This document shows positions 1-39,234 of a stretch of DNA of 39,234 bases, piece by piece. Source of the stretch: Bacteroidota bacterium (GTDB lineage: Bacteria > Bacteroidota > Bacteroidia > Chitinophagales > Saprospiraceae). Within the stretch, counting starts at the first letter, position 1; every line of letters begins with the position of its first letter. The stretch is from NCBI GenBank assembly GCA_016234735.1, contig JACRAN010000270.1:1-39234 (forward strand), written 5' to 3'. The notes under the pieces are model-generated. The model was given only the letters and a program-made list of their open reading frames with translations, was not told the DNA's origin and did not search any database. The position numbers and the translations under genes are program-made.

Positions 1-1
1 A

Positions 2-415
2 GCGGCGGGAAGTGGCAAGGTCGGCATCCGGCTCAATCCTCGCACGTTCGTTTTCTCTAAACCCAAACTGACCTGGCGGGACTACTACCGCCAAAAAACA
101 AGGCATTTTTCGACTGGGGCCCACTATAAATTTAAGGATAAATTTATTCTTACCTCGCTCACTATGAGCCACTTACTACACTATTTTTTGGGAGGCGCAT
201 TACTGATATTCAAAATTAGCATAATGTTTGCTCTATTGGGATATGCGGTGAGAATGGGTGTAGTAATGGTAATTGGCAGCGTTATCCTAAGCAAGTTGCA
301 ACACCGTGCGTTGCGGCTTTGGCTCCCGGTCCTCGATACTTTGCTGATACTGTACTATCTCGTGTTCGCTCCGTCAGTTCTCATGAACAACGAAGACACC
401 CAGAGATGGAATTAA
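2..415 (+). CDS. Glycosyltransferase family 2, C-terminal part (5' end outside window)
   Basis: The frame is open from the left edge, so only the last 137 residues are visible and the catalytic GT-A domain is missing. The visible part starts with a basic amphipathic stretch containing TWRDYYRQKTRHFSTGAHY, a pattern I associate with the segment after the catalytic domain in membrane-bound Bacteroidota family 2 glycosyltransferases. Two to three hydrophobic segments follow (around HLLHYFLGGALLIFKI, VVMVIGSVIL and LDTLLILYYLVFA), consistent with an inner-membrane enzyme that adds sugars to an envelope glycan or lipid. The stop codon overlaps the start of the sigma factor gene by 10 bases, so the two are probably co-transcribed. 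The family assignment rests on the tail only; the sugar substrate cannot be judged. Confidence 0.7.
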   Translation, partial: AAGSGKVGIRLNPRTFVFSKPKLTWRDYYRQKTRHFSTGAHYKFKDKFILTSLTMSHLLHYFLGGALLIFKISIMFALLGYAVRMGVVMVIGSVILSKLQHRALRLWLPVLDTLLILYYLVFAPSVLMNNEDTQRWN

Positions 416-1053
416 CACTTACGAAACACACCACCAGGCTTTCACCCAAGGCTTCCGAAGACTATCATTTAGTAAAAGCAGCCATTGCAGGTAACCAACA
501 AGCCTACTCCACACTCTTAGAACGTTACCGTTCTTCCGTTTACAGCCACCTTTTCAAGATGGTACGCAACCACGACGACGCTGAAGACCTGACCCTCGAA
601 GCATTCGGCAAGGCTTTCCACAAGCTCTCGACGTATGCCCCGCACTTCGCTTTTTCGACCTGGCTTTTCAAAATCGCCGTGAACAACTGCATCGACCACA
701 TCCGCAAGAAGCGCCTGCATTTCCTCTCCATCGACCAGCCCATCGAGGCCAACGGCGACAAGGATTTTTCAGGTACGCTTCGCAATTACACCCGCAACCC
801 GGAAGAAGAAATCATCCGGCAGCAGCGCCTCCAGATGGTGCGCAGAATGCTCGGCCAACTCAACAACAAGTACCGCCTGATGATTGAACTGCGCTACTAC
901 GAGGAGTTGAGCTACGAAGAAATCGCCACCGAGCTGGAAATCCCGCTCGGCACAGTGAAGGCACAGCTTTTCAGAGCGAAGGAAATGCTGTACACCCTGA
1001 TGCAAAATCCGAGTGCGCAGGCATACCTGGATTCCACTCGCCGGGCCAACTGA
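406..1053 (+). CDS. RNA polymerase sigma factor, ECF / sigma-70 family
   Basis: A 215-residue protein with the two core domains of an ECF-type sigma factor. Region 2 spans about residues 24-105 and includes NHDDAEDLTLEAFGKAF and the STWLFKIAVNNCIDHIRKK stretch that normally contacts core polymerase and the -10 element. Region 4 (about 145-198) contains the helix-turn-helix LSYEEIATELEIPLGTVKAQ. The start is placed at the ATG at 406; an open extension to 319 lies inside the preceding gene and shows no sigma-like sequence. The gene overlaps the glycosyltransferase by 10 bases. No anti-sigma gene follows, as asnS is next after a hairpin, so the regulating signal is unknown. It may be one of the general ECF factors common in Bacteroidota rather than a dedicated stress sigma. 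Confidence 0.9.
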   Translation: MELTLTKHTTRLSPKASEDYHLVKAAIAGNQQAYSTLLERYRSSVYSHLFKMVRNHDDAEDLTLEAFGKAFHKLSTYAPHFAFSTWLFKIAVNNCIDHIRKKRLHFLSIDQPIEANGDKDFSGTLRNYTRNPEEEIIRQQRLQMVRRMLGQLNNKYRLMIELRYYEELSYEEIATELEIPLGTVKAQLFRAKEMLYTLMQNPSAQAYLDSTRRAN

Positions 1054-1136
1054 CGGCCCGCCGGAAGTACCGGAACCGATTGGAAGACTCCACGCACTAT
1101 TATTTTTTGAAAAAGGTATTGGATTGGTAAAAACGA

Positions 1137-1168
1137 GAAAGGCCCGCAACTTCGGTTACGGGCCTTTC
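1137..1168. terminator. Stable hairpin with cUUCGg loop after the sigma factor gene
   Basis: A perfect 10-base-pair stem (1137-1146 with 1159-1168) is topped by a further AAC/GTT stem enclosing TTCG, giving a C(UUCG)G tetraloop. It lies 84 bases after the sigma factor stop and 129 bases before asnS. There is no clean T-run after it on the forward strand, so it may be an imperfect terminator or an RNA 3'-end stabiliser. Confidence 0.65.
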
Positions 1169-1296
1169 CTCATTCTGTACGGTTTGTTTGAAACCAACTT
1201 CGCCCGACCTGCGTTTTTTGCAATTCCTGTGGCGGAAGTAGTACAAGCGCCAAGTTTTGCTGTATTTTCGCCGCCCATTTTAGCATAAAAACTGAT

Positions 1297-2739
1297 ATGA
1301 AAAGAACTGAAATCGCTGATATTTTGCGCCAGCCAAAGATTGGTGAGCAGGCGAAAGTCTCCGGCTGGGTGCGCTCCTTCCGCTCCAACCGCTTCATTGC
1401 CCTCTACGACGGCTCCTCGTTCAACACACTCCAAGTGGTGGTCGATTTTGAAAAATTCGAGGAAGATTTTTTGAAAAAAATCCAGTTCCACGCCTGCATT
1501 TCGGCTACTGGCCAGTTGGTCGAGTCGCAGGGTACCGGTCAGTCCGTCGAGTTGGTGGCCGAAAGCATCGAACTGCTCGGCGAGTGCAACCCGGAGGAGT
1601 ACCACCTCCAGCCCAAGCACATGACGATGGAGTACCTGCGGGAGAAGGCGCACTTCCGAATGCGCACACAGACTTTCAGCGCCGTGTTCCGCATCCGCCA
1701 TGCCGTGGCCTACGCCGTCCACAAATATTACAACGACCGGGGCTACTACTACATGCACACGCCCATCGTCACCGGCAGCGATGCCGAGGGCGCTGGCGAG
1801 ATGTTCCGGGTGACGACGCTCGACCTGAACAAACTGCCCCGCACCGAGTCCGGCGAGATTGATTTCAAAGAAGATTTCTTCGGCAAAAGCACCAACCTGA
1901 CCGTGAGCGGACAGTTGCAGGGCGAGATTGCGGCATTGGCCTTGGGCAAAATTTACACCTTCGGCCCCACCTTCCGGGCCGAGCAGTCGTACACGCCCCG
2001 CCACCTCGCCGAGTTCTGGATGATTGAGCCGGAGGTCGCTTTCTTCGACATCCACGACAACATGGATCTCGCCGAGGATTTCGTAAAGTACCTCATCCAA
2101 CATATCCTCGACAACTACCCCGACGACCTGGCCTTCCTCGACAAGCGCATCCAGGATGCCGAAAAAAACCTCAAACAGGAGGAGCGCCGCCCGATGGGCC
2201 TGGTGGACATGCTCCGCTTCGTGGTGGACAACGACTTCGAGCGCATCACCTACACCGAGGCGGTGGATATTCTGCGCAATTCCAATCCGTTCAAAAAAGG
2301 AAAATTTCAGTTCCCGGTCGAGTGGGGCAAGGACCTCCAGAGCGAGCACGAGCGCTACCTCGTGGAGAAGCATTTCCAAAAACCCGTCATCGTGAGGGAC
2401 TATCCGAAGGCCATCAAGGCATTTTACATGCGGGAAAACGACGGCACAGAACCTGGTCGGGAGACGGTGGCGGCGATGGATTGCCTGTTCCCGTACATCG
2501 GCGAAGTCATCGGCGGCTCGCAGCGGGAGGAACGACATGGCAAGCTGCTCGAACGCATCCACGCCCAGGGCATCCACGAGGAGGAGCTTTGGTGGTACTT
2601 AGAGCTTCGCAAATTCGGGGGCTGCCCCCACGCCGGCTTCGGCCTCGGCTTCGAGCGCATGGTGCAGTTCATCACCGGCATGGGCAACATCCGTGACGTG
2701 ATTGCATTCCCACGGGCTGCCGGGCAGGCAGAATTTTAG
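1297..2739 (+). CDS. asnS: Asparaginyl-tRNA synthetase
   Basis: A 480-residue class IIb aminoacyl-tRNA synthetase that charges tRNA-Asn with asparagine in the cytoplasm. An N-terminal OB-fold anticodon-binding domain (about residues 15-110, with [20 protein letters not shown]) precedes the catalytic core. Motif 2 is seen near residue 226 ([20 protein letters not shown]) and motif 3 at about 446-458 ([13 protein letters not shown]), followed by [11 protein letters not shown]. The TPRHLAEFW pattern fits AsnRS rather than AspRS. Length is close to the usual 430-480. The ATG at 1297 gives the expected N-terminus. Its presence suggests direct tRNA-Asn charging rather than reliance on the transamidation route. 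Confidence 0.97.
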
Positions 2740-2795
2740 GAAATTAAGAAATTTGGAACTTGAAATCAGGTCCGATTTCCAAATTTCTTAATTTC
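2740..2795. repeat. Long AT-rich inverted repeat between asnS and the cupin gene
   Basis: An 18-base perfect inverted repeat (2740-2757 with 2778-2795, extendable by one pair inward) begins just after the asnS stop at 2739. The arms read GAAATTAAGAAATTTGGA and its exact complement, with a 20-base centre. It could form a cruciform or an RNA hairpin that terminates or attenuates transcription before the cupin gene, whose start is 16 bases further on. It resembles other short palindromic spacers in the window. Confidence 0.75.
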
Positions 2796-2810
2796 AAATT
2801 TTCAAATCCA

Positions 2811-3155
2811 ATGAAACTCACCGTCAGCGACATCCCCAACTTCGACATCGTGCCCGGCTATCACGGTCGGCTCATCCATACCGACACCATGACCCTCGCC
2901 TACGTGGAAGTGGATGCCGGTGCCCCGCTGCCCGAACACGCCCACCCCCACGAGCAGGTGCTCAATCTGCTGGAAGGTGAATTCGAGCTGGTGCTGGGCG
3001 GCGAAACCCTGCACCTCACCGCCGGGCAGGTCGTGCCCATCCCGTCCAACGTGCCGCATTCCGGCAGGGCCATCACCCGGTGCCGCATCCTGGACGTGTT
3101 CCACCCGGTGCGGGAAGATTTTCGAAAAGGGGAGGTGGCGTATGCGGGGAAGTGA
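2811..3155 (+). CDS. Cupin-domain protein
   Basis: A 114-residue single-domain cupin. The first cupin motif is visible as PEHAHPHEQVLNLLEGEFEL (metal-binding His and Glu residues, about 43-62) and the second as VPIPSNVPHSGRA (about 77-89, with the second-motif His). Such small proteins form a beta-barrel that binds a metal ion; roles range from dioxygenase or isomerase to ligand-sensing, and none can be picked from sequence. The ATG at 2811 is preferred over an upstream in-frame start at 2760, which would place the 18-base palindrome inside the coding region. It lies downstream of asnS in the same direction but is separated by that palindrome. Confidence 0.85.
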   Translation: MKLTVSDIPNFDIVPGYHGRLIHTDTMTLAYVEVDAGAPLPEHAHPHEQVLNLLEGEFELVLGGETLHLTAGQVVPIPSNVPHSGRAITRCRILDVFHPVREDFRKGEVAYAGK

Positions 3156-3202
3156 GGGAACGTAATTTCACCCCTGGGGAAGGGAAGCCTCTGGGGAATG
3201 AA

Positions 3203-3235
3203 CGTCGCAGATTATACTGCACTGAACTTGCGACG
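3203..3235. repeat. Small inverted repeat upstream of the SNF2 helicase
   Basis: CGTCGCA at 3203-3209 pairs perfectly with TGCGACG at 3229-3235 around a 19-base loop. It lies in the 182-base spacer between the cupin and helicase genes. It could be a weak hairpin or an operator-like dyad; nothing else in the spacer was recognised. Confidence 0.3.
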
Positions 3236-3337
3236 GAAAGGGAGTTTGTCATAAATCCATTTGTTTTCCACCGTTTTCCTGTGAAATCACGCTTTCTTTG
3301 CCCCAACAATTTCCTTTTTCACCCAACACATTTCACC

Positions 3338-5938
3338 ATGAGGAAAAAAGCCGACACACCCGCCTCCGGCAAAACTGCCGCATCCAAAGACAAAAAGAAA
3401 AAAGCGAAAAAAATCCCAAAAATCCCCTACCACCGCCAGCCGGAAGACATGACGCTGGAGCAGTGGCAGGCGGCGTTGCGCAGACAGTTCGGGGCGGACA
3501 ACGAGTTCCAGATTTCCAACACCGGCAAACACAAAGTTTTTTCCGATTTCAGCGTGTTCAACCCGGCGACCAAAAACAGCTACCGCGTCGCCATCCGGGA
3601 CGCCAGGGACGGCGGTCACTGCTGCTCCTGTATGGATTTCAAAACCAACCGCCTCGGCACCTGCAAGCATATCGGGGCGACGCTGAAACACCTCGAAGGG
3701 AAGCGGGGCAACAAAAAAATCATAAAGACAAGCTACCGGCAGCCAGGTTCTTCCGTTTGGCTCGACTACCGCAACGGGCGGGAAATCAAGCTGCAAACCG
3801 GCACGGAAAACGAAGCGCAGTTCCGGGAATGGGCGGTCAAATATTTTGACCAAAACGGCGTGCTGCGGGAGAATGCCTTGCCCCGTTTTGAAAAAATAGT
3901 GGAAGAAGGCAGGGCGATTGAACCCAACTTCGAGTGCTACGACGATGCCGTCGAACACATCATCTCCGGGCGGGACCGGCTGCGGCGGCAGGCGTTTTTG
4001 AAAGAAAAATTCTCCGGCGGGGCGAGCGACCCGTATTTCGATAACTTGTTGAAAATCAGCATGTTCCCCTACCAAAAAGAGGGAGCATGGTTCGCCGCCA
4101 ACACAGGGCGCTGCCTGCTCGCCGACGAGATGGGTTTGGGAAAAACGCCCCAGGCAATTGCGGCAGCAGAGCTGCTCCGGCGGGAATTCGGCATCCAGAA
4201 AGTGCTCGTCGTGTGCCCCACTTCGCTCAAGTACCAGTGGAAAAGCGAGATTGAAAAATTTTGCGACAGCAGTGTCCACGTCGTGGAGGGCGCACTCGCC
4301 AAACGCAAGCAGTGGTACGAAAAAGGCGATGCGTTTTTCAACGTCCTGAGCTACCACGTGGTCGCCCTCGATGCCGATTACATCAACCGCATGGATGCCG
4401 ACCTCATCATCCTCGACGAGGCACAGCGCATCAAAAACTTCCGCACGAAAGTGGCGGGCGGCATCAAAAAATTGCAGTCGCCGTACAGTATCGTCCTCAC
4501 CGGCACACCCATCGAGAACCGGCTGGAAGAACTGTACTCCATCATGCAGTTCATCGACCAGTTCAAGCTGCCGCCGCTCTACCAGTTCGTCAACCGCTAC
4601 CAGATCACCAACGAAAATGGCAAAATCATTGGCTACCGGCACCTCCACGAAATCAGCAAAATCCTCAGCGACACCCTCCTGCGGCGCACCAAAAAACAGG
4701 TGGCGCTGCAACTGCCCAAGCGCATGGACAAAAACCTGTTCGTGCCGATGACGAGGGAGCAGATGGAGATGCACACGGAGTTCAGCGACCAGGTTGCCCG
4801 GCTCGTAGCGAAGTGGAAAAAGCTGGGCTTCCTGCCCGAAAAAGATCGCCAGAAACTCCTGATTTTCCTGCAAAAGATGCGGATGGTCTGCGACAGCACC
4901 TGGGTGGTGGACCAACGCACCCGCCACGACACGAAGATTGCAGAGCTGATGAGCATTTTGCAGGAACTCCTGGAAATCGCCGACGAAAAAGCCGTCGTGT
5001 TCAGCCAGTGGGAACGCATGACCCGTCTCGTCGCCAACGAACTCGACGACCTCGGCGTCGGTTACGCCTACCTGCATGGCGGCGTGGACAGTCGCGACCG
5101 CAAGCTGCTGCTTGATAACTTCCGGGACGACCCCGACTGCCGGGTTTTCCTCTCCACCGACGCCGGGGCAACAGGGCTGAACCTCCAGAGCGCAAACCTG
5201 CTCGTCAACCTCGACCTGCCCTGGAACCCTGCCCTGCTCGAACAGCGCATCGCCCGCATCTACCGGCTGGGGCAGGAGCGCAACGTGACCGTCATCAACC
5301 TCATCAGCGCCAGCACCATCGAACAGGGCATGTTGGGCGTGTTGAAATTCAAGGCGAGCATGGCGGAAGGCGTACTCGACCAAGGCGAAGACACGATTTT
5401 CATGAGCGAAGACCGCTTCCGCAAATTCATGGAAAACGTGGAAAACATCACTGGCGGCATTCCCACTCCCGAAGGCGAGCCGGGCGAAAGCATTGTGCCC
5501 GAATCGGAGCCTGCCGACATGGAATCGCCCCGGGAAATCGGGGGAGTTGCGCAGCCGGAAGCGCCCGAAGTGGCCACAACTTTCGTCGGCGACGACGACG
5601 TGCCGCAGCCCGAACGGGAAGCGCCTGCCGAACCCCGGCACCGGACACCAGAGACCTCGCCCCGCCCGGAAGGGGGCGAACGCCAACAGGCAAGTGGCGG
5701 CGGAACGCCTCCCCCCGACGATTTGATTCGGGCAGGCGCATCGTTTTTCTCCGATTTGGCAAAAACACTGTCCGACCCCGGTGCTACGCAGCGGCTCGTC
5801 GCCTCCATCACCCACAAGGACGAGGCGACGGGGCAGACGTTTTTAAAAATCCCGGTGGAAAATGCGGAAGCGGTGCAGAACATGGTGCAGGTGTTGGGAG
5901 GCTTGTTTACGGCGTTCGGGCAGCAGGGGCAACGTTGA
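3338..5938 (+). CDS. SNF2-family DEAD/DEAH helicase with N-terminal SWIM zinc finger
   Basis: An 866-residue protein. The first 30 residues are Lys-rich. A SWIM zinc finger follows (Cys96, Cys98, Cys109, His111 in CCSCMDFKTNRLGTCKH). The SNF2 ATPase core starts near residue 240: motif I DEMGLGKT at 263-270, motif II DEAQ at 360-363, then VLTGTPIENRLEELYS. The second RecA lobe carries FSQWERM, STDAGATGLNLQSA and QRIARIYRLGQ. After about residue 710 comes a Pro/Glu-rich, probably disordered tail and a short helical end. SNF2 proteins translocate on double-stranded DNA and remodel bound proteins; bacterial SWIM-SNF2 proteins are poorly understood and have been linked to RNA polymerase recycling and genome defence. 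The start is the ATG at 3338; upstream in-frame codons do not look coding. The gene is at the left edge of the accessory stretch. Confidence 0.93.
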   Translation: MRKKADTPASGKTAASKDKKKKAKKIPKIPYHRQPEDMTLEQWQAALRRQFGADNEFQISNTGKHKVFSDFSVFNPATKNSYRVAIRDARDGGHCCSCMDFKTNRLGTCKHIGATLKHLEGKRGNKKIIKTSYRQPGSSVWLDYRNGREIKLQTGTENEAQFREWAVKYFDQNGVLRENALPRFEKIVEEGRAIEPNFECYDDAVEHIISGRDRLRRQAFLKEKFSGGASDPYFDNLLKISMFPYQKEGAWFAANTGRCLLADEMGLGKTPQAIAAAELLRREFGIQKVLVVCPTSLKYQWKSEIEKFCDSSVHVVEGALAKRKQWYEKGDAFFNVLSYHVVALDADYINRMDADLIILDEAQRIKNFRTKVAGGIKKLQSPYSIVLTGTPIENRLEELYSIMQFIDQFKLPPLYQFVNRYQITNENGKIIGYRHLHEISKILSDTLLRRTKKQVALQLPKRMDKNLFVPMTREQMEMHTEFSDQVARLVAKWKKLGFLPEKDRQKLLIFLQKMRMVCDSTWVVDQRTRHDTKIAELMSILQELLEIADEKAVVFSQWERMTRLVANELDDLGVGYAYLHGGVDSRDRKLLLDNFRDDPDCRVFLSTDAGATGLNLQSANLLVNLDLPWNPALLEQRIARIYRLGQERNVTVINLISASTIEQGMLGVLKFKASMAEGVLDQGEDTIFMSEDRFRKFMENVENITGGIPTPEGEPGESIVPESEPADMESPREIGGVAQPEAPEVATTFVGDDDVPQPEREAPAEPRHRTPETSPRPEGGERQQASGGGTPPPDDLIRAGASFFSDLAKTLSDPGATQRLVASITHKDEATGQTFLKIPVENAEAVQNMVQVLGGLFTAFGQQGQR

Positions 5939-5965
5939 GCAAGCCAAAGATGGAAGGGAAAAACG

Positions 5966-5973
5966 TAATTTTG
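5966..5973 (+). promoter_or_regulatory. Bacteroidota -7 box TAATTTTG upstream of the zinc-finger gene
   Basis: TAATTTTG matches the Bacteroidota housekeeping -7 consensus TAnnTTTG. It lies 33 bases before the ATG at 6006. No TTG is found at the expected 19-base spacing, so the -33 element is weak or absent. Confidence 0.5.
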
Positions 5974-6005
5974 CAGCTACCGGGTTTAACTAAAAAACAA
6001 ATGAC

Positions 6006-6683
6006 ATGACCAAAATCAAATCCGAAGGCAGATGCCATTACTGCCAACAAACAGTTGCAAAAAGCAGCATCTCCCGCCACTTGGAAGGGCATCTTGGGAA
6101 ACTGGAACAGGAACCTGGCAAATCCGCCTGGCACCTCCGGGTGGAAGCGGGCGCATACTACCTCCAATTGCTGATGGACGGCAATGCACCATTGAAAAAA
6201 CTGGATGCATTCCTCCGGGATATATGGCTGGAATGCTGTGGGCACATGAGTGAGTTCACCATTGGCGGAGCATGGAGCGGTCAAAAAATCGGCATGACCC
6301 AGAAAGCTGCAGACGTGTTTCACGAAGGCATAAAACTCAACTACGTCTATGACTTTGGGACTTCTACTGAACTGGAAATCAAAGCAATTCGTGCCCATGC
6401 CATCTCTGTAAAAGGCGGCATCCAACTCCTATCCCGCAACGAGCCTTTGGAGATTTACTGTCATACCTGCAAGAAACAGCCTGCCACCCAGATTTGCACC
6501 GTTCATTGGGCAGAGGGAGAAGATTGCATGTTTTGTGATGATTGCACGGAAAAGCACGAGGAAGCCTGCGAAGATGCCGCCGATTATGCCCTGATGCCCA
6601 TCGTGAACTCCCCCCGCATGGGCGAGTGCGGCTACGAAGGCGGGGCGATTGATGTGGAGCGGGATGGGGTGTTTAAGGTCTGA
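6006..6683 (+). CDS. Zinc-finger protein with pRiA4b ORF-3-like (YDFG) domain
   Basis: A 225-residue protein of unknown function. The N-terminus has a C2H2-like finger (CHYCQQTVAKSSISRHLEGH). The middle contains LDAFLRDIWLECCGHMSEF and LNYVYDFGTSTELEI, the YDFG motif that I associate with proteins related to plasmid pRiA4b ORF-3. The C-terminal third has two more Cys-pair clusters (CHTCKKQPATQIC and CDDC...CEDA) that probably bind zinc, then an acidic end. These proteins occur widely in archaea and bacteria without known role; nucleic-acid binding is a guess from the fingers. The ATG at 6006 is used; an ATG at 6001 is out of frame. A -7 box lies just upstream, so it is probably its own transcription unit after the helicase. 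Confidence 0.7.
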   Translation: MTKIKSEGRCHYCQQTVAKSSISRHLEGHLGKLEQEPGKSAWHLRVEAGAYYLQLLMDGNAPLKKLDAFLRDIWLECCGHMSEFTIGGAWSGQKIGMTQKAADVFHEGIKLNYVYDFGTSTELEIKAIRAHAISVKGGIQLLSRNEPLEIYCHTCKKQPATQICTVHWAEGEDCMFCDDCTEKHEEACEDAADYALMPIVNSPRMGECGYEGGAIDVERDGVFKV

Positions 6684-6685
6684 TT

Positions 6686-6715
6686 TTGTAACGACCGGGG
6701 AGTTTCATAACTTTG
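6686..6715 (+). promoter_or_regulatory. Bacteroidota promoter (TTG-N19-TAACTTTG) for the nucleotidyltransferase module
   Basis: TTG at 6686-6688 and TAACTTTG at 6708-6715 are separated by exactly 19 bases, the canonical Bacteroidota spacing. The expected transcription start is around 6722, which gives a leader of about 20 bases before the ATG at 6741. Confidence 0.75.
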
Positions 6716-6740
6716 TCAAAAATCATTCAACCCATTTGCG

Positions 6741-7175
6741 ATGACACTTGTCCTGAATTTTTCCGACAATACCAGCCTCCAACAACTCAAGCAACTCGCT
6801 GAGTGGTTGAAAGGCACTGGCTTGATAAAATCCTTCAAAATAGCGCTCGCCGCACCGGAAGAATCCGACACTGATACCTTCGTGGAGGAAATGCTTATGG
6901 ATGCCGAAGCTGACATTGCTGCGGGGAGAACCTATACCTCTGACGAAGCCAAAAATGTTGCTGCCCACGCTGTTTTGCCCAGGCTTGACCGCACGAAATT
7001 TAAAGCCCAAACTTTTCAGCAGGCAGATTATCAACTTGACTTTTGGCTGGAAAAAGTGCCAGTTGAAAGATTGTCTGCCGCTGCCTACCTTAATAGTATG
7101 GCTTGGGGATTTGACTTGCAGGCACCCCCAAAAATGGACAAACATATTTTCTCTACAAGACAACATGCTTGTTGA
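6741..7175 (+). CDS. Probable antitoxin-type partner of the downstream nucleotidyltransferase (apparent two-part fusion)
   Basis: A 144-residue protein with two unlike halves. Residues 1-72 resemble a small antitoxin: a beta/alpha start, an acidic linker, and the tail AEADIAAGRTYTSDEA, similar to the ends of RelB/Phd-like antitoxins. Residues 82-144 (LDRTKFKAQTFQQADYQLDF to the end) resemble a short helical protein that, from memory, is often encoded directly upstream of nucleotidyltransferases of this type in Bacteroidota and normally begins near M-D-R-T. Here that sequence continues in frame from the antitoxin-like part. The stop codon overlaps the next start by one base (TGATG), so the two genes are translationally coupled. 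A good promoter lies immediately upstream. Antitoxin function is inferred from context only. Confidence 0.55.
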   Translation: MTLVLNFSDNTSLQQLKQLAEWLKGTGLIKSFKIALAAPEESDTDTFVEEMLMDAEADIAAGRTYTSDEAKNVAAHAVLPRLDRTKFKAQTFQQADYQLDFWLEKVPVERLSAAAYLNSMAWGFDLQAPPKMDKHIFSTRQHAC

Positions 7176-7639
7176 TGTCAAATATTTTCAACCCTGATTT
7201 TCAAGACTTTATCCGCTGCCTCAATGAATCGGAGGTGGATTATGTGCTGCTCGGAGGGTACGCTGTCATACTGCACGGGTATCCAAGAACTACTGGCGAC
7301 ATGGATATTTGGGTGCGAAAAACAAGTGAGAATTACCATAAAATCCGAAGGGCTTTTGCGGCATTCGGAATGCCGATGTTCGACATGACAGAAGCAAACT
7401 TCCTAAACAACCCCGCCATGAACGTCTTCACTTTTGGGGTTTCCCCTGTCAGCATTGACCTGATGACGGAGGCCAAGGGGCTTGATTTTGAGGCGGCGTT
7501 CCAGCAGGCAGAAATGCACGATTTGGAAGGTCTCGCAGTTCGGGTAATTCATTTCAACGACCTCATTAAAGCAAAAAAAGCGGCTGGAAGAGCAAAGGAT
7601 TTGAATGATATTGAGCATTTGAAGAAGGAGAGGGAGTAG
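7175..7639 (+). CDS. MNT/AbiEii-like nucleotidyltransferase, putative toxin component
   Basis: A 154-residue minimal nucleotidyltransferase. The Pol-beta-type signature is clear: LGGYAVILHGYPRTTGDMDI, with the GG at 27-28 and the metal-binding aspartates D42 and D44 (D-x-D). A third acidic residue probably lies in VSIDLMTEAKGLDF. The C-terminal part has HFNDLIKAKKAAGRAKDLNDIEHL, typical of this family. Related enzymes transfer nucleotides to tRNA or proteins and act as toxins (AbiEii, MenT) or as antitoxins (MNT of HEPN-MNT). Which role applies here is not visible. The start is the ATG at 7175, sharing one base with the upstream stop; a TTG six bases earlier is also in frame. It forms a two-gene unit with the preceding ORF. 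Confidence 0.8.
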   Translation: MSNIFNPDFQDFIRCLNESEVDYVLLGGYAVILHGYPRTTGDMDIWVRKTSENYHKIRRAFAAFGMPMFDMTEANFLNNPAMNVFTFGVSPVSIDLMTEAKGLDFEAAFQQAEMHDLEGLAVRVIHFNDLIKAKKAAGRAKDLNDIEHLKKERE

Positions 7640-7661
7640 TTTTTTTCGCCTGCCAGAATGC

Positions 7662-7691
7662 TTGGGAGTGGAGGGAGAGGACGTAGTTTTG
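7662..7691 (+). promoter_or_regulatory. Bacteroidota promoter (TTG-N19-TAGTTTTG) for the first ParE module
   Basis: TTG at 7662-7664 and TAGTTTTG at 7684-7691 have the exact 19-base spacing. The predicted start near 7698 leaves a leader of about 75 bases before the antitoxin ATG. A second -7-like box, TAGTTTTG at 7749-7756, lies closer to the gene but has no TTG at the right distance. The two boxes could be alternative promoters. Confidence 0.7.
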
Positions 7692-7773
7692 CGGGCGGGG
7701 GCTGACCTCAATAATAGACTGAACAAAACAAAAATGCCGTTTCTTTTGTAGTTTTGTACAAAATCAAAGTGAC

Positions 7774-8004
7774 ATGGCAGAACTCATTTTAGAAATAACG
7801 AAACTGAGCATCGCTGACCGGATAAAACTGGTGCAGGAAATACTCGGCACCATCGCAAAAGATACTGATAGCCAAGACTTTGTGCTGACCGATGCCCATC
7901 GAACAGAAATTGAGCGCCGCTCGGCTTCCCTCGCCAATGGCAAAGCAAAAACGATTTCTTGGGATAAAATCGAAACCGCACTCACCGAACGTTATGGCCT
8001 ATAA
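7774..8004 (+). CDS. Antitoxin of addiction-module (Unstab_antitox-like) family
   Basis: A 76-residue acidic protein with the layout of the 'addiction module' antitoxins (Unstab_antitox family): an N-terminal helix with IADRIKLVQEILGTIA, then a C-terminal toxin-wrapping segment with FVLTDAHRTEIERRSASL and SWDKIETAL. It is followed by a ParE/RelE toxin with an 11-base overlap. The last residues RYGL and stop are encoded by the same bases as the toxin's start MAY. By analogy the antitoxin blocks the toxin and represses its own operon. It is the right size for the family (70-80 residues). A promoter with perfect spacing lies at 7662-7691. Confidence 0.85.
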   Translation: MAELILEITKLSIADRIKLVQEILGTIAKDTDSQDFVLTDAHRTEIERRSASLANGKAKTISWDKIETALTERYGL

Positions 8005-8290
8005 TATCGAACTCCACGAAATTGCCGAGGAGGAGCTTTGGGAAGCAGTGGACTGGTACGATGCCCAAAAGGAAAAACTGGGCAGGGAGTTCGCCAAGGA
8101 GTTGCAGGAAGTAGTGAGGCTGCTCAAAGACAACCCGCAACAGTTCCCAAAAGCATTCAAGGACAAAAGAAAGGCAGTGCTGCGACGTTTCCCTTACGTC
8201 ATCATCTTTGAAATCCATGGGAATACGGTGAACGTGCTCACCATTTTTCACACCAGCCGAAATCCGAAGATTTGGAGGGAAAGGGTGTAG
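7994..8290 (+). CDS. RelE/ParE-family toxin
   Basis: A 98-residue toxin of the RelE/ParE superfamily. Visible hallmarks are the N-terminal EIAEEELWEAVDWYDAQ helix, the loop around NPQQFPKAF, the basic RKAVLRRFPYVIIFEI strand and the C-terminal HTSRNPKIW segment. ParE members poison DNA gyrase and RelE members cleave ribosome-bound mRNA; the subgroup cannot be told with certainty, though the W-Y-x-x-Q and R-x-P-K-x-W pattern is closer to ParE. The start is the ATG at 7994, 11 bases inside the antitoxin gene; an extension to 7892 would only read the antitoxin in another frame. It is a close relative of the second toxin at 11455. Confidence 0.88.
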   Translation: MAYNIELHEIAEEELWEAVDWYDAQKEKLGREFAKELQEVVRLLKDNPQQFPKAFKDKRKAVLRRFPYVIIFEIHGNTVNVLTIFHTSRNPKIWRERV

Positions 8291-8371
8291 TTTTGCGGCG
8301 GGGGAGGTGCAAGGGGCGATGCGCTGAACTTGGCACAACTGTGTGCTGCCAAAAACAAAATCATTTTGCCG

Positions 8372-9031
8372 ATGATGTTTCAAGACATTATTATTTCACC
8401 ATTTTTTCACAACCTGTTGGAAGTACAAAAACCAATAGAGTCAAAATTCCTTGGGATTTACAAGTCAAAGTTAGCTGCATCTGAGCATAAAATCGCCCAG
8501 TTTCAGTACTGCTTCTTACGGTTAAAAGAGCTTTTGAAAACTGCTGATAAAGAGGCTGAAACAAAAAATGATGTGATTTTAGAAATAACTGTAATGTTTG
8601 AGGCTTATTTGTTATTCTGCAAGTCCTCTATGGATTTTGCAACCTGTGCTTATTGGATATACTATAACAACTCATCTAACATTGACAGTATGAGTCAATT
8701 CTATAAAAAAGTTAAAAATGGCGATAGCAAAGTACTTTCATTAGATAAATGGAAAACTCTTTTAGAATCGATTAAAGAAGATGATTTTTTTGCTATTGAC
8801 ATGTTTTTGGGTGACGAAAAACAATCGTTAAGAGACTTGTCCATACATGGACGTAAAATCAAGATAATCACTTTCCCCGGAGAAAATAAACTTTACTTTG
8901 AAACGAATTACAAATCTTTTGCAGAAATGAATACTTGGCTGGATTTCGCTGATATGACTCTATTCACTATCTTAAATGCGTTCCGTTTTGAATTATCTAT
9001 GAGTGAAATTGAAATTGCCAAACAGCAATAA
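8372..9031 (+). CDS. AT-rich gene of unknown function with HEPN-like R-x4-H motif
   Basis: A 219-residue, mostly helical, Lys-rich protein I do not recognise as a named family. Residues 154-159 read RDLSIH, matching the R-(polar)-x3-H motif of HEPN ribonucleases, set after long helices with FEAYLLFCKSSMDFATCAYW, a layout reminiscent of HEPN-domain proteins. This link is inference from one motif. The base composition is far more AT-rich than any neighbour and codon use is different, which suggests recent transfer. Start: ATG at 8372 (another ATG follows at 8375); the upstream open frame from 8330 begins at TTG. It lies directly after the first toxin gene and before paaZ. No partner gene of its own is evident. 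Confidence 0.6.
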   Translation: MMFQDIIISPFFHNLLEVQKPIESKFLGIYKSKLAASEHKIAQFQYCFLRLKELLKTADKEAETKNDVILEITVMFEAYLLFCKSSMDFATCAYWIYYNNSSNIDSMSQFYKKVKNGDSKVLSLDKWKTLLESIKEDDFFAIDMFLGDEKQSLRDLSIHGRKIKIITFPGENKLYFETNYKSFAEMNTWLDFADMTLFTILNAFRFELSMSEIEIAKQQ

Positions 9032-9104
9032 AATTATGCTTTATGGTACATCCGCAAATAAAACCCTAATACATTTTTCAAGACTTCAATAACATTCCTA
9101 ACCA

Positions 9105-11159
9105 ATGCACAACCTTTCCAACTACGCCAAATCCCACTGGCTCCCCGCCCAAGGCCGCACCCAACCCCTCCACAACGCCATCACCGGCGAAGTCATCGCC
9201 ACGGCAGGCAGCGAGGGACTGGACTTCCCCGCCATGCTGCACCACGCCCGCACCATCGGGGGCAAGGCATTGCGGCGCATGAGTTTCTACGAGCGTGGCC
9301 TCATGCTGAAAAAGTTGGCGCTTTACCTCCACGAGCGGCGCAAAAACTACTACCCCCTCAGCTATGCCACGGGCGCCACCAAGGTGGACTCTTGGGTGGA
9401 CATCGAGGGCGGCATCGGTACGCTGTTCGCCTACGCCAGCCTGCGCCGTCGGCTCGGCAACGAGACCTTCTTCGTGGACGGCGAGGTGGTGAAATCCTCC
9501 AAGGAGGGCAGTTTCGTCGGGCGGCATATCATGTCCCCACGGCACGGGGTGGCCATCCACATCAACGCCTTCAACTTCCCCATCTGGGGGATGCTCGAAA
9601 AAATCTCCGTGAACCTGCTGGCTGGGATGCCCGCTATCGTGAAGCCCGCCACGCAGACCTCCTTCCTCACCCATGCCATGGTGCAGGACATCGTTGCCTC
9701 CGGCATATTGCCCGAAGGGGCGATACAGCTCATTTGCGGCAGCGCAAGGGGCCTGCTCGACTCCGTCACGGGGCAGGACGTGGTGACTTTTACCGGCTCC
9801 GCCGAAACGGGGCGGATGCTCAAGTCCACGCCCGCCGTCATCGCCAATTCGGTGCCGTTCAACATGGAAGCCGACAGCCTCAACGCCTGTGTGCTGGGCG
9901 CCGACGCCGTGCCGGGCACACCGGAATTCGATATTTTCGTCAAGGAAGTCCATCGGGAAATGGTGACGAAGGCGGGCCAGAAATGCACGGCCATCCGCCG
10001 CATCCTCGTACCGGAAGCCTTGGTCGAGGACGTGCAGATTGCGCTCGGGCAGGCCTTGGCGAAGACCACCATCGGCGACCCGCAGGTGGAGGGCGTGCGC
10101 ATGGGCAGCCTCGTCGGGCGCTCACAGGTGGACGAGGTGCGGGCACGGGTGGAAGAACTCGCCGCCAGCACCAGCATCGTTTATGGTAAATTAGATGGCG
10201 ATTTTGAAGTGGTCGGGGCGGACAGGAACAAGGGCGCTTTCTTCTCGCCCATGCTCCTGCTCAACGACGACCCTTTCCGCAAAACGGCCTCGCACGACAT
10301 CGAGGTGTTCGGCCCGGTGAGCACCATCATGCCCTACAAGCACCTCGACGACGCCATCGAACTGGTGAACATGGGCAAAGGCTCCCTCGTCAGCAGCATC
10401 GTCACCGCCGACGAGCGCATCGCACGGGACTACGTCATCGGCTCGTCGCCCTACCACGGCAGGATATTGGTACTCAACGACTTATGCGCCAAGGAGAGCA
10501 CGGGCCACGGCTCGCCGCTCCCCTTGCTCAACCACGGCGGCCCCGGCAGGGCGGGCGGCGGCGGAGAGCTCGGCGGCATGCGCAGCCTCCACCACTACCT
10601 CCAAACCACGGCGGTGCAGGGCCACCCGACCTTCCTCACGGCGGTCACGGGGCAGTACCACCAAGGCGGCCGGCAGGTGGAAAAGGACGTGCATATTTTC
10701 CGCAAGCATTTCGAGGAACTGGAAATCGGGGAGACGGTCGTTACGGCCAAGCACACGGTCACGGAGGCGGATATCACCAATTTCGCCAACGTGAGCGGCG
10801 ACAATTTCTACGCCCATACGGACGCCACGGCGCTCGAAGGCACCATCTTTACCGGGCGGGTGGCGCATGGTTATTTCGTCCTCTCCAAAGCGGCCGGGCT
10901 CTTCGTGGATGCGAAAAAAGGCCCGGTACTGCTCAATTACGGCTTGGACGAATGCCGTTTCACCAAGCCCGTCTATCCCGGCATGACCATCGGCGTGCGG
11001 CTGACGGTGAAGGAAAAAGTTGACCAAGAGAAAAAAAGCGAGGACGACGTGGCCAAGGGCATCGTGAAGCTGCTCGTGGACGTGTATGACGAAACGGGCG
11101 AGACGGTGGCGTTGGCTACTATTTTGACGATGGTGAAGAAACTCGACCAGTCGGCTTGA
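9105..11159 (+). CDS. paaZ: Bifunctional PaaZ: oxepin-CoA hydrolase / semialdehyde dehydrogenase
   Basis: A 684-residue two-domain enzyme of aerobic phenylacetate breakdown. It opens the oxepin-CoA ring and oxidises the resulting semialdehyde with NADP+. The N-terminal aldehyde dehydrogenase domain covers about residues 1-515: [13 protein letters not shown] near 154, [13 protein letters not shown] near 227, the catalytic Glu255 in NMEADSLN and Cys294 in GQKCTAI, almost the same positions as E256 and C295 known in the E. coli enzyme. The C-terminal MaoC-type hydratase domain (about 540-684) shows [14 protein letters not shown] and [11 protein letters not shown]. Both active sites look intact. 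No other paa gene is within the window; it is flanked by toxin-antitoxin modules, so it may be an isolated gene or the rest of the pathway lies elsewhere. Confidence 0.95.
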
Positions 11160-11161
11160 AG

Positions 11162-11192
11162 TTGTAAGATGCAGCAAAAACAAGTATCTTCG
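11162..11192 (+). promoter_or_regulatory. Probable promoter of the second ParE module
   Basis: TTG at 11162-11164 is followed after 20 bases by TATCTTCG at 11185-11192, a one-mismatch version of TAnnTTTG. The antitoxin ATG is 28 bases further on. It starts three bases after the paaZ stop, so the module probably has its own promoter. Confidence 0.5.
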
Positions 11193-11219
11193 TGAACAAT
11201 TTCTTTAAAATTAAAGCCA

Positions 11220-11465
11220 ATGAGCGCCACTGCATTAGCCAATAAAATAGAAAACCTGCCTGCCGAATTGCAGCAACAGGTTACCGATTTTGTGGAATTC
11301 CTACTGTTTAAATACCGTATTGGAAAGCGCCCACAAACTGAGGATTTCACGGAGGCCGAAAAAGAGGAACTGACCACACTTTGGAATGAATACCTCGAAA
11401 ACCCGGAGGATGTGATTCCAATGGAGGCTTCACAGTTGCAGACCAAGGCGAAATATGGCTTATAG
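11220..11465 (+). CDS. DUF2281-type (VapB-like) antitoxin
   Basis: An 81-residue acidic protein. The start, MSATALANKIENLPAELQQQ, followed by VTDFVEFLLFKY, is typical of the DUF2281 family of antitoxins. The C-terminal half (EEKEEL...NEYLENPEDVIP pattern) is acidic and probably wraps the toxin. It overlaps the following ParE-type toxin by 11 bases, and its last residues KYGL are encoded over the toxin's start, exactly as in the module at 7774-8290 although the antitoxins belong to different families. The likely role is neutralising the toxin and repressing the operon. Confidence 0.78.
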   Translation: MSATALANKIENLPAELQQQVTDFVEFLLFKYRIGKRPQTEDFTEAEKEELTTLWNEYLENPEDVIPMEASQLQTKAKYGL

Positions 11466-11763
11466 CATTGCCATCAAAAAACAGGCGCAGCAAGCGCTTT
11501 GGGAGGCAATGGACTGGTACGAAGCCCAATCGGCTGGCTTGGGCGCAGCACTCAGCCAAGAATTTTATGACTACCTCCAAAAGTTGACGGAAAATCCTCA
11601 CCGCTTCATGGTCGTTTTTGACCCCTTTCGTAGAATGCTGCTTAAAAAATTTCCGTATCAAGTTGTATTTGCCATTGATGAAAAGCGGCAGCGCGTCGTT
11701 GTTATGGCGCTATGGCATGACAGACGAGACCCTGAGGCGCTGAAAAAGTTGCTGCGGAAATAG
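11455..11763 (+). CDS. RelE/ParE-family toxin, second copy type
   Basis: A 102-residue toxin closely resembling the one at 7994. Shared features are the MAY start, LWEAMDWYEAQ, the NPHRF loop, the basic RRMLLKKFPYQVVFAI strand and a C-terminal WHDRRDPEAL segment. It overlaps its antitoxin by 11 bases. Identity to the first toxin is clear by eye but well below complete, so the two modules are not a recent duplication. The usual ParE or RelE targets (gyrase or translated mRNA) are possible; sequence alone does not decide. The next gene starts 117 bases later and has its own -7 box. Confidence 0.87.
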   Translation: MAYSIAIKKQAQQALWEAMDWYEAQSAGLGAALSQEFYDYLQKLTENPHRFMVVFDPFRRMLLKKFPYQVVFAIDEKRQRVVVMALWHDRRDPEALKKLLRK

Positions 11764-11851
11764 ACTGTGCTGGCGACGATTTTTAAAATGGCGAGGAAGA
11801 AGTTCAAGCAAGGGTAATTTCCACCTCCCTCCCAACGTTCCTTCCACCTCG

Positions 11852-11859
11852 TACCTTTG
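11852..11859 (+). promoter_or_regulatory. Bacteroidota -7 box TACCTTTG before the DUF4919 gene
   Basis: TACCTTTG matches TAnnTTTG exactly and ends 20 bases before the ATG at 11880. The upstream region is C-rich and lacks a good TTG at 19 bases, so the -33 element is weak. Confidence 0.6.
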
Positions 11860-11879
11860 CAGAAACGAACCTTATCCTG

Positions 11880-12572
11880 ATGAAAAAAAGCGCACGGATA
11901 CTTGCCCTTTGCCTCTTTGTTTTTTCCTGTTTGAAAATGGAAGCCCAGAGCGTTTTCGGGGAAACCATCGAGGTGCTGGAGCAGCGCCTCAAGGCCGACT
12001 CGACGCTCTACGACCGCATCGGCAGCCGCCTGATAGCAGGCGATACCACGCTGACCCTCAACGAATTAAGTACGGTTTACTACGGGAATGCCCTGCGCTC
12101 CGGCTACAATCCTGTCCACGAAGACCGCATCCTGGATGCCGTGAGTTCGCTGGCACGGCGTGACCGCTACGAAGACGCCGTGAAACTCATCGACAATTTT
12201 TTGGTAAAAAATCCCGGCAGCCTGCCTGGTTGGCTGGAACGGGGGTACACCTTTTTTCTGGCGGAGGACAGCCTTCAAACCGTGGAAACCTACCGGAAAT
12301 ACTACCGCCTGCTCGATGTTCCCTTGAAAAGCGGCAGCGGCGAATCGTTCGAGCGGGCCTTCGTGGCGGCCAGCCTGCGGGACGTGGAGCTGGTGGTGGA
12401 CAAGCTGGGCTACCTTGTTCGCGGGCAGTCGTTGGTGGTGAAAAATGGCCAAAACTACCAAATCGTCAACTGCACCAAGGAGGGCGACAAAGCGGTGAAG
12501 CCCGTTTTTTACTTCAACGTCGAGCTGCCTGTGAAGCGGGGCATGCAGCAGTCGCTCAAGAAAAAAGGTTAA
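11880..12572 (+). CDS. Secreted DUF4919-family protein
   Basis: A 230-residue protein with a clear signal peptide (MKKSARILALCLFVFSCLKM, cleavage probably after AQ near residue 23). The mature part looks like the DUF4919 family: TLNELSTVYYGNALRSGYNP, RYEDAVKLIDNFLVKNPGS and the C-terminal KPVFYFNVELPVKRGM. The helical middle resembles TPR-like repeats. The function is unknown; it is expected in the periplasm or outside the outer membrane. The ATG at 11880 follows a -7 box by 20 bases. The next gene starts 21 bases downstream in the same direction, so they may be co-transcribed, although the two functions have no obvious link. Confidence 0.75.
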   Translation: MKKSARILALCLFVFSCLKMEAQSVFGETIEVLEQRLKADSTLYDRIGSRLIAGDTTLTLNELSTVYYGNALRSGYNPVHEDRILDAVSSLARRDRYEDAVKLIDNFLVKNPGSLPGWLERGYTFFLAEDSLQTVETYRKYYRLLDVPLKSGSGESFERAFVAASLRDVELVVDKLGYLVRGQSLVVKNGQNYQIVNCTKEGDKAVKPVFYFNVELPVKRGMQQSLKKKG

Positions 12573-12593
12573 CCCACTTATTTCCCCTTTTTT

Positions 12594-13589
12594 ATGAAAA
12601 ACATCCACATCCTCCAAATCGGCATCGGGCCGATGGGTGTCAAGATTGCCCAATTCATCGAGGCCCGGCCCGGACTGAAAACCATTGCCGCCGTGGACAA
12701 ATCGCCCGGCCTCATTGGGCGTGACCTCGGCGAGATTTGCGGGAGCGCCAAGTCAGGCGTCGTTATCCAACCGAGCATTGCGGAAGCAATAAAAAAGGAA
12801 AAACCCGACGTGGCCGTGCTGACCACGGTGTCGGACATGCAGCGCATCGTGCCGCAAATCGAGGAGGTTCTGGCGCACGGCATCCCGGTCGTGAGCACTT
12901 GCGAGGAGTTGAGTTTCCCCTGGAAAACGGCACCCCGCCTCGCCAAGCGCCTCGACGAAGCCGCCCGTGCCAGCGGCGTCGCCGTGCTCGGCACGGGCGT
13001 CAACCCTGGCTACCTGATGGATGCGCTGCCGGTTTTCTTGACGGCGGTCTGCCAGGAGGTGCGGTCGGTGACGGTCAGGCGCTTCCAGAATGCGCAGTTC
13101 CGGCGCATCCCGTTCCAAAAGAAAATCGGGGCGGGGCTTTCGCTGACCGATTTTCAGCAAAAAATCGAGGATGGTTCGCTGCGCCACGTGGGCCTTACGG
13201 AAAGCATGCACCTCATCGCCCACCGCATGGGCTGGAAACTGGACCGCACGGAAGACCTCATCAGCCCCGTGGTTGCGAAGCAAAAAATCGAGACCGAGAC
13301 CATGACCATTCCGAAGGGCAACGCCACCGGGGTGCGGCAGGAGGGCAACGGCTACGTGGGCGGCGAGGCGAAAATCCGCCTCATTTTCCAGGCAACCGTG
13401 GGCGAAAAGGAAAGCTACGACGAGGTGGTGATTGAAGGGACGCCCGGCATCTGTTCAAAAATCGAGGGCGGGGTGAACGGCGACGTGGCCACCTGCGCCA
13501 TCACCCTGAACTCCATCCCCCAACTGCTGCGCAGCACACCGGGACTGAAAACGATGGTGGACGTGCCGCCGGTTTCGTATGTCAGTTAG
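12594..13589 (+). CDS. 2,4-diaminopentanoate dehydrogenase-like NAD(P)-dependent oxidoreductase
   Basis: A 331-residue protein with a Rossmann fold at the N-terminus (ILQIGIGPMGVKIAQ, glycine loop at 9-14) and the overall pattern of dihydrodipicolinate-reductase-like enzymes in the 2,4-diaminopentanoate dehydrogenase (Ord) group: VSTCEELSFPW, GTGVNPGYLMDALPVFLT, and the RRIPFQKKIGAG segment. The Ord enzyme acts in ornithine fermentation, but no ornithine genes are nearby, so the substrate here is uncertain and could be another amino acid-derived compound. Length agrees with the family (about 340-350). Its stop codon overlaps the stop of the convergent rRNA methyltransferase gene (four shared bases). 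Confidence 0.72.
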   Translation: MKNIHILQIGIGPMGVKIAQFIEARPGLKTIAAVDKSPGLIGRDLGEICGSAKSGVVIQPSIAEAIKKEKPDVAVLTTVSDMQRIVPQIEEVLAHGIPVVSTCEELSFPWKTAPRLAKRLDEAARASGVAVLGTGVNPGYLMDALPVFLTAVCQEVRSVTVRRFQNAQFRRIPFQKKIGAGLSLTDFQQKIEDGSLRHVGLTESMHLIAHRMGWKLDRTEDLISPVVAKQKIETETMTIPKGNATGVRQEGNGYVGGEAKIRLIFQATVGEKESYDEVVIEGTPGICSKIEGGVNGDVATCAITLNSIPQLLRSTPGLKTMVDVPPVSYVS

Positions 13590-15001
13590 CGCTGGCGCAA
13601 CGCCAGCAGCGCCACCGTCTCCACGTGGTGCGTGTGCGGGAACATGTCCACCGGCTGTATTTTCAGCAACTCGTATTTTTCACTCAGCAACTGCAAGTCA
13701 CGGGCCTGCGTGGCGGGGTTGCAACTCACGTACACGATTTTCGGCGATTCCAGTGCGAGGAACATCCGCAGCACGTCGGCATGCATGCCAGCACGGGGCG
13801 GGTCGGTGATGACGAGGTCGGGCTTGCCGTGCCGTTCGGCAAATTCGGGCGTGAGGATGTTCCGCACATCCCCGGCGTAAAAAGTGCAGTTTTCCGTACC
13901 GTTCATGCGGGCATTTTCTTCGGCATCCACGATGGCTTCGGGCACCTCCTCAATGCCCACGACGTGCCTGCAATACTTCGCCACGTAGAGGCCGATGCTG
14001 CCCACGCCGGTGTAGAGGTCGTACACGTTTTCGTGGCCGGTCAGCCCGGCGAACTCCACCACTTTGTCGTAGAGGATTTTGGCCTGCCGGGAATTGGTCT
14101 GGAAAAACGACTTCGGGCCGATTTTGAACCGCACATGCCCGAGTTGCTCCTCGATGAACGGTTTGCCGTGGTAGCAGGTCATCTCCAGGTCGCCCACGTA
14201 GTCGTTCAGCTTGGGGTTTACGCAGTAAAAAACGCTGGTGAGCTGCGGCATTTTCTCCATCACCGCATCGAGCAACGCCTTGATTTTCTTCGGGTCGTTT
14301 TTGTGAAAACTGACGATGAGCATCAGTTCGCCGAGCGCCGTCAGGCGGATCATGATGTGGCGCAGGAAGCCGTCGTTGGCGAGGAGGTCGTAAAACGACA
14401 GCCCCTGCTCGTCGGCGATGGCTTTCACCAGCAGGCGCAGTTCGTTGGAGGGGTCGGCCTGCAACCAGCAGTGTTTGATGTCCACGATTTTGTCAAAAGC
14501 ACCGGGGCGGTGGAAGCCCAGCACGTTGATCCGGTTCGATACGCCCGCTTCGAGTTCCGCTTTCGCAATCCAGGTTTTGTTGGAAAAAGCGTACTCCAGC
14601 TTGTTGCGGTAGTACACCGTGTCGGCGCAGGGCACGATGGGCAGGAACTCCTTCGCCTGCAATTTGCCGATGCGGCGGATGGCATCCCGCACCACTTGCT
14701 CCTTGTGGTAAACCTGGGCTTCGTAGCTCAGGTGCTGCCAGCGGCAGCCGCCGCACACGCTGAAATGTTCGCAGAACGGCTCCACCCGGTCGGGCGAACG
14801 CTGGTGGTAGTGGATGGCGTAGCCGTCCATGTACTCCGGTTTTTTCTTCGTGATGTGTACATCCACCACATCGCCGGGCGCTACGTGCTCCGAAAAAACC
14901 ACCCGGTTTTCGGCATCACGGCCAATGCCCCGGCCCTTGTCGGCCATGCCGGTGATTTCTACATTCTGAACGATGATTGGTTTTTTCCGCATTCTTCCCA
15001 T
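13586..15001 (-). CDS. rlmD: 23S rRNA (uracil-C5)-methyltransferase, RlmD/RumA family
   Basis: A 471-residue SAM-dependent RNA methyltransferase. It starts with a TRAM RNA-binding domain (about 5-65), followed by the iron-sulfur cluster cysteines C77, C83 and C86 in CEHFSVCGGC; a fourth is probably the Cys in KHCWLQ. The methyltransferase domain shows DLYTGVGSIGLYVA, ITDPPRAGMH and the catalytic Cys427 in IVYVSCNPATQARDL. RlmD methylates U1939 and RlmC U747 of 23S rRNA; Bacteroidota members are usually called RlmD but the exact site is not provable here. An alternative start nine bases downstream (MRKKPIIVQ) is equally possible. The gene converges on the preceding oxidoreductase with overlapping stop codons. 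Confidence 0.92.
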   Translation of the reverse strand: MGRMRKKPIIVQNVEITGMADKGRGIGRDAENRVVFSEHVAPGDVVDVHITKKKPEYMDGYAIHYHQRSPDRVEPFCEHFSVCGGCRWQHLSYEAQVYHKEQVVRDAIRRIGKLQAKEFLPIVPCADTVYYRNKLEYAFSNKTWIAKAELEAGVSNRINVLGFHRPGAFDKIVDIKHCWLQADPSNELRLLVKAIADEQGLSFYDLLANDGFLRHIMIRLTALGELMLIVSFHKNDPKKIKALLDAVMEKMPQLTSVFYCVNPKLNDYVGDLEMTCYHGKPFIEEQLGHVRFKIGPKSFFQTNSRQAKILYDKVVEFAGLTGHENVYDLYTGVGSIGLYVAKYCRHVVGIEEVPEAIVDAEENARMNGTENCTFYAGDVRNILTPEFAERHGKPDLVITDPPRAGMHADVLRMFLALESPKIVYVSCNPATQARDLQLLSEKYELLKIQPVDMFPHTHHVETVALLALRQR

Positions 15002-15153
15002 TGCTTAAAATCTGTGGGCGGCAAATTTCCGTATGTTTTTCCAGGAAAAGGTCATCCCGAAAATTTTTCCACCAAAACCGGGTAACGTTTTTTCCAAAAT
15101 CGGAATTAACCAATGTTGAAACAATAATTAAAACCTCAAGAAACCTCGAAACA

Positions 15154-15438
15154 ATGAAAACATTGAATTTATCCATCGAACTTTCAAACATCGCCCTCGA
15201 ATCGGTCGGGCAATCGGTCGCACCGGGCGAGTGGGTGGGCAAAATGCACGATGTGCTCGACCGACACACCGGCCTGCTCGGCCAACCCACGGGCAGCCAA
15301 AACTATCAAAAATCGTTGGGCAAAGACCTCCGCCTCGACGAGTACCAATTCGACTACGAGCGCCACTCGGTGCAAGTAGAATTCGTCAACTTCCTGCCCA
15401 GGGGCGAGTGGCAGGTGCAGGGGGTCCGGCTGGTGTGA
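15154..15438 (+). CDS. Small protein of unknown function
   Basis: A 94-residue protein that I do not recognise. It is soluble in character, with a Ser/Leu-rich start (MKTLNLSIELSNIALESVGQ), a central KMHDVLDRHTGLLGQPTGSQ and a C-terminal FVNFLPRGEWQVQGVRLV. The start is the ATG at 15154; an open extension to 14977 lies in the divergent promoter region of the rRNA methyltransferase gene and looks non-coding. Neighbours give no functional hint. Codon use matches the GC-rich neighbours, which supports a real gene. Confidence 0.5.
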   Translation: MKTLNLSIELSNIALESVGQSVAPGEWVGKMHDVLDRHTGLLGQPTGSQNYQKSLGKDLRLDEYQFDYERHSVQVEFVNFLPRGEWQVQGVRLV

Positions 15439-15454
15439 AATCAGGAAGGAGGAT

Positions 15455-15486
15455 CATTCTCAATTTTCCATTTTCCATTCTCAACG
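15455..15486. repeat. Short word-repeat spacer before the serine hydrolase gene
   Basis: The spacer holds ATTCTCAA twice, flanking TTTTCCATTTTCC. It begins 17 bases after the preceding stop and resembles other simple word-repeat spacers in this window (for example at 20828 and 22608). Confidence 0.4.
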
Positions 15487-15507
15487 CTATCTTGTGGCAA
15501 AAACGAG

Positions 15508-16752
15508 ATGAACCGCATTTTCGTCACCGTGCTGTTTTTGCTGGTGAACCTCCTGCCGCTGATGGCACAAAAAAACCTGCTCCGCAAGTTCATGGAATCC
15601 CGCCCAGAAGCGTTCCGGCAACTGCTGGATGCGCCGGAGCAGTACGACATCCAAATCATTTACACTCAAATCGACCGGGACAAAAACAACCTACCGCATT
15701 TCAAACAGCATAGTTTTCAGTTGGACAAAAACAGCTACTTCTACCCGGCCAGCACCGTGAAGATGCCGATGGCGTTTTTGGCATTGGAGAAAATCAACCA
15801 ACTGAAAATCAAGGGTTTGGATAAAAATTCGGCGATGAAAACCGAATCAGCCAGCCCGCCCCAGACTGCCGCCGATGCCGACTCCACCGCTGCCAGCGGC
15901 CTGCCTTCGGTGGCGCACTACGTGAAAAAAATCTTCCTCGTCAGCGACAACGATGCCAGCAACCGGCTCTACGAATTCCTCGGCCAGCAGGCGCTCAACG
16001 AGGCACTTTGGTCGAAGGGCTACAAAAATACCCGCATCACACATCGCCTCGGCATCACGGGTTTCGATGCCGAAGCCAACCGCCACACGAACCCGGTCAG
16101 TTTTTTTGACGGTGAAAAAATGCTGTACTACCCGGGCGAAGTGTACAGCAAGGCCGGCCCCGGTTTTTTCGACCTGAAAAAAACGCTGCGGGGCAAGGGC
16201 TACCTCGACGGCGACTCGCTGGTGAACCAACCGTTCGATTTTTCCGAAAAAAACTACGTGTCGTTGCAGGACTTCCACGACTTGCTGCTGGCCGTTATTT
16301 TCCCAGAGGTGGCACCGTCCGAACATCTTTTCGACCTCACCGCCGACGACTATCGATTCTTGTACCGGGTGATGTCGGAGAAGCCCCTCGAAAGTCAATT
16401 CCCCCGGTATCACGAACCCGACCACTACTGCAAGTTCTTCCTGTTCGGCAACCAAAAAAAGGAGGAACGGATGCCGCCGAACATCCGCATTTTCAACAAA
16501 GTCGGCTGGGCCTACGGCTTCCTGACCGATGTGGCGTACATCGTGGATTTCGAGGCAGGCGTGGAGTTTTTTCTGGCCGCCACCATCCACGTCAACGCGG
16601 ATGGCATTTTCAACGACGACCATTACGAATATGAAACCATTGGCCTGCCGTTTTTCGCCAACCTCGGCCAGGTGGTGTACGATTTTGAGAAAAAACGGAA
16701 GCGGAAATTCAAACCGGATTTGAGCAAATTCGTTGTTGAAGGTTATGACTGA
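15508..16752 (+). CDS. Exported SxxK serine hydrolase, class A beta-lactamase-like
   Basis: A 414-residue protein with a signal peptide (MNRIFVTVLFLLVNLLPLMA, cleavage near residue 20). The three motifs of the penicillin-binding/beta-lactamase fold are visible: Ser82-x-x-Lys85 in PASTVKMP, S146-D147-N148 in LVSDNDASN, and K331-V332-G333 in FNKVGWAYG, where Thr of the usual K-T-G is replaced by Val. At about 414 residues it is longer than ordinary class A beta-lactamases (about 290). It may be a peptidoglycan-related or other periplasmic acyl-hydrolase rather than a resistance enzyme. The Nudix gene starts before its stop, so both are one transcript. The start at 15508 gives a good signal peptide. 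Confidence 0.82.
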   Translation: MNRIFVTVLFLLVNLLPLMAQKNLLRKFMESRPEAFRQLLDAPEQYDIQIIYTQIDRDKNNLPHFKQHSFQLDKNSYFYPASTVKMPMAFLALEKINQLKIKGLDKNSAMKTESASPPQTAADADSTAASGLPSVAHYVKKIFLVSDNDASNRLYEFLGQQALNEALWSKGYKNTRITHRLGITGFDAEANRHTNPVSFFDGEKMLYYPGEVYSKAGPGFFDLKKTLRGKGYLDGDSLVNQPFDFSEKNYVSLQDFHDLLLAVIFPEVAPSEHLFDLTADDYRFLYRVMSEKPLESQFPRYHEPDHYCKFFLFGNQKKEERMPPNIRIFNKVGWAYGFLTDVAYIVDFEAGVEFFLAATIHVNADGIFNDDHYEYETIGLPFFANLGQVVYDFEKKRKRKFKPDLSKFVVEGYD

Positions 16753-17368
16753 ATCGATAATGAAACTTCAAGACCGCCTCCGGCAACCACTGCCGGGCCT
16801 GGAAGCCCACCTGCGGATGGCACACGCTACCCGTCGGTTGTACGGCGGCGCTCCGAACGGGGCCAGGCAGGCGGCGGTTCTGCTGGCACTTTTTTTGAAA
16901 AACGGCGAGGAACATCTCATTTTCATTGAGCGCAACGCCAACGACCGTGACCAGCACGGCGGCCAGATCAGCTTCCCCGGCGGCAAGGCCGAGCCGACCG
17001 ACAGCTCCATGCTCGACACGGCGCTGCGGGAGGCCGAGGAGGAGGTGGGCATTTTGAAAAAAGACGTGAAAATACTGGGCGGCCTGACTGACCTCTACAT
17101 TCCGGTGAGCAATTTCCAGGTGCATCCGTTCGTCGGCTATCTCGACCGTCCGCCTGAATTCTCGCTCCAGGCCGAGGAGGTGAACGAGGTGCTGGAATTT
17201 CCGCTCTCACATTTTGAAAACCCGGACCACCGGCGGGTCACCAACATCCGCATCAATTCACAACTCACGCTGAAAAACGTACCCTGCTTCGACCTGAGAG
17301 GCCGGGTACTTTGGGGCGCTACGGCCATGATTCTCAGCGAGTTGATGGAAATAATGCGGGGGGCTTGA
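16745..17368 (+). CDS. CoA-type Nudix hydrolase
   Basis: A 207-residue Nudix pyrophosphohydrolase. The family box is seen at about residues 72-103 (GGQISFPGGKAEPTDSS then TALREAEEEVGI), with the metal-binding glutamates in REAEEEVG. The LIFIERNANDRDQHGGQISF stretch just before it matches the extended motif of CoA pyrophosphatases (NudL/PCD1 type), which cleave CoA to phosphopantetheine and 3',5'-ADP. The ATG at 16745 has AAGG two bases upstream and overlaps the previous gene by 8 bases; an ATG at 16760 is an alternative. Translational coupling to the serine hydrolase is likely. Confidence 0.88.
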   Translation: MTESIMKLQDRLRQPLPGLEAHLRMAHATRRLYGGAPNGARQAAVLLALFLKNGEEHLIFIERNANDRDQHGGQISFPGGKAEPTDSSMLDTALREAEEEVGILKKDVKILGGLTDLYIPVSNFQVHPFVGYLDRPPEFSLQAEEVNEVLEFPLSHFENPDHRRVTNIRINSQLTLKNVPCFDLRGRVLWGATAMILSELMEIMRGA

Positions 17369-17543
17369 AGCGTTTTATCGATGTTTTTCTACAAAACATC
17401 CGTTGATCGTGCCGTTCCCGCTATTTTCCTCCAAAACCACAGAACAGGATGGGACTTTTTTCGGTTGTTTACGTCAGAAAAATGCTCGAAAGATATTTCA
17501 AACAGAAGCGGGCGCTGCAATTCTCAAAATCAGAAATTCCGAC

Positions 17544-18005
17544 ATGACATACCGCAAGACTTCCAGTTTCAGAATAGATTCCATCACGGGTGCTTTGATA
17601 CTCGTCGCCTTCCTCGTGGCGATGTTTTTTGTCGTCAAATATTCGCTCATCGTCCTCTCGTGGGTGGCCCCGCTGCTGCTGATAGCAGCGCTCATCATCG
17701 ACCGCTCGGTAGTCATCAACTACGTCAAGTGGATTTTCAGTACGCTGAAATCCAACCCGCTGCTCGGCATTGGCGCTATCATTTTTACCATTTTGGGCTA
17801 CATGGTCGTTTTCCCGTTCCTGTTTGCCAAGGCATTGTTCAAAAAGAAAATCAAAGCTGCCCACCAGCGTTTTGAGCAGGAAAAACAGGGCGAACTGATT
17901 GATTTTGAGGAGATTGAGAGCAAACCGGCCAAGGGCAAGCCACTTGAATTGCCCCAATTGAAAAAGCAGGAGCGCAAAAGCGAGTACGACCAGATGTTTG
18001 AATGA
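17544..18005 (+). CDS. Small membrane protein of unknown function
   Basis: A 153-residue protein with two to three transmembrane segments (about residues 14-32 ITGALILVAFLVAMFFVVKY, 38-52 LSWVAPLLLIAALI, and 77-98 GIGAIIFTILGYMVVFPFLF). A basic and acidic cytoplasmic tail follows, rich in Lys and Glu and ending KSEYDQMFE. The start is the ATG at 17544; the open frame reaches back to 17403, but that part lacks coding character. No family is recognised. It lies 175 bases after the Nudix gene, in a spacer where only a short GATGTTTT/AAAACATC hairpin (17380-17400) is seen. Confidence 0.6.
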   Translation: MTYRKTSSFRIDSITGALILVAFLVAMFFVVKYSLIVLSWVAPLLLIAALIIDRSVVINYVKWIFSTLKSNPLLGIGAIIFTILGYMVVFPFLFAKALFKKKIKAAHQRFEQEKQGELIDFEEIESKPAKGKPLELPQLKKQERKSEYDQMFE

Positions 18006-18061
18006 GGAACGACAAATGATTTGTCCAGTCGAAATTAACCATTCACCATTACCGTTCAAGG

Positions 18062-18886
18062 TTACTCCCCGATAGTTCCCAACTCAATTCCGTCGGAGTA
18101 GGCGATGTGGATGCCGTGCGCGTTGAAGGCCGCTTTTACCGCCCGGTGTACTTCAAAAATGCCGTCCCAGTAGTCGTCCGGCAGCACGTATGGGCGCACG
18201 GCCAGCGAGATGTTGTGGCTGTCGAAACGCTCAATGCCTACCTCCGGGGCAGGGTTTTCCAGCACGAGCGGGATTCCCTTCAACGCTTCGAGCACGATTT
18301 CTTTTATCTTCGGAAAACTCTCCTCGTAGGGCATCGTCACGTTCAGTTCGATGCGGATGGTGCCTTTGGCCGAGTAGTTGGTGATGGTGCCTTCGATGAC
18401 TTTGCCGTTGGGAACGATGAGGGTTTTCAGGCCCGGCGTGACGAGGATGGTATTGAAAATATGAATCTGCTCCACCTTGCCAAACTTGCCGTTCAATTCC
18501 ACGATGTCGCCGGTCTTGTAGGTTTTGAACACCATGATGATGATGCCTGCGGCAAAATTGCTCAGGCTGCCTTGCAAGGCCAGCCCCACTGCAAAGCCCG
18601 CCGCCGCCAGGATGCCCACAATCGAGGTGGTTTCGATTCCGACGATGCCTGCCGCCGCCAGCACCACCACGATTTTCAGGGTGATGTTTAAAAACGAAAC
18701 CAGAAACGGGGTGACTTCCTTGCTGAAATTCGCCCGTTCGAGCGAGAGGACGGCCAGAGCAGCCACTTTTTTGACCAGCCAAAAACCAATTACCAGGATG
18801 AGGATGGCCCCTGCAACTTTGGGCGCGAAGGTCACGGCAAAATCAACTGCTTTGAACCAGTAGCCGGAGAGTTGTTGTTCGTTCAT
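18062..18886 (-). CDS. Small-conductance mechanosensitive channel, MscS family
   Basis: A 274-residue inner-membrane channel that opens under membrane tension and releases solutes on osmotic downshock. Three transmembrane helices are visible (about 22-42, 62-82 and 87-120). The third carries the pore-lining pattern GILAAAGFAVGLALQGSLSN followed by FAAGIIIMVFK, then the beta domain (YKTGDIVELNGKFGKVEQI) and the alpha/beta C-terminal domain. Length is close to E. coli MscS (286). The start at 18886 is preferred over one at 18916, because the extra ten residues would overlap the terminator of the upstream gene on the same strand. Confidence 0.92.
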   Translation of the reverse strand: MNEQQLSGYWFKAVDFAVTFAPKVAGAILILVIGFWLVKKVAALAVLSLERANFSKEVTPFLVSFLNITLKIVVVLAAAGIVGIETTSIVGILAAAGFAVGLALQGSLSNFAAGIIIMVFKTYKTGDIVELNGKFGKVEQIHIFNTILVTPGLKTLIVPNGKVIEGTITNYSAKGTIRIELNVTMPYEESFPKIKEIVLEALKGIPLVLENPAPEVGIERFDSHNISLAVRPYVLPDDYWDGIFEVHRAVKAAFNAHGIHIAYSDGIELGTIGE

Positions 18887-18916
18887 TGCTTTTCGTTCGT
18901 TTTTTTCAAAAAACAA

Positions 18917-18943
18917 AGGCTCTTTCCAGCAAGGAAAGAGCCT
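18917..18943 (-). terminator. Rho-independent terminator of the outer-membrane barrel gene
   Basis: An 11-base perfect stem (AGGCTCTTTCC with its complement) and a 5-base loop are followed on the reverse strand by TTTGTTTTTTG. It lies just after the stop of the gene at 18965 and before the MscS start, separating the two transcripts. Confidence 0.88.
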
Positions 18944-18964
18944 ATGGCGGATGATTTTTAATCG

Positions 18965-19663
18965 CTAAAACATCACGCCGAGGTGCAGCACGAGGGTACT
19001 GATGGTGGCCTTGGCATTAGCTTCGCTGTAATTATGCGTGACATCTGTGAACAGCCGCTGATAGCTGACCCCGCCAATGAGGGCCGTGGTTTCGCTCACG
19101 CTGTATTCCACGCCCGCACCGAGGGCCCACGAAAGGGCCAATGGGTTCACTTCTTTTTTGATGTCGATTTTATCTTCCTTGATGCTGCCGCTTTCTATTG
19201 TGCCCCTGGCTTGCGACTTGAAGCCGAGCGTGATGATGGGCAACTCGGCGTAGTAGCGCAGGTAGCCGATTTCATTCGTGCGGAATTTCAGGCCGAACGG
19301 GATTTCCACGTACTGCAAATTGTAGCGAAGGTCGGTGCCTGGGGGGAACCCTCCTTGGAAGGGTGAGGGTATTTCCGAACGCTGCCAGGCATTGATGGGA
19401 AAATCGTGAAGCAACTGCCCACCACTGTTGAAAGCGAAGCCGAGGCCGATGATGAAAGCGTAGTTTTCACGAAAAAAAATCTCGCCCCGTGCGCCGAGTT
19501 TCAGGCCGAGGTTCGTACCGTTGTTGTTGATTTGATTATCGTCGGTGGTCATCCAGGAGACGGCCGGGCTTACCTGAAAACCCAAGCGCAGGTCGCTTTC
19601 CTGAGCGGTGCTTGCCCCGCTGAGGAGCGCAAAAAAGGCGGCAATTGCAACAATTTTTTTCAT
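18965..19663 (-). CDS. Outer-membrane beta-barrel protein (PorT-like family)
   Basis: A 232-residue protein with a signal peptide (MKKIVAIAAFFALLSGASTA, cleavage before QE). The mature part alternates hydrophobic residues as in an eight-stranded barrel and ends in HLGVMF with a C-terminal Phe, the usual signal for BAM-dependent insertion. Phrases such as GLKLGARGEIFFRENYAFIIG, NLQYVEIPFGLKFRTNEIGY and SWALGAGVEYSVSETTALI fit the OMP_b-brl_2 (PorT-like) family common in Bacteroidota. The function is unknown; these are often small structural or transport-associated barrels. A strong terminator follows. The upstream spacer with palindromes separates it from the divergent gldB. Confidence 0.85.
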   Translation of the reverse strand: MKKIVAIAAFFALLSGASTAQESDLRLGFQVSPAVSWMTTDDNQINNNGTNLGLKLGARGEIFFRENYAFIIGLGFAFNSGGQLLHDFPINAWQRSEIPSPFQGGFPPGTDLRYNLQYVEIPFGLKFRTNEIGYLRYYAELPIITLGFKSQARGTIESGSIKEDKIDIKKEVNPLALSWALGAGVEYSVSETTALIGGVSYQRLFTDVTHNYSEANAKATISTLVLHLGVMF

Positions 19664-19694
19664 CTAAATTTGTTTTTGGTTATCCTGAAATTGC

Positions 19695-19787
19695 TTCACT
19701 GATGCTATGGTTTCATGGCTTCATTGTTTCATGGTCAGGCAGCAATGAAACAATGCAACAGTGAATCAATTCAACTATGAAACAATG
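19695..19787. repeat. Palindromic word repeat upstream of gldB
   Basis: CATTGTTTCAT (19722-19732) is the exact inverse of ATGAAACAATG at 19745-19755, and a further direct copy lies at 19777-19787. An outer pair TTCACTG (19695-19701) and CAGTGAA (19759-19765) extends the dyad. The third copy contains the ATG start of gldB, so the repeat reaches into the coding region. Confidence 0.65.
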
Positions 19788-20828
19788 AACGTACGAAATG
19801 GTCTTTATCTTCACTTCGCAATATTTCTGTGCGTCAGTGCCTGTGAGTGCGGCAAAGGTAAAGATATTCCAGATGTTTCCGGTATCCCCGTCCAGGTGGA
19901 AATCAAGCGCTTCGAGCAGGATTTGTTTGCCCTCGACTCCAACAACATCGAAGCCGGGCTGGCGCAATTGGAAGCAAAGTACCCCGAATTCGCACCGATT
20001 TTTTTCGGGCAAATCCTCGGCTCCACCGACTCGACCATTGCCCCGGAGGGGCACCACGAGTACGTCCGGGGCTTCGTCACGCACCCCGCCGTTCGGAAAT
20101 TGTACGACACCTGCCAGGTCGTTTTCCCCGATGTGGCAGCGTTGCAGCGGGACTTCGAGCAGGCATTCCGCTTTTTCAAATACTACTTCCCGACGCAGCC
20201 GCTGTCCGGCGAGGTAGTGACTTACGTGTCGGAGTACACGGTCGGCGGCTTTCTTTTTGGCGAAAATTCCATCGGGGCCGGGCTTGATTTTTACCTCGGC
20301 GAAGGCTATCCGTACTTGCAGTACAACCCCTCCAACGCCAATTTTTCGCAGTACCTCGTCCGCACGTTCAACAAAGACCATCTCGTGGCCAAATCCATGC
20401 GGATGCTCGTGCAGGACATCCTTGGACAACCAAAAGGCAGCCGCATGATTGACCACATGATCCACAACGGCAAGGAACTCTACCTCCTCGACCGCCTGCT
20501 GCCGTACGCTTCCGACAGCGTACGGTTGGAGTTCACCCAAAAACAGGTGGACTGGTGCAACGACAACGAGGCGAACATCTGGGCGTATTTTCTTTCTGAA
20601 AAACTGCTCTACTCCACCGACTGGAATGTGTTCCGCAAGTTCGTTGAGCACAGCCCCAACTCGCCCGGAATGCCGGAAGAAGCGCCGGGCCGCACCGCCA
20701 ACTGGCTCGGCTGGCAAATCGTCAAAGCCTTCATGGAAAAAAATCCCGGCACCTCGACGGAGCAATTGGTGGCACTCACCGATGCTCAGTTCATCCTGGA
20801 CAAATCGAAGTACAAGCCGAGGAAATGA
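19785..20828 (+). CDS. gldB: Gliding motility lipoprotein GldB
   Basis: A 347-residue lipoprotein. The signal peptide MNVRNGLYLHFAIFLCVSAC ends in the lipobox VSAC, so the Cys is expected to be lipidated and anchored in the envelope. The family is recognisable along its whole length: the start of the mature domain (VQVEIKRFEQDLF), the ELYLLDRLLPYASDS region, the WCNDNEANIWAYFLSEKLLY stretch and the end GRTANWLGWQIVKAFMEKNP...KSKYKPRK. GldB is required for gliding in Flavobacterium johnsoniae but also occurs in non-gliding members. The ATG at 19785 is chosen over a GTG at 19761, which would lie in a palindrome and weaken the signal peptide. gldC, often next to it, is not present here. Confidence 0.93.
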   Translation: MNVRNGLYLHFAIFLCVSACECGKGKDIPDVSGIPVQVEIKRFEQDLFALDSNNIEAGLAQLEAKYPEFAPIFFGQILGSTDSTIAPEGHHEYVRGFVTHPAVRKLYDTCQVVFPDVAALQRDFEQAFRFFKYYFPTQPLSGEVVTYVSEYTVGGFLFGENSIGAGLDFYLGEGYPYLQYNPSNANFSQYLVRTFNKDHLVAKSMRMLVQDILGQPKGSRMIDHMIHNGKELYLLDRLLPYASDSVRLEFTQKQVDWCNDNEANIWAYFLSEKLLYSTDWNVFRKFVEHSPNSPGMPEEAPGRTANWLGWQIVKAFMEKNPGTSTEQLVALTDAQFILDKSKYKPRK

Positions 20829-20894
20829 TAGTTTTGAGTTATGAGTTTTGAGTTAGTGAGTCAAGGGAACTCGCCTAACTCAATAACTTTTCCA
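20829..20894. repeat. AGTT-word palindrome between convergent gldB and redoxin genes
   Basis: The spacer is built from GAGTT words (AGTTTTGAGTTATGAGTT...) and contains GAGTTAG, then an 18-base centre, then CTAACTC, so it can fold back on itself. It fills the space between two convergent genes and extends a few bases into the end of the redoxin gene. It may act as a bidirectional transcription end or belong to a family of mobile intergenic repeats. Confidence 0.55.
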
Positions 20895-21440
20895 CTTGAT
20901 ATTGCACCCGGCGCTGGGGTACTGCCGCGCTTCGGGTTTCCGGCCAGTCAGCACGGCATCGAGAGCGGCCCGGAGGTCCCTTCCGGTGAGCGGGGTGCCG
21001 GAGTTGGGGCGGGAGTCGTCGAGGCGGCCCCGGTAGGTCAGGTTGAGTTTTTCATCAAAAACATAAAAATCGGGGGTACAGGCGGCATCGTAGGCACGGG
21101 CCGTTGCCTGTGTTTCGTCGTAGAGGTAGGGGAACGGGTAGCCCAGTTTTTCCGCCACTTCCTTCATTTTGCCGGGGGCATCGGCGGGGTATTTTTCGGC
21201 ATCGTTGGAACTGATGGCCACGAATCCCACGCCCTTCGGCAGGTAGTCGTTGGCCAGCCGCACAATTTCCAGGTTGACGTGGATGACGAAGGGGCAGTGG
21301 TTGCAAATGAACATGACGACCGTGGCTGCCTTGCCTGTCGTTTCTTTCAGGCTGAAAATTTTACCCGAAACGGTGTCGGGCAGTGAAAAATCAGGGGCCG
21401 CCGTGCCGAGCGGCAGCATGTTGGATTCGGTTAACGCCAT
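20880..21440 (-). CDS. Thioredoxin-fold redoxin (AhpC/TSA-like) family protein
   Basis: A 186-residue protein with a peroxiredoxin/thioredoxin-like fold. The sequence APDFSLPDTVSGKIFSL leads to VVMFICNHCPFVIHV, where C46 and C49 form a C-x-x-C redox pair within CNHCP. Further signatures are GVGFVAISSNDAEKYP and YDETQATARAYDAACTPDFY (cis-Pro region). Proteins of this group reduce disulfides or peroxides in the cytoplasm; the exact substrate is unknown. No signal peptide is seen. It is convergent with gldB and is in the same direction as, but downstream of, the OmpA-type gene, with a 39-base spacer of TTGATTGTT-like words. Confidence 0.85.
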   Translation of the reverse strand: MALTESNMLPLGTAAPDFSLPDTVSGKIFSLKETTGKAATVVMFICNHCPFVIHVNLEIVRLANDYLPKGVGFVAISSNDAEKYPADAPGKMKEVAEKLGYPFPYLYDETQATARAYDAACTPDFYVFDEKLNLTYRGRLDDSRPNSGTPLTGRDLRAALDAVLTGRKPEARQYPSAGCNIKWKSY

Positions 21441-21479
21441 TACTTGATTGTTAAATTGTTGGATTGTTGAGTGCCTTGT

Positions 21480-22592
21480 TCACTCCGTCTGCATAACGAT
21501 GAACTCCACCCGGCGGTTCAATTGGCGGCCCTGTGGGGTGTTGTTCGTGGCGACGGGTTGGGCACTGCCGCAGCCTTTGAAGCGGGTGCGGGAAGCATGG
21601 ATGCCATTGCCGGTGAGGTACTCGGCGACTGCCCTTGCCCGTTTTTCTGACAGCGTTTGGTTGTATTCGTCTTCGCCAATGCTGTCCGTGTGGCCGCAAA
21701 CTTCGATGGCCAACTGCGGGTTTTCCCGCATGAGTTTCAACAGTTTTTTCAACTCGACGAAAGAGCGGGGCATCAGTTCGCACTTGTCGTGCTCGAAGTA
21801 AATGTCACGCAGCGGCACGGCTTTGCCGGGTTCCAGTTTTGCCTTCGTGAGGTCGTCTTCGGGCACCGGTATGGGCAGGATGGGCGGGATTTTTTTTACC
21901 AGCACATCTTCGATGTAGTAGTAGCCGAAGGGCAGGCTGCCCTCGTCGGCGGGTTTGGTCAGGGTGGTGCTGTCCGGCGAAAAATTGCCGATGACGAGGT
22001 ACTCGGCCTCCGTGTCGGCGTTGAACCTGCCCGACACCTTGAGCCATTTGCCGTTTTTCCCTTCCAGCACATCGTCGGCCTTCACTTGCGGACTGAAATT
22101 CAGGAGGCCGTCGGTGATTTCCTCCGTTTTTTCCCTTGAAAAATAAAAGCCGAGGTTGTTTGTGCGCAGCGATTTTGGCAGATGGCTGACCCACATTTCG
22201 GCGAGGTAGCTTTGGCCCAGCACGAGCGGTTCGCTCAACTGGATTTGAATGTACTCCCGGCAGTGCGGTTTGCCCTGCCCGCACCCGTACACCGTGATGC
22301 CCGACATGGAGAGGCCCGTGTGGGGCTGTTGTTTGCCAAAGCCCTTCTCCTCCCAGTGAGCGGGTACCCTGACTTTTGGGCCGAAAACATCGGGCGAGGC
22401 GTTGGTGGCCGACGACCAATACTTCATCACGGTGGTGTAATGTTCGCCTTTGTAAAACCAGCCGATGGGCGGGGAGGCGTACAATTCAAAACTTGGGTTG
22501 GGAATAATATTTTCAGGCTCGCCTTCCGGCGGGTTCTGCGCAGCGAGGAGTTGGCAGCAAAGCAGCAATGTCAGAATGTAGATGAGTTTCAT
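21480..22592 (-). CDS. OmpA-family outer-membrane lipoprotein-like protein with N-terminal carbohydrate-binding-like domain
   Basis: A 370-residue exported protein. The signal peptide is MKLIYILTLLLCCQLLAAQ, with a likely signal peptidase I site after AAQ. Residues 25-240 resemble a beta-sandwich domain (NIIPNPSFELYASPPIGWF start, common in carbohydrate-binding or jelly-roll domains). The C-terminal 110 residues form an OmpA peptidoglycan-binding domain: DIYFEHDKCELMPRSF, LAIEVCGHTDSIGEDEYNQ and TLSEKRARAVAEYL followed by QLNRRVEFIV. It probably tethers the outer membrane to peptidoglycan. The start at 22592 is chosen because the open frame upstream (to 22658) runs through the palindromic spacer. 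It precedes the redoxin gene by 39 bases. Confidence 0.87.
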   Translation of the reverse strand: MKLIYILTLLLCCQLLAAQNPPEGEPENIIPNPSFELYASPPIGWFYKGEHYTTVMKYWSSATNASPDVFGPKVRVPAHWEEKGFGKQQPHTGLSMSGITVYGCGQGKPHCREYIQIQLSEPLVLGQSYLAEMWVSHLPKSLRTNNLGFYFSREKTEEITDGLLNFSPQVKADDVLEGKNGKWLKVSGRFNADTEAEYLVIGNFSPDSTTLTKPADEGSLPFGYYYIEDVLVKKIPPILPIPVPEDDLTKAKLEPGKAVPLRDIYFEHDKCELMPRSFVELKKLLKLMRENPQLAIEVCGHTDSIGEDEYNQTLSEKRARAVAEYLTGNGIHASRTRFKGCGSAQPVATNNTPQGRQLNRRVEFIVMQTE

Positions 22593-22607
22593 GCCACCGG
22601 GGTGTTG

Positions 22608-22672
22608 GAGGTTTGAGTTGTTGGGTTTCGAGTTAGTGGGCGCAATTGGCCGTCTCAAAATCTAATAACTCC
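22608..22672. repeat. Palindromic GAGTTAGTG-type spacer
   Basis: TTTGAGTTGTTGGGTTTCGAGTTAGTG is followed by GCGCAATTGGCC and then by an imperfect inverse ending in TCTAATAACTC. The arrangement parallels the spacer at 20829-20894, with the shared word GAGTTAGTG. It lies between the OmpA-type gene and the DUF4112 gene. Confidence 0.45.
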
Positions 22673-22720
22673 TTCGCACACCTGTGTAGTTTCTATCGGG
22701 TTGTTTTTAAAAAACGGCAC

Positions 22721-23188
22721 TCAGGAAAATATCCACTGAAACATTTTCCAGCCCACAAATACAATGAAAACAGACATCAAAAGTAACGAAAAACCCACAG
22801 CTAAAACAACCGGCCAGGCACTTCCTGTGTGTTTTCCTTCGTGGTAATGTTCTTTCAGCAGGCGGTAGTTGCGGCGGTTGGCTTTGAAGCCTAGGTCGAA
22901 GAGGTCGCCCAGCACCGGGACGCTGCCCACGAGGGCATCGAGCAGGATGTTCCCCAGCATTTTCACCAACACCATGCCGCTGGCCCCGTGCCGGGCCATG
23001 GAGATGACGAGCAGCCCCGAAAACCCAAACATGACCACATCGCCTGCGTAGGGTACCAGCCCGACGAGGAAGTCCAGCCCGAAGCGGATGTTGGTGCCGG
23101 GTATGCGGAAGCGGCTGTCCAGCAGGTCGGTGAGGGTGTCGAGGTACTTGAACTCGACGGGAGCGGGTTGCGGCAGTGTGCTTTTCAT
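22721..23188 (-). CDS. DUF4112-family membrane protein
   Basis: A 155-residue protein of the DUF4112 family, with unknown function. Diagnostic phrases are LTDLLDSRFRIPGTNIRFGL, DFLVGLVPYAGDVVMFGFS and GNILLDALVGSVPVLGDLFD followed by FKANRRNYRLLKEH. The family contains amphipathic or membrane-embedded segments; a clear transmembrane helix is seen at the C-terminus (VVLAVGFSLLLMSVFIVFVG). The start at 23188 is preferred to an extension to 23305, because the latter lies in the divergent promoter region of rpsA. Its role in the membrane is not known. Confidence 0.85.
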   Translation of the reverse strand: MKSTLPQPAPVEFKYLDTLTDLLDSRFRIPGTNIRFGLDFLVGLVPYAGDVVMFGFSGLLVISMARHGASGMVLVKMLGNILLDALVGSVPVLGDLFDLGFKANRRNYRLLKEHYHEGKHTGSAWPVVLAVGFSLLLMSVFIVFVGWKMFQWIFS

Positions 23189-23291
23189 TTTTCGCTTCAA
23201 TTTTATTTTGCAAAAATGGGCAGGTTGCAACGGTACAGAAAAAAAATGAAGCTTCAAAGTTTTTAAAATCAAAGAAAACCCGCCACCAGCT

Positions 23292-23321
23292 TTGTTTCCC
23301 GGCACGAAGTTTTTACTTTTG
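23292..23321 (+). promoter_or_regulatory. Promoter of rpsA (TTG-N19-TACTTTTG)
   Basis: TTG at 23292-23294 and TACTTTTG at 23314-23321 have the exact 19-base Bacteroidota spacing. The predicted start is near 23328 and leaves a leader of about 150 bases before the S1 start codon. Confidence 0.85.
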
Positions 23322-23327
23322 CGCCGC

Positions 23328-23480
23328 TTTTGGCGGAGGGCTTTTTTAAGGGAAAAACCACCCTCGAAAGCGAGTGCGAACCCGGTGATGGATGCCGGGA
23401 AGCAGTTGGTTCGGGAATTTGTTTTCCCACCACCGTTTCCTCGTCAACTGTCACCTATCTTTTCACCTTTTAAAAAAAGC
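23328..23480 (+). promoter_or_regulatory. Structured 5' leader of rpsA
   Basis: The leader between the predicted start and the ATG at 23481 holds two compact hairpins: CTCG-AAAG-CGAG (23363-23374) and CCCGG-TGATGGATG-CCGGG (23381-23399). The rest is pyrimidine- then A-rich. S1 represses its own translation in other bacteria; a similar role for this leader is inference. Confidence 0.45.
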
Positions 23481-25646
23481 ATGTTCATGCTAAACGAAAT
23501 GAATCAAAGCGACGAAGTCGAAGAGGCCGATGATGTTATCTCCGAAGATGCCGTCGAGGAAACGGTCGAACCAATCGTGGCAGCGTTGGATCCCGAAGAC
23601 GAAGATGCCGCCGAAGAAACGGTAGCCCTTGCCACACCAGCGGCGGTTATTGAAGACGAAGAGGAAGAGGAAGGCGAAGATGTGCCCATCGAGGAGTTGC
23701 TCGCCGGCGCTACTGCTTTCGACGATTTCAATTGGGAATCGGCCAACAAACATGGTGTTTCCTACACCAAAGAAGAGCGTACCCGTTACACTGAAAGATA
23801 CGACAGCACCCTCAACTCGTTGCTGGAAAACGAAATCGTGGCGGCTACCGTCACCGCCATCAACAGCGGCGATGTGGTGCTCGACCTCAATTTCAAATCC
23901 GACGGCCTCGTGTCACTGGGTGATTTCAAAGACATCCCCGACCTGAAAATCGGCGACAAGGTGGACGTGTACGTGGAGCGTCAGGAAGACGAAAAAGGCC
24001 AGTTGGTGCTTTCCCGTCGCAAAGCCAAGCTGCTGAAAGCCTGGGAATCGCTGAAGGACTCGTTTGAAAACGGCACCGTCATCCGCGGCACCGTCATCAG
24101 CAAAACCAAAGGTGGCCTCATCGTGGATTGCAGCGGTTTGGAGACGTTCCTCCCAGGCTCGCAAATCGACATCAAACCCATCCTTGACTACGACCAGTTC
24201 GTGGGCAAACAGATGGAATTCAAAGTGGTGAAAATCAACGAGATCATCAAAAATGCCGTTGTTTCCCACAAAGCACTCATCGAAAGCGACCTCGCCGAGC
24301 AGCGTGACGCCATCATTGGCCGTCTCGAAAAAGGCCAGGTACTCGAAGGTTTGGTCAAAAACATCACCGACTTCGGAGCATTCCTCGACCTCGGCGGGGT
24401 GGACGGCCTGCTCTACATCACCGACATTTCCTGGGGCCGCATCAACCATCCAAGCGAGGTGTTGCACCTCAACCAGAAAATCAACGTGGTGGTGCTCGAT
24501 TTCGACGAAAACAAAAAACGTATCTCACTCGGCCTCAAGCAGTTGCAGCCCCACCCATGGGAAGTGCTGTCCGCCAGCATCAAGGAAGGCGACACCGTGA
24601 AAGGCAAAGTGGTGAACGTGGAAGACTACGGCGCATTCCTCGAAGTGATGTCAGGCGTCGAGGGCCTCATCCATGTGTCGGAGGTTTCCTGGGGCAACCA
24701 GCAAATCAACGCCAAGGATTACTTCAAAATGGGCACCGAACTGGAAGCCAAGGTCGTGACCATTGACCGCGACGAGCGCAAGATGTCGCTGAGCATCAAG
24801 CAGTTGACCAAAGATCCCTGGGACGAAATCGGCGAGAAATACCCCGTCGGCAGCCGCCACAAGGTGAAGGTGAAAAACCTCACGCAGTACGGTGTTTTCG
24901 TGGAAATGGAAGACGGCATCGGCGGCATGATCCACATCTCCGACCTCTCCTGGACGAAGCGCTACTCCCACCCGTCGGAGTTCACCAAAGTCGGGGCCGA
25001 AATCGACACCGTCATCCTCGAAGTGGACAAAGACAGCCGCAAACTGTCGCTCGGCCACAAGCAAACGGAGGAAAACCCATGGGATACTTTCGAAAATGTG
25101 TTCCCCGTCGGTTCCTACCACGAAGCTACCATCGTCCGCCGCGACGACCGGGGCGCCATCGTGCAACTGCCGCACGGCTTAGAAGCTTTCGCCCCTATCA
25201 AGCACTTGAAAAAAGACGACGGCACCACCGCCAATGTGGAGGAGTCACTGATTTTCAAGGTGATTGAGTTCAACCGGGACGACAAGCGCCTGCTCGTTTC
25301 CCACACCCGCTATCTCGAAGATGTACGCCGTGAGGCCGACGAGACCGTGAAGAAGGAGAGGGACAAAGAAGTGGACGAGACCCGCCAGGTGGTAAAAAAG
25401 CAGCAGGCCAGCGTGGAGCGCTCGACGCTCGGCGACCTGGACGTGTTCAGCCAACTGAAAACACAGTTGGGCGACGCAGCCACAGCCACTCCTCCTCCTC
25501 CCCCGCCACCGGTAGCGCCAGCCGCACTGGCAGAACCGGAACCGGAACCGGCAGCCCCGGCAGCGCCGGAAGCGCCGGCCGCACTGGCAGAGCCGGAACT
25601 GGAAGCACCAACCGCCCCGGAGGAAAGCGACAAGGTGGAGGAGTAA
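23481..25646 (+). CDS. rpsA: Ribosomal protein bS1
   Basis: A 721-residue S1 protein, longer than E. coli S1 (557). The first 80 residues are very acidic (runs of Glu/Asp and Ala-Glu), followed by about six S1 OB-fold repeats from about residue 110 to 615; typical units contain FGAFLDLGGVDGLLYITDIS and YGAFLEVMSGVEGLIHVSEV. The C-terminal 90 residues include a polyproline run and Ala/Pro/Glu repeats. In Bacteroidota, which rarely use Shine-Dalgarno pairing, S1 is likely important for mRNA binding at the small subunit. The start at 23481 (MFMLNEMNQSDEV) follows an A-rich stretch; ATGs at 23487 and 23499 are alternatives. Its promoter and terminator are both clear. Confidence 0.95.
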   Translation: MFMLNEMNQSDEVEEADDVISEDAVEETVEPIVAALDPEDEDAAEETVALATPAAVIEDEEEEEGEDVPIEELLAGATAFDDFNWESANKHGVSYTKEERTRYTERYDSTLNSLLENEIVAATVTAINSGDVVLDLNFKSDGLVSLGDFKDIPDLKIGDKVDVYVERQEDEKGQLVLSRRKAKLLKAWESLKDSFENGTVIRGTVISKTKGGLIVDCSGLETFLPGSQIDIKPILDYDQFVGKQMEFKVVKINEIIKNAVVSHKALIESDLAEQRDAIIGRLEKGQVLEGLVKNITDFGAFLDLGGVDGLLYITDISWGRINHPSEVLHLNQKINVVVLDFDENKKRISLGLKQLQPHPWEVLSASIKEGDTVKGKVVNVEDYGAFLEVMSGVEGLIHVSEVSWGNQQINAKDYFKMGTELEAKVVTIDRDERKMSLSIKQLTKDPWDEIGEKYPVGSRHKVKVKNLTQYGVFVEMEDGIGGMIHISDLSWTKRYSHPSEFTKVGAEIDTVILEVDKDSRKLSLGHKQTEENPWDTFENVFPVGSYHEATIVRRDDRGAIVQLPHGLEAFAPIKHLKKDDGTTANVEESLIFKVIEFNRDDKRLLVSHTRYLEDVRREADETVKKERDKEVDETRQVVKKQQASVERSTLGDLDVFSQLKTQLGDAATATPPPPPPPVAPAALAEPEPEPAAPAAPEAPAALAEPELEAPTAPEESDKVEE
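25521..25598. repeat. Internal direct repeat in the rpsA C-terminal tail
   Basis: GCCGCACTGGCAGA(A/G)CCGGAA occurs at 25521-25541 and 25578-25598, 57 bases apart, encoding AALAEPE twice. This suggests the Ala/Pro/Glu tail has expanded by in-frame duplication. Confidence 0.7.
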
Positions 25647-25673
25647 TCAGTACAAAAATTTGATCAACGATAG

Positions 25674-25710
25674 TCCCCGTTCCGGTTTTTCCGGGCCGGG
25701 GATTTTTTTT
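25674..25710 (+). terminator. Rho-independent terminator of rpsA
   Basis: A 12-base GC-rich stem with one mismatch and one G-U pair (25674-25685 with 25691-25702) and a TTTTT loop is followed by eight T residues. It begins 28 bases after the rpsA stop. Confidence 0.92.
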
Positions 25711-25790
25711 GCCCAAATACCATGAAATCCGCTACTGTTTCCCTACATTTCTACCCATTTTCATCTCCGTTCATCAAAATCCTGATTTGT

Positions 25791-28217
25791 ATGAAAAAAA
25801 TCTACTTGAACCGTTTCCTTGTGTGCCTTGTCCTGGCGTTTTCTGCCGGTGAAATTACTGCCCAGGTGGTCTATGTAAAACAGGACGCTTCGGGTGCAGA
25901 CAACGGCACTTCTTGGTTGAATGCCTACAAAAAGCTCGACGATGCGCTTTTAGCCACTACTTCCGGCCAGATATGGGTAGCAGCGGGTACCTATAAACCG
26001 GGAGGGCTGAGTCCGACATTCGCCTCGGTTTTTTCTGTGAAAAGCAATGTGTCGTTGTACGGCGGATTCGTAGGCACGGAAACCAGCCTCGCCCAGCGAA
26101 ACCCCGCCGTCAACCTGACCACCCTCAGCGGGGATATCAACGGCAACGATATTTCCGAAGTGTTCACCATGAACAAAACCGACAACACCCGGCATGTCGT
26201 TTACGTGGACAGCCTGCTGAGTTCAACCGTGGCCATTGATGGTTTTTCGATTATCGGCGGCCATACCAGCGATGTGGCAGGAGACCCGCAGTACGAGCGT
26301 TCCGGCGGCGGGATTTTTGGCCTCAGCCCCGTGCAGGTTTCCAATTGCAGTTTCTACAACAACTTTGGGAGGAGCGGGGGCAGCATTTACCTCGCTGGTG
26401 GAGCCGGTGGCTCCCAGGTGTTGGATTGTAGTTTTACAAAAAACAGCAGTTCGGACCAGTGCGCCGGGGCCCTGTTCAATTCCATTTCAAATATTTCGGT
26501 ACAACGATGCGAGTTTTCGGAAAATGTGGCGGTACGGGGTGCCCTGCACATCCGCTTTTGCTCGGACGTGACGATTGACAGTTGCCATTTTGAAAAAAAC
26601 ACCAACACGGTGGCAGCAGGCAGCGGGCTGTACAATTTCAACTGCACGGACGTCTCCCTGTCCAATTCCGATTTTCTGGAAAATGAAGCCACCAACTCCG
26701 GGGCAGTGTACTACGATGGCGACCAGTTGAGCATTACGGATGCGAATAATTTTTACGTTGAAAATTGCTCGTTCATCAACAACCACGCCACGGCGGGGGT
26801 CAGTGGTGCTTTCAGGAACCTGCGGGGGAGCTACACGCTCGACAACTGCTGGTTTGAAGGCAACACCTCCACAGGGTCCGGCGGCAACATCCGCAACGAC
26901 ACCAGCGACGACAACATTTTTTACCAAAATTGCACGTTCAAAAGCGCTACTTCCGGCGGTTGGGGTGGGGCGCATACCTGCTACGGAACGGGCAACTACA
27001 TCATTAAAAACTGTGTGTACGAAAACAACTCGGCCCCCAATTACGGCGGAGCCATGAACTGTGGTTTCAGGGCCAACGTGCTCGTTGATAGCTGCACGTT
27101 TGCCTCGAACACTTCCGTGAGCTCGTCGGGCGGGGCCATTGCCATGCAAAACGACTCGACCAGCCTCATGGTGCTGAACTCGACGTTCACCAACAACGAG
27201 TGCCTGAACAGTGGCGGTGCCATCTTCGGCGGTGCGGGCAGTGTGCATGTGGTGGTTGACAAATGCGAGTTTACGACCAATGGAATCACGGGAGCGGATG
27301 GCGTGGGGGGTGCCATTGCCGCACTCGAAGGCGGCAATGACGACATCGGTTCGCTGGTACTGAGCAACAGCGTTTTCCTGTACAACACCGCCCCCGTTCA
27401 GGCCGGTGCTTTGAACCTCTCGAACGTGGATGCCACCATTTACAGTTGCCTTTTTACAAACAACATTGCCAGCGGCATCGGCACCGGCGGTGCCATTTCC
27501 AACAATTGCGACTCCAACGTCGTGGAAGTCCAGATTATGAACACCACTTTCGCCGATAACGTGGGTGCACTGGCCGGCGGCCTTGCCAACTGGACCGGGG
27601 AGTTTGAATCCACTTCCAATACGACGCTTCAAAACTGCATCTTCCGGCAGGATGGTTTGTTAAACTATGCCATTGAAGCGGGAACCCCTGCGCTCCTCTC
27701 CAATGGCGGCAACCTGTCCGACGATGCGACGATGGCGGATTTCTTGACCCATCCCAAAGATATTCACGAAGATGTACCGGATTTCGTGGACCCCGATGAT
27801 TTCAACTACCGCCTGGCGATGGGCAGCCTTGGCATCGATGGTGGCGTGAACGACAACGCACCGGATTTCGACCTCGACGGCAACCCCCGGTACGACGATG
27901 TGGACATGGGCGCTTACGAATACCAGAAACTGCCGTCGGGCACTGCGGACTTGCTTCCCAACAATGGCGCACTGAAGCTTTCCCCAAATCCTGCGACAGG
28001 CTCAAGTGTTGGTGTTTTGGTTCAAAATAACTGGACTGGCACCCTCCGTGTGCGGCTGTTCGATGTCACGGGCAGGTTGGTCAGGGAAATTCAAGCGGAC
28101 AAAAACAGCCCGCAGGCGCAGTTTGACTTTCCGTTGGATGGCGTGAAAACCGGGGTTTACGATTTGTTGATTTTCAATGAAGGCAGAGCCATCAGCGAGG
28201 GTTTGCTGCGGTTTTGA
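25791..28217 (+). CDS. Secreted right-handed beta-helix protein with type IX secretion sorting domain
   Basis: An 808-residue exported protein. The signal peptide is MKKIYLNRFLVCLVLAFSAG (cleavage after ITAQ). The region to about residue 720 consists of many short repeats, each with N-C-x-F/S-x-N-x-x-x-x-G-G-A-like turns (for example NSTFTNNECLNSGGAIFGG), typical of right-handed parallel beta-helices. The late DLDGNPRYDDVDMGAYEYQ matches the 'choice-of-anchor Q' domain end. The last 80 residues form a type A T9SS sorting domain (LKLSPNPATGSSVGVL, LRVRLFDVTGRLVREI, GVYDLLIF). It is therefore probably sent to the cell surface through the type IX machinery; binding of polysaccharide or adhesion is a guess. 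The start at 25791 gives a proper signal peptide. Confidence 0.9.
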   Translation: MKKIYLNRFLVCLVLAFSAGEITAQVVYVKQDASGADNGTSWLNAYKKLDDALLATTSGQIWVAAGTYKPGGLSPTFASVFSVKSNVSLYGGFVGTETSLAQRNPAVNLTTLSGDINGNDISEVFTMNKTDNTRHVVYVDSLLSSTVAIDGFSIIGGHTSDVAGDPQYERSGGGIFGLSPVQVSNCSFYNNFGRSGGSIYLAGGAGGSQVLDCSFTKNSSSDQCAGALFNSISNISVQRCEFSENVAVRGALHIRFCSDVTIDSCHFEKNTNTVAAGSGLYNFNCTDVSLSNSDFLENEATNSGAVYYDGDQLSITDANNFYVENCSFINNHATAGVSGAFRNLRGSYTLDNCWFEGNTSTGSGGNIRNDTSDDNIFYQNCTFKSATSGGWGGAHTCYGTGNYIIKNCVYENNSAPNYGGAMNCGFRANVLVDSCTFASNTSVSSSGGAIAMQNDSTSLMVLNSTFTNNECLNSGGAIFGGAGSVHVVVDKCEFTTNGITGADGVGGAIAALEGGNDDIGSLVLSNSVFLYNTAPVQAGALNLSNVDATIYSCLFTNNIASGIGTGGAISNNCDSNVVEVQIMNTTFADNVGALAGGLANWTGEFESTSNTTLQNCIFRQDGLLNYAIEAGTPALLSNGGNLSDDATMADFLTHPKDIHEDVPDFVDPDDFNYRLAMGSLGIDGGVNDNAPDFDLDGNPRYDDVDMGAYEYQKLPSGTADLLPNNGALKLSPNPATGSSVGVLVQNNWTGTLRVRLFDVTGRLVREIQADKNSPQAQFDFPLDGVKTGVYDLLIFNEGRAISEGLLRF

Positions 28218-28235
28218 CTTCGGTTTTTAGGTATA

Positions 28236-28271
28236 AAAAGGGAGAAGGGCGATACCGCTCTCCTCCCTTTT
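28236..28271. terminator. Bidirectional terminator between the beta-helix gene and htpG
   Basis: AAAAGGGAG (28236-28244) pairs with CTCCCTTTT (28263-28271). A-rich and T-rich flanks on the two sides make it suitable for both strands. It separates two convergent genes. Confidence 0.75.
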
Positions 28272-28289
28272 CATTTTCACCGCCCGGCG

Positions 28290-30164
28290 TTATTTCAAAA
28301 ACGCCAGACTTTTCTTCACGAAAGCGGCCAGGTCGGCACCTTTCAACATGCCCTGGTTGAGCAGGGCCAGGTCGAGCAGGTGCCTGCCGAGGGCGTTGCG
28401 GTCGTCGCCTTCGGGCATTTTGAGCAGTTTTTCGGCGATGAATGGGTGGTTCGTGTTCACCACCACATTGTACATGTCGCCAAAGTCGCCGTACCCGCCG
28501 CCACTGAGCGCCTGCATTTCCTTCATCCGACGGAGGAACTCGGGCCGGGTAATCTGCACCGGCTGGTCGTCGGGCGAGAGCGGCGTGAGCTGCACGGAGT
28601 TGCCCGCTTTTTCTTTGACGAGACTTTCAAACACCTGCTTCACTTCCTCCTGTTCTTTTTCACTCAGCACACTTTCCTTTTTTTCATCTTTCTGTACGAG
28701 GTTGTCCACCGTGTCGGAGTCCACCCGCACGAAAGTGACATCTTTCAGCTTGTGCTCTAAGTGCTGCATGAAATGGGCATCAATCACGTTGTCAAATTCC
28801 AGCACGTCGTAGCCCCTGCCTTTGGCGGCTTCCACCTGGCTGTGGTGCTCCTCCGGGCTGTGGGTGTAGAGCAGTACGGTTCGTTTGTGCTTGTCGGTCT
28901 GCGTTTCGCTGACTTTTTTCTGGTAATCATCTATCGTAAAAAACGAGCCGTCCACATTTTTCAGCAGGGCAAAATCCATCGCCTTTTCATGGAATTTTTC
29001 ATCGGAAAGCATACCGTACTTGATGAACACACCGAGGTCTTTCCATTTGTTTTCAAATTCCGTCCGGTCGCTTTTAAAAAGGTCGTGCAGCCTGTCGGCC
29101 ACTTTTTTGGTGATGTAGCCGGTGATTTTGCGCACGTTGCTGTCACTTTGCAGGTAGCTGCGGCTCACGTTCAACGGGATGTCCGGCGAGTCGATGACGC
29201 CGTGCAGCAGGGTGAGGAAGTCGGGCACGATTTCCTTCACCTCGTCGGTGACGTACACCTGGTTGCAGTAGAGTTGGATTTTGTTTTTCTGCACCTCCAT
29301 TGAATTGGCTAATTTCGGGAAGTACAAAATCCCGGTCAGGTTGAACGGGTAGTCGATGTTGAGGTGTATCCAGAACATGGGTGCCTGGAAACTGTACGGG
29401 TACAGTTCCTCATAAAATTTCTTGTAGTCTTCGTCCGTCAGTTCACCGGGTTGCTTTTTCCAGGCTGGCGAAGGGTTGTTGATGATGTTGGCCACCTCTA
29501 CTTCCTTCGGTTTCTTTTTCTTTTCGCCCTCGCCTTCGTCCACCGACTCCTTGCGGGTGCCAAACTGGATGGGCACGGGCAGGAACTTGCAATACTTTTT
29601 CAGCAATTCCTCAATGCGGTGTTCTTCGAGGAACTCCTCGTTGTCCTTGCTGATGTGCAGCACGATGTCCGTGCCCCGTTGCGTTTTTTTATTGGGGGAA
29701 ATGCCGAATTCGGGAGTCCCGTCGCACACCCAGTTCACCCCTGCATCCTCCTCCCGCCACGATTTGGTGCTGACTTCTACCTTGTCGGCCACCATGAACG
29801 CAGAGTAAAAGCCGAGGCCGAACTTGCCGATGATGTTGTTTTCGCCCTGATATTTTTCCAAAAATTCCTGGGCGCTCGAAATCGCAATCTGGTTGAGGTA
29901 CTTGTTCACTTCCTCTTCGCTCATGCCGATACCCTTGTCCCGGACGGTCAGTGTGCCTTTTTTCTTGTTGACTTCAATTTCAATGGTGAGGTCGCCGATA
30001 TCGCCTTTGAGTTCGCCCCTGGAGGCCAGCGACTTCAATTTGGTGGTGGCATCGACGGCGTTGGAGACGAGTTCCCGAAGAAAAATTTCGTGGTCGGAGT
30101 ACAGGAATTTTTTGATGATGGGGAAAATGTTTTCAGTCTGAACCGAGATATTGCCTTTTTGCAT
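28290..30164 (-). CDS. htpG: Chaperone HtpG (Hsp90 family)
   Basis: A 624-residue ATP-dependent chaperone, the same length as E. coli HtpG. The N-terminal GHKL ATPase shows all the expected motifs: ELVSNAVDAT (31-40, catalytic Glu and Asn), DKGIGMS (76-82) and GKFGLGFYSAFM (113-124). The middle domain has FWIHLNIDYPFNLTGILYFP and DIPLNVSRSYLQSD with the ATP-contacting Arg. A Lys/Glu-rich linker (EGEKKKKPKEVE) lies in between. The C-terminal dimerisation domain contains RNALGRHLLDLALLNQGML. The protein assists folding of client proteins in the cytoplasm, often under heat stress. No clear promoter was recognised in the 300 bases upstream. Confidence 0.97.
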   Translation of the reverse strand: MQKGNISVQTENIFPIIKKFLYSDHEIFLRELVSNAVDATTKLKSLASRGELKGDIGDLTIEIEVNKKKGTLTVRDKGIGMSEEEVNKYLNQIAISSAQEFLEKYQGENNIIGKFGLGFYSAFMVADKVEVSTKSWREEDAGVNWVCDGTPEFGISPNKKTQRGTDIVLHISKDNEEFLEEHRIEELLKKYCKFLPVPIQFGTRKESVDEGEGEKKKKPKEVEVANIINNPSPAWKKQPGELTDEDYKKFYEELYPYSFQAPMFWIHLNIDYPFNLTGILYFPKLANSMEVQKNKIQLYCNQVYVTDEVKEIVPDFLTLLHGVIDSPDIPLNVSRSYLQSDSNVRKITGYITKKVADRLHDLFKSDRTEFENKWKDLGVFIKYGMLSDEKFHEKAMDFALLKNVDGSFFTIDDYQKKVSETQTDKHKRTVLLYTHSPEEHHSQVEAAKGRGYDVLEFDNVIDAHFMQHLEHKLKDVTFVRVDSDTVDNLVQKDEKKESVLSEKEQEEVKQVFESLVKEKAGNSVQLTPLSPDDQPVQITRPEFLRRMKEMQALSGGGYGDFGDMYNVVVNTNHPFIAEKLLKMPEGDDRNALGRHLLDLALLNQGMLKGADLAAFVKKSLAFLK

Positions 30165-30471
30165 GGTGTTATTGATTGTTGATTAAGGTTTTACGAAGAA
30201 AAAGCCGCTCAAGTGGTGGAAACATTCATCGAAATATTTTTAACACCTGTCATTGACCGCAAAAACGCCTTTTCAAAGTACATGCCACGGGGGCTTGACT
30301 GACAAAATGGCTGTTTTTACGGGCAATTTGAAGGATTTTAAAATTATAGCATTATTCCAACAAAACATACAAACCGGGTTTTCGCTGTCACAAATTACTT
30401 CGCTATTAAAATATCAGGCACTTCTTTTGCCAACATCATTGTGCCGTTATTTGGCAAACACAAATGGAATC
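30165..30471. other. Intergenic region between htpG and the small gene at 30472
   Basis: An AT-rich spacer of 307 bases between divergent genes. A forward frame is open from a TTG at 30253, but the predicted product before 30472 does not look like a protein. A weak promoter-like TTCG-N19-TTCTTTTG is seen at 30399-30429. Nothing else is recognised. Confidence 0.4.
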
Positions 30472-30777
30472 ATGAACGATGTAAGACAATTTCATGGGTT
30501 GGGAGAAAAGGAAACCGATAGGTATATCGGTGGCGAAATCCATGGAAAGAACGTCAGGGACTTGGTCACCAAGTTTTTTTACAAGGATAATCATTTGTGT
30601 TTTCACATTCTATTGCGTGTGGATGGAGGAGAAACAGTTTTCTTCCGGGAGTTTACGGATTATGCGGAGTACAAAAAGGCTTTCAGTGATTTGCAACAGG
30701 CGAAGCTCAGTAATATCATTATCAATGTTCCCGAAAAAAGTCTGGATTCAAGCGTCATTGCCGCGAATGTGGCATGA
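30472..30777 (+). CDS. Small protein of unknown function
   Basis: A 101-residue protein. It begins MNDVRQFHGLGEKETDRYIG, contains KNVRDLVTKFFYKDNHLCFH and VFFREFTDYAEYKKAFSDLQ, and ends SSVIAANVA. The central alternation of strands and charged residues suggests a compact alpha/beta domain. I do not recognise the family. The ATG at 30472 is preferred because the region upstream has no coding look, although an ATG at 30307 is in frame. Its composition is less GC-rich than its neighbours. It may be transcribed up to the strong terminator at 31027-31083, 250 bases after its stop. Confidence 0.5.
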   Translation: MNDVRQFHGLGEKETDRYIGGEIHGKNVRDLVTKFFYKDNHLCFHILLRVDGGETVFFREFTDYAEYKKAFSDLQQAKLSNIIINVPEKSLDSSVIAANVA

Positions 30778-31026
30778 TTTTCGGACTACGTAACTACGTT
30801 TTCAAAATTAAATTCGGATCAGCCTGTTCACCCTCCCACACTGAGTTTTGATCCTGAATCGTACCCCGTGCTTCCCTTAAACCAGCCACTTGACTTTTAG
30901 CCATTTACATCAGCCAGTTATTGGCAATCAAGATATGGATGAAGCCCACCCCGGCTTCCTTGCAGGTGCCTGAAATTTTTCACCACCTGAATCCAAAGAT
31001 GTCTGGGGGCAGAAGTGCCTCAGGAC
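30778..31026. other. Intergenic region before an isolated terminator; possible non-coding RNA
   Basis: No convincing gene is seen here. A hairpin CAGGTG...CACCTG (around 30964-30989) is present, and a very strong forward-strand terminator follows. No consensus promoter was found. On the reverse strand a broken frame reads VVKNFRHLQGSRGGLHPYLD before a stop, which could be the trace of a dead coding sequence. A small RNA or a long 3' untranslated region of the gene at 30472 are both possible. Confidence 0.35.
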
Positions 31027-31083
31027 AGTGAGTGAGACCAGTTCGTTTGGGGGGTAGAGCTGGTCTTATACTCACTTTTTTTT
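31027..31083 (+). terminator. Strong forward-strand terminator without an adjacent gene
   Basis: AGTGAGT (31027-31033) pairs with ACTCACT (31070-31076), and AGACCAG (31035-31041) with CTGGTCT (31060-31066), with a small internal bulge and an 18-base G-rich loop. Seven or more T residues follow. The nearest forward gene ends 250 bases upstream. Confidence 0.88.
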
Positions 31084-31090
31084 CTTTTAA

Positions 31091-31127
31091 AAAAGGGCAG
31101 CGACCGTGTTCCGGCGCTGCCCTTTTT
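31091..31127. terminator. Bidirectional terminator downstream of the MazG-like gene
   Basis: AAAAGGGCAGCG (31091-31102) pairs perfectly with CGCTGCCCTTTT (31115-31126), with A and T tracts on each side. On the reverse strand it ends the MazG-TrpF-like transcript (stop at 31149); on the forward strand it backs up the terminator just before it. Confidence 0.88.
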
Positions 31128-31148
31128 GCATTTTATCCCTTGTCAAAT

Positions 31149-31487
31149 TCACCTCAGTTTTTCGTTCGAGGCGTGGCGGACTGCGTCCCGCCGGGTCTTT
31201 TTTTCTAAGTTTTTTTTCATGGCTTCCGTCAAATCCACGCCTGTTTGGTTGGCCAGACAAATGACCAGAAACAGCACATCGGCCATTTCATCGGCCAGGT
31301 CTTCCTTGGCTGTTGCTGCCTGCCCCTGCGTTTTGAACGATTGCTCGCCGTACAGCCGGGCCATCAGGCGGGCCACTTCCCCCACTTCTTCCATCAGCAA
31401 GGCCGTATTGGTCAGTTCGCCGTAGTAGCGTACGCCGATGGTTTTTATCCAGCGGTCAACGGTTTGTTGTGCTTCGGAGATGGTCAT
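31149..31487 (-). CDS. MazG-like nucleotide pyrophosphohydrolase
   Basis: A 112-residue all-alpha NTP pyrophosphatase. The metal-binding pattern is visible: EEVGE at residues 33-37 and E62, D63, D66, E67, D70 in KEDLADEMADVLF (E-E-x-x-E ... E-x-x-D). Length fits the single-domain MazG-like group, which hydrolyses NTPs or dNTPs to NMP and pyrophosphate, often as a house-cleaning enzyme. A conserved C-terminal Lys/Arg-rich tail follows. The gene starts 3 bases after the stop of the TrpF-like gene, so the two are co-transcribed. A bidirectional terminator lies after its stop. Confidence 0.9.
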   Translation of the reverse strand: MTISEAQQTVDRWIKTIGVRYYGELTNTALLMEEVGEVARLMARLYGEQSFKTQGQAATAKEDLADEMADVLFLVICLANQTGVDLTEAMKKNLEKKTRRDAVRHASNEKLR

Positions 31488-31490
31488 AAT

Positions 31491-32144
31491 TCATTGATGT
31501 TCAGCCACTTCCAACTTGTCAAAAATTTCATCCAGCTCATCGAACGACTTGAAGCCTGTTTTCTCCTCGCCACCGCCCGACAAGCCCAGGCCGTGCGGTT
31601 TCAAGGTTTCAAGCACCTGATCCATCTCGTCAGGCTGGAAATCAAGGGCGAGGAAGACTTTGTATTTTCCAAAAAGCTGTTTCAAAAAAACAAGGGAAAC
31701 CGGTATGCCCGATTGCAGGTCGGTCCAGGCGATGCCTGCCTTTGAAAAATCCAGCAAAAAATAATCACAGCAAGCAGCGTACCTGCGGAAATGTCCTGCC
31801 AAATCGTCTTCGGAGCTGCTTTTTTCCAGCACTACCTCCTTGATGAATGTGATGCCCGGCAGCTTCGCCAATTCCTCCAGCGGCGTGAACATGCCCACCT
31901 GCACCGCATCAAAATGCAGCAGGCTGTTCATCTCTTCCAATTCCTCGGCGGTCGGGAACCCGAACTCCCCCACGATTTTCACCCCGTCCACCCACTCGAT
32001 GATGGCCTTCGCCACCATCGGTGAAATGGCACCCTCAGGCCCGCCTCCGAACGGAAACCCGAGCCACTCGACCTCCCTCGCCGCAAAGTAACGGGCATCG
32101 GTCAGGTTCATGACGGCGCTGGCTTTGACTTTCGTTTTTTGCAT
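31491..32144 (-). CDS. Phosphoribosylanthranilate isomerase-like (TrpF-like) TIM-barrel protein
   Basis: A 217-residue protein resembling TrpF along its length: VKASAVMNLTDARYFAAREV in place of the usual K-I-C-G start, WLGFPF, the FLLDF segment holding the position of the catalytic Asp, and the end GLSGGGEEKTGFKSFDELDE, parallel to the phosphate-binding S-S-G-V-E-x-x-x-G-x-K-D of TrpF. The catalytic Cys (K-I-C-G) is Ser here and the G-G-T-G motif is not seen. It may therefore have lost or changed the tryptophan-pathway activity. No trp genes are nearby; it lies in front of a MazG-like gene, 3 bases apart. A TAGCTTTG box lies upstream. Confidence 0.7.
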   Translation of the reverse strand: MQKTKVKASAVMNLTDARYFAAREVEWLGFPFGGGPEGAISPMVAKAIIEWVDGVKIVGEFGFPTAEELEEMNSLLHFDAVQVGMFTPLEELAKLPGITFIKEVVLEKSSSEDDLAGHFRRYAACCDYFLLDFSKAGIAWTDLQSGIPVSLVFLKQLFGKYKVFLALDFQPDEMDQVLETLKPHGLGLSGGGEEKTGFKSFDELDEIFDKLEVAEHQ

Positions 32145-32172
32145 TGTTTTGGATTGGCTAACTTGTTGGCCG

Positions 32173-32180
32173 CAAAGCTA
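32173..32180 (-). promoter_or_regulatory. -7 box TAGCTTTG for the TrpF-like/MazG operon
   Basis: On the reverse strand TAGCTTTG matches TAnnTTTG exactly and lies 28 bases before the start codon at 32144. TTG words occur 12-15 bases further upstream, closer than the usual 19. Confidence 0.55.
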
Positions 32181-32204
32181 CTCACCAATTTTCAACAAAG
32201 AAAA

Positions 32205-32528
32205 ATGGCCAAGGAATCCTACTTCGAGCAGGTGTACGACGTGGTGCGGTGCATCCCGCACGGGCGCGTGACGACTTACGGCACCATCGCTGATTTTCTG
32301 ACGCTCGGCTCCGCCCGGATGGTGGGCTGGGCGCTCAACCACAGTTTCAGCAACGACGGCGTACCTGCCCACCGGGTGGTGAACCGCAAGGGCGAACTCT
32401 CCGGCAGGAACCATTTCCCCACGCCGACGATGATGCAGGAGCTACTGGAAAACGAAGGCGTGGAGGTGGTCGACGACAAAATTGTGGATTTTGACAAGCA
32501 TTTCTGGAACCCGACAGACGAGTTTTAG
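32205..32528 (+). CDS. Alkyltransferase-like (ATL) DNA-binding protein, MGMT family
   Basis: A 107-residue protein matching the DNA-binding domain of O6-alkylguanine-DNA alkyltransferases: IPHGRVTTYGTIADFL, the helix with the base-flipping Arg38 (SARMVGWALNHS), and VPAHRVVNRKGELSG. The alkyl-accepting Cys of the usual P-C-H-R-V is Ala55 here (PAHRVV), so it cannot remove alkyl groups itself. Such ATL proteins bind alkylated guanine and channel it to nucleotide excision repair. The start at 32205 follows an A-rich stretch. It is divergent from the TrpF-like gene, and its stop codon overlaps the convergent glycosyltransferase gene by 4 bases. Confidence 0.88.
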   Translation: MAKESYFEQVYDVVRCIPHGRVTTYGTIADFLTLGSARMVGWALNHSFSNDGVPAHRVVNRKGELSGRNHFPTPTMMQELLENEGVEVVDDKIVDFDKHFWNPTDEF

Positions 32529-33601
32529 CATCGGTCCAAAAATGCCGAAACCACTGCCGACAACGCTTTTCCATCAAAAAAATCACTTTGCAAACCGCTG
32601 AGTTTTCCGGCGGCCACCAGTCCCCTCTCCAGTTCCAGTTCCGTTTGTTTTTGGGTAAAAAAAACGCCTTCCCGAAAAAATTGGTCGGCCAGGTACTCCT
32701 GCTCGGTCTGCCCGGGTGTCGGCACGAGCAGGGCAGGTTTGCCCAATTTTGCCAAATCCATCACCGTGCTGTAACCCGACCGTCCGACGAAAATGCCACT
32801 GGCCAGCATTGTCTCGTTCAGTTCGGTTGAGGTCATGGAAGCCCGCACTTCGATGTTTTTTTGAGAAAAAAAATGCCCCCGTTCCTCCGGTTTGCCCTGT
32901 ACGATGAGGAAGCGGAAGGGTAGCCTACCAGCCTGTTCCAGGATGGCCGCCTCGAATTTTGTCCGCTGCGGCTCAGGGCCGGAGAGTACGGCAATGACAT
33001 CGTAGCGTTTTTCCACCACCCGGCGTTCCATTCTCGACAGCGCCCCGATGTACTTGACTTTTTTTGGAAAATCAGCCGGTAAGTTGTGCGAAAGTTCCCC
33101 GGACAGATTCTCCGCCCCACCCAAATCGGGCACCCAGCATTCCCCGAAGTTTTTGATAAAAAAATGGTTGAAAAAATTGGCCACCCGGCTCGAAATGGCG
33201 GACGGTGTTTTGATGGCAAGCTGGTGGGTCAGGAAAACGCAGGGGATTTTTTCGGAAAAACAACCGAACCTGTTGTCTGAAATGATGCCGTCGATGCCCT
33301 GCGACTCGACAATCTGCCGGATGGCCCTGTGCTCCCGTCCAATTGCTCGAAGGGTTTTCAGTGATTGTCGGCCCATGTTCCAAACCATGTTGTCCGTTCG
33401 GTAACGGACACCGTACCCCGGCAGGCGCAGGGCCATCAACTTGGGAAACTCTTGCCTCAGCAATTCCAACGCCCTGCCGTCGGAGGCAAGCACGACCTCC
33501 GCTCCCTGCCCACGCAGTTCCCGGATGACGGGGATGCACCGGGCGGCATGTCCCAGCCCCCAATCCAATGGGGCGACCAGAATTTTTTTAGGCTTCGGCA
33601 A
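32525..33601 (-). CDS. GT28/MurG-like glycosyltransferase
   Basis: A 358-residue GT-B-fold glycosyltransferase. The N-terminal domain begins KILVAPLDWGLGHAARCIPV, with the G-L-G-H loop typical of this group, and contains GIDGIISDNRFG. The C-terminal domain holds the nucleotide-sugar site: ASGIFVGRSGYSTVMDLAKL followed by KPALLVPTPGQTEQEYLA. This matches the family of UDP-GlcNAc-type transferases related to MurG, common in Bacteroidota; donor and acceptor are not known, and it is not MurG itself. No membrane segment is evident, so peripheral membrane attachment is expected. Its end overlaps the ATL gene. Confidence 0.85.
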   Translation of the reverse strand: MPKPKKILVAPLDWGLGHAARCIPVIRELRGQGAEVVLASDGRALELLRQEFPKLMALRLPGYGVRYRTDNMVWNMGRQSLKTLRAIGREHRAIRQIVESQGIDGIISDNRFGCFSEKIPCVFLTHQLAIKTPSAISSRVANFFNHFFIKNFGECWVPDLGGAENLSGELSHNLPADFPKKVKYIGALSRMERRVVEKRYDVIAVLSGPEPQRTKFEAAILEQAGRLPFRFLIVQGKPEERGHFFSQKNIEVRASMTSTELNETMLASGIFVGRSGYSTVMDLAKLGKPALLVPTPGQTEQEYLADQFFREGVFFTQKQTELELERGLVAAGKLSGLQSDFFDGKALSAVVSAFLDRC

Positions 33602-33610
33602 GGATTTCGC

Positions 33611-33618
33611 TAAGTTTG
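33611..33618 (+). promoter_or_regulatory. -7 box TAAGTTTG upstream of a small lipoprotein gene
   Basis: TAAGTTTG matches TAnnTTTG exactly and ends 25 bases before the ATG at 33644. At the -33 position the sequence is T-rich (TTTTTTTAGG) without a clear TTG. Confidence 0.6.
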
Positions 33619-33643
33619 TGGTTTCTGAAAATTCAAATCAGCC

Positions 33644-33736
33644 ATGAAAATACGGCGTTGGCAGACATTTTTGCTCCTGATATTAGTCCTCCTCCTGTTG
33701 GTTGGGTGCCGTGCAACCGACTGCAATTGCCCCTGA
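33644..33736 (+). CDS. 30-residue small lipoprotein
   Basis: A short gene with the product MKIRRWQTFLLLILVLLLLV followed by GCRATDCNCP. It has a basic start, a hydrophobic core and a lipobox (LVGC) with the lipidated Cys at position 22, leaving a mature peptide of only nine residues that contains two further Cys. It resembles the small 'entericidin-like' or other orphan lipoproteins in layout, but no family is recognised. A consensus -7 box lies 25 bases upstream and a strong terminator begins right after the stop, so it has the parts of a complete tiny transcription unit on the forward strand between two reverse-strand genes. Confidence 0.65.
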   Translation: MKIRRWQTFLLLILVLLLLVGCRATDCNCP

Positions 33737-33737
33737 A

Positions 33738-33782
33738 AACGAAACGGGGTCCGCCTCCTGAGAAGCGGACCCCGTTTTCGTT
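33738..33782. terminator. Long hairpin terminator after the small lipoprotein and rng
   Basis: A 17-base stem (33738-33754 with 33765-33782, one extra T in the right arm) of GC-rich sequence with A/T ends and a 10-base loop. It directly follows the lipoprotein stop and precedes the rng stop at 33800 on the other strand, so it can end both transcripts. Confidence 0.88.
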
Positions 33783-33799
33783 ATCGTTCAGAACAGGCA

Positions 33800-35350
33800 T
33801 CAATTCAGCCTGATTTCATCGTCCGTGTCGTTGAAAAACTTGTACTCCGACACTTGGTAGCTGTGGTCGGGCTTGATGTGGATCCACTTGTAGTATCGGA
33901 AATACCACTTCATTTGCAGGTTCGGCAGCCCTTTTTTCAGGTAGGCCGCCACGAAAGGATGCGTCTTCAAGGTCATTTTGCCTTTTGAACCTGATTGCAG
34001 GATGAATTTCAAATCCCGCTCGATGTCGTCCGTGACCAACACCGTTGGGGTGACTTTGCCGGTGCCGTTGCAAGCGGGGCAAACCTCAGCAGTGTTGATT
34101 TTGACCTCCGGCCTCACCCGCTGCCGCGTTATTTGCATAAGCCCGAATTTGCTCAACGGCAGGATGGTGTGTTGGGCACGGTCTTTTCGCATCGCCTCGC
34201 GCATCACCTGGAAAAGCTCCTTCTTGTGCTCGTTGTTGCGCATGTCGATGAAGTCGATGGTGATGAGGCCACCGATGTCCCGCAGGCGCATTTGCCGGGC
34301 GATTTCCTCCGCTGCCTCAACGTTGACGTGCAGTACCGCATCCTCCTGGTTTTGGTTGCTCATTTTATGCCCGCTGTTCACATCGATGACGTGCATGGCC
34401 TCCGTCGATTCGATGATGATGTAGGCACCGCTGTTCATGGTGGCGGTTTTACCGAAGGAAGATTTGATTTGACGGGTCACAGCGTAAGTTTCAAAAATCG
34501 GCTTGTTTTTGTTGTGCAATGTCACGATGTCCACTTTTTCCGGGGCGATATTGCCGAGGAAATGGCGGATGTTTTGGTACAACTGTTTGTCGTTGACGAC
34601 GATGCGGTTGAAGGAGTCGCTAAGGATGTCCCGCAGGATGCTGCTCGTTTTGTCCAACTCGCTGAGCAGTTTGGCGGGGGGCTTGGCGCCTTTGAGTTGG
34701 TTGAAAACATCTTCCCACTTTCCCAGCATCATGGCCAATTCTTCGTGCAGGTCTTGCACTCGTTTGCCTTCTGCCGCTGTCCGCACGATGACCCCGAAAT
34801 TTTTGGGCTTGATGCTCTCAATCAGCGTTTTCAGGCGCTTGCGTTCTTCGGCATTGGCAATTTTTTTTGAAACTGCAATGATATCGGCGAAGGGAGTGAG
34901 TACCAGGAATCGCCCGGGAATGGTCAACTCGCAGCTTAGGCGGGGGCCTTTGGTCGAAATTGGCTCCTTCAGGATTTGAACCAAAAGTGGCTGCCGCCGG
35001 GTGACGACCTGATCCATCTTGCCTGTCTTGATGATTTCAGGCTCAAGTTTAAAATTGTCGAGCGAAAAGGTGGTCTGGCTACCGGAAAGTACGCTGTTCG
35101 TGTATTTCAGCAGGGAGCGGAGTTTTGGGCCGAGGTCGGTGTAATGTAAAAACGCTTCTTTTTTGTGGCCAATGTCCACGAAAGCGGCGTTGAGGCCGGG
35201 CATGGTTTTGATGATTTTGCCCAGAAAAATGTCTCCGACCGAGAAGTTATTGTTCGTTTTTTGGTGGTGCAGCTCTACGAGCTTACCATCCTCCAGCAGC
35301 GCAATTTCGACTTCGGTGGGTGTAGAATTGATGATTAATTCCTTTTCCAC
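33800..35350 (-). CDS. rng: Ribonuclease E/G family endoribonuclease
   Basis: A 516-residue RNase G-type enzyme that cuts single-stranded RNA in rRNA maturation and mRNA decay. An S1 domain (about 38-125) contains GDIFLGKIIKTMPGLNAAFV. The DNase I-like catalytic domain holds the metal-binding Asp323 in MHVIDVNSGHK and Asp366 in LITIDFIDMRN, and the zinc link is CPAC at 424-427. The C-terminal small domain is complete, and there is no RNase E-like scaffold tail. The start is GTG at 35350: an in-frame TGA lies nine bases upstream, so no ATG is available. The downstream terminator is shared with the small lipoprotein. The 530-base upstream spacer is unexplained. Confidence 0.95.
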   Translation of the reverse strand: MEKELIINSTPTEVEIALLEDGKLVELHHQKTNNNFSVGDIFLGKIIKTMPGLNAAFVDIGHKKEAFLHYTDLGPKLRSLLKYTNSVLSGSQTTFSLDNFKLEPEIIKTGKMDQVVTRRQPLLVQILKEPISTKGPRLSCELTIPGRFLVLTPFADIIAVSKKIANAEERKRLKTLIESIKPKNFGVIVRTAAEGKRVQDLHEELAMMLGKWEDVFNQLKGAKPPAKLLSELDKTSSILRDILSDSFNRIVVNDKQLYQNIRHFLGNIAPEKVDIVTLHNKNKPIFETYAVTRQIKSSFGKTATMNSGAYIIIESTEAMHVIDVNSGHKMSNQNQEDAVLHVNVEAAEEIARQMRLRDIGGLITIDFIDMRNNEHKKELFQVMREAMRKDRAQHTILPLSKFGLMQITRQRVRPEVKINTAEVCPACNGTGKVTPTVLVTDDIERDLKFILQSGSKGKMTLKTHPFVAAYLKKGLPNLQMKWYFRYYKWIHIKPDHSYQVSEYKFFNDTDDEIRLN

Positions 35351-35880
35351 GATGGTTCATTTTAAACACCGGAAGGGTGTTTTGCAGGAATAGCAAAAGA
35401 GCATCCGATACCGTACCATGATTCGGAGAAGGTCAAAAAAAACGGAAAGAAAGCCAAGGAGGAGCATCGCCAGGATTGCAGTGTCAGGTCAGTCAACCTA
35501 TGTTTAAAACAGTGGAAACGATGTTGAATTTCTTGATGGTTTTTGTCTTTAGTTGGGTGCTGTTCCATCACTCTGCGGTATCAAACTACACGCTTTTTCC
35601 ACATTTAAATCAACTTGACCATGAACGCTTGCGGTCGGTTGGGGTAGCAAGATTGGTGATTGCACCGAAAACGGGTTGCTATTTTTTGGGTGGAGCGGGA
35701 TTTTGACTTTTAAATCCCATGATACTCAGGGTTCATTTCCTTTTTGGTACTCCTTTGGGTTTAGGTTAGGCTTTCTTTGACCTCTAAAAATCTTCCAAGT
35801 ACGGCAGACCGGAATTTGCTATTGGCAACCCGGCACTGGAAAAATCCAGTGGGTTGCCAACAGCAGGCAATTAGCCAAAC
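35351..35880. other. 530-base region without a clear gene between rng and the bL38 gene
   Basis: Coding signals are weak. A forward frame from the ATG at 35500 to 35706 would give 68 residues with one hydrophobic segment (MLNFLMVFVFSWVLFHH), but lacks recognisable sequence. A stable hairpin lies at 35822-35860. No exact TAnnTTTG box was found in front of rng. It may hold a leader for rng, a small RNA or a degraded gene. Confidence 0.35.
35822..35860. repeat. Stable hairpin downstream of the bL38 gene
   Basis: TTGGCAACCC (35822-35831) pairs perfectly with GGGTTGCCAA (35851-35860), and ACTGGA (35835-35840) with TCCAGT (35845-35850), around an AAAA loop and a 3-base bulge. There is no T-run on either side, so an RNA 3'-end stabiliser is as likely as a terminator. 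It lies 20 bases after the bL38 stop. Confidence 0.65.
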
Positions 35881-35976
35881 CTACCGGTTCTTTTTCTTAT
35901 GACGGTTCTTACGCAGTCTTTTTTTGCGTTTGTGCGTTGCAATTTTGTGACGCTTACGCTTTTTACCACAAGGCAT
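35881..35976 (-). CDS. Small basic ribosomal protein, bL38 type (Bacteroidota-specific)
   Basis: A 31-residue protein, MPCGKKRKRHKIATHKRKKR followed by LRKNRHKKKNR, consisting almost only of Lys, Arg, His and Asn. Near-identical short proteins (M-P-x-G-K-K-R-K-R-H-K-x-A-T-H-K-R-K-K-R) are conserved across Bacteroidota; from memory, this is the protein found in the large ribosomal subunit of Flavobacterium johnsoniae and named bL38. Such basic peptides bind rRNA. It is too short for standard gene finders and easily missed. It lies 95 bases after the TPR gene on the same strand and is followed by a stable hairpin. The name is given with moderate certainty; the gene itself is very likely real. 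Confidence 0.85.
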   Translation of the reverse strand: MPCGKKRKRHKIATHKRKKRLRKNRHKKKNR

Positions 35977-36071
35977 ATCAAATTCTTAATAAGTTAAAAA
36001 ATAAAAGCCGCAGTTGTCGCCGGTCGCAAGGTCGAATTGGCAGATGCTATTCAATCCAGGCGATCCGATGT

Positions 36072-36863
36072 TTAGCGGCCAGACAATTTATCGCATTTCG
36101 TTTTATACTCCGTTGCTTTCGCAACGTTGCCTGAGCCTTCGTAGGCCTGTGCCAACAGACAATTTGACGTTGGGTTGCCAGGTTCGAGTGACACGGCCTG
36201 CTCTAAGCGTTGCACCGCTTTGTCGAACTGGGCAGTTTTCAGGGCTAACCGGCCTAACTGGGTCAGTACCGGAACACTTTCGGGAAACTGCTTGTTCAAC
36301 TCCACCAACATCAAAATGCCTTTCATGGGGTTATCCTTCGGAGGATTTTCCGCATAAACCAAGGCAAGGTTCACCTTGTGCTGTATGTTGGAAGGGTTTA
36401 GCGAAGCGGCATTTTCCAAAGACTGAACTGCCCGCTCCGTACAGTAACTCCTGACTTTTTCCTCTTGCTCCCTTTGGATGCAAATGGAATAAGTCGTGCC
36501 GGCGATAGACCATGATTCTTCGTCCCGAAGCAATTTGGCGACTTCTTCGGCATAGTGGCCGGCAATTCCCGGTTTTTCCAATTGAAACCAGAGGCTTGAA
36601 AGTTGTCGCAACAATGCCACTTTCGCAGTGTCCGGCGAGGCTTTTTCCAGGTCGCTTTCCAATGCCATCAAGGAAGCCTCTGCTTGGGAAGACAAACCCA
36701 ACTTGGCGTCCATCAGCAGAACATTGATGTCTGTGCTGGCAAACGACCCTGCCCGCTGTTTTTCAATGCCTTTTTGCTTTTCCGGGGTAGTATCAAAACC
36801 AAAGTAGAGCACTGCAAACAATGCAACCGCCGCTGAAATCAAAATCCATTGGCTTTTGTTCAT
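36072..36863 (-). CDS. Tetratricopeptide-repeat membrane-anchored protein
   Basis: A 263-residue protein with a single N-terminal transmembrane segment (QWILISAAVALFAVLYFGF) and a periplasmic or cytoplasmic helical domain. At least two to three TPR units are seen near the C-terminus (ENAASLNPSNIQHKVNLALV, SVPVLTQLGRLALKTAQFDK, RLEQAVSLEPGNPTSNCLLA), so it probably acts as a protein-binding scaffold. The ATG at 36863 is used; a TTG one codon before is in frame. A TPR gene between the HU gene and rng is, from memory, a common arrangement in Bacteroidota. The HU gene ends 54 bases upstream, in the same direction. Confidence 0.85.
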   Translation of the reverse strand: MNKSQWILISAAVALFAVLYFGFDTTPEKQKGIEKQRAGSFASTDINVLLMDAKLGLSSQAEASLMALESDLEKASPDTAKVALLRQLSSLWFQLEKPGIAGHYAEEVAKLLRDEESWSIAGTTYSICIQREQEEKVRSYCTERAVQSLENAASLNPSNIQHKVNLALVYAENPPKDNPMKGILMLVELNKQFPESVPVLTQLGRLALKTAQFDKAVQRLEQAVSLEPGNPTSNCLLAQAYEGSGNVAKATEYKTKCDKLSGR

Positions 36864-36917
36864 CAATGCTGCTTTTGCTTTGATTTTAAGCAGTCGTCAA
36901 GAGACGAAAACAAGCCG

Positions 36918-37229
36918 TTAGTCTTCGCTTTCATCTTCTGGCAAATGGTCCACATTATCTTTCACCTGCTCAACAAATACCTTGGCAGGTTTGAAAGCCG
37001 GAATGTAATGTTCCGGAATGTCGATGGATACATTGCGCTTGATGTGGCGTCCGATTTTCTTCTTCCTTCTCTTGATTACAAAAGAGCCAAAGCCTCGGAT
37101 ATAAACGTTGTCACCGCTGGCGAGGGAGCTTTTCACGGATTTGAAAAACTCTTCCAGCGTTACGAGAACATCTACTTTAGGCACACCGGTTTTTTCGGAA
37201 ATGGCTGTTACTAAGTCAGCTTTTCTCAT
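36918..37229 (-). CDS. HU/IHF-family DNA-binding protein
   Basis: A 103-residue nucleoid protein. The family pattern is clear: MRKADLVTAISEKTGVPKVD, FFKSVKSSLASGDNVYIRGF and GSFVIKRRKKKIGRHIKRNV, with the DNA-bending arm around residues 55-75. The usual P-x-F-K-P-x-K signature is AFKPAKVF near residue 78. An acidic tail (DHLPEDESED) extends the protein beyond the usual 90 residues. HU proteins bend and compact DNA. The gene is divergent from yicC over a 373-base spacer. Confidence 0.93.
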   Translation of the reverse strand: MRKADLVTAISEKTGVPKVDVLVTLEEFFKSVKSSLASGDNVYIRGFGSFVIKRRKKKIGRHIKRNVSIDIPEHYIPAFKPAKVFVEQVKDNVDHLPEDESED

Positions 37230-37602
37230 CTTATTTAATTGGTTTAGAATGAGTTATGAAAAAACATACGGTTTTCGCAAAACGAGTGGCAAATTTCGGA
37301 ATTTTTTCTTTCTACGGAAATAAAACGCAATTTAATTTCAGCTTTTTTTGGTCTAATTATCAGGCGGTTATGTGTTTTCGCAACGGTAATTTGATGCCGC
37401 CGACACAACCGCCTGGACGAAAATGGCCGATTTCAACCGGCACCGACAAAAACAGGGCTGTTCTCCCGCCGATTTGCCACCGGCCCCGGCAAATCTCCCT
37501 AAACTTTAGCAGATTCTTTAATTTCTTACGTGGTTCCCTATCTTTGCCGACTGCCAGCCCTTCCATTCAAAATGAGGCCGGTTTCACCTTAAATAAATAA
37601 GC
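37230..37602. other. Divergent promoter region between the HU gene and yicC
   Basis: A 373-base spacer. It contains the -7 box for yicC at 37539-37546; for the HU gene only a two-mismatch candidate could be found on the reverse strand. No gene is seen; an open forward frame at 37256-37600 has no recognisable coding sequence. Confidence 0.45.
37539..37546 (+). promoter_or_regulatory. -7 box TATCTTTG for the yicC-gmk-apaG operon
   Basis: TATCTTTG matches TAnnTTTG. At the 19-base spacing upstream the sequence is TTT instead of TTG (37517-37519). The predicted start is about 50 bases before the ATG at 37603. Confidence 0.65.
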
Positions 37603-38478
37603 ATGCTGTTATCCATGACTGGCTATGGGCGGGCCACCAACACTTTTGGTTCCAAAGTCATCACCGCTGAGGTACGCTCGCTCAATAGCAAGTTTACCGA
37701 TATGCGTTTAAAAATCCCTACCAATTTCAGGGAAAAAGAACACTACCTGCGCCGCGTAATTTCCGAGCGGGTCGAGCGGGGCAAAGTGGACCTGACCATC
37801 GAAGTGAAATCGATACAGGGCGACGATGCCTTCGGATTGAACGTTCCGCTGTTCAAGCGTTTTTACGAAGAACTGTCGGCCCTGGCCGATTCGATGAACA
37901 TGCCCAAAGATGGATTGATGGCGGCGATTCTGCGAATTCCGAACGTGGTGATGAGCGGGGAAGGCGACCTGGACGAGGAAGAGTGGCACAATGTTGAAAA
38001 AACCCTGAACGAGGCGCTCGAAAATTTTGAAAATTTCAGAAAAGCCGAGGGCGGAGCCATGGAAGATGACCTTCGGCTCAGAGCGAGCCACATCAAAGAT
38101 GCTTTGCAACACGTCAATCCTTTTGAAAAAGAACGGATACTGTTGATGCGCAGCCGACTCCGCCAGAACATGGAGGAGTTCATGAACAAAGACAACATCG
38201 ACGAAAACCGCTTCGAGCAGGAGGTGATTTTTTACCTCGAAAAAATCGACATCACCGAAGAAAAAGTGCGGCTCGAACAGCACTGCAACTACTTCCTTGA
38301 ACAACTCGACAACCAGACCGTTTCAAAAGGCCGCACACTCAGTTTTATTAGCCAGGAAATGGGCCGGGAAATCAACACACTGGGGGCCAAGGCATATTCT
38401 GCCGACATCCAGAAATTGGTGGTCGGCATGAAGGACGATCTGGAGAAAATCAAAGAGCAGGTAGCAAACTCCGTTTGA
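37603..38478 (+). CDS. YicC-family endoribonuclease
   Basis: A 291-residue protein of the YicC/YloC family. The hallmark start is MLLSMTGYGRA, then AEVRSLNSKFTDMRLKIP, and the C-terminal domain has GRTLSFISQEMGREINTLGA followed by KAYSADIQKLVVGMKDDLEK, which includes the conserved Glu/Asp pattern. YicC proteins are metal-dependent RNases known to degrade small RNAs in E. coli. Length equals the family norm (about 290). gmk starts two bases after its stop, so the two are one operon; yicC-gmk linkage is common in bacteria. Confidence 0.95.
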   Translation: MLLSMTGYGRATNTFGSKVITAEVRSLNSKFTDMRLKIPTNFREKEHYLRRVISERVERGKVDLTIEVKSIQGDDAFGLNVPLFKRFYEELSALADSMNMPKDGLMAAILRIPNVVMSGEGDLDEEEWHNVEKTLNEALENFENFRKAEGGAMEDDLRLRASHIKDALQHVNPFEKERILLMRSRLRQNMEEFMNKDNIDENRFEQEVIFYLEKIDITEEKVRLEQHCNYFLEQLDNQTVSKGRTLSFISQEMGREINTLGAKAYSADIQKLVVGMKDDLEKIKEQVANSV

Positions 38479-38480
38479 GC

Positions 38481-39068
38481 ATGGGAAAACTCATCGTCGT
38501 CACGGCTCCTTCTGGTGCAGGAAAAACCACCATCGTCAGGCACCTGCTGGCTACCTTCGGCAACCTTGCGTTTTCCGTTTCGGCCACCACCCGCAGCCGC
38601 CGGGAGAACGAGCGGGAAGGAGTTGACTATTATTATATTAACGTGCAAAAATTCAGAGAGCTGGTGGCGCAAAATGCCTTCCTCGAATGGGAGGAAGTTT
38701 ACGAAAACCAGTTCTACGGAACCTTGAAAAGCGAAGCGGAGCGGCTCTGGGCGGAGGGCAAGTGCGTGGTTTTCGACATAGATGTGAGAGGGGCGCTGAA
38801 TGTAAAAAAAGCGTTCCCCGACCAAACGCTCACCATTTTTGTCAAGCCGCCCTCGCCCGAAATCCTGTTCGAGCGTTTGAAAAAAAGAAAATCGGAAACC
38901 CAGGAGAGCCTGCAAAAACGCATTGCCAAGGCCGCTTTTGAACTGACTTTTGAAAAACATTTCGATATTGCATTGGTAAACGACGATTTGGAAGTGGCGC
39001 TCAGGCAGGCGGAGCAAATCGTCGGCGAGTGGTTGGGGGGAACAAAACCTGAAACAATCAACCCATGA
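38481..39068 (+). CDS. gmk: Guanylate kinase
   Basis: A 195-residue enzyme that phosphorylates GMP to GDP with ATP. The P-loop is APSGAGKTT (residues 9-17), followed by the GMP-binding SVSATTRSRRENEREGVDYY segment and FLEWEEVYENQFYGT. The CORE/LID part shows VVFDIDVRGALNVKKAFPD and the Arg-rich RIAKAAFEL segment. Length is typical (about 190-205). The ATG at 38481 starts two bases after yicC; a TTG at 38475 is also in frame but overlaps the yicC end. apaG overlaps its stop codon (ATGA), which suggests translational coupling. Confidence 0.97.
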   Translation: MGKLIVVTAPSGAGKTTIVRHLLATFGNLAFSVSATTRSRRENEREGVDYYYINVQKFRELVAQNAFLEWEEVYENQFYGTLKSEAERLWAEGKCVVFDIDVRGALNVKKAFPDQTLTIFVKPPSPEILFERLKKRKSETQESLQKRIAKAAFELTFEKHFDIALVNDDLEVALRQAEQIVGEWLGGTKPETINP

Positions 39069-39234
39069 GTTCAGAAAATACAGCCATGCAAACCTTGACA
39101 ACGCAAGGCATCCGAATCAGTGTAGAACCGTTCTACCTTCCACAAGAGTCGATTCCGATTCAGCACCGCTACGTTTTTGCCTACCGCATCACCATCGAAA
39201 ACCAAAGTTCGGAGACTGTGCAACTGATGCGCAG
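39065..39234 (+). CDS. apaG: ApaG protein, N-terminal part (3' end outside window)
   Basis: The gene starts four bases before the end of gmk and runs off the window; 56 residues are visible. The sequence LTTQGIRISVEPFYLPQESI and HRYVFAYRITIENQSSETVQ is characteristic of ApaG, an immunoglobulin-like (fibronectin type III fold) domain protein of about 125 residues. The family was linked to Co2+/Mg2+ resistance in Salmonella, but its molecular function remains open. It is the third gene of the yicC-gmk-apaG operon here. Confidence 0.9.
   Translation, partial: MSSENTAMQTLTTQGIRISVEPFYLPQESIPIQHRYVFAYRITIENQSSETVQLMR

What the first reader, a model, noticed from the sequence alone, without database searches (positions are those of the whole stretch)
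33611..33782. Complete tiny transcription unit for a 30-residue lipoprotein
A consensus -7 box, a 30-codon gene with a lipobox, and a strong terminator directly after the stop lie within 172 bases on the strand opposite to the neighbours. The mature part would be only nine residues, CRATDCNCP. Genes of this size are usually missed.
Basis: seen in the sequence. Interest (0 to 1): 0.55.

Follow-up and report, generated by a model that had tools for sequence, protein, structure and literature searches.

The report
Tiny two-cysteine lipoprotein, real gene
The 30-codon gene looks real: it encodes a lipid-anchored peptide of only nine residues, and it belongs to a widespread, apparently undescribed family of two-cysteine mini-lipoproteins in Bacteroidota that often sits in ferrous-iron uptake operons.

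Summary
Window 33644-33736 (+) encodes MKIRRWQTFLLLILVLLLLVGCRATDCNCP, with a TAAGTTTG -7 box, a lipobox (LVGC) and a strong hairpin right after the stop, opposite in strand to both neighbours. It is a gene, not chance: in 12 congeneric copies the nine mature codons have pN/pS 0.11, the signal peptide 0.53. Starting from the divergently adjacent glycosyltransferase (GT), 75 of 125 loci of the same order carry a tiny lipoprotein of the same design (lipid-Cys, basic linker, C-x(1-2)-C-P/G), against 0 of 32 outside the order and 0 of 157 on the control strand. Relatives occur through the class. There 19 of 70 feoB loci have such a gene upstream on the same strand (opposite strand 0 of 70). Two genomes hold GT, tiny gene, feoA and feoB in one row. 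Pfam and NCBIfam have no model for it. Best reading: a lipid-anchored dithiol peptide of the envelope, most likely handling a soft metal (ferrous iron). The iron role is inferred: in the window genome the gene is not beside feoB, and several genomes have the lipoprotein without FeoB. A thiol-redox role is the main rival.

The parts
33644..33736 (+). Tiny lipoprotein gene, 30 codons plus stop: MKIRRWQTFLLLILVLLLLVGCRATDCNCP
   Evidence: ORF; 12 intact congeneric copies under purifying selection; order- and class-wide relatives
33644..33706 (+). Signal peptide with lipobox L-V-G before Cys22
   Evidence: Sequence; residue -1 is G, A or S in 61 of 61 members; pN/pS 0.53
33707..33733 (+). Mature nine residues CRATDCNCP; lipid Cys codon 33707-33709, CxCP codons 33722-33733
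   Evidence: pN/pS 0.11 over 12 copies; Cys, Cys-x-Cys and Pro invariant in alignment A2 (34 sequences)
33611..33618 (+). TAAGTTTG, candidate -7 box (TAnnTTTG type)
   Evidence: Sequence; TAnnTTTG within 90 nt upstream in 12 of 61 members, 16 of 604 control windows, 84 of 1220 shuffles
33733..33791 (.). Hairpin after the stop codon, probably a two-way terminator shared with rng
   Evidence: -35.1 and -40.7 kcal/mol, z -5.64 and -5.89 on the two strands
32525..33601 (-). Divergent glycosyltransferase (GT28 C-terminal / GT1-like domains), the conserved neighbour
   Evidence: PF04101 E 2e-10, PF13528 E 1.3e-6; adjacent in 47 of 61 loci; GT-first 75 of 125
33800..35350 (-). rng, ribonuclease E/G family; convergent neighbour
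   Evidence: PF10150 E 1.4e-98; near the tiny gene in 22 of 61 loci

Best explanation
The gene encodes a lipoprotein that is cut and lipidated at Cys22, leaving a nine-residue peptide held at the membrane surface. It belongs to a class-wide family whose mature part is a lipid-Cys, a short basic linker and a closely spaced cysteine pair followed by Pro or Gly, with a tail of zero to tens of residues. I think the two free thiols are the working part: a soft-metal site, most likely for Fe(II), that captures or buffers the ion at the envelope for ferrous uptake, an exported counterpart of the cysteine-rich Feo accessory peptides. SHOWN: gene, conservation, motif, purifying selection, linkage to feoAB in several families and to a GT in this order. 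INFERRED: lipidation, the metal, the direction of transfer. I give about 0.95 to 'genuine protein-coding gene of this family' and about 0.4 to the metal mechanism; the figure given is the latter.
For: pN/pS 0.11 in the mature codons, 12 copies. 60 of 60 loci read show signal peptide, lipobox and CxCP (partly built in, as profiles found them); linker holds K/R in 61 of 61 and 58 of 59. GT-first, free of that circularity: 75 of 125 in the order, 0 of 32 outside, 0 of 157 on the control strand. FeoB-first: 19 of 70 loci in 11 families, opposite strand 0 of 70. GT, tiny gene, feoA and feoB in one row in L434 and L435, which ties the two contexts together. The pair occurs as CxC and as CxxC with P or G after it, spacing that soft-metal sites tolerate (recalled). 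FeoA and FeoB_N confirmed on examples by Pfam.
Against: No direct test of metal, lipid or expression. In the window genome the best FeoB lies on another contig without feoA or a tiny lipoprotein upstream, and 0 of 5 FeoB loci from f1 and f20 has one. FeoB presence is not enriched: 29 of 35 genomes with a profile hit at E <= 1e-4 against 126 of 158 overall; at least four (G828, G844, G863, G878) have a hit and no FeoB match (read by eye). 51 of 70 FeoB loci lack it by this pattern. The divergent neighbours are GT, MlaE-type permease or an undecaprenyl-phosphate translocase-like protein, not iron genes. Homology of the CxCP, CxxCP and CxCG forms rests on place and design, not on a significant alignment.
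Confidence: 0.4

Rival explanations
1. Thiol-disulfide role: the CxC/CxxC pair cycles between dithiol and disulfide and helps an envelope partner to form or rearrange its disulfides, in the way the small lipoprotein LptM serves LptD maturation (by another mechanism).
For: CxC and CxxC are also the spacings of redox-active pairs (recalled; one search listed papers on CxC/CxxC thiol chemistry, listing and abstract starts only). LptM is a small lipoprotein that promotes LptD oxidative maturation (title and abstract start in listing). Presence without FeoB is easier to explain.
Against: No thiol-redox gene recurs as neighbour. The NCBIfam LptM match (E 0.0041, 17.2 bits against a cut-off of 27.7) covers the signal peptide only. 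LptD of these genomes was not examined.
Confidence: 0.22
2. Envelope-glycan partner of the divergent GT: the lipoprotein is co-regulated with, or serves, the pathway of the glycosyltransferase.
For: The GT is the most constant neighbour in the order (75 of 125) and in 4 of 7 GT loci of another order; other divergent neighbours are MlaE and an undecaprenyl-phosphate translocase-like protein, also envelope-lipid functions.
Against: 0 of 32 GT loci outside the order have it (20 of them f24); class members sit beside feoAB without the GT. A shared divergent promoter region can keep two unrelated genes together.
Confidence: 0.17
3. A small structural or membrane-stress lipoprotein in which only the lipid anchor and basic linker matter.
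For: Basic linker in 61 of 61 and 58 of 59 members; very short mature part.
Against: The cysteine pair and Pro/Gly are the best kept residues, mature pN/pS 0.11.
Confidence: 0.12
4. Not a functional protein: a leader peptide, a non-coding transcript or a chance ORF.
For: Small size, hairpin directly after the stop, no expression data.
Against: Protein-type codon pattern; lipobox kept; the gene downstream is convergent, so there is nothing to attenuate; chance controls.
Confidence: 0.04

Closest known systems
[quoted passage not shown]
   Same: Tiny, cysteine-rich, membrane-linked, encoded with feo genes, found in Bacteroidetes; [quoted passage not shown]
   Different: Lies downstream of feoB, has more cysteines and is not described as a lipoprotein; none of 16 family members scanned matches it. 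The present genes lie upstream of feoA or away from feo.
FeoC
   Same: Small Feo accessory with a cysteine motif, role unclear (passages of PMC8749426).
   Different: Cytoplasmic, downstream of feoAB, mainly Gammaproteobacteria. The present protein has a signal peptide and no FeoC match.
LptM (YifL), LPS translocon maturation chaperone
   Same: Small lipoprotein; weak NCBIfam match over the signal peptide (E 0.0041).
   Different: Below the curated cut-off (17.2 against 27.7 bits), and the match ends at the lipid Cys (residues 1-22); no cysteine pair is part of the match.
Colicin lysis proteins (Pfam PF02402)
   Same: Tiny lipoproteins; weak match E 0.069.
   Different: 13.4 against 27 bits, residues 1-24 only, mostly the signal peptide; conserved chromosomal place beside a GT rather than a bacteriocin gene.

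Membership tests
Bacterial lipoproteins (Lgt/Lsp pathway) | Signal peptide: basic N-region, hydrophobic core, lipobox with Cys | tested here: met
   MKIRRWQTFLLLILVLLLLVG-C; residue -1 G, A or S in 61 of 61 members; pattern judged by eye and script, no dedicated signal-peptide predictor was on hand
Bacterial lipoproteins (Lgt/Lsp pathway) | Lipidated, processed protein in the membrane | not testable with these tools
   needs biochemistry
[quoted passage not shown]
   no PF12669 match for the window protein or 15 relatives at E <= 10
[quoted passage not shown]
   upstream of feoB in 19 of 70 FeoB loci; beside GT in the window. Regions downstream of feoB were mostly not read
FeoC | Cytosolic protein with FeoC profile, downstream of feoAB | tested here: not met
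   signal peptide present, lies upstream, no profile match
LptM (NF047847) | Score above the curated cut-off | tested here: not met
   17.2 bits against 27.7, signal peptide only
Colicin lysis proteins (PF02402) | Score above the curated cut-off | tested here: not met
   13.4 bits against 27
Two-cysteine mini-lipoprotein family defined here | Lipobox, basic linker, C-x(1-2)-C-P/G in a chromosomal ORF under 110 aa | tested here: met
   window protein and relatives
Two-cysteine mini-lipoprotein family defined here | Divergent from the GT, or directly upstream of feoA/feoB | tested here: met
   window: 42 bases from the GT, divergent; feo context in other families

The most novel reading that the evidence does not exclude
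The family is an exported Feo accessory of Bacteroidota: a lipid-anchored dithiol peptide, at its shortest nine residues, that loads Fe(II) for uptake on the outer side of the inner membrane or at the outer membrane. In this order it has left feo for a fixed place beside a glycosyltransferase. It would be among the smallest metal-handling lipoproteins, and an envelope-side answer to the question of what stands in for FeoC outside Gammaproteobacteria.
Probability: 0.3. Interest if true: 0.8.

Novelty: new variant of a known kind. Interest (0 to 1): 0.62.

Why it matters
A gene of 30 codons, below usual annotation limits, proves to be a member of a widely conserved family with two strong genomic links and a near-invariant two-thiol motif. 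It gives a testable candidate for an envelope-side part of ferrous-iron uptake (or of thiol chemistry) in Bacteroidota, and a minimal lipoprotein whose whole mature part can be made as a synthetic peptide.

Tried and rejected
Dead ends and rejections. (1) The sigma-70 scan found no promoter-like site; the TAnnTTTG box was tested instead. (2) The first phylum-wide profile with long tails (A2) gave 13 of 392 hits, mostly chance when translated, though it led to the f20 form (L067); it was replaced by trimmed A3. (3) The genome-contig scan with the single GT protein confirmed nothing. The second scan, a degenerate DNA pattern for KCDCPKFG, gave 12 stretches: 11 Bacteroidota ORFs with a lipobox and one Rappaport israeli ORF without. 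(4) rng as functional partner: near the gene in 22 of 61 loci and in none of the 20 f20 loci. (5) Genome-level co-occurrence with FeoB shows no enrichment: 29 of 35 against 126 of 158, lists read by eye. Four FeoB-less genomes are listed as misses; two more (G904, G929) are absent from the match list and I infer that they were drawn. (6) A second member in the window genome: the other two best A3 hits are a chance frame (L439) and a different small lipoprotein (L440). (7) Literature: motif strings (0 papers), 'CGCP motif' with lipoprotein, 'feoB' with 'small lipoprotein', Bacteroides small proteins (1 guide). Subscription papers and preprints are not covered. (8) No fold prediction was run: a nine-residue mature peptide has no useful fold.

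Caveats on counts. The 60-locus set was found by profiles that contain the motif, so its intactness is partly built in; the GT-first and FeoB-first counts are not. The combined pattern misses 4 of 60 known members and L351 (found), so 75 of 125 and 19 of 70 are if anything low; it gave 3 chance-like hits in 1,687,200 control strand-bases. Two of the 125 order loci come from one genome (G813), and in L288 and L219 the script's GT anchor looks wrong; they were kept and count as misses. The 125 loci do not include every one of the 124 GT-positive genomes' neighbourhoods at full length: some lie at contig ends. The 70 FeoB loci are the 30 best-scoring plus 40 picked by hand down the list of matches from 126 genomes, the window genome included; two had 500 bases or less upstream.

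Full report
What was checked. Within 33611-33791 the plus strand holds a TAAGTTTG box, a 30-codon ORF (MKIRRWQTFLLLILVLLLLVGCRATDCNCP) and a hairpin, opposite in strand to GT 32525-33601 and rng 33800-35350. The hairpin folds at -35.1 kcal/mol (z -5.64) on the plus strand and -40.7 (z -5.89) on the minus strand, so it probably ends both the tiny gene and rng. The gene is single in its genome as far as the profiles show: the other two best hits of profile A3 are a chance frame and an unrelated small lipoprotein.

It is a protein-coding gene. Of the 14 rng loci of the genus (window included) 13 have at least 500 bases downstream of rng; 11 of these carry the ORF intact in the same place, and a twelfth copy lies elsewhere in G003. 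A codon alignment of these 12 gives pS 0.76 and pN 0.30 overall. For the nine mature codons pS is 0.80, pN 0.09, ratio 0.11; the signal peptide has ratio 0.53. Synonymous sites are near saturation, so the ratio is a rough guide, but this is the pattern of a selected peptide: C-R-A-x-D-C-x-C-P is kept while the signal peptide drifts.

The family in this order. A profile of 13 sequences matched at E < 1e-3 in 63 of 198 genomes of the window's family. One f20 sequence (f20 is another family of the order) matched 27 of 147 f20 genomes at E <= 0.05, 20 of which read as clear members. All 60 loci read in full show signal peptide, lipobox and C-x(3-9)-C-x-C-P. In these 60 plus the window, the gene next to it is the same divergent GT in 47 of 61 and the GT is in the neighbourhood in 50 of 61. 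rng is near in 22 of 61, all in the window's family. An 82-97 aa protein without a Pfam match follows on the same strand in 19 of the 20 f20 loci.

GT-first test. To avoid circularity I searched the GT in the order (124 of 129 genomes) and the phylum (51 of 296) and scanned up to 900 bases divergent from it. With the strict CxCP pattern 59 of 125 order loci were positive and 0 of 32 outside. Many of the misses hold variants in the same place: CxxCP in f2, f3, f11 and f12, CxCG in f20. With one combined pattern the counts are 75 of 125 in the order, 0 of 32 outside (20 of them f24), and 0 of 157 on the same-strand control. The pattern's background is 3 hits in 1,687,200 strand-bases; the strict pattern's was 0 in the same bases and 0 of 3140 shuffles. 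In another order (16 genomes, 7 with the GT) 4 of 7 GT loci have the tiny gene divergently. In the window's own family only 3 of 25 GT loci of this draw are positive, so the link is patchy there.

The family in the class. Profile A3 (CDCPKF type) matched 145 of 247 class genomes at E <= 0.01, many of them probably through the signal peptide alone. Of the 30 loci fetched for the best matches, 28 gave a tiny lipoprotein in the first script and the other two read as members with a looser search. A phylum draw of 345 genomes gave 7 at E <= 5e-4, all in the class. A degenerate DNA pattern for KCDCPKFG over the GTDB collection gave 12 stretches: 11 Bacteroidota ORFs with a lipobox, one from a record titled Chitinophagales, and one without a lipobox. 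That Chitinophagales protein is identical to the one read in an f8 genome of the window's order, so the order is probably Chitinophagales; this is an inference.

The iron link. In 11 of the 28 class loci, FeoB lies downstream on the same strand, with FeoA between in 8. Pfam confirms FeoA and FeoB_N on one example each, and for other recurrent divergent neighbours MlaE and an undecaprenyl-phosphate translocase-like protein. FeoB-first: FeoB is in 126 of 158 class genomes. Of 70 FeoB loci read, 19 in 11 families have a tiny two-cysteine lipoprotein upstream on the same strand, 0 of 70 on the opposite strand; one search adds L351. Ten of the 19 are CxxCP forms such as CGDCPKW and CNDCPKW. L434 and L435 hold GT, tiny gene, feoA and feoB in one row. 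That links the window's GT-bound form with the feo-bound form and suggests, without proving, common descent.

Against the iron reading. The window genome's best FeoB is on another contig, without feoA or a tiny lipoprotein upstream, and none of 5 FeoB loci from f1 and f20 has one. Several genomes with a good profile hit lack FeoB, and the rate of FeoB among hit genomes (29 of 35) equals the background (126 of 158) within error (read by eye). So the family is not an obligate Feo part. I still favour a two-thiol, metal-handling reading because the lipid Cys, the cysteine pair and the following Pro/Gly are the residues that are kept, because the pair tolerates CxC and CxxC spacing, and because iron uptake is the only transport or metabolic pathway that recurred among the neighbours I identified. 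A thiol-redox role is the chief rival.

Promoter. TAnnTTTG occurs within 90 nt upstream in 12 of 61 loci, against 16 of 604 shifted windows and 84 of 1220 shuffles: enriched but far from universal, so the box in the window is plausible, not proven.

Known relatives. Neither Pfam nor NCBIfam has a model that passes its cut-off for any member tested. The nearest are LptM over the signal peptide (E 0.0041) and DUF2633 with one f3 member (E 2e-4, 21.5 against 25 bits, residues 4-31 of 57, mostly signal peptide). PF12669 and FeoC, as described in passages of PMC8749426, lie downstream of feoB; neither matches. PMC9478572 and PMC8980893 were read as passages only, and those passages do not mention this gene. 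PMC10567701 (LptM) was seen only in a listing.

Verdict. What it could not see is that the gene is among the shortest members of a widespread family with a two-cysteine motif, a conserved divergent GT and a second home in ferrous-iron operons.

Noticed in passing
L103-L122 (f20 loci), gene directly downstream of the tiny lipoprotein: A conserved 82-97 aa protein without a Pfam match follows on the same strand in 19 of 20 loci, often within 60 bases, so it may share an operon with the lipoprotein.
   Followed up: partly
window 32525-33601 (-): The GT (GLGHATRCIP...PTPGQTEQEY type) is nearly universal in the order (124 of 129 genomes) but fits no NCBIfam model at its cut-off; its product is unknown.
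   Followed up: partly
L328, L329, L330, L333, L334, L336 (and L343 for the ATPase): In these class loci the divergent neighbour is a MlaE-type permease with an ABC ATPase behind it, instead of the GT.
   Followed up: no
L320, L326, L339, L347: Here the divergent neighbour is a PF04018 undecaprenyl-phosphate translocase-like protein.
   Followed up: no
L440 (G000:C262:5008-5103, minus): The window genome holds another small lipoprotein, about 46 aa, with mature part CNKGYGCPNNF..., lacking the second paired cysteine; apparently a different family.
   Followed up: no
L380 (G000:C251:8072-10172): The window genome's FeoB has no FeoA found in the 1500 bases upstream.
   Followed up: no
L321, L322, L323, L327 (family f101): A tiny lipoprotein lies just behind a gene for a roughly 155 aa exported-looking protein (HTCYxQWxxAFxARG...) in this family, which often lacks a FeoB match.
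   Followed up: no
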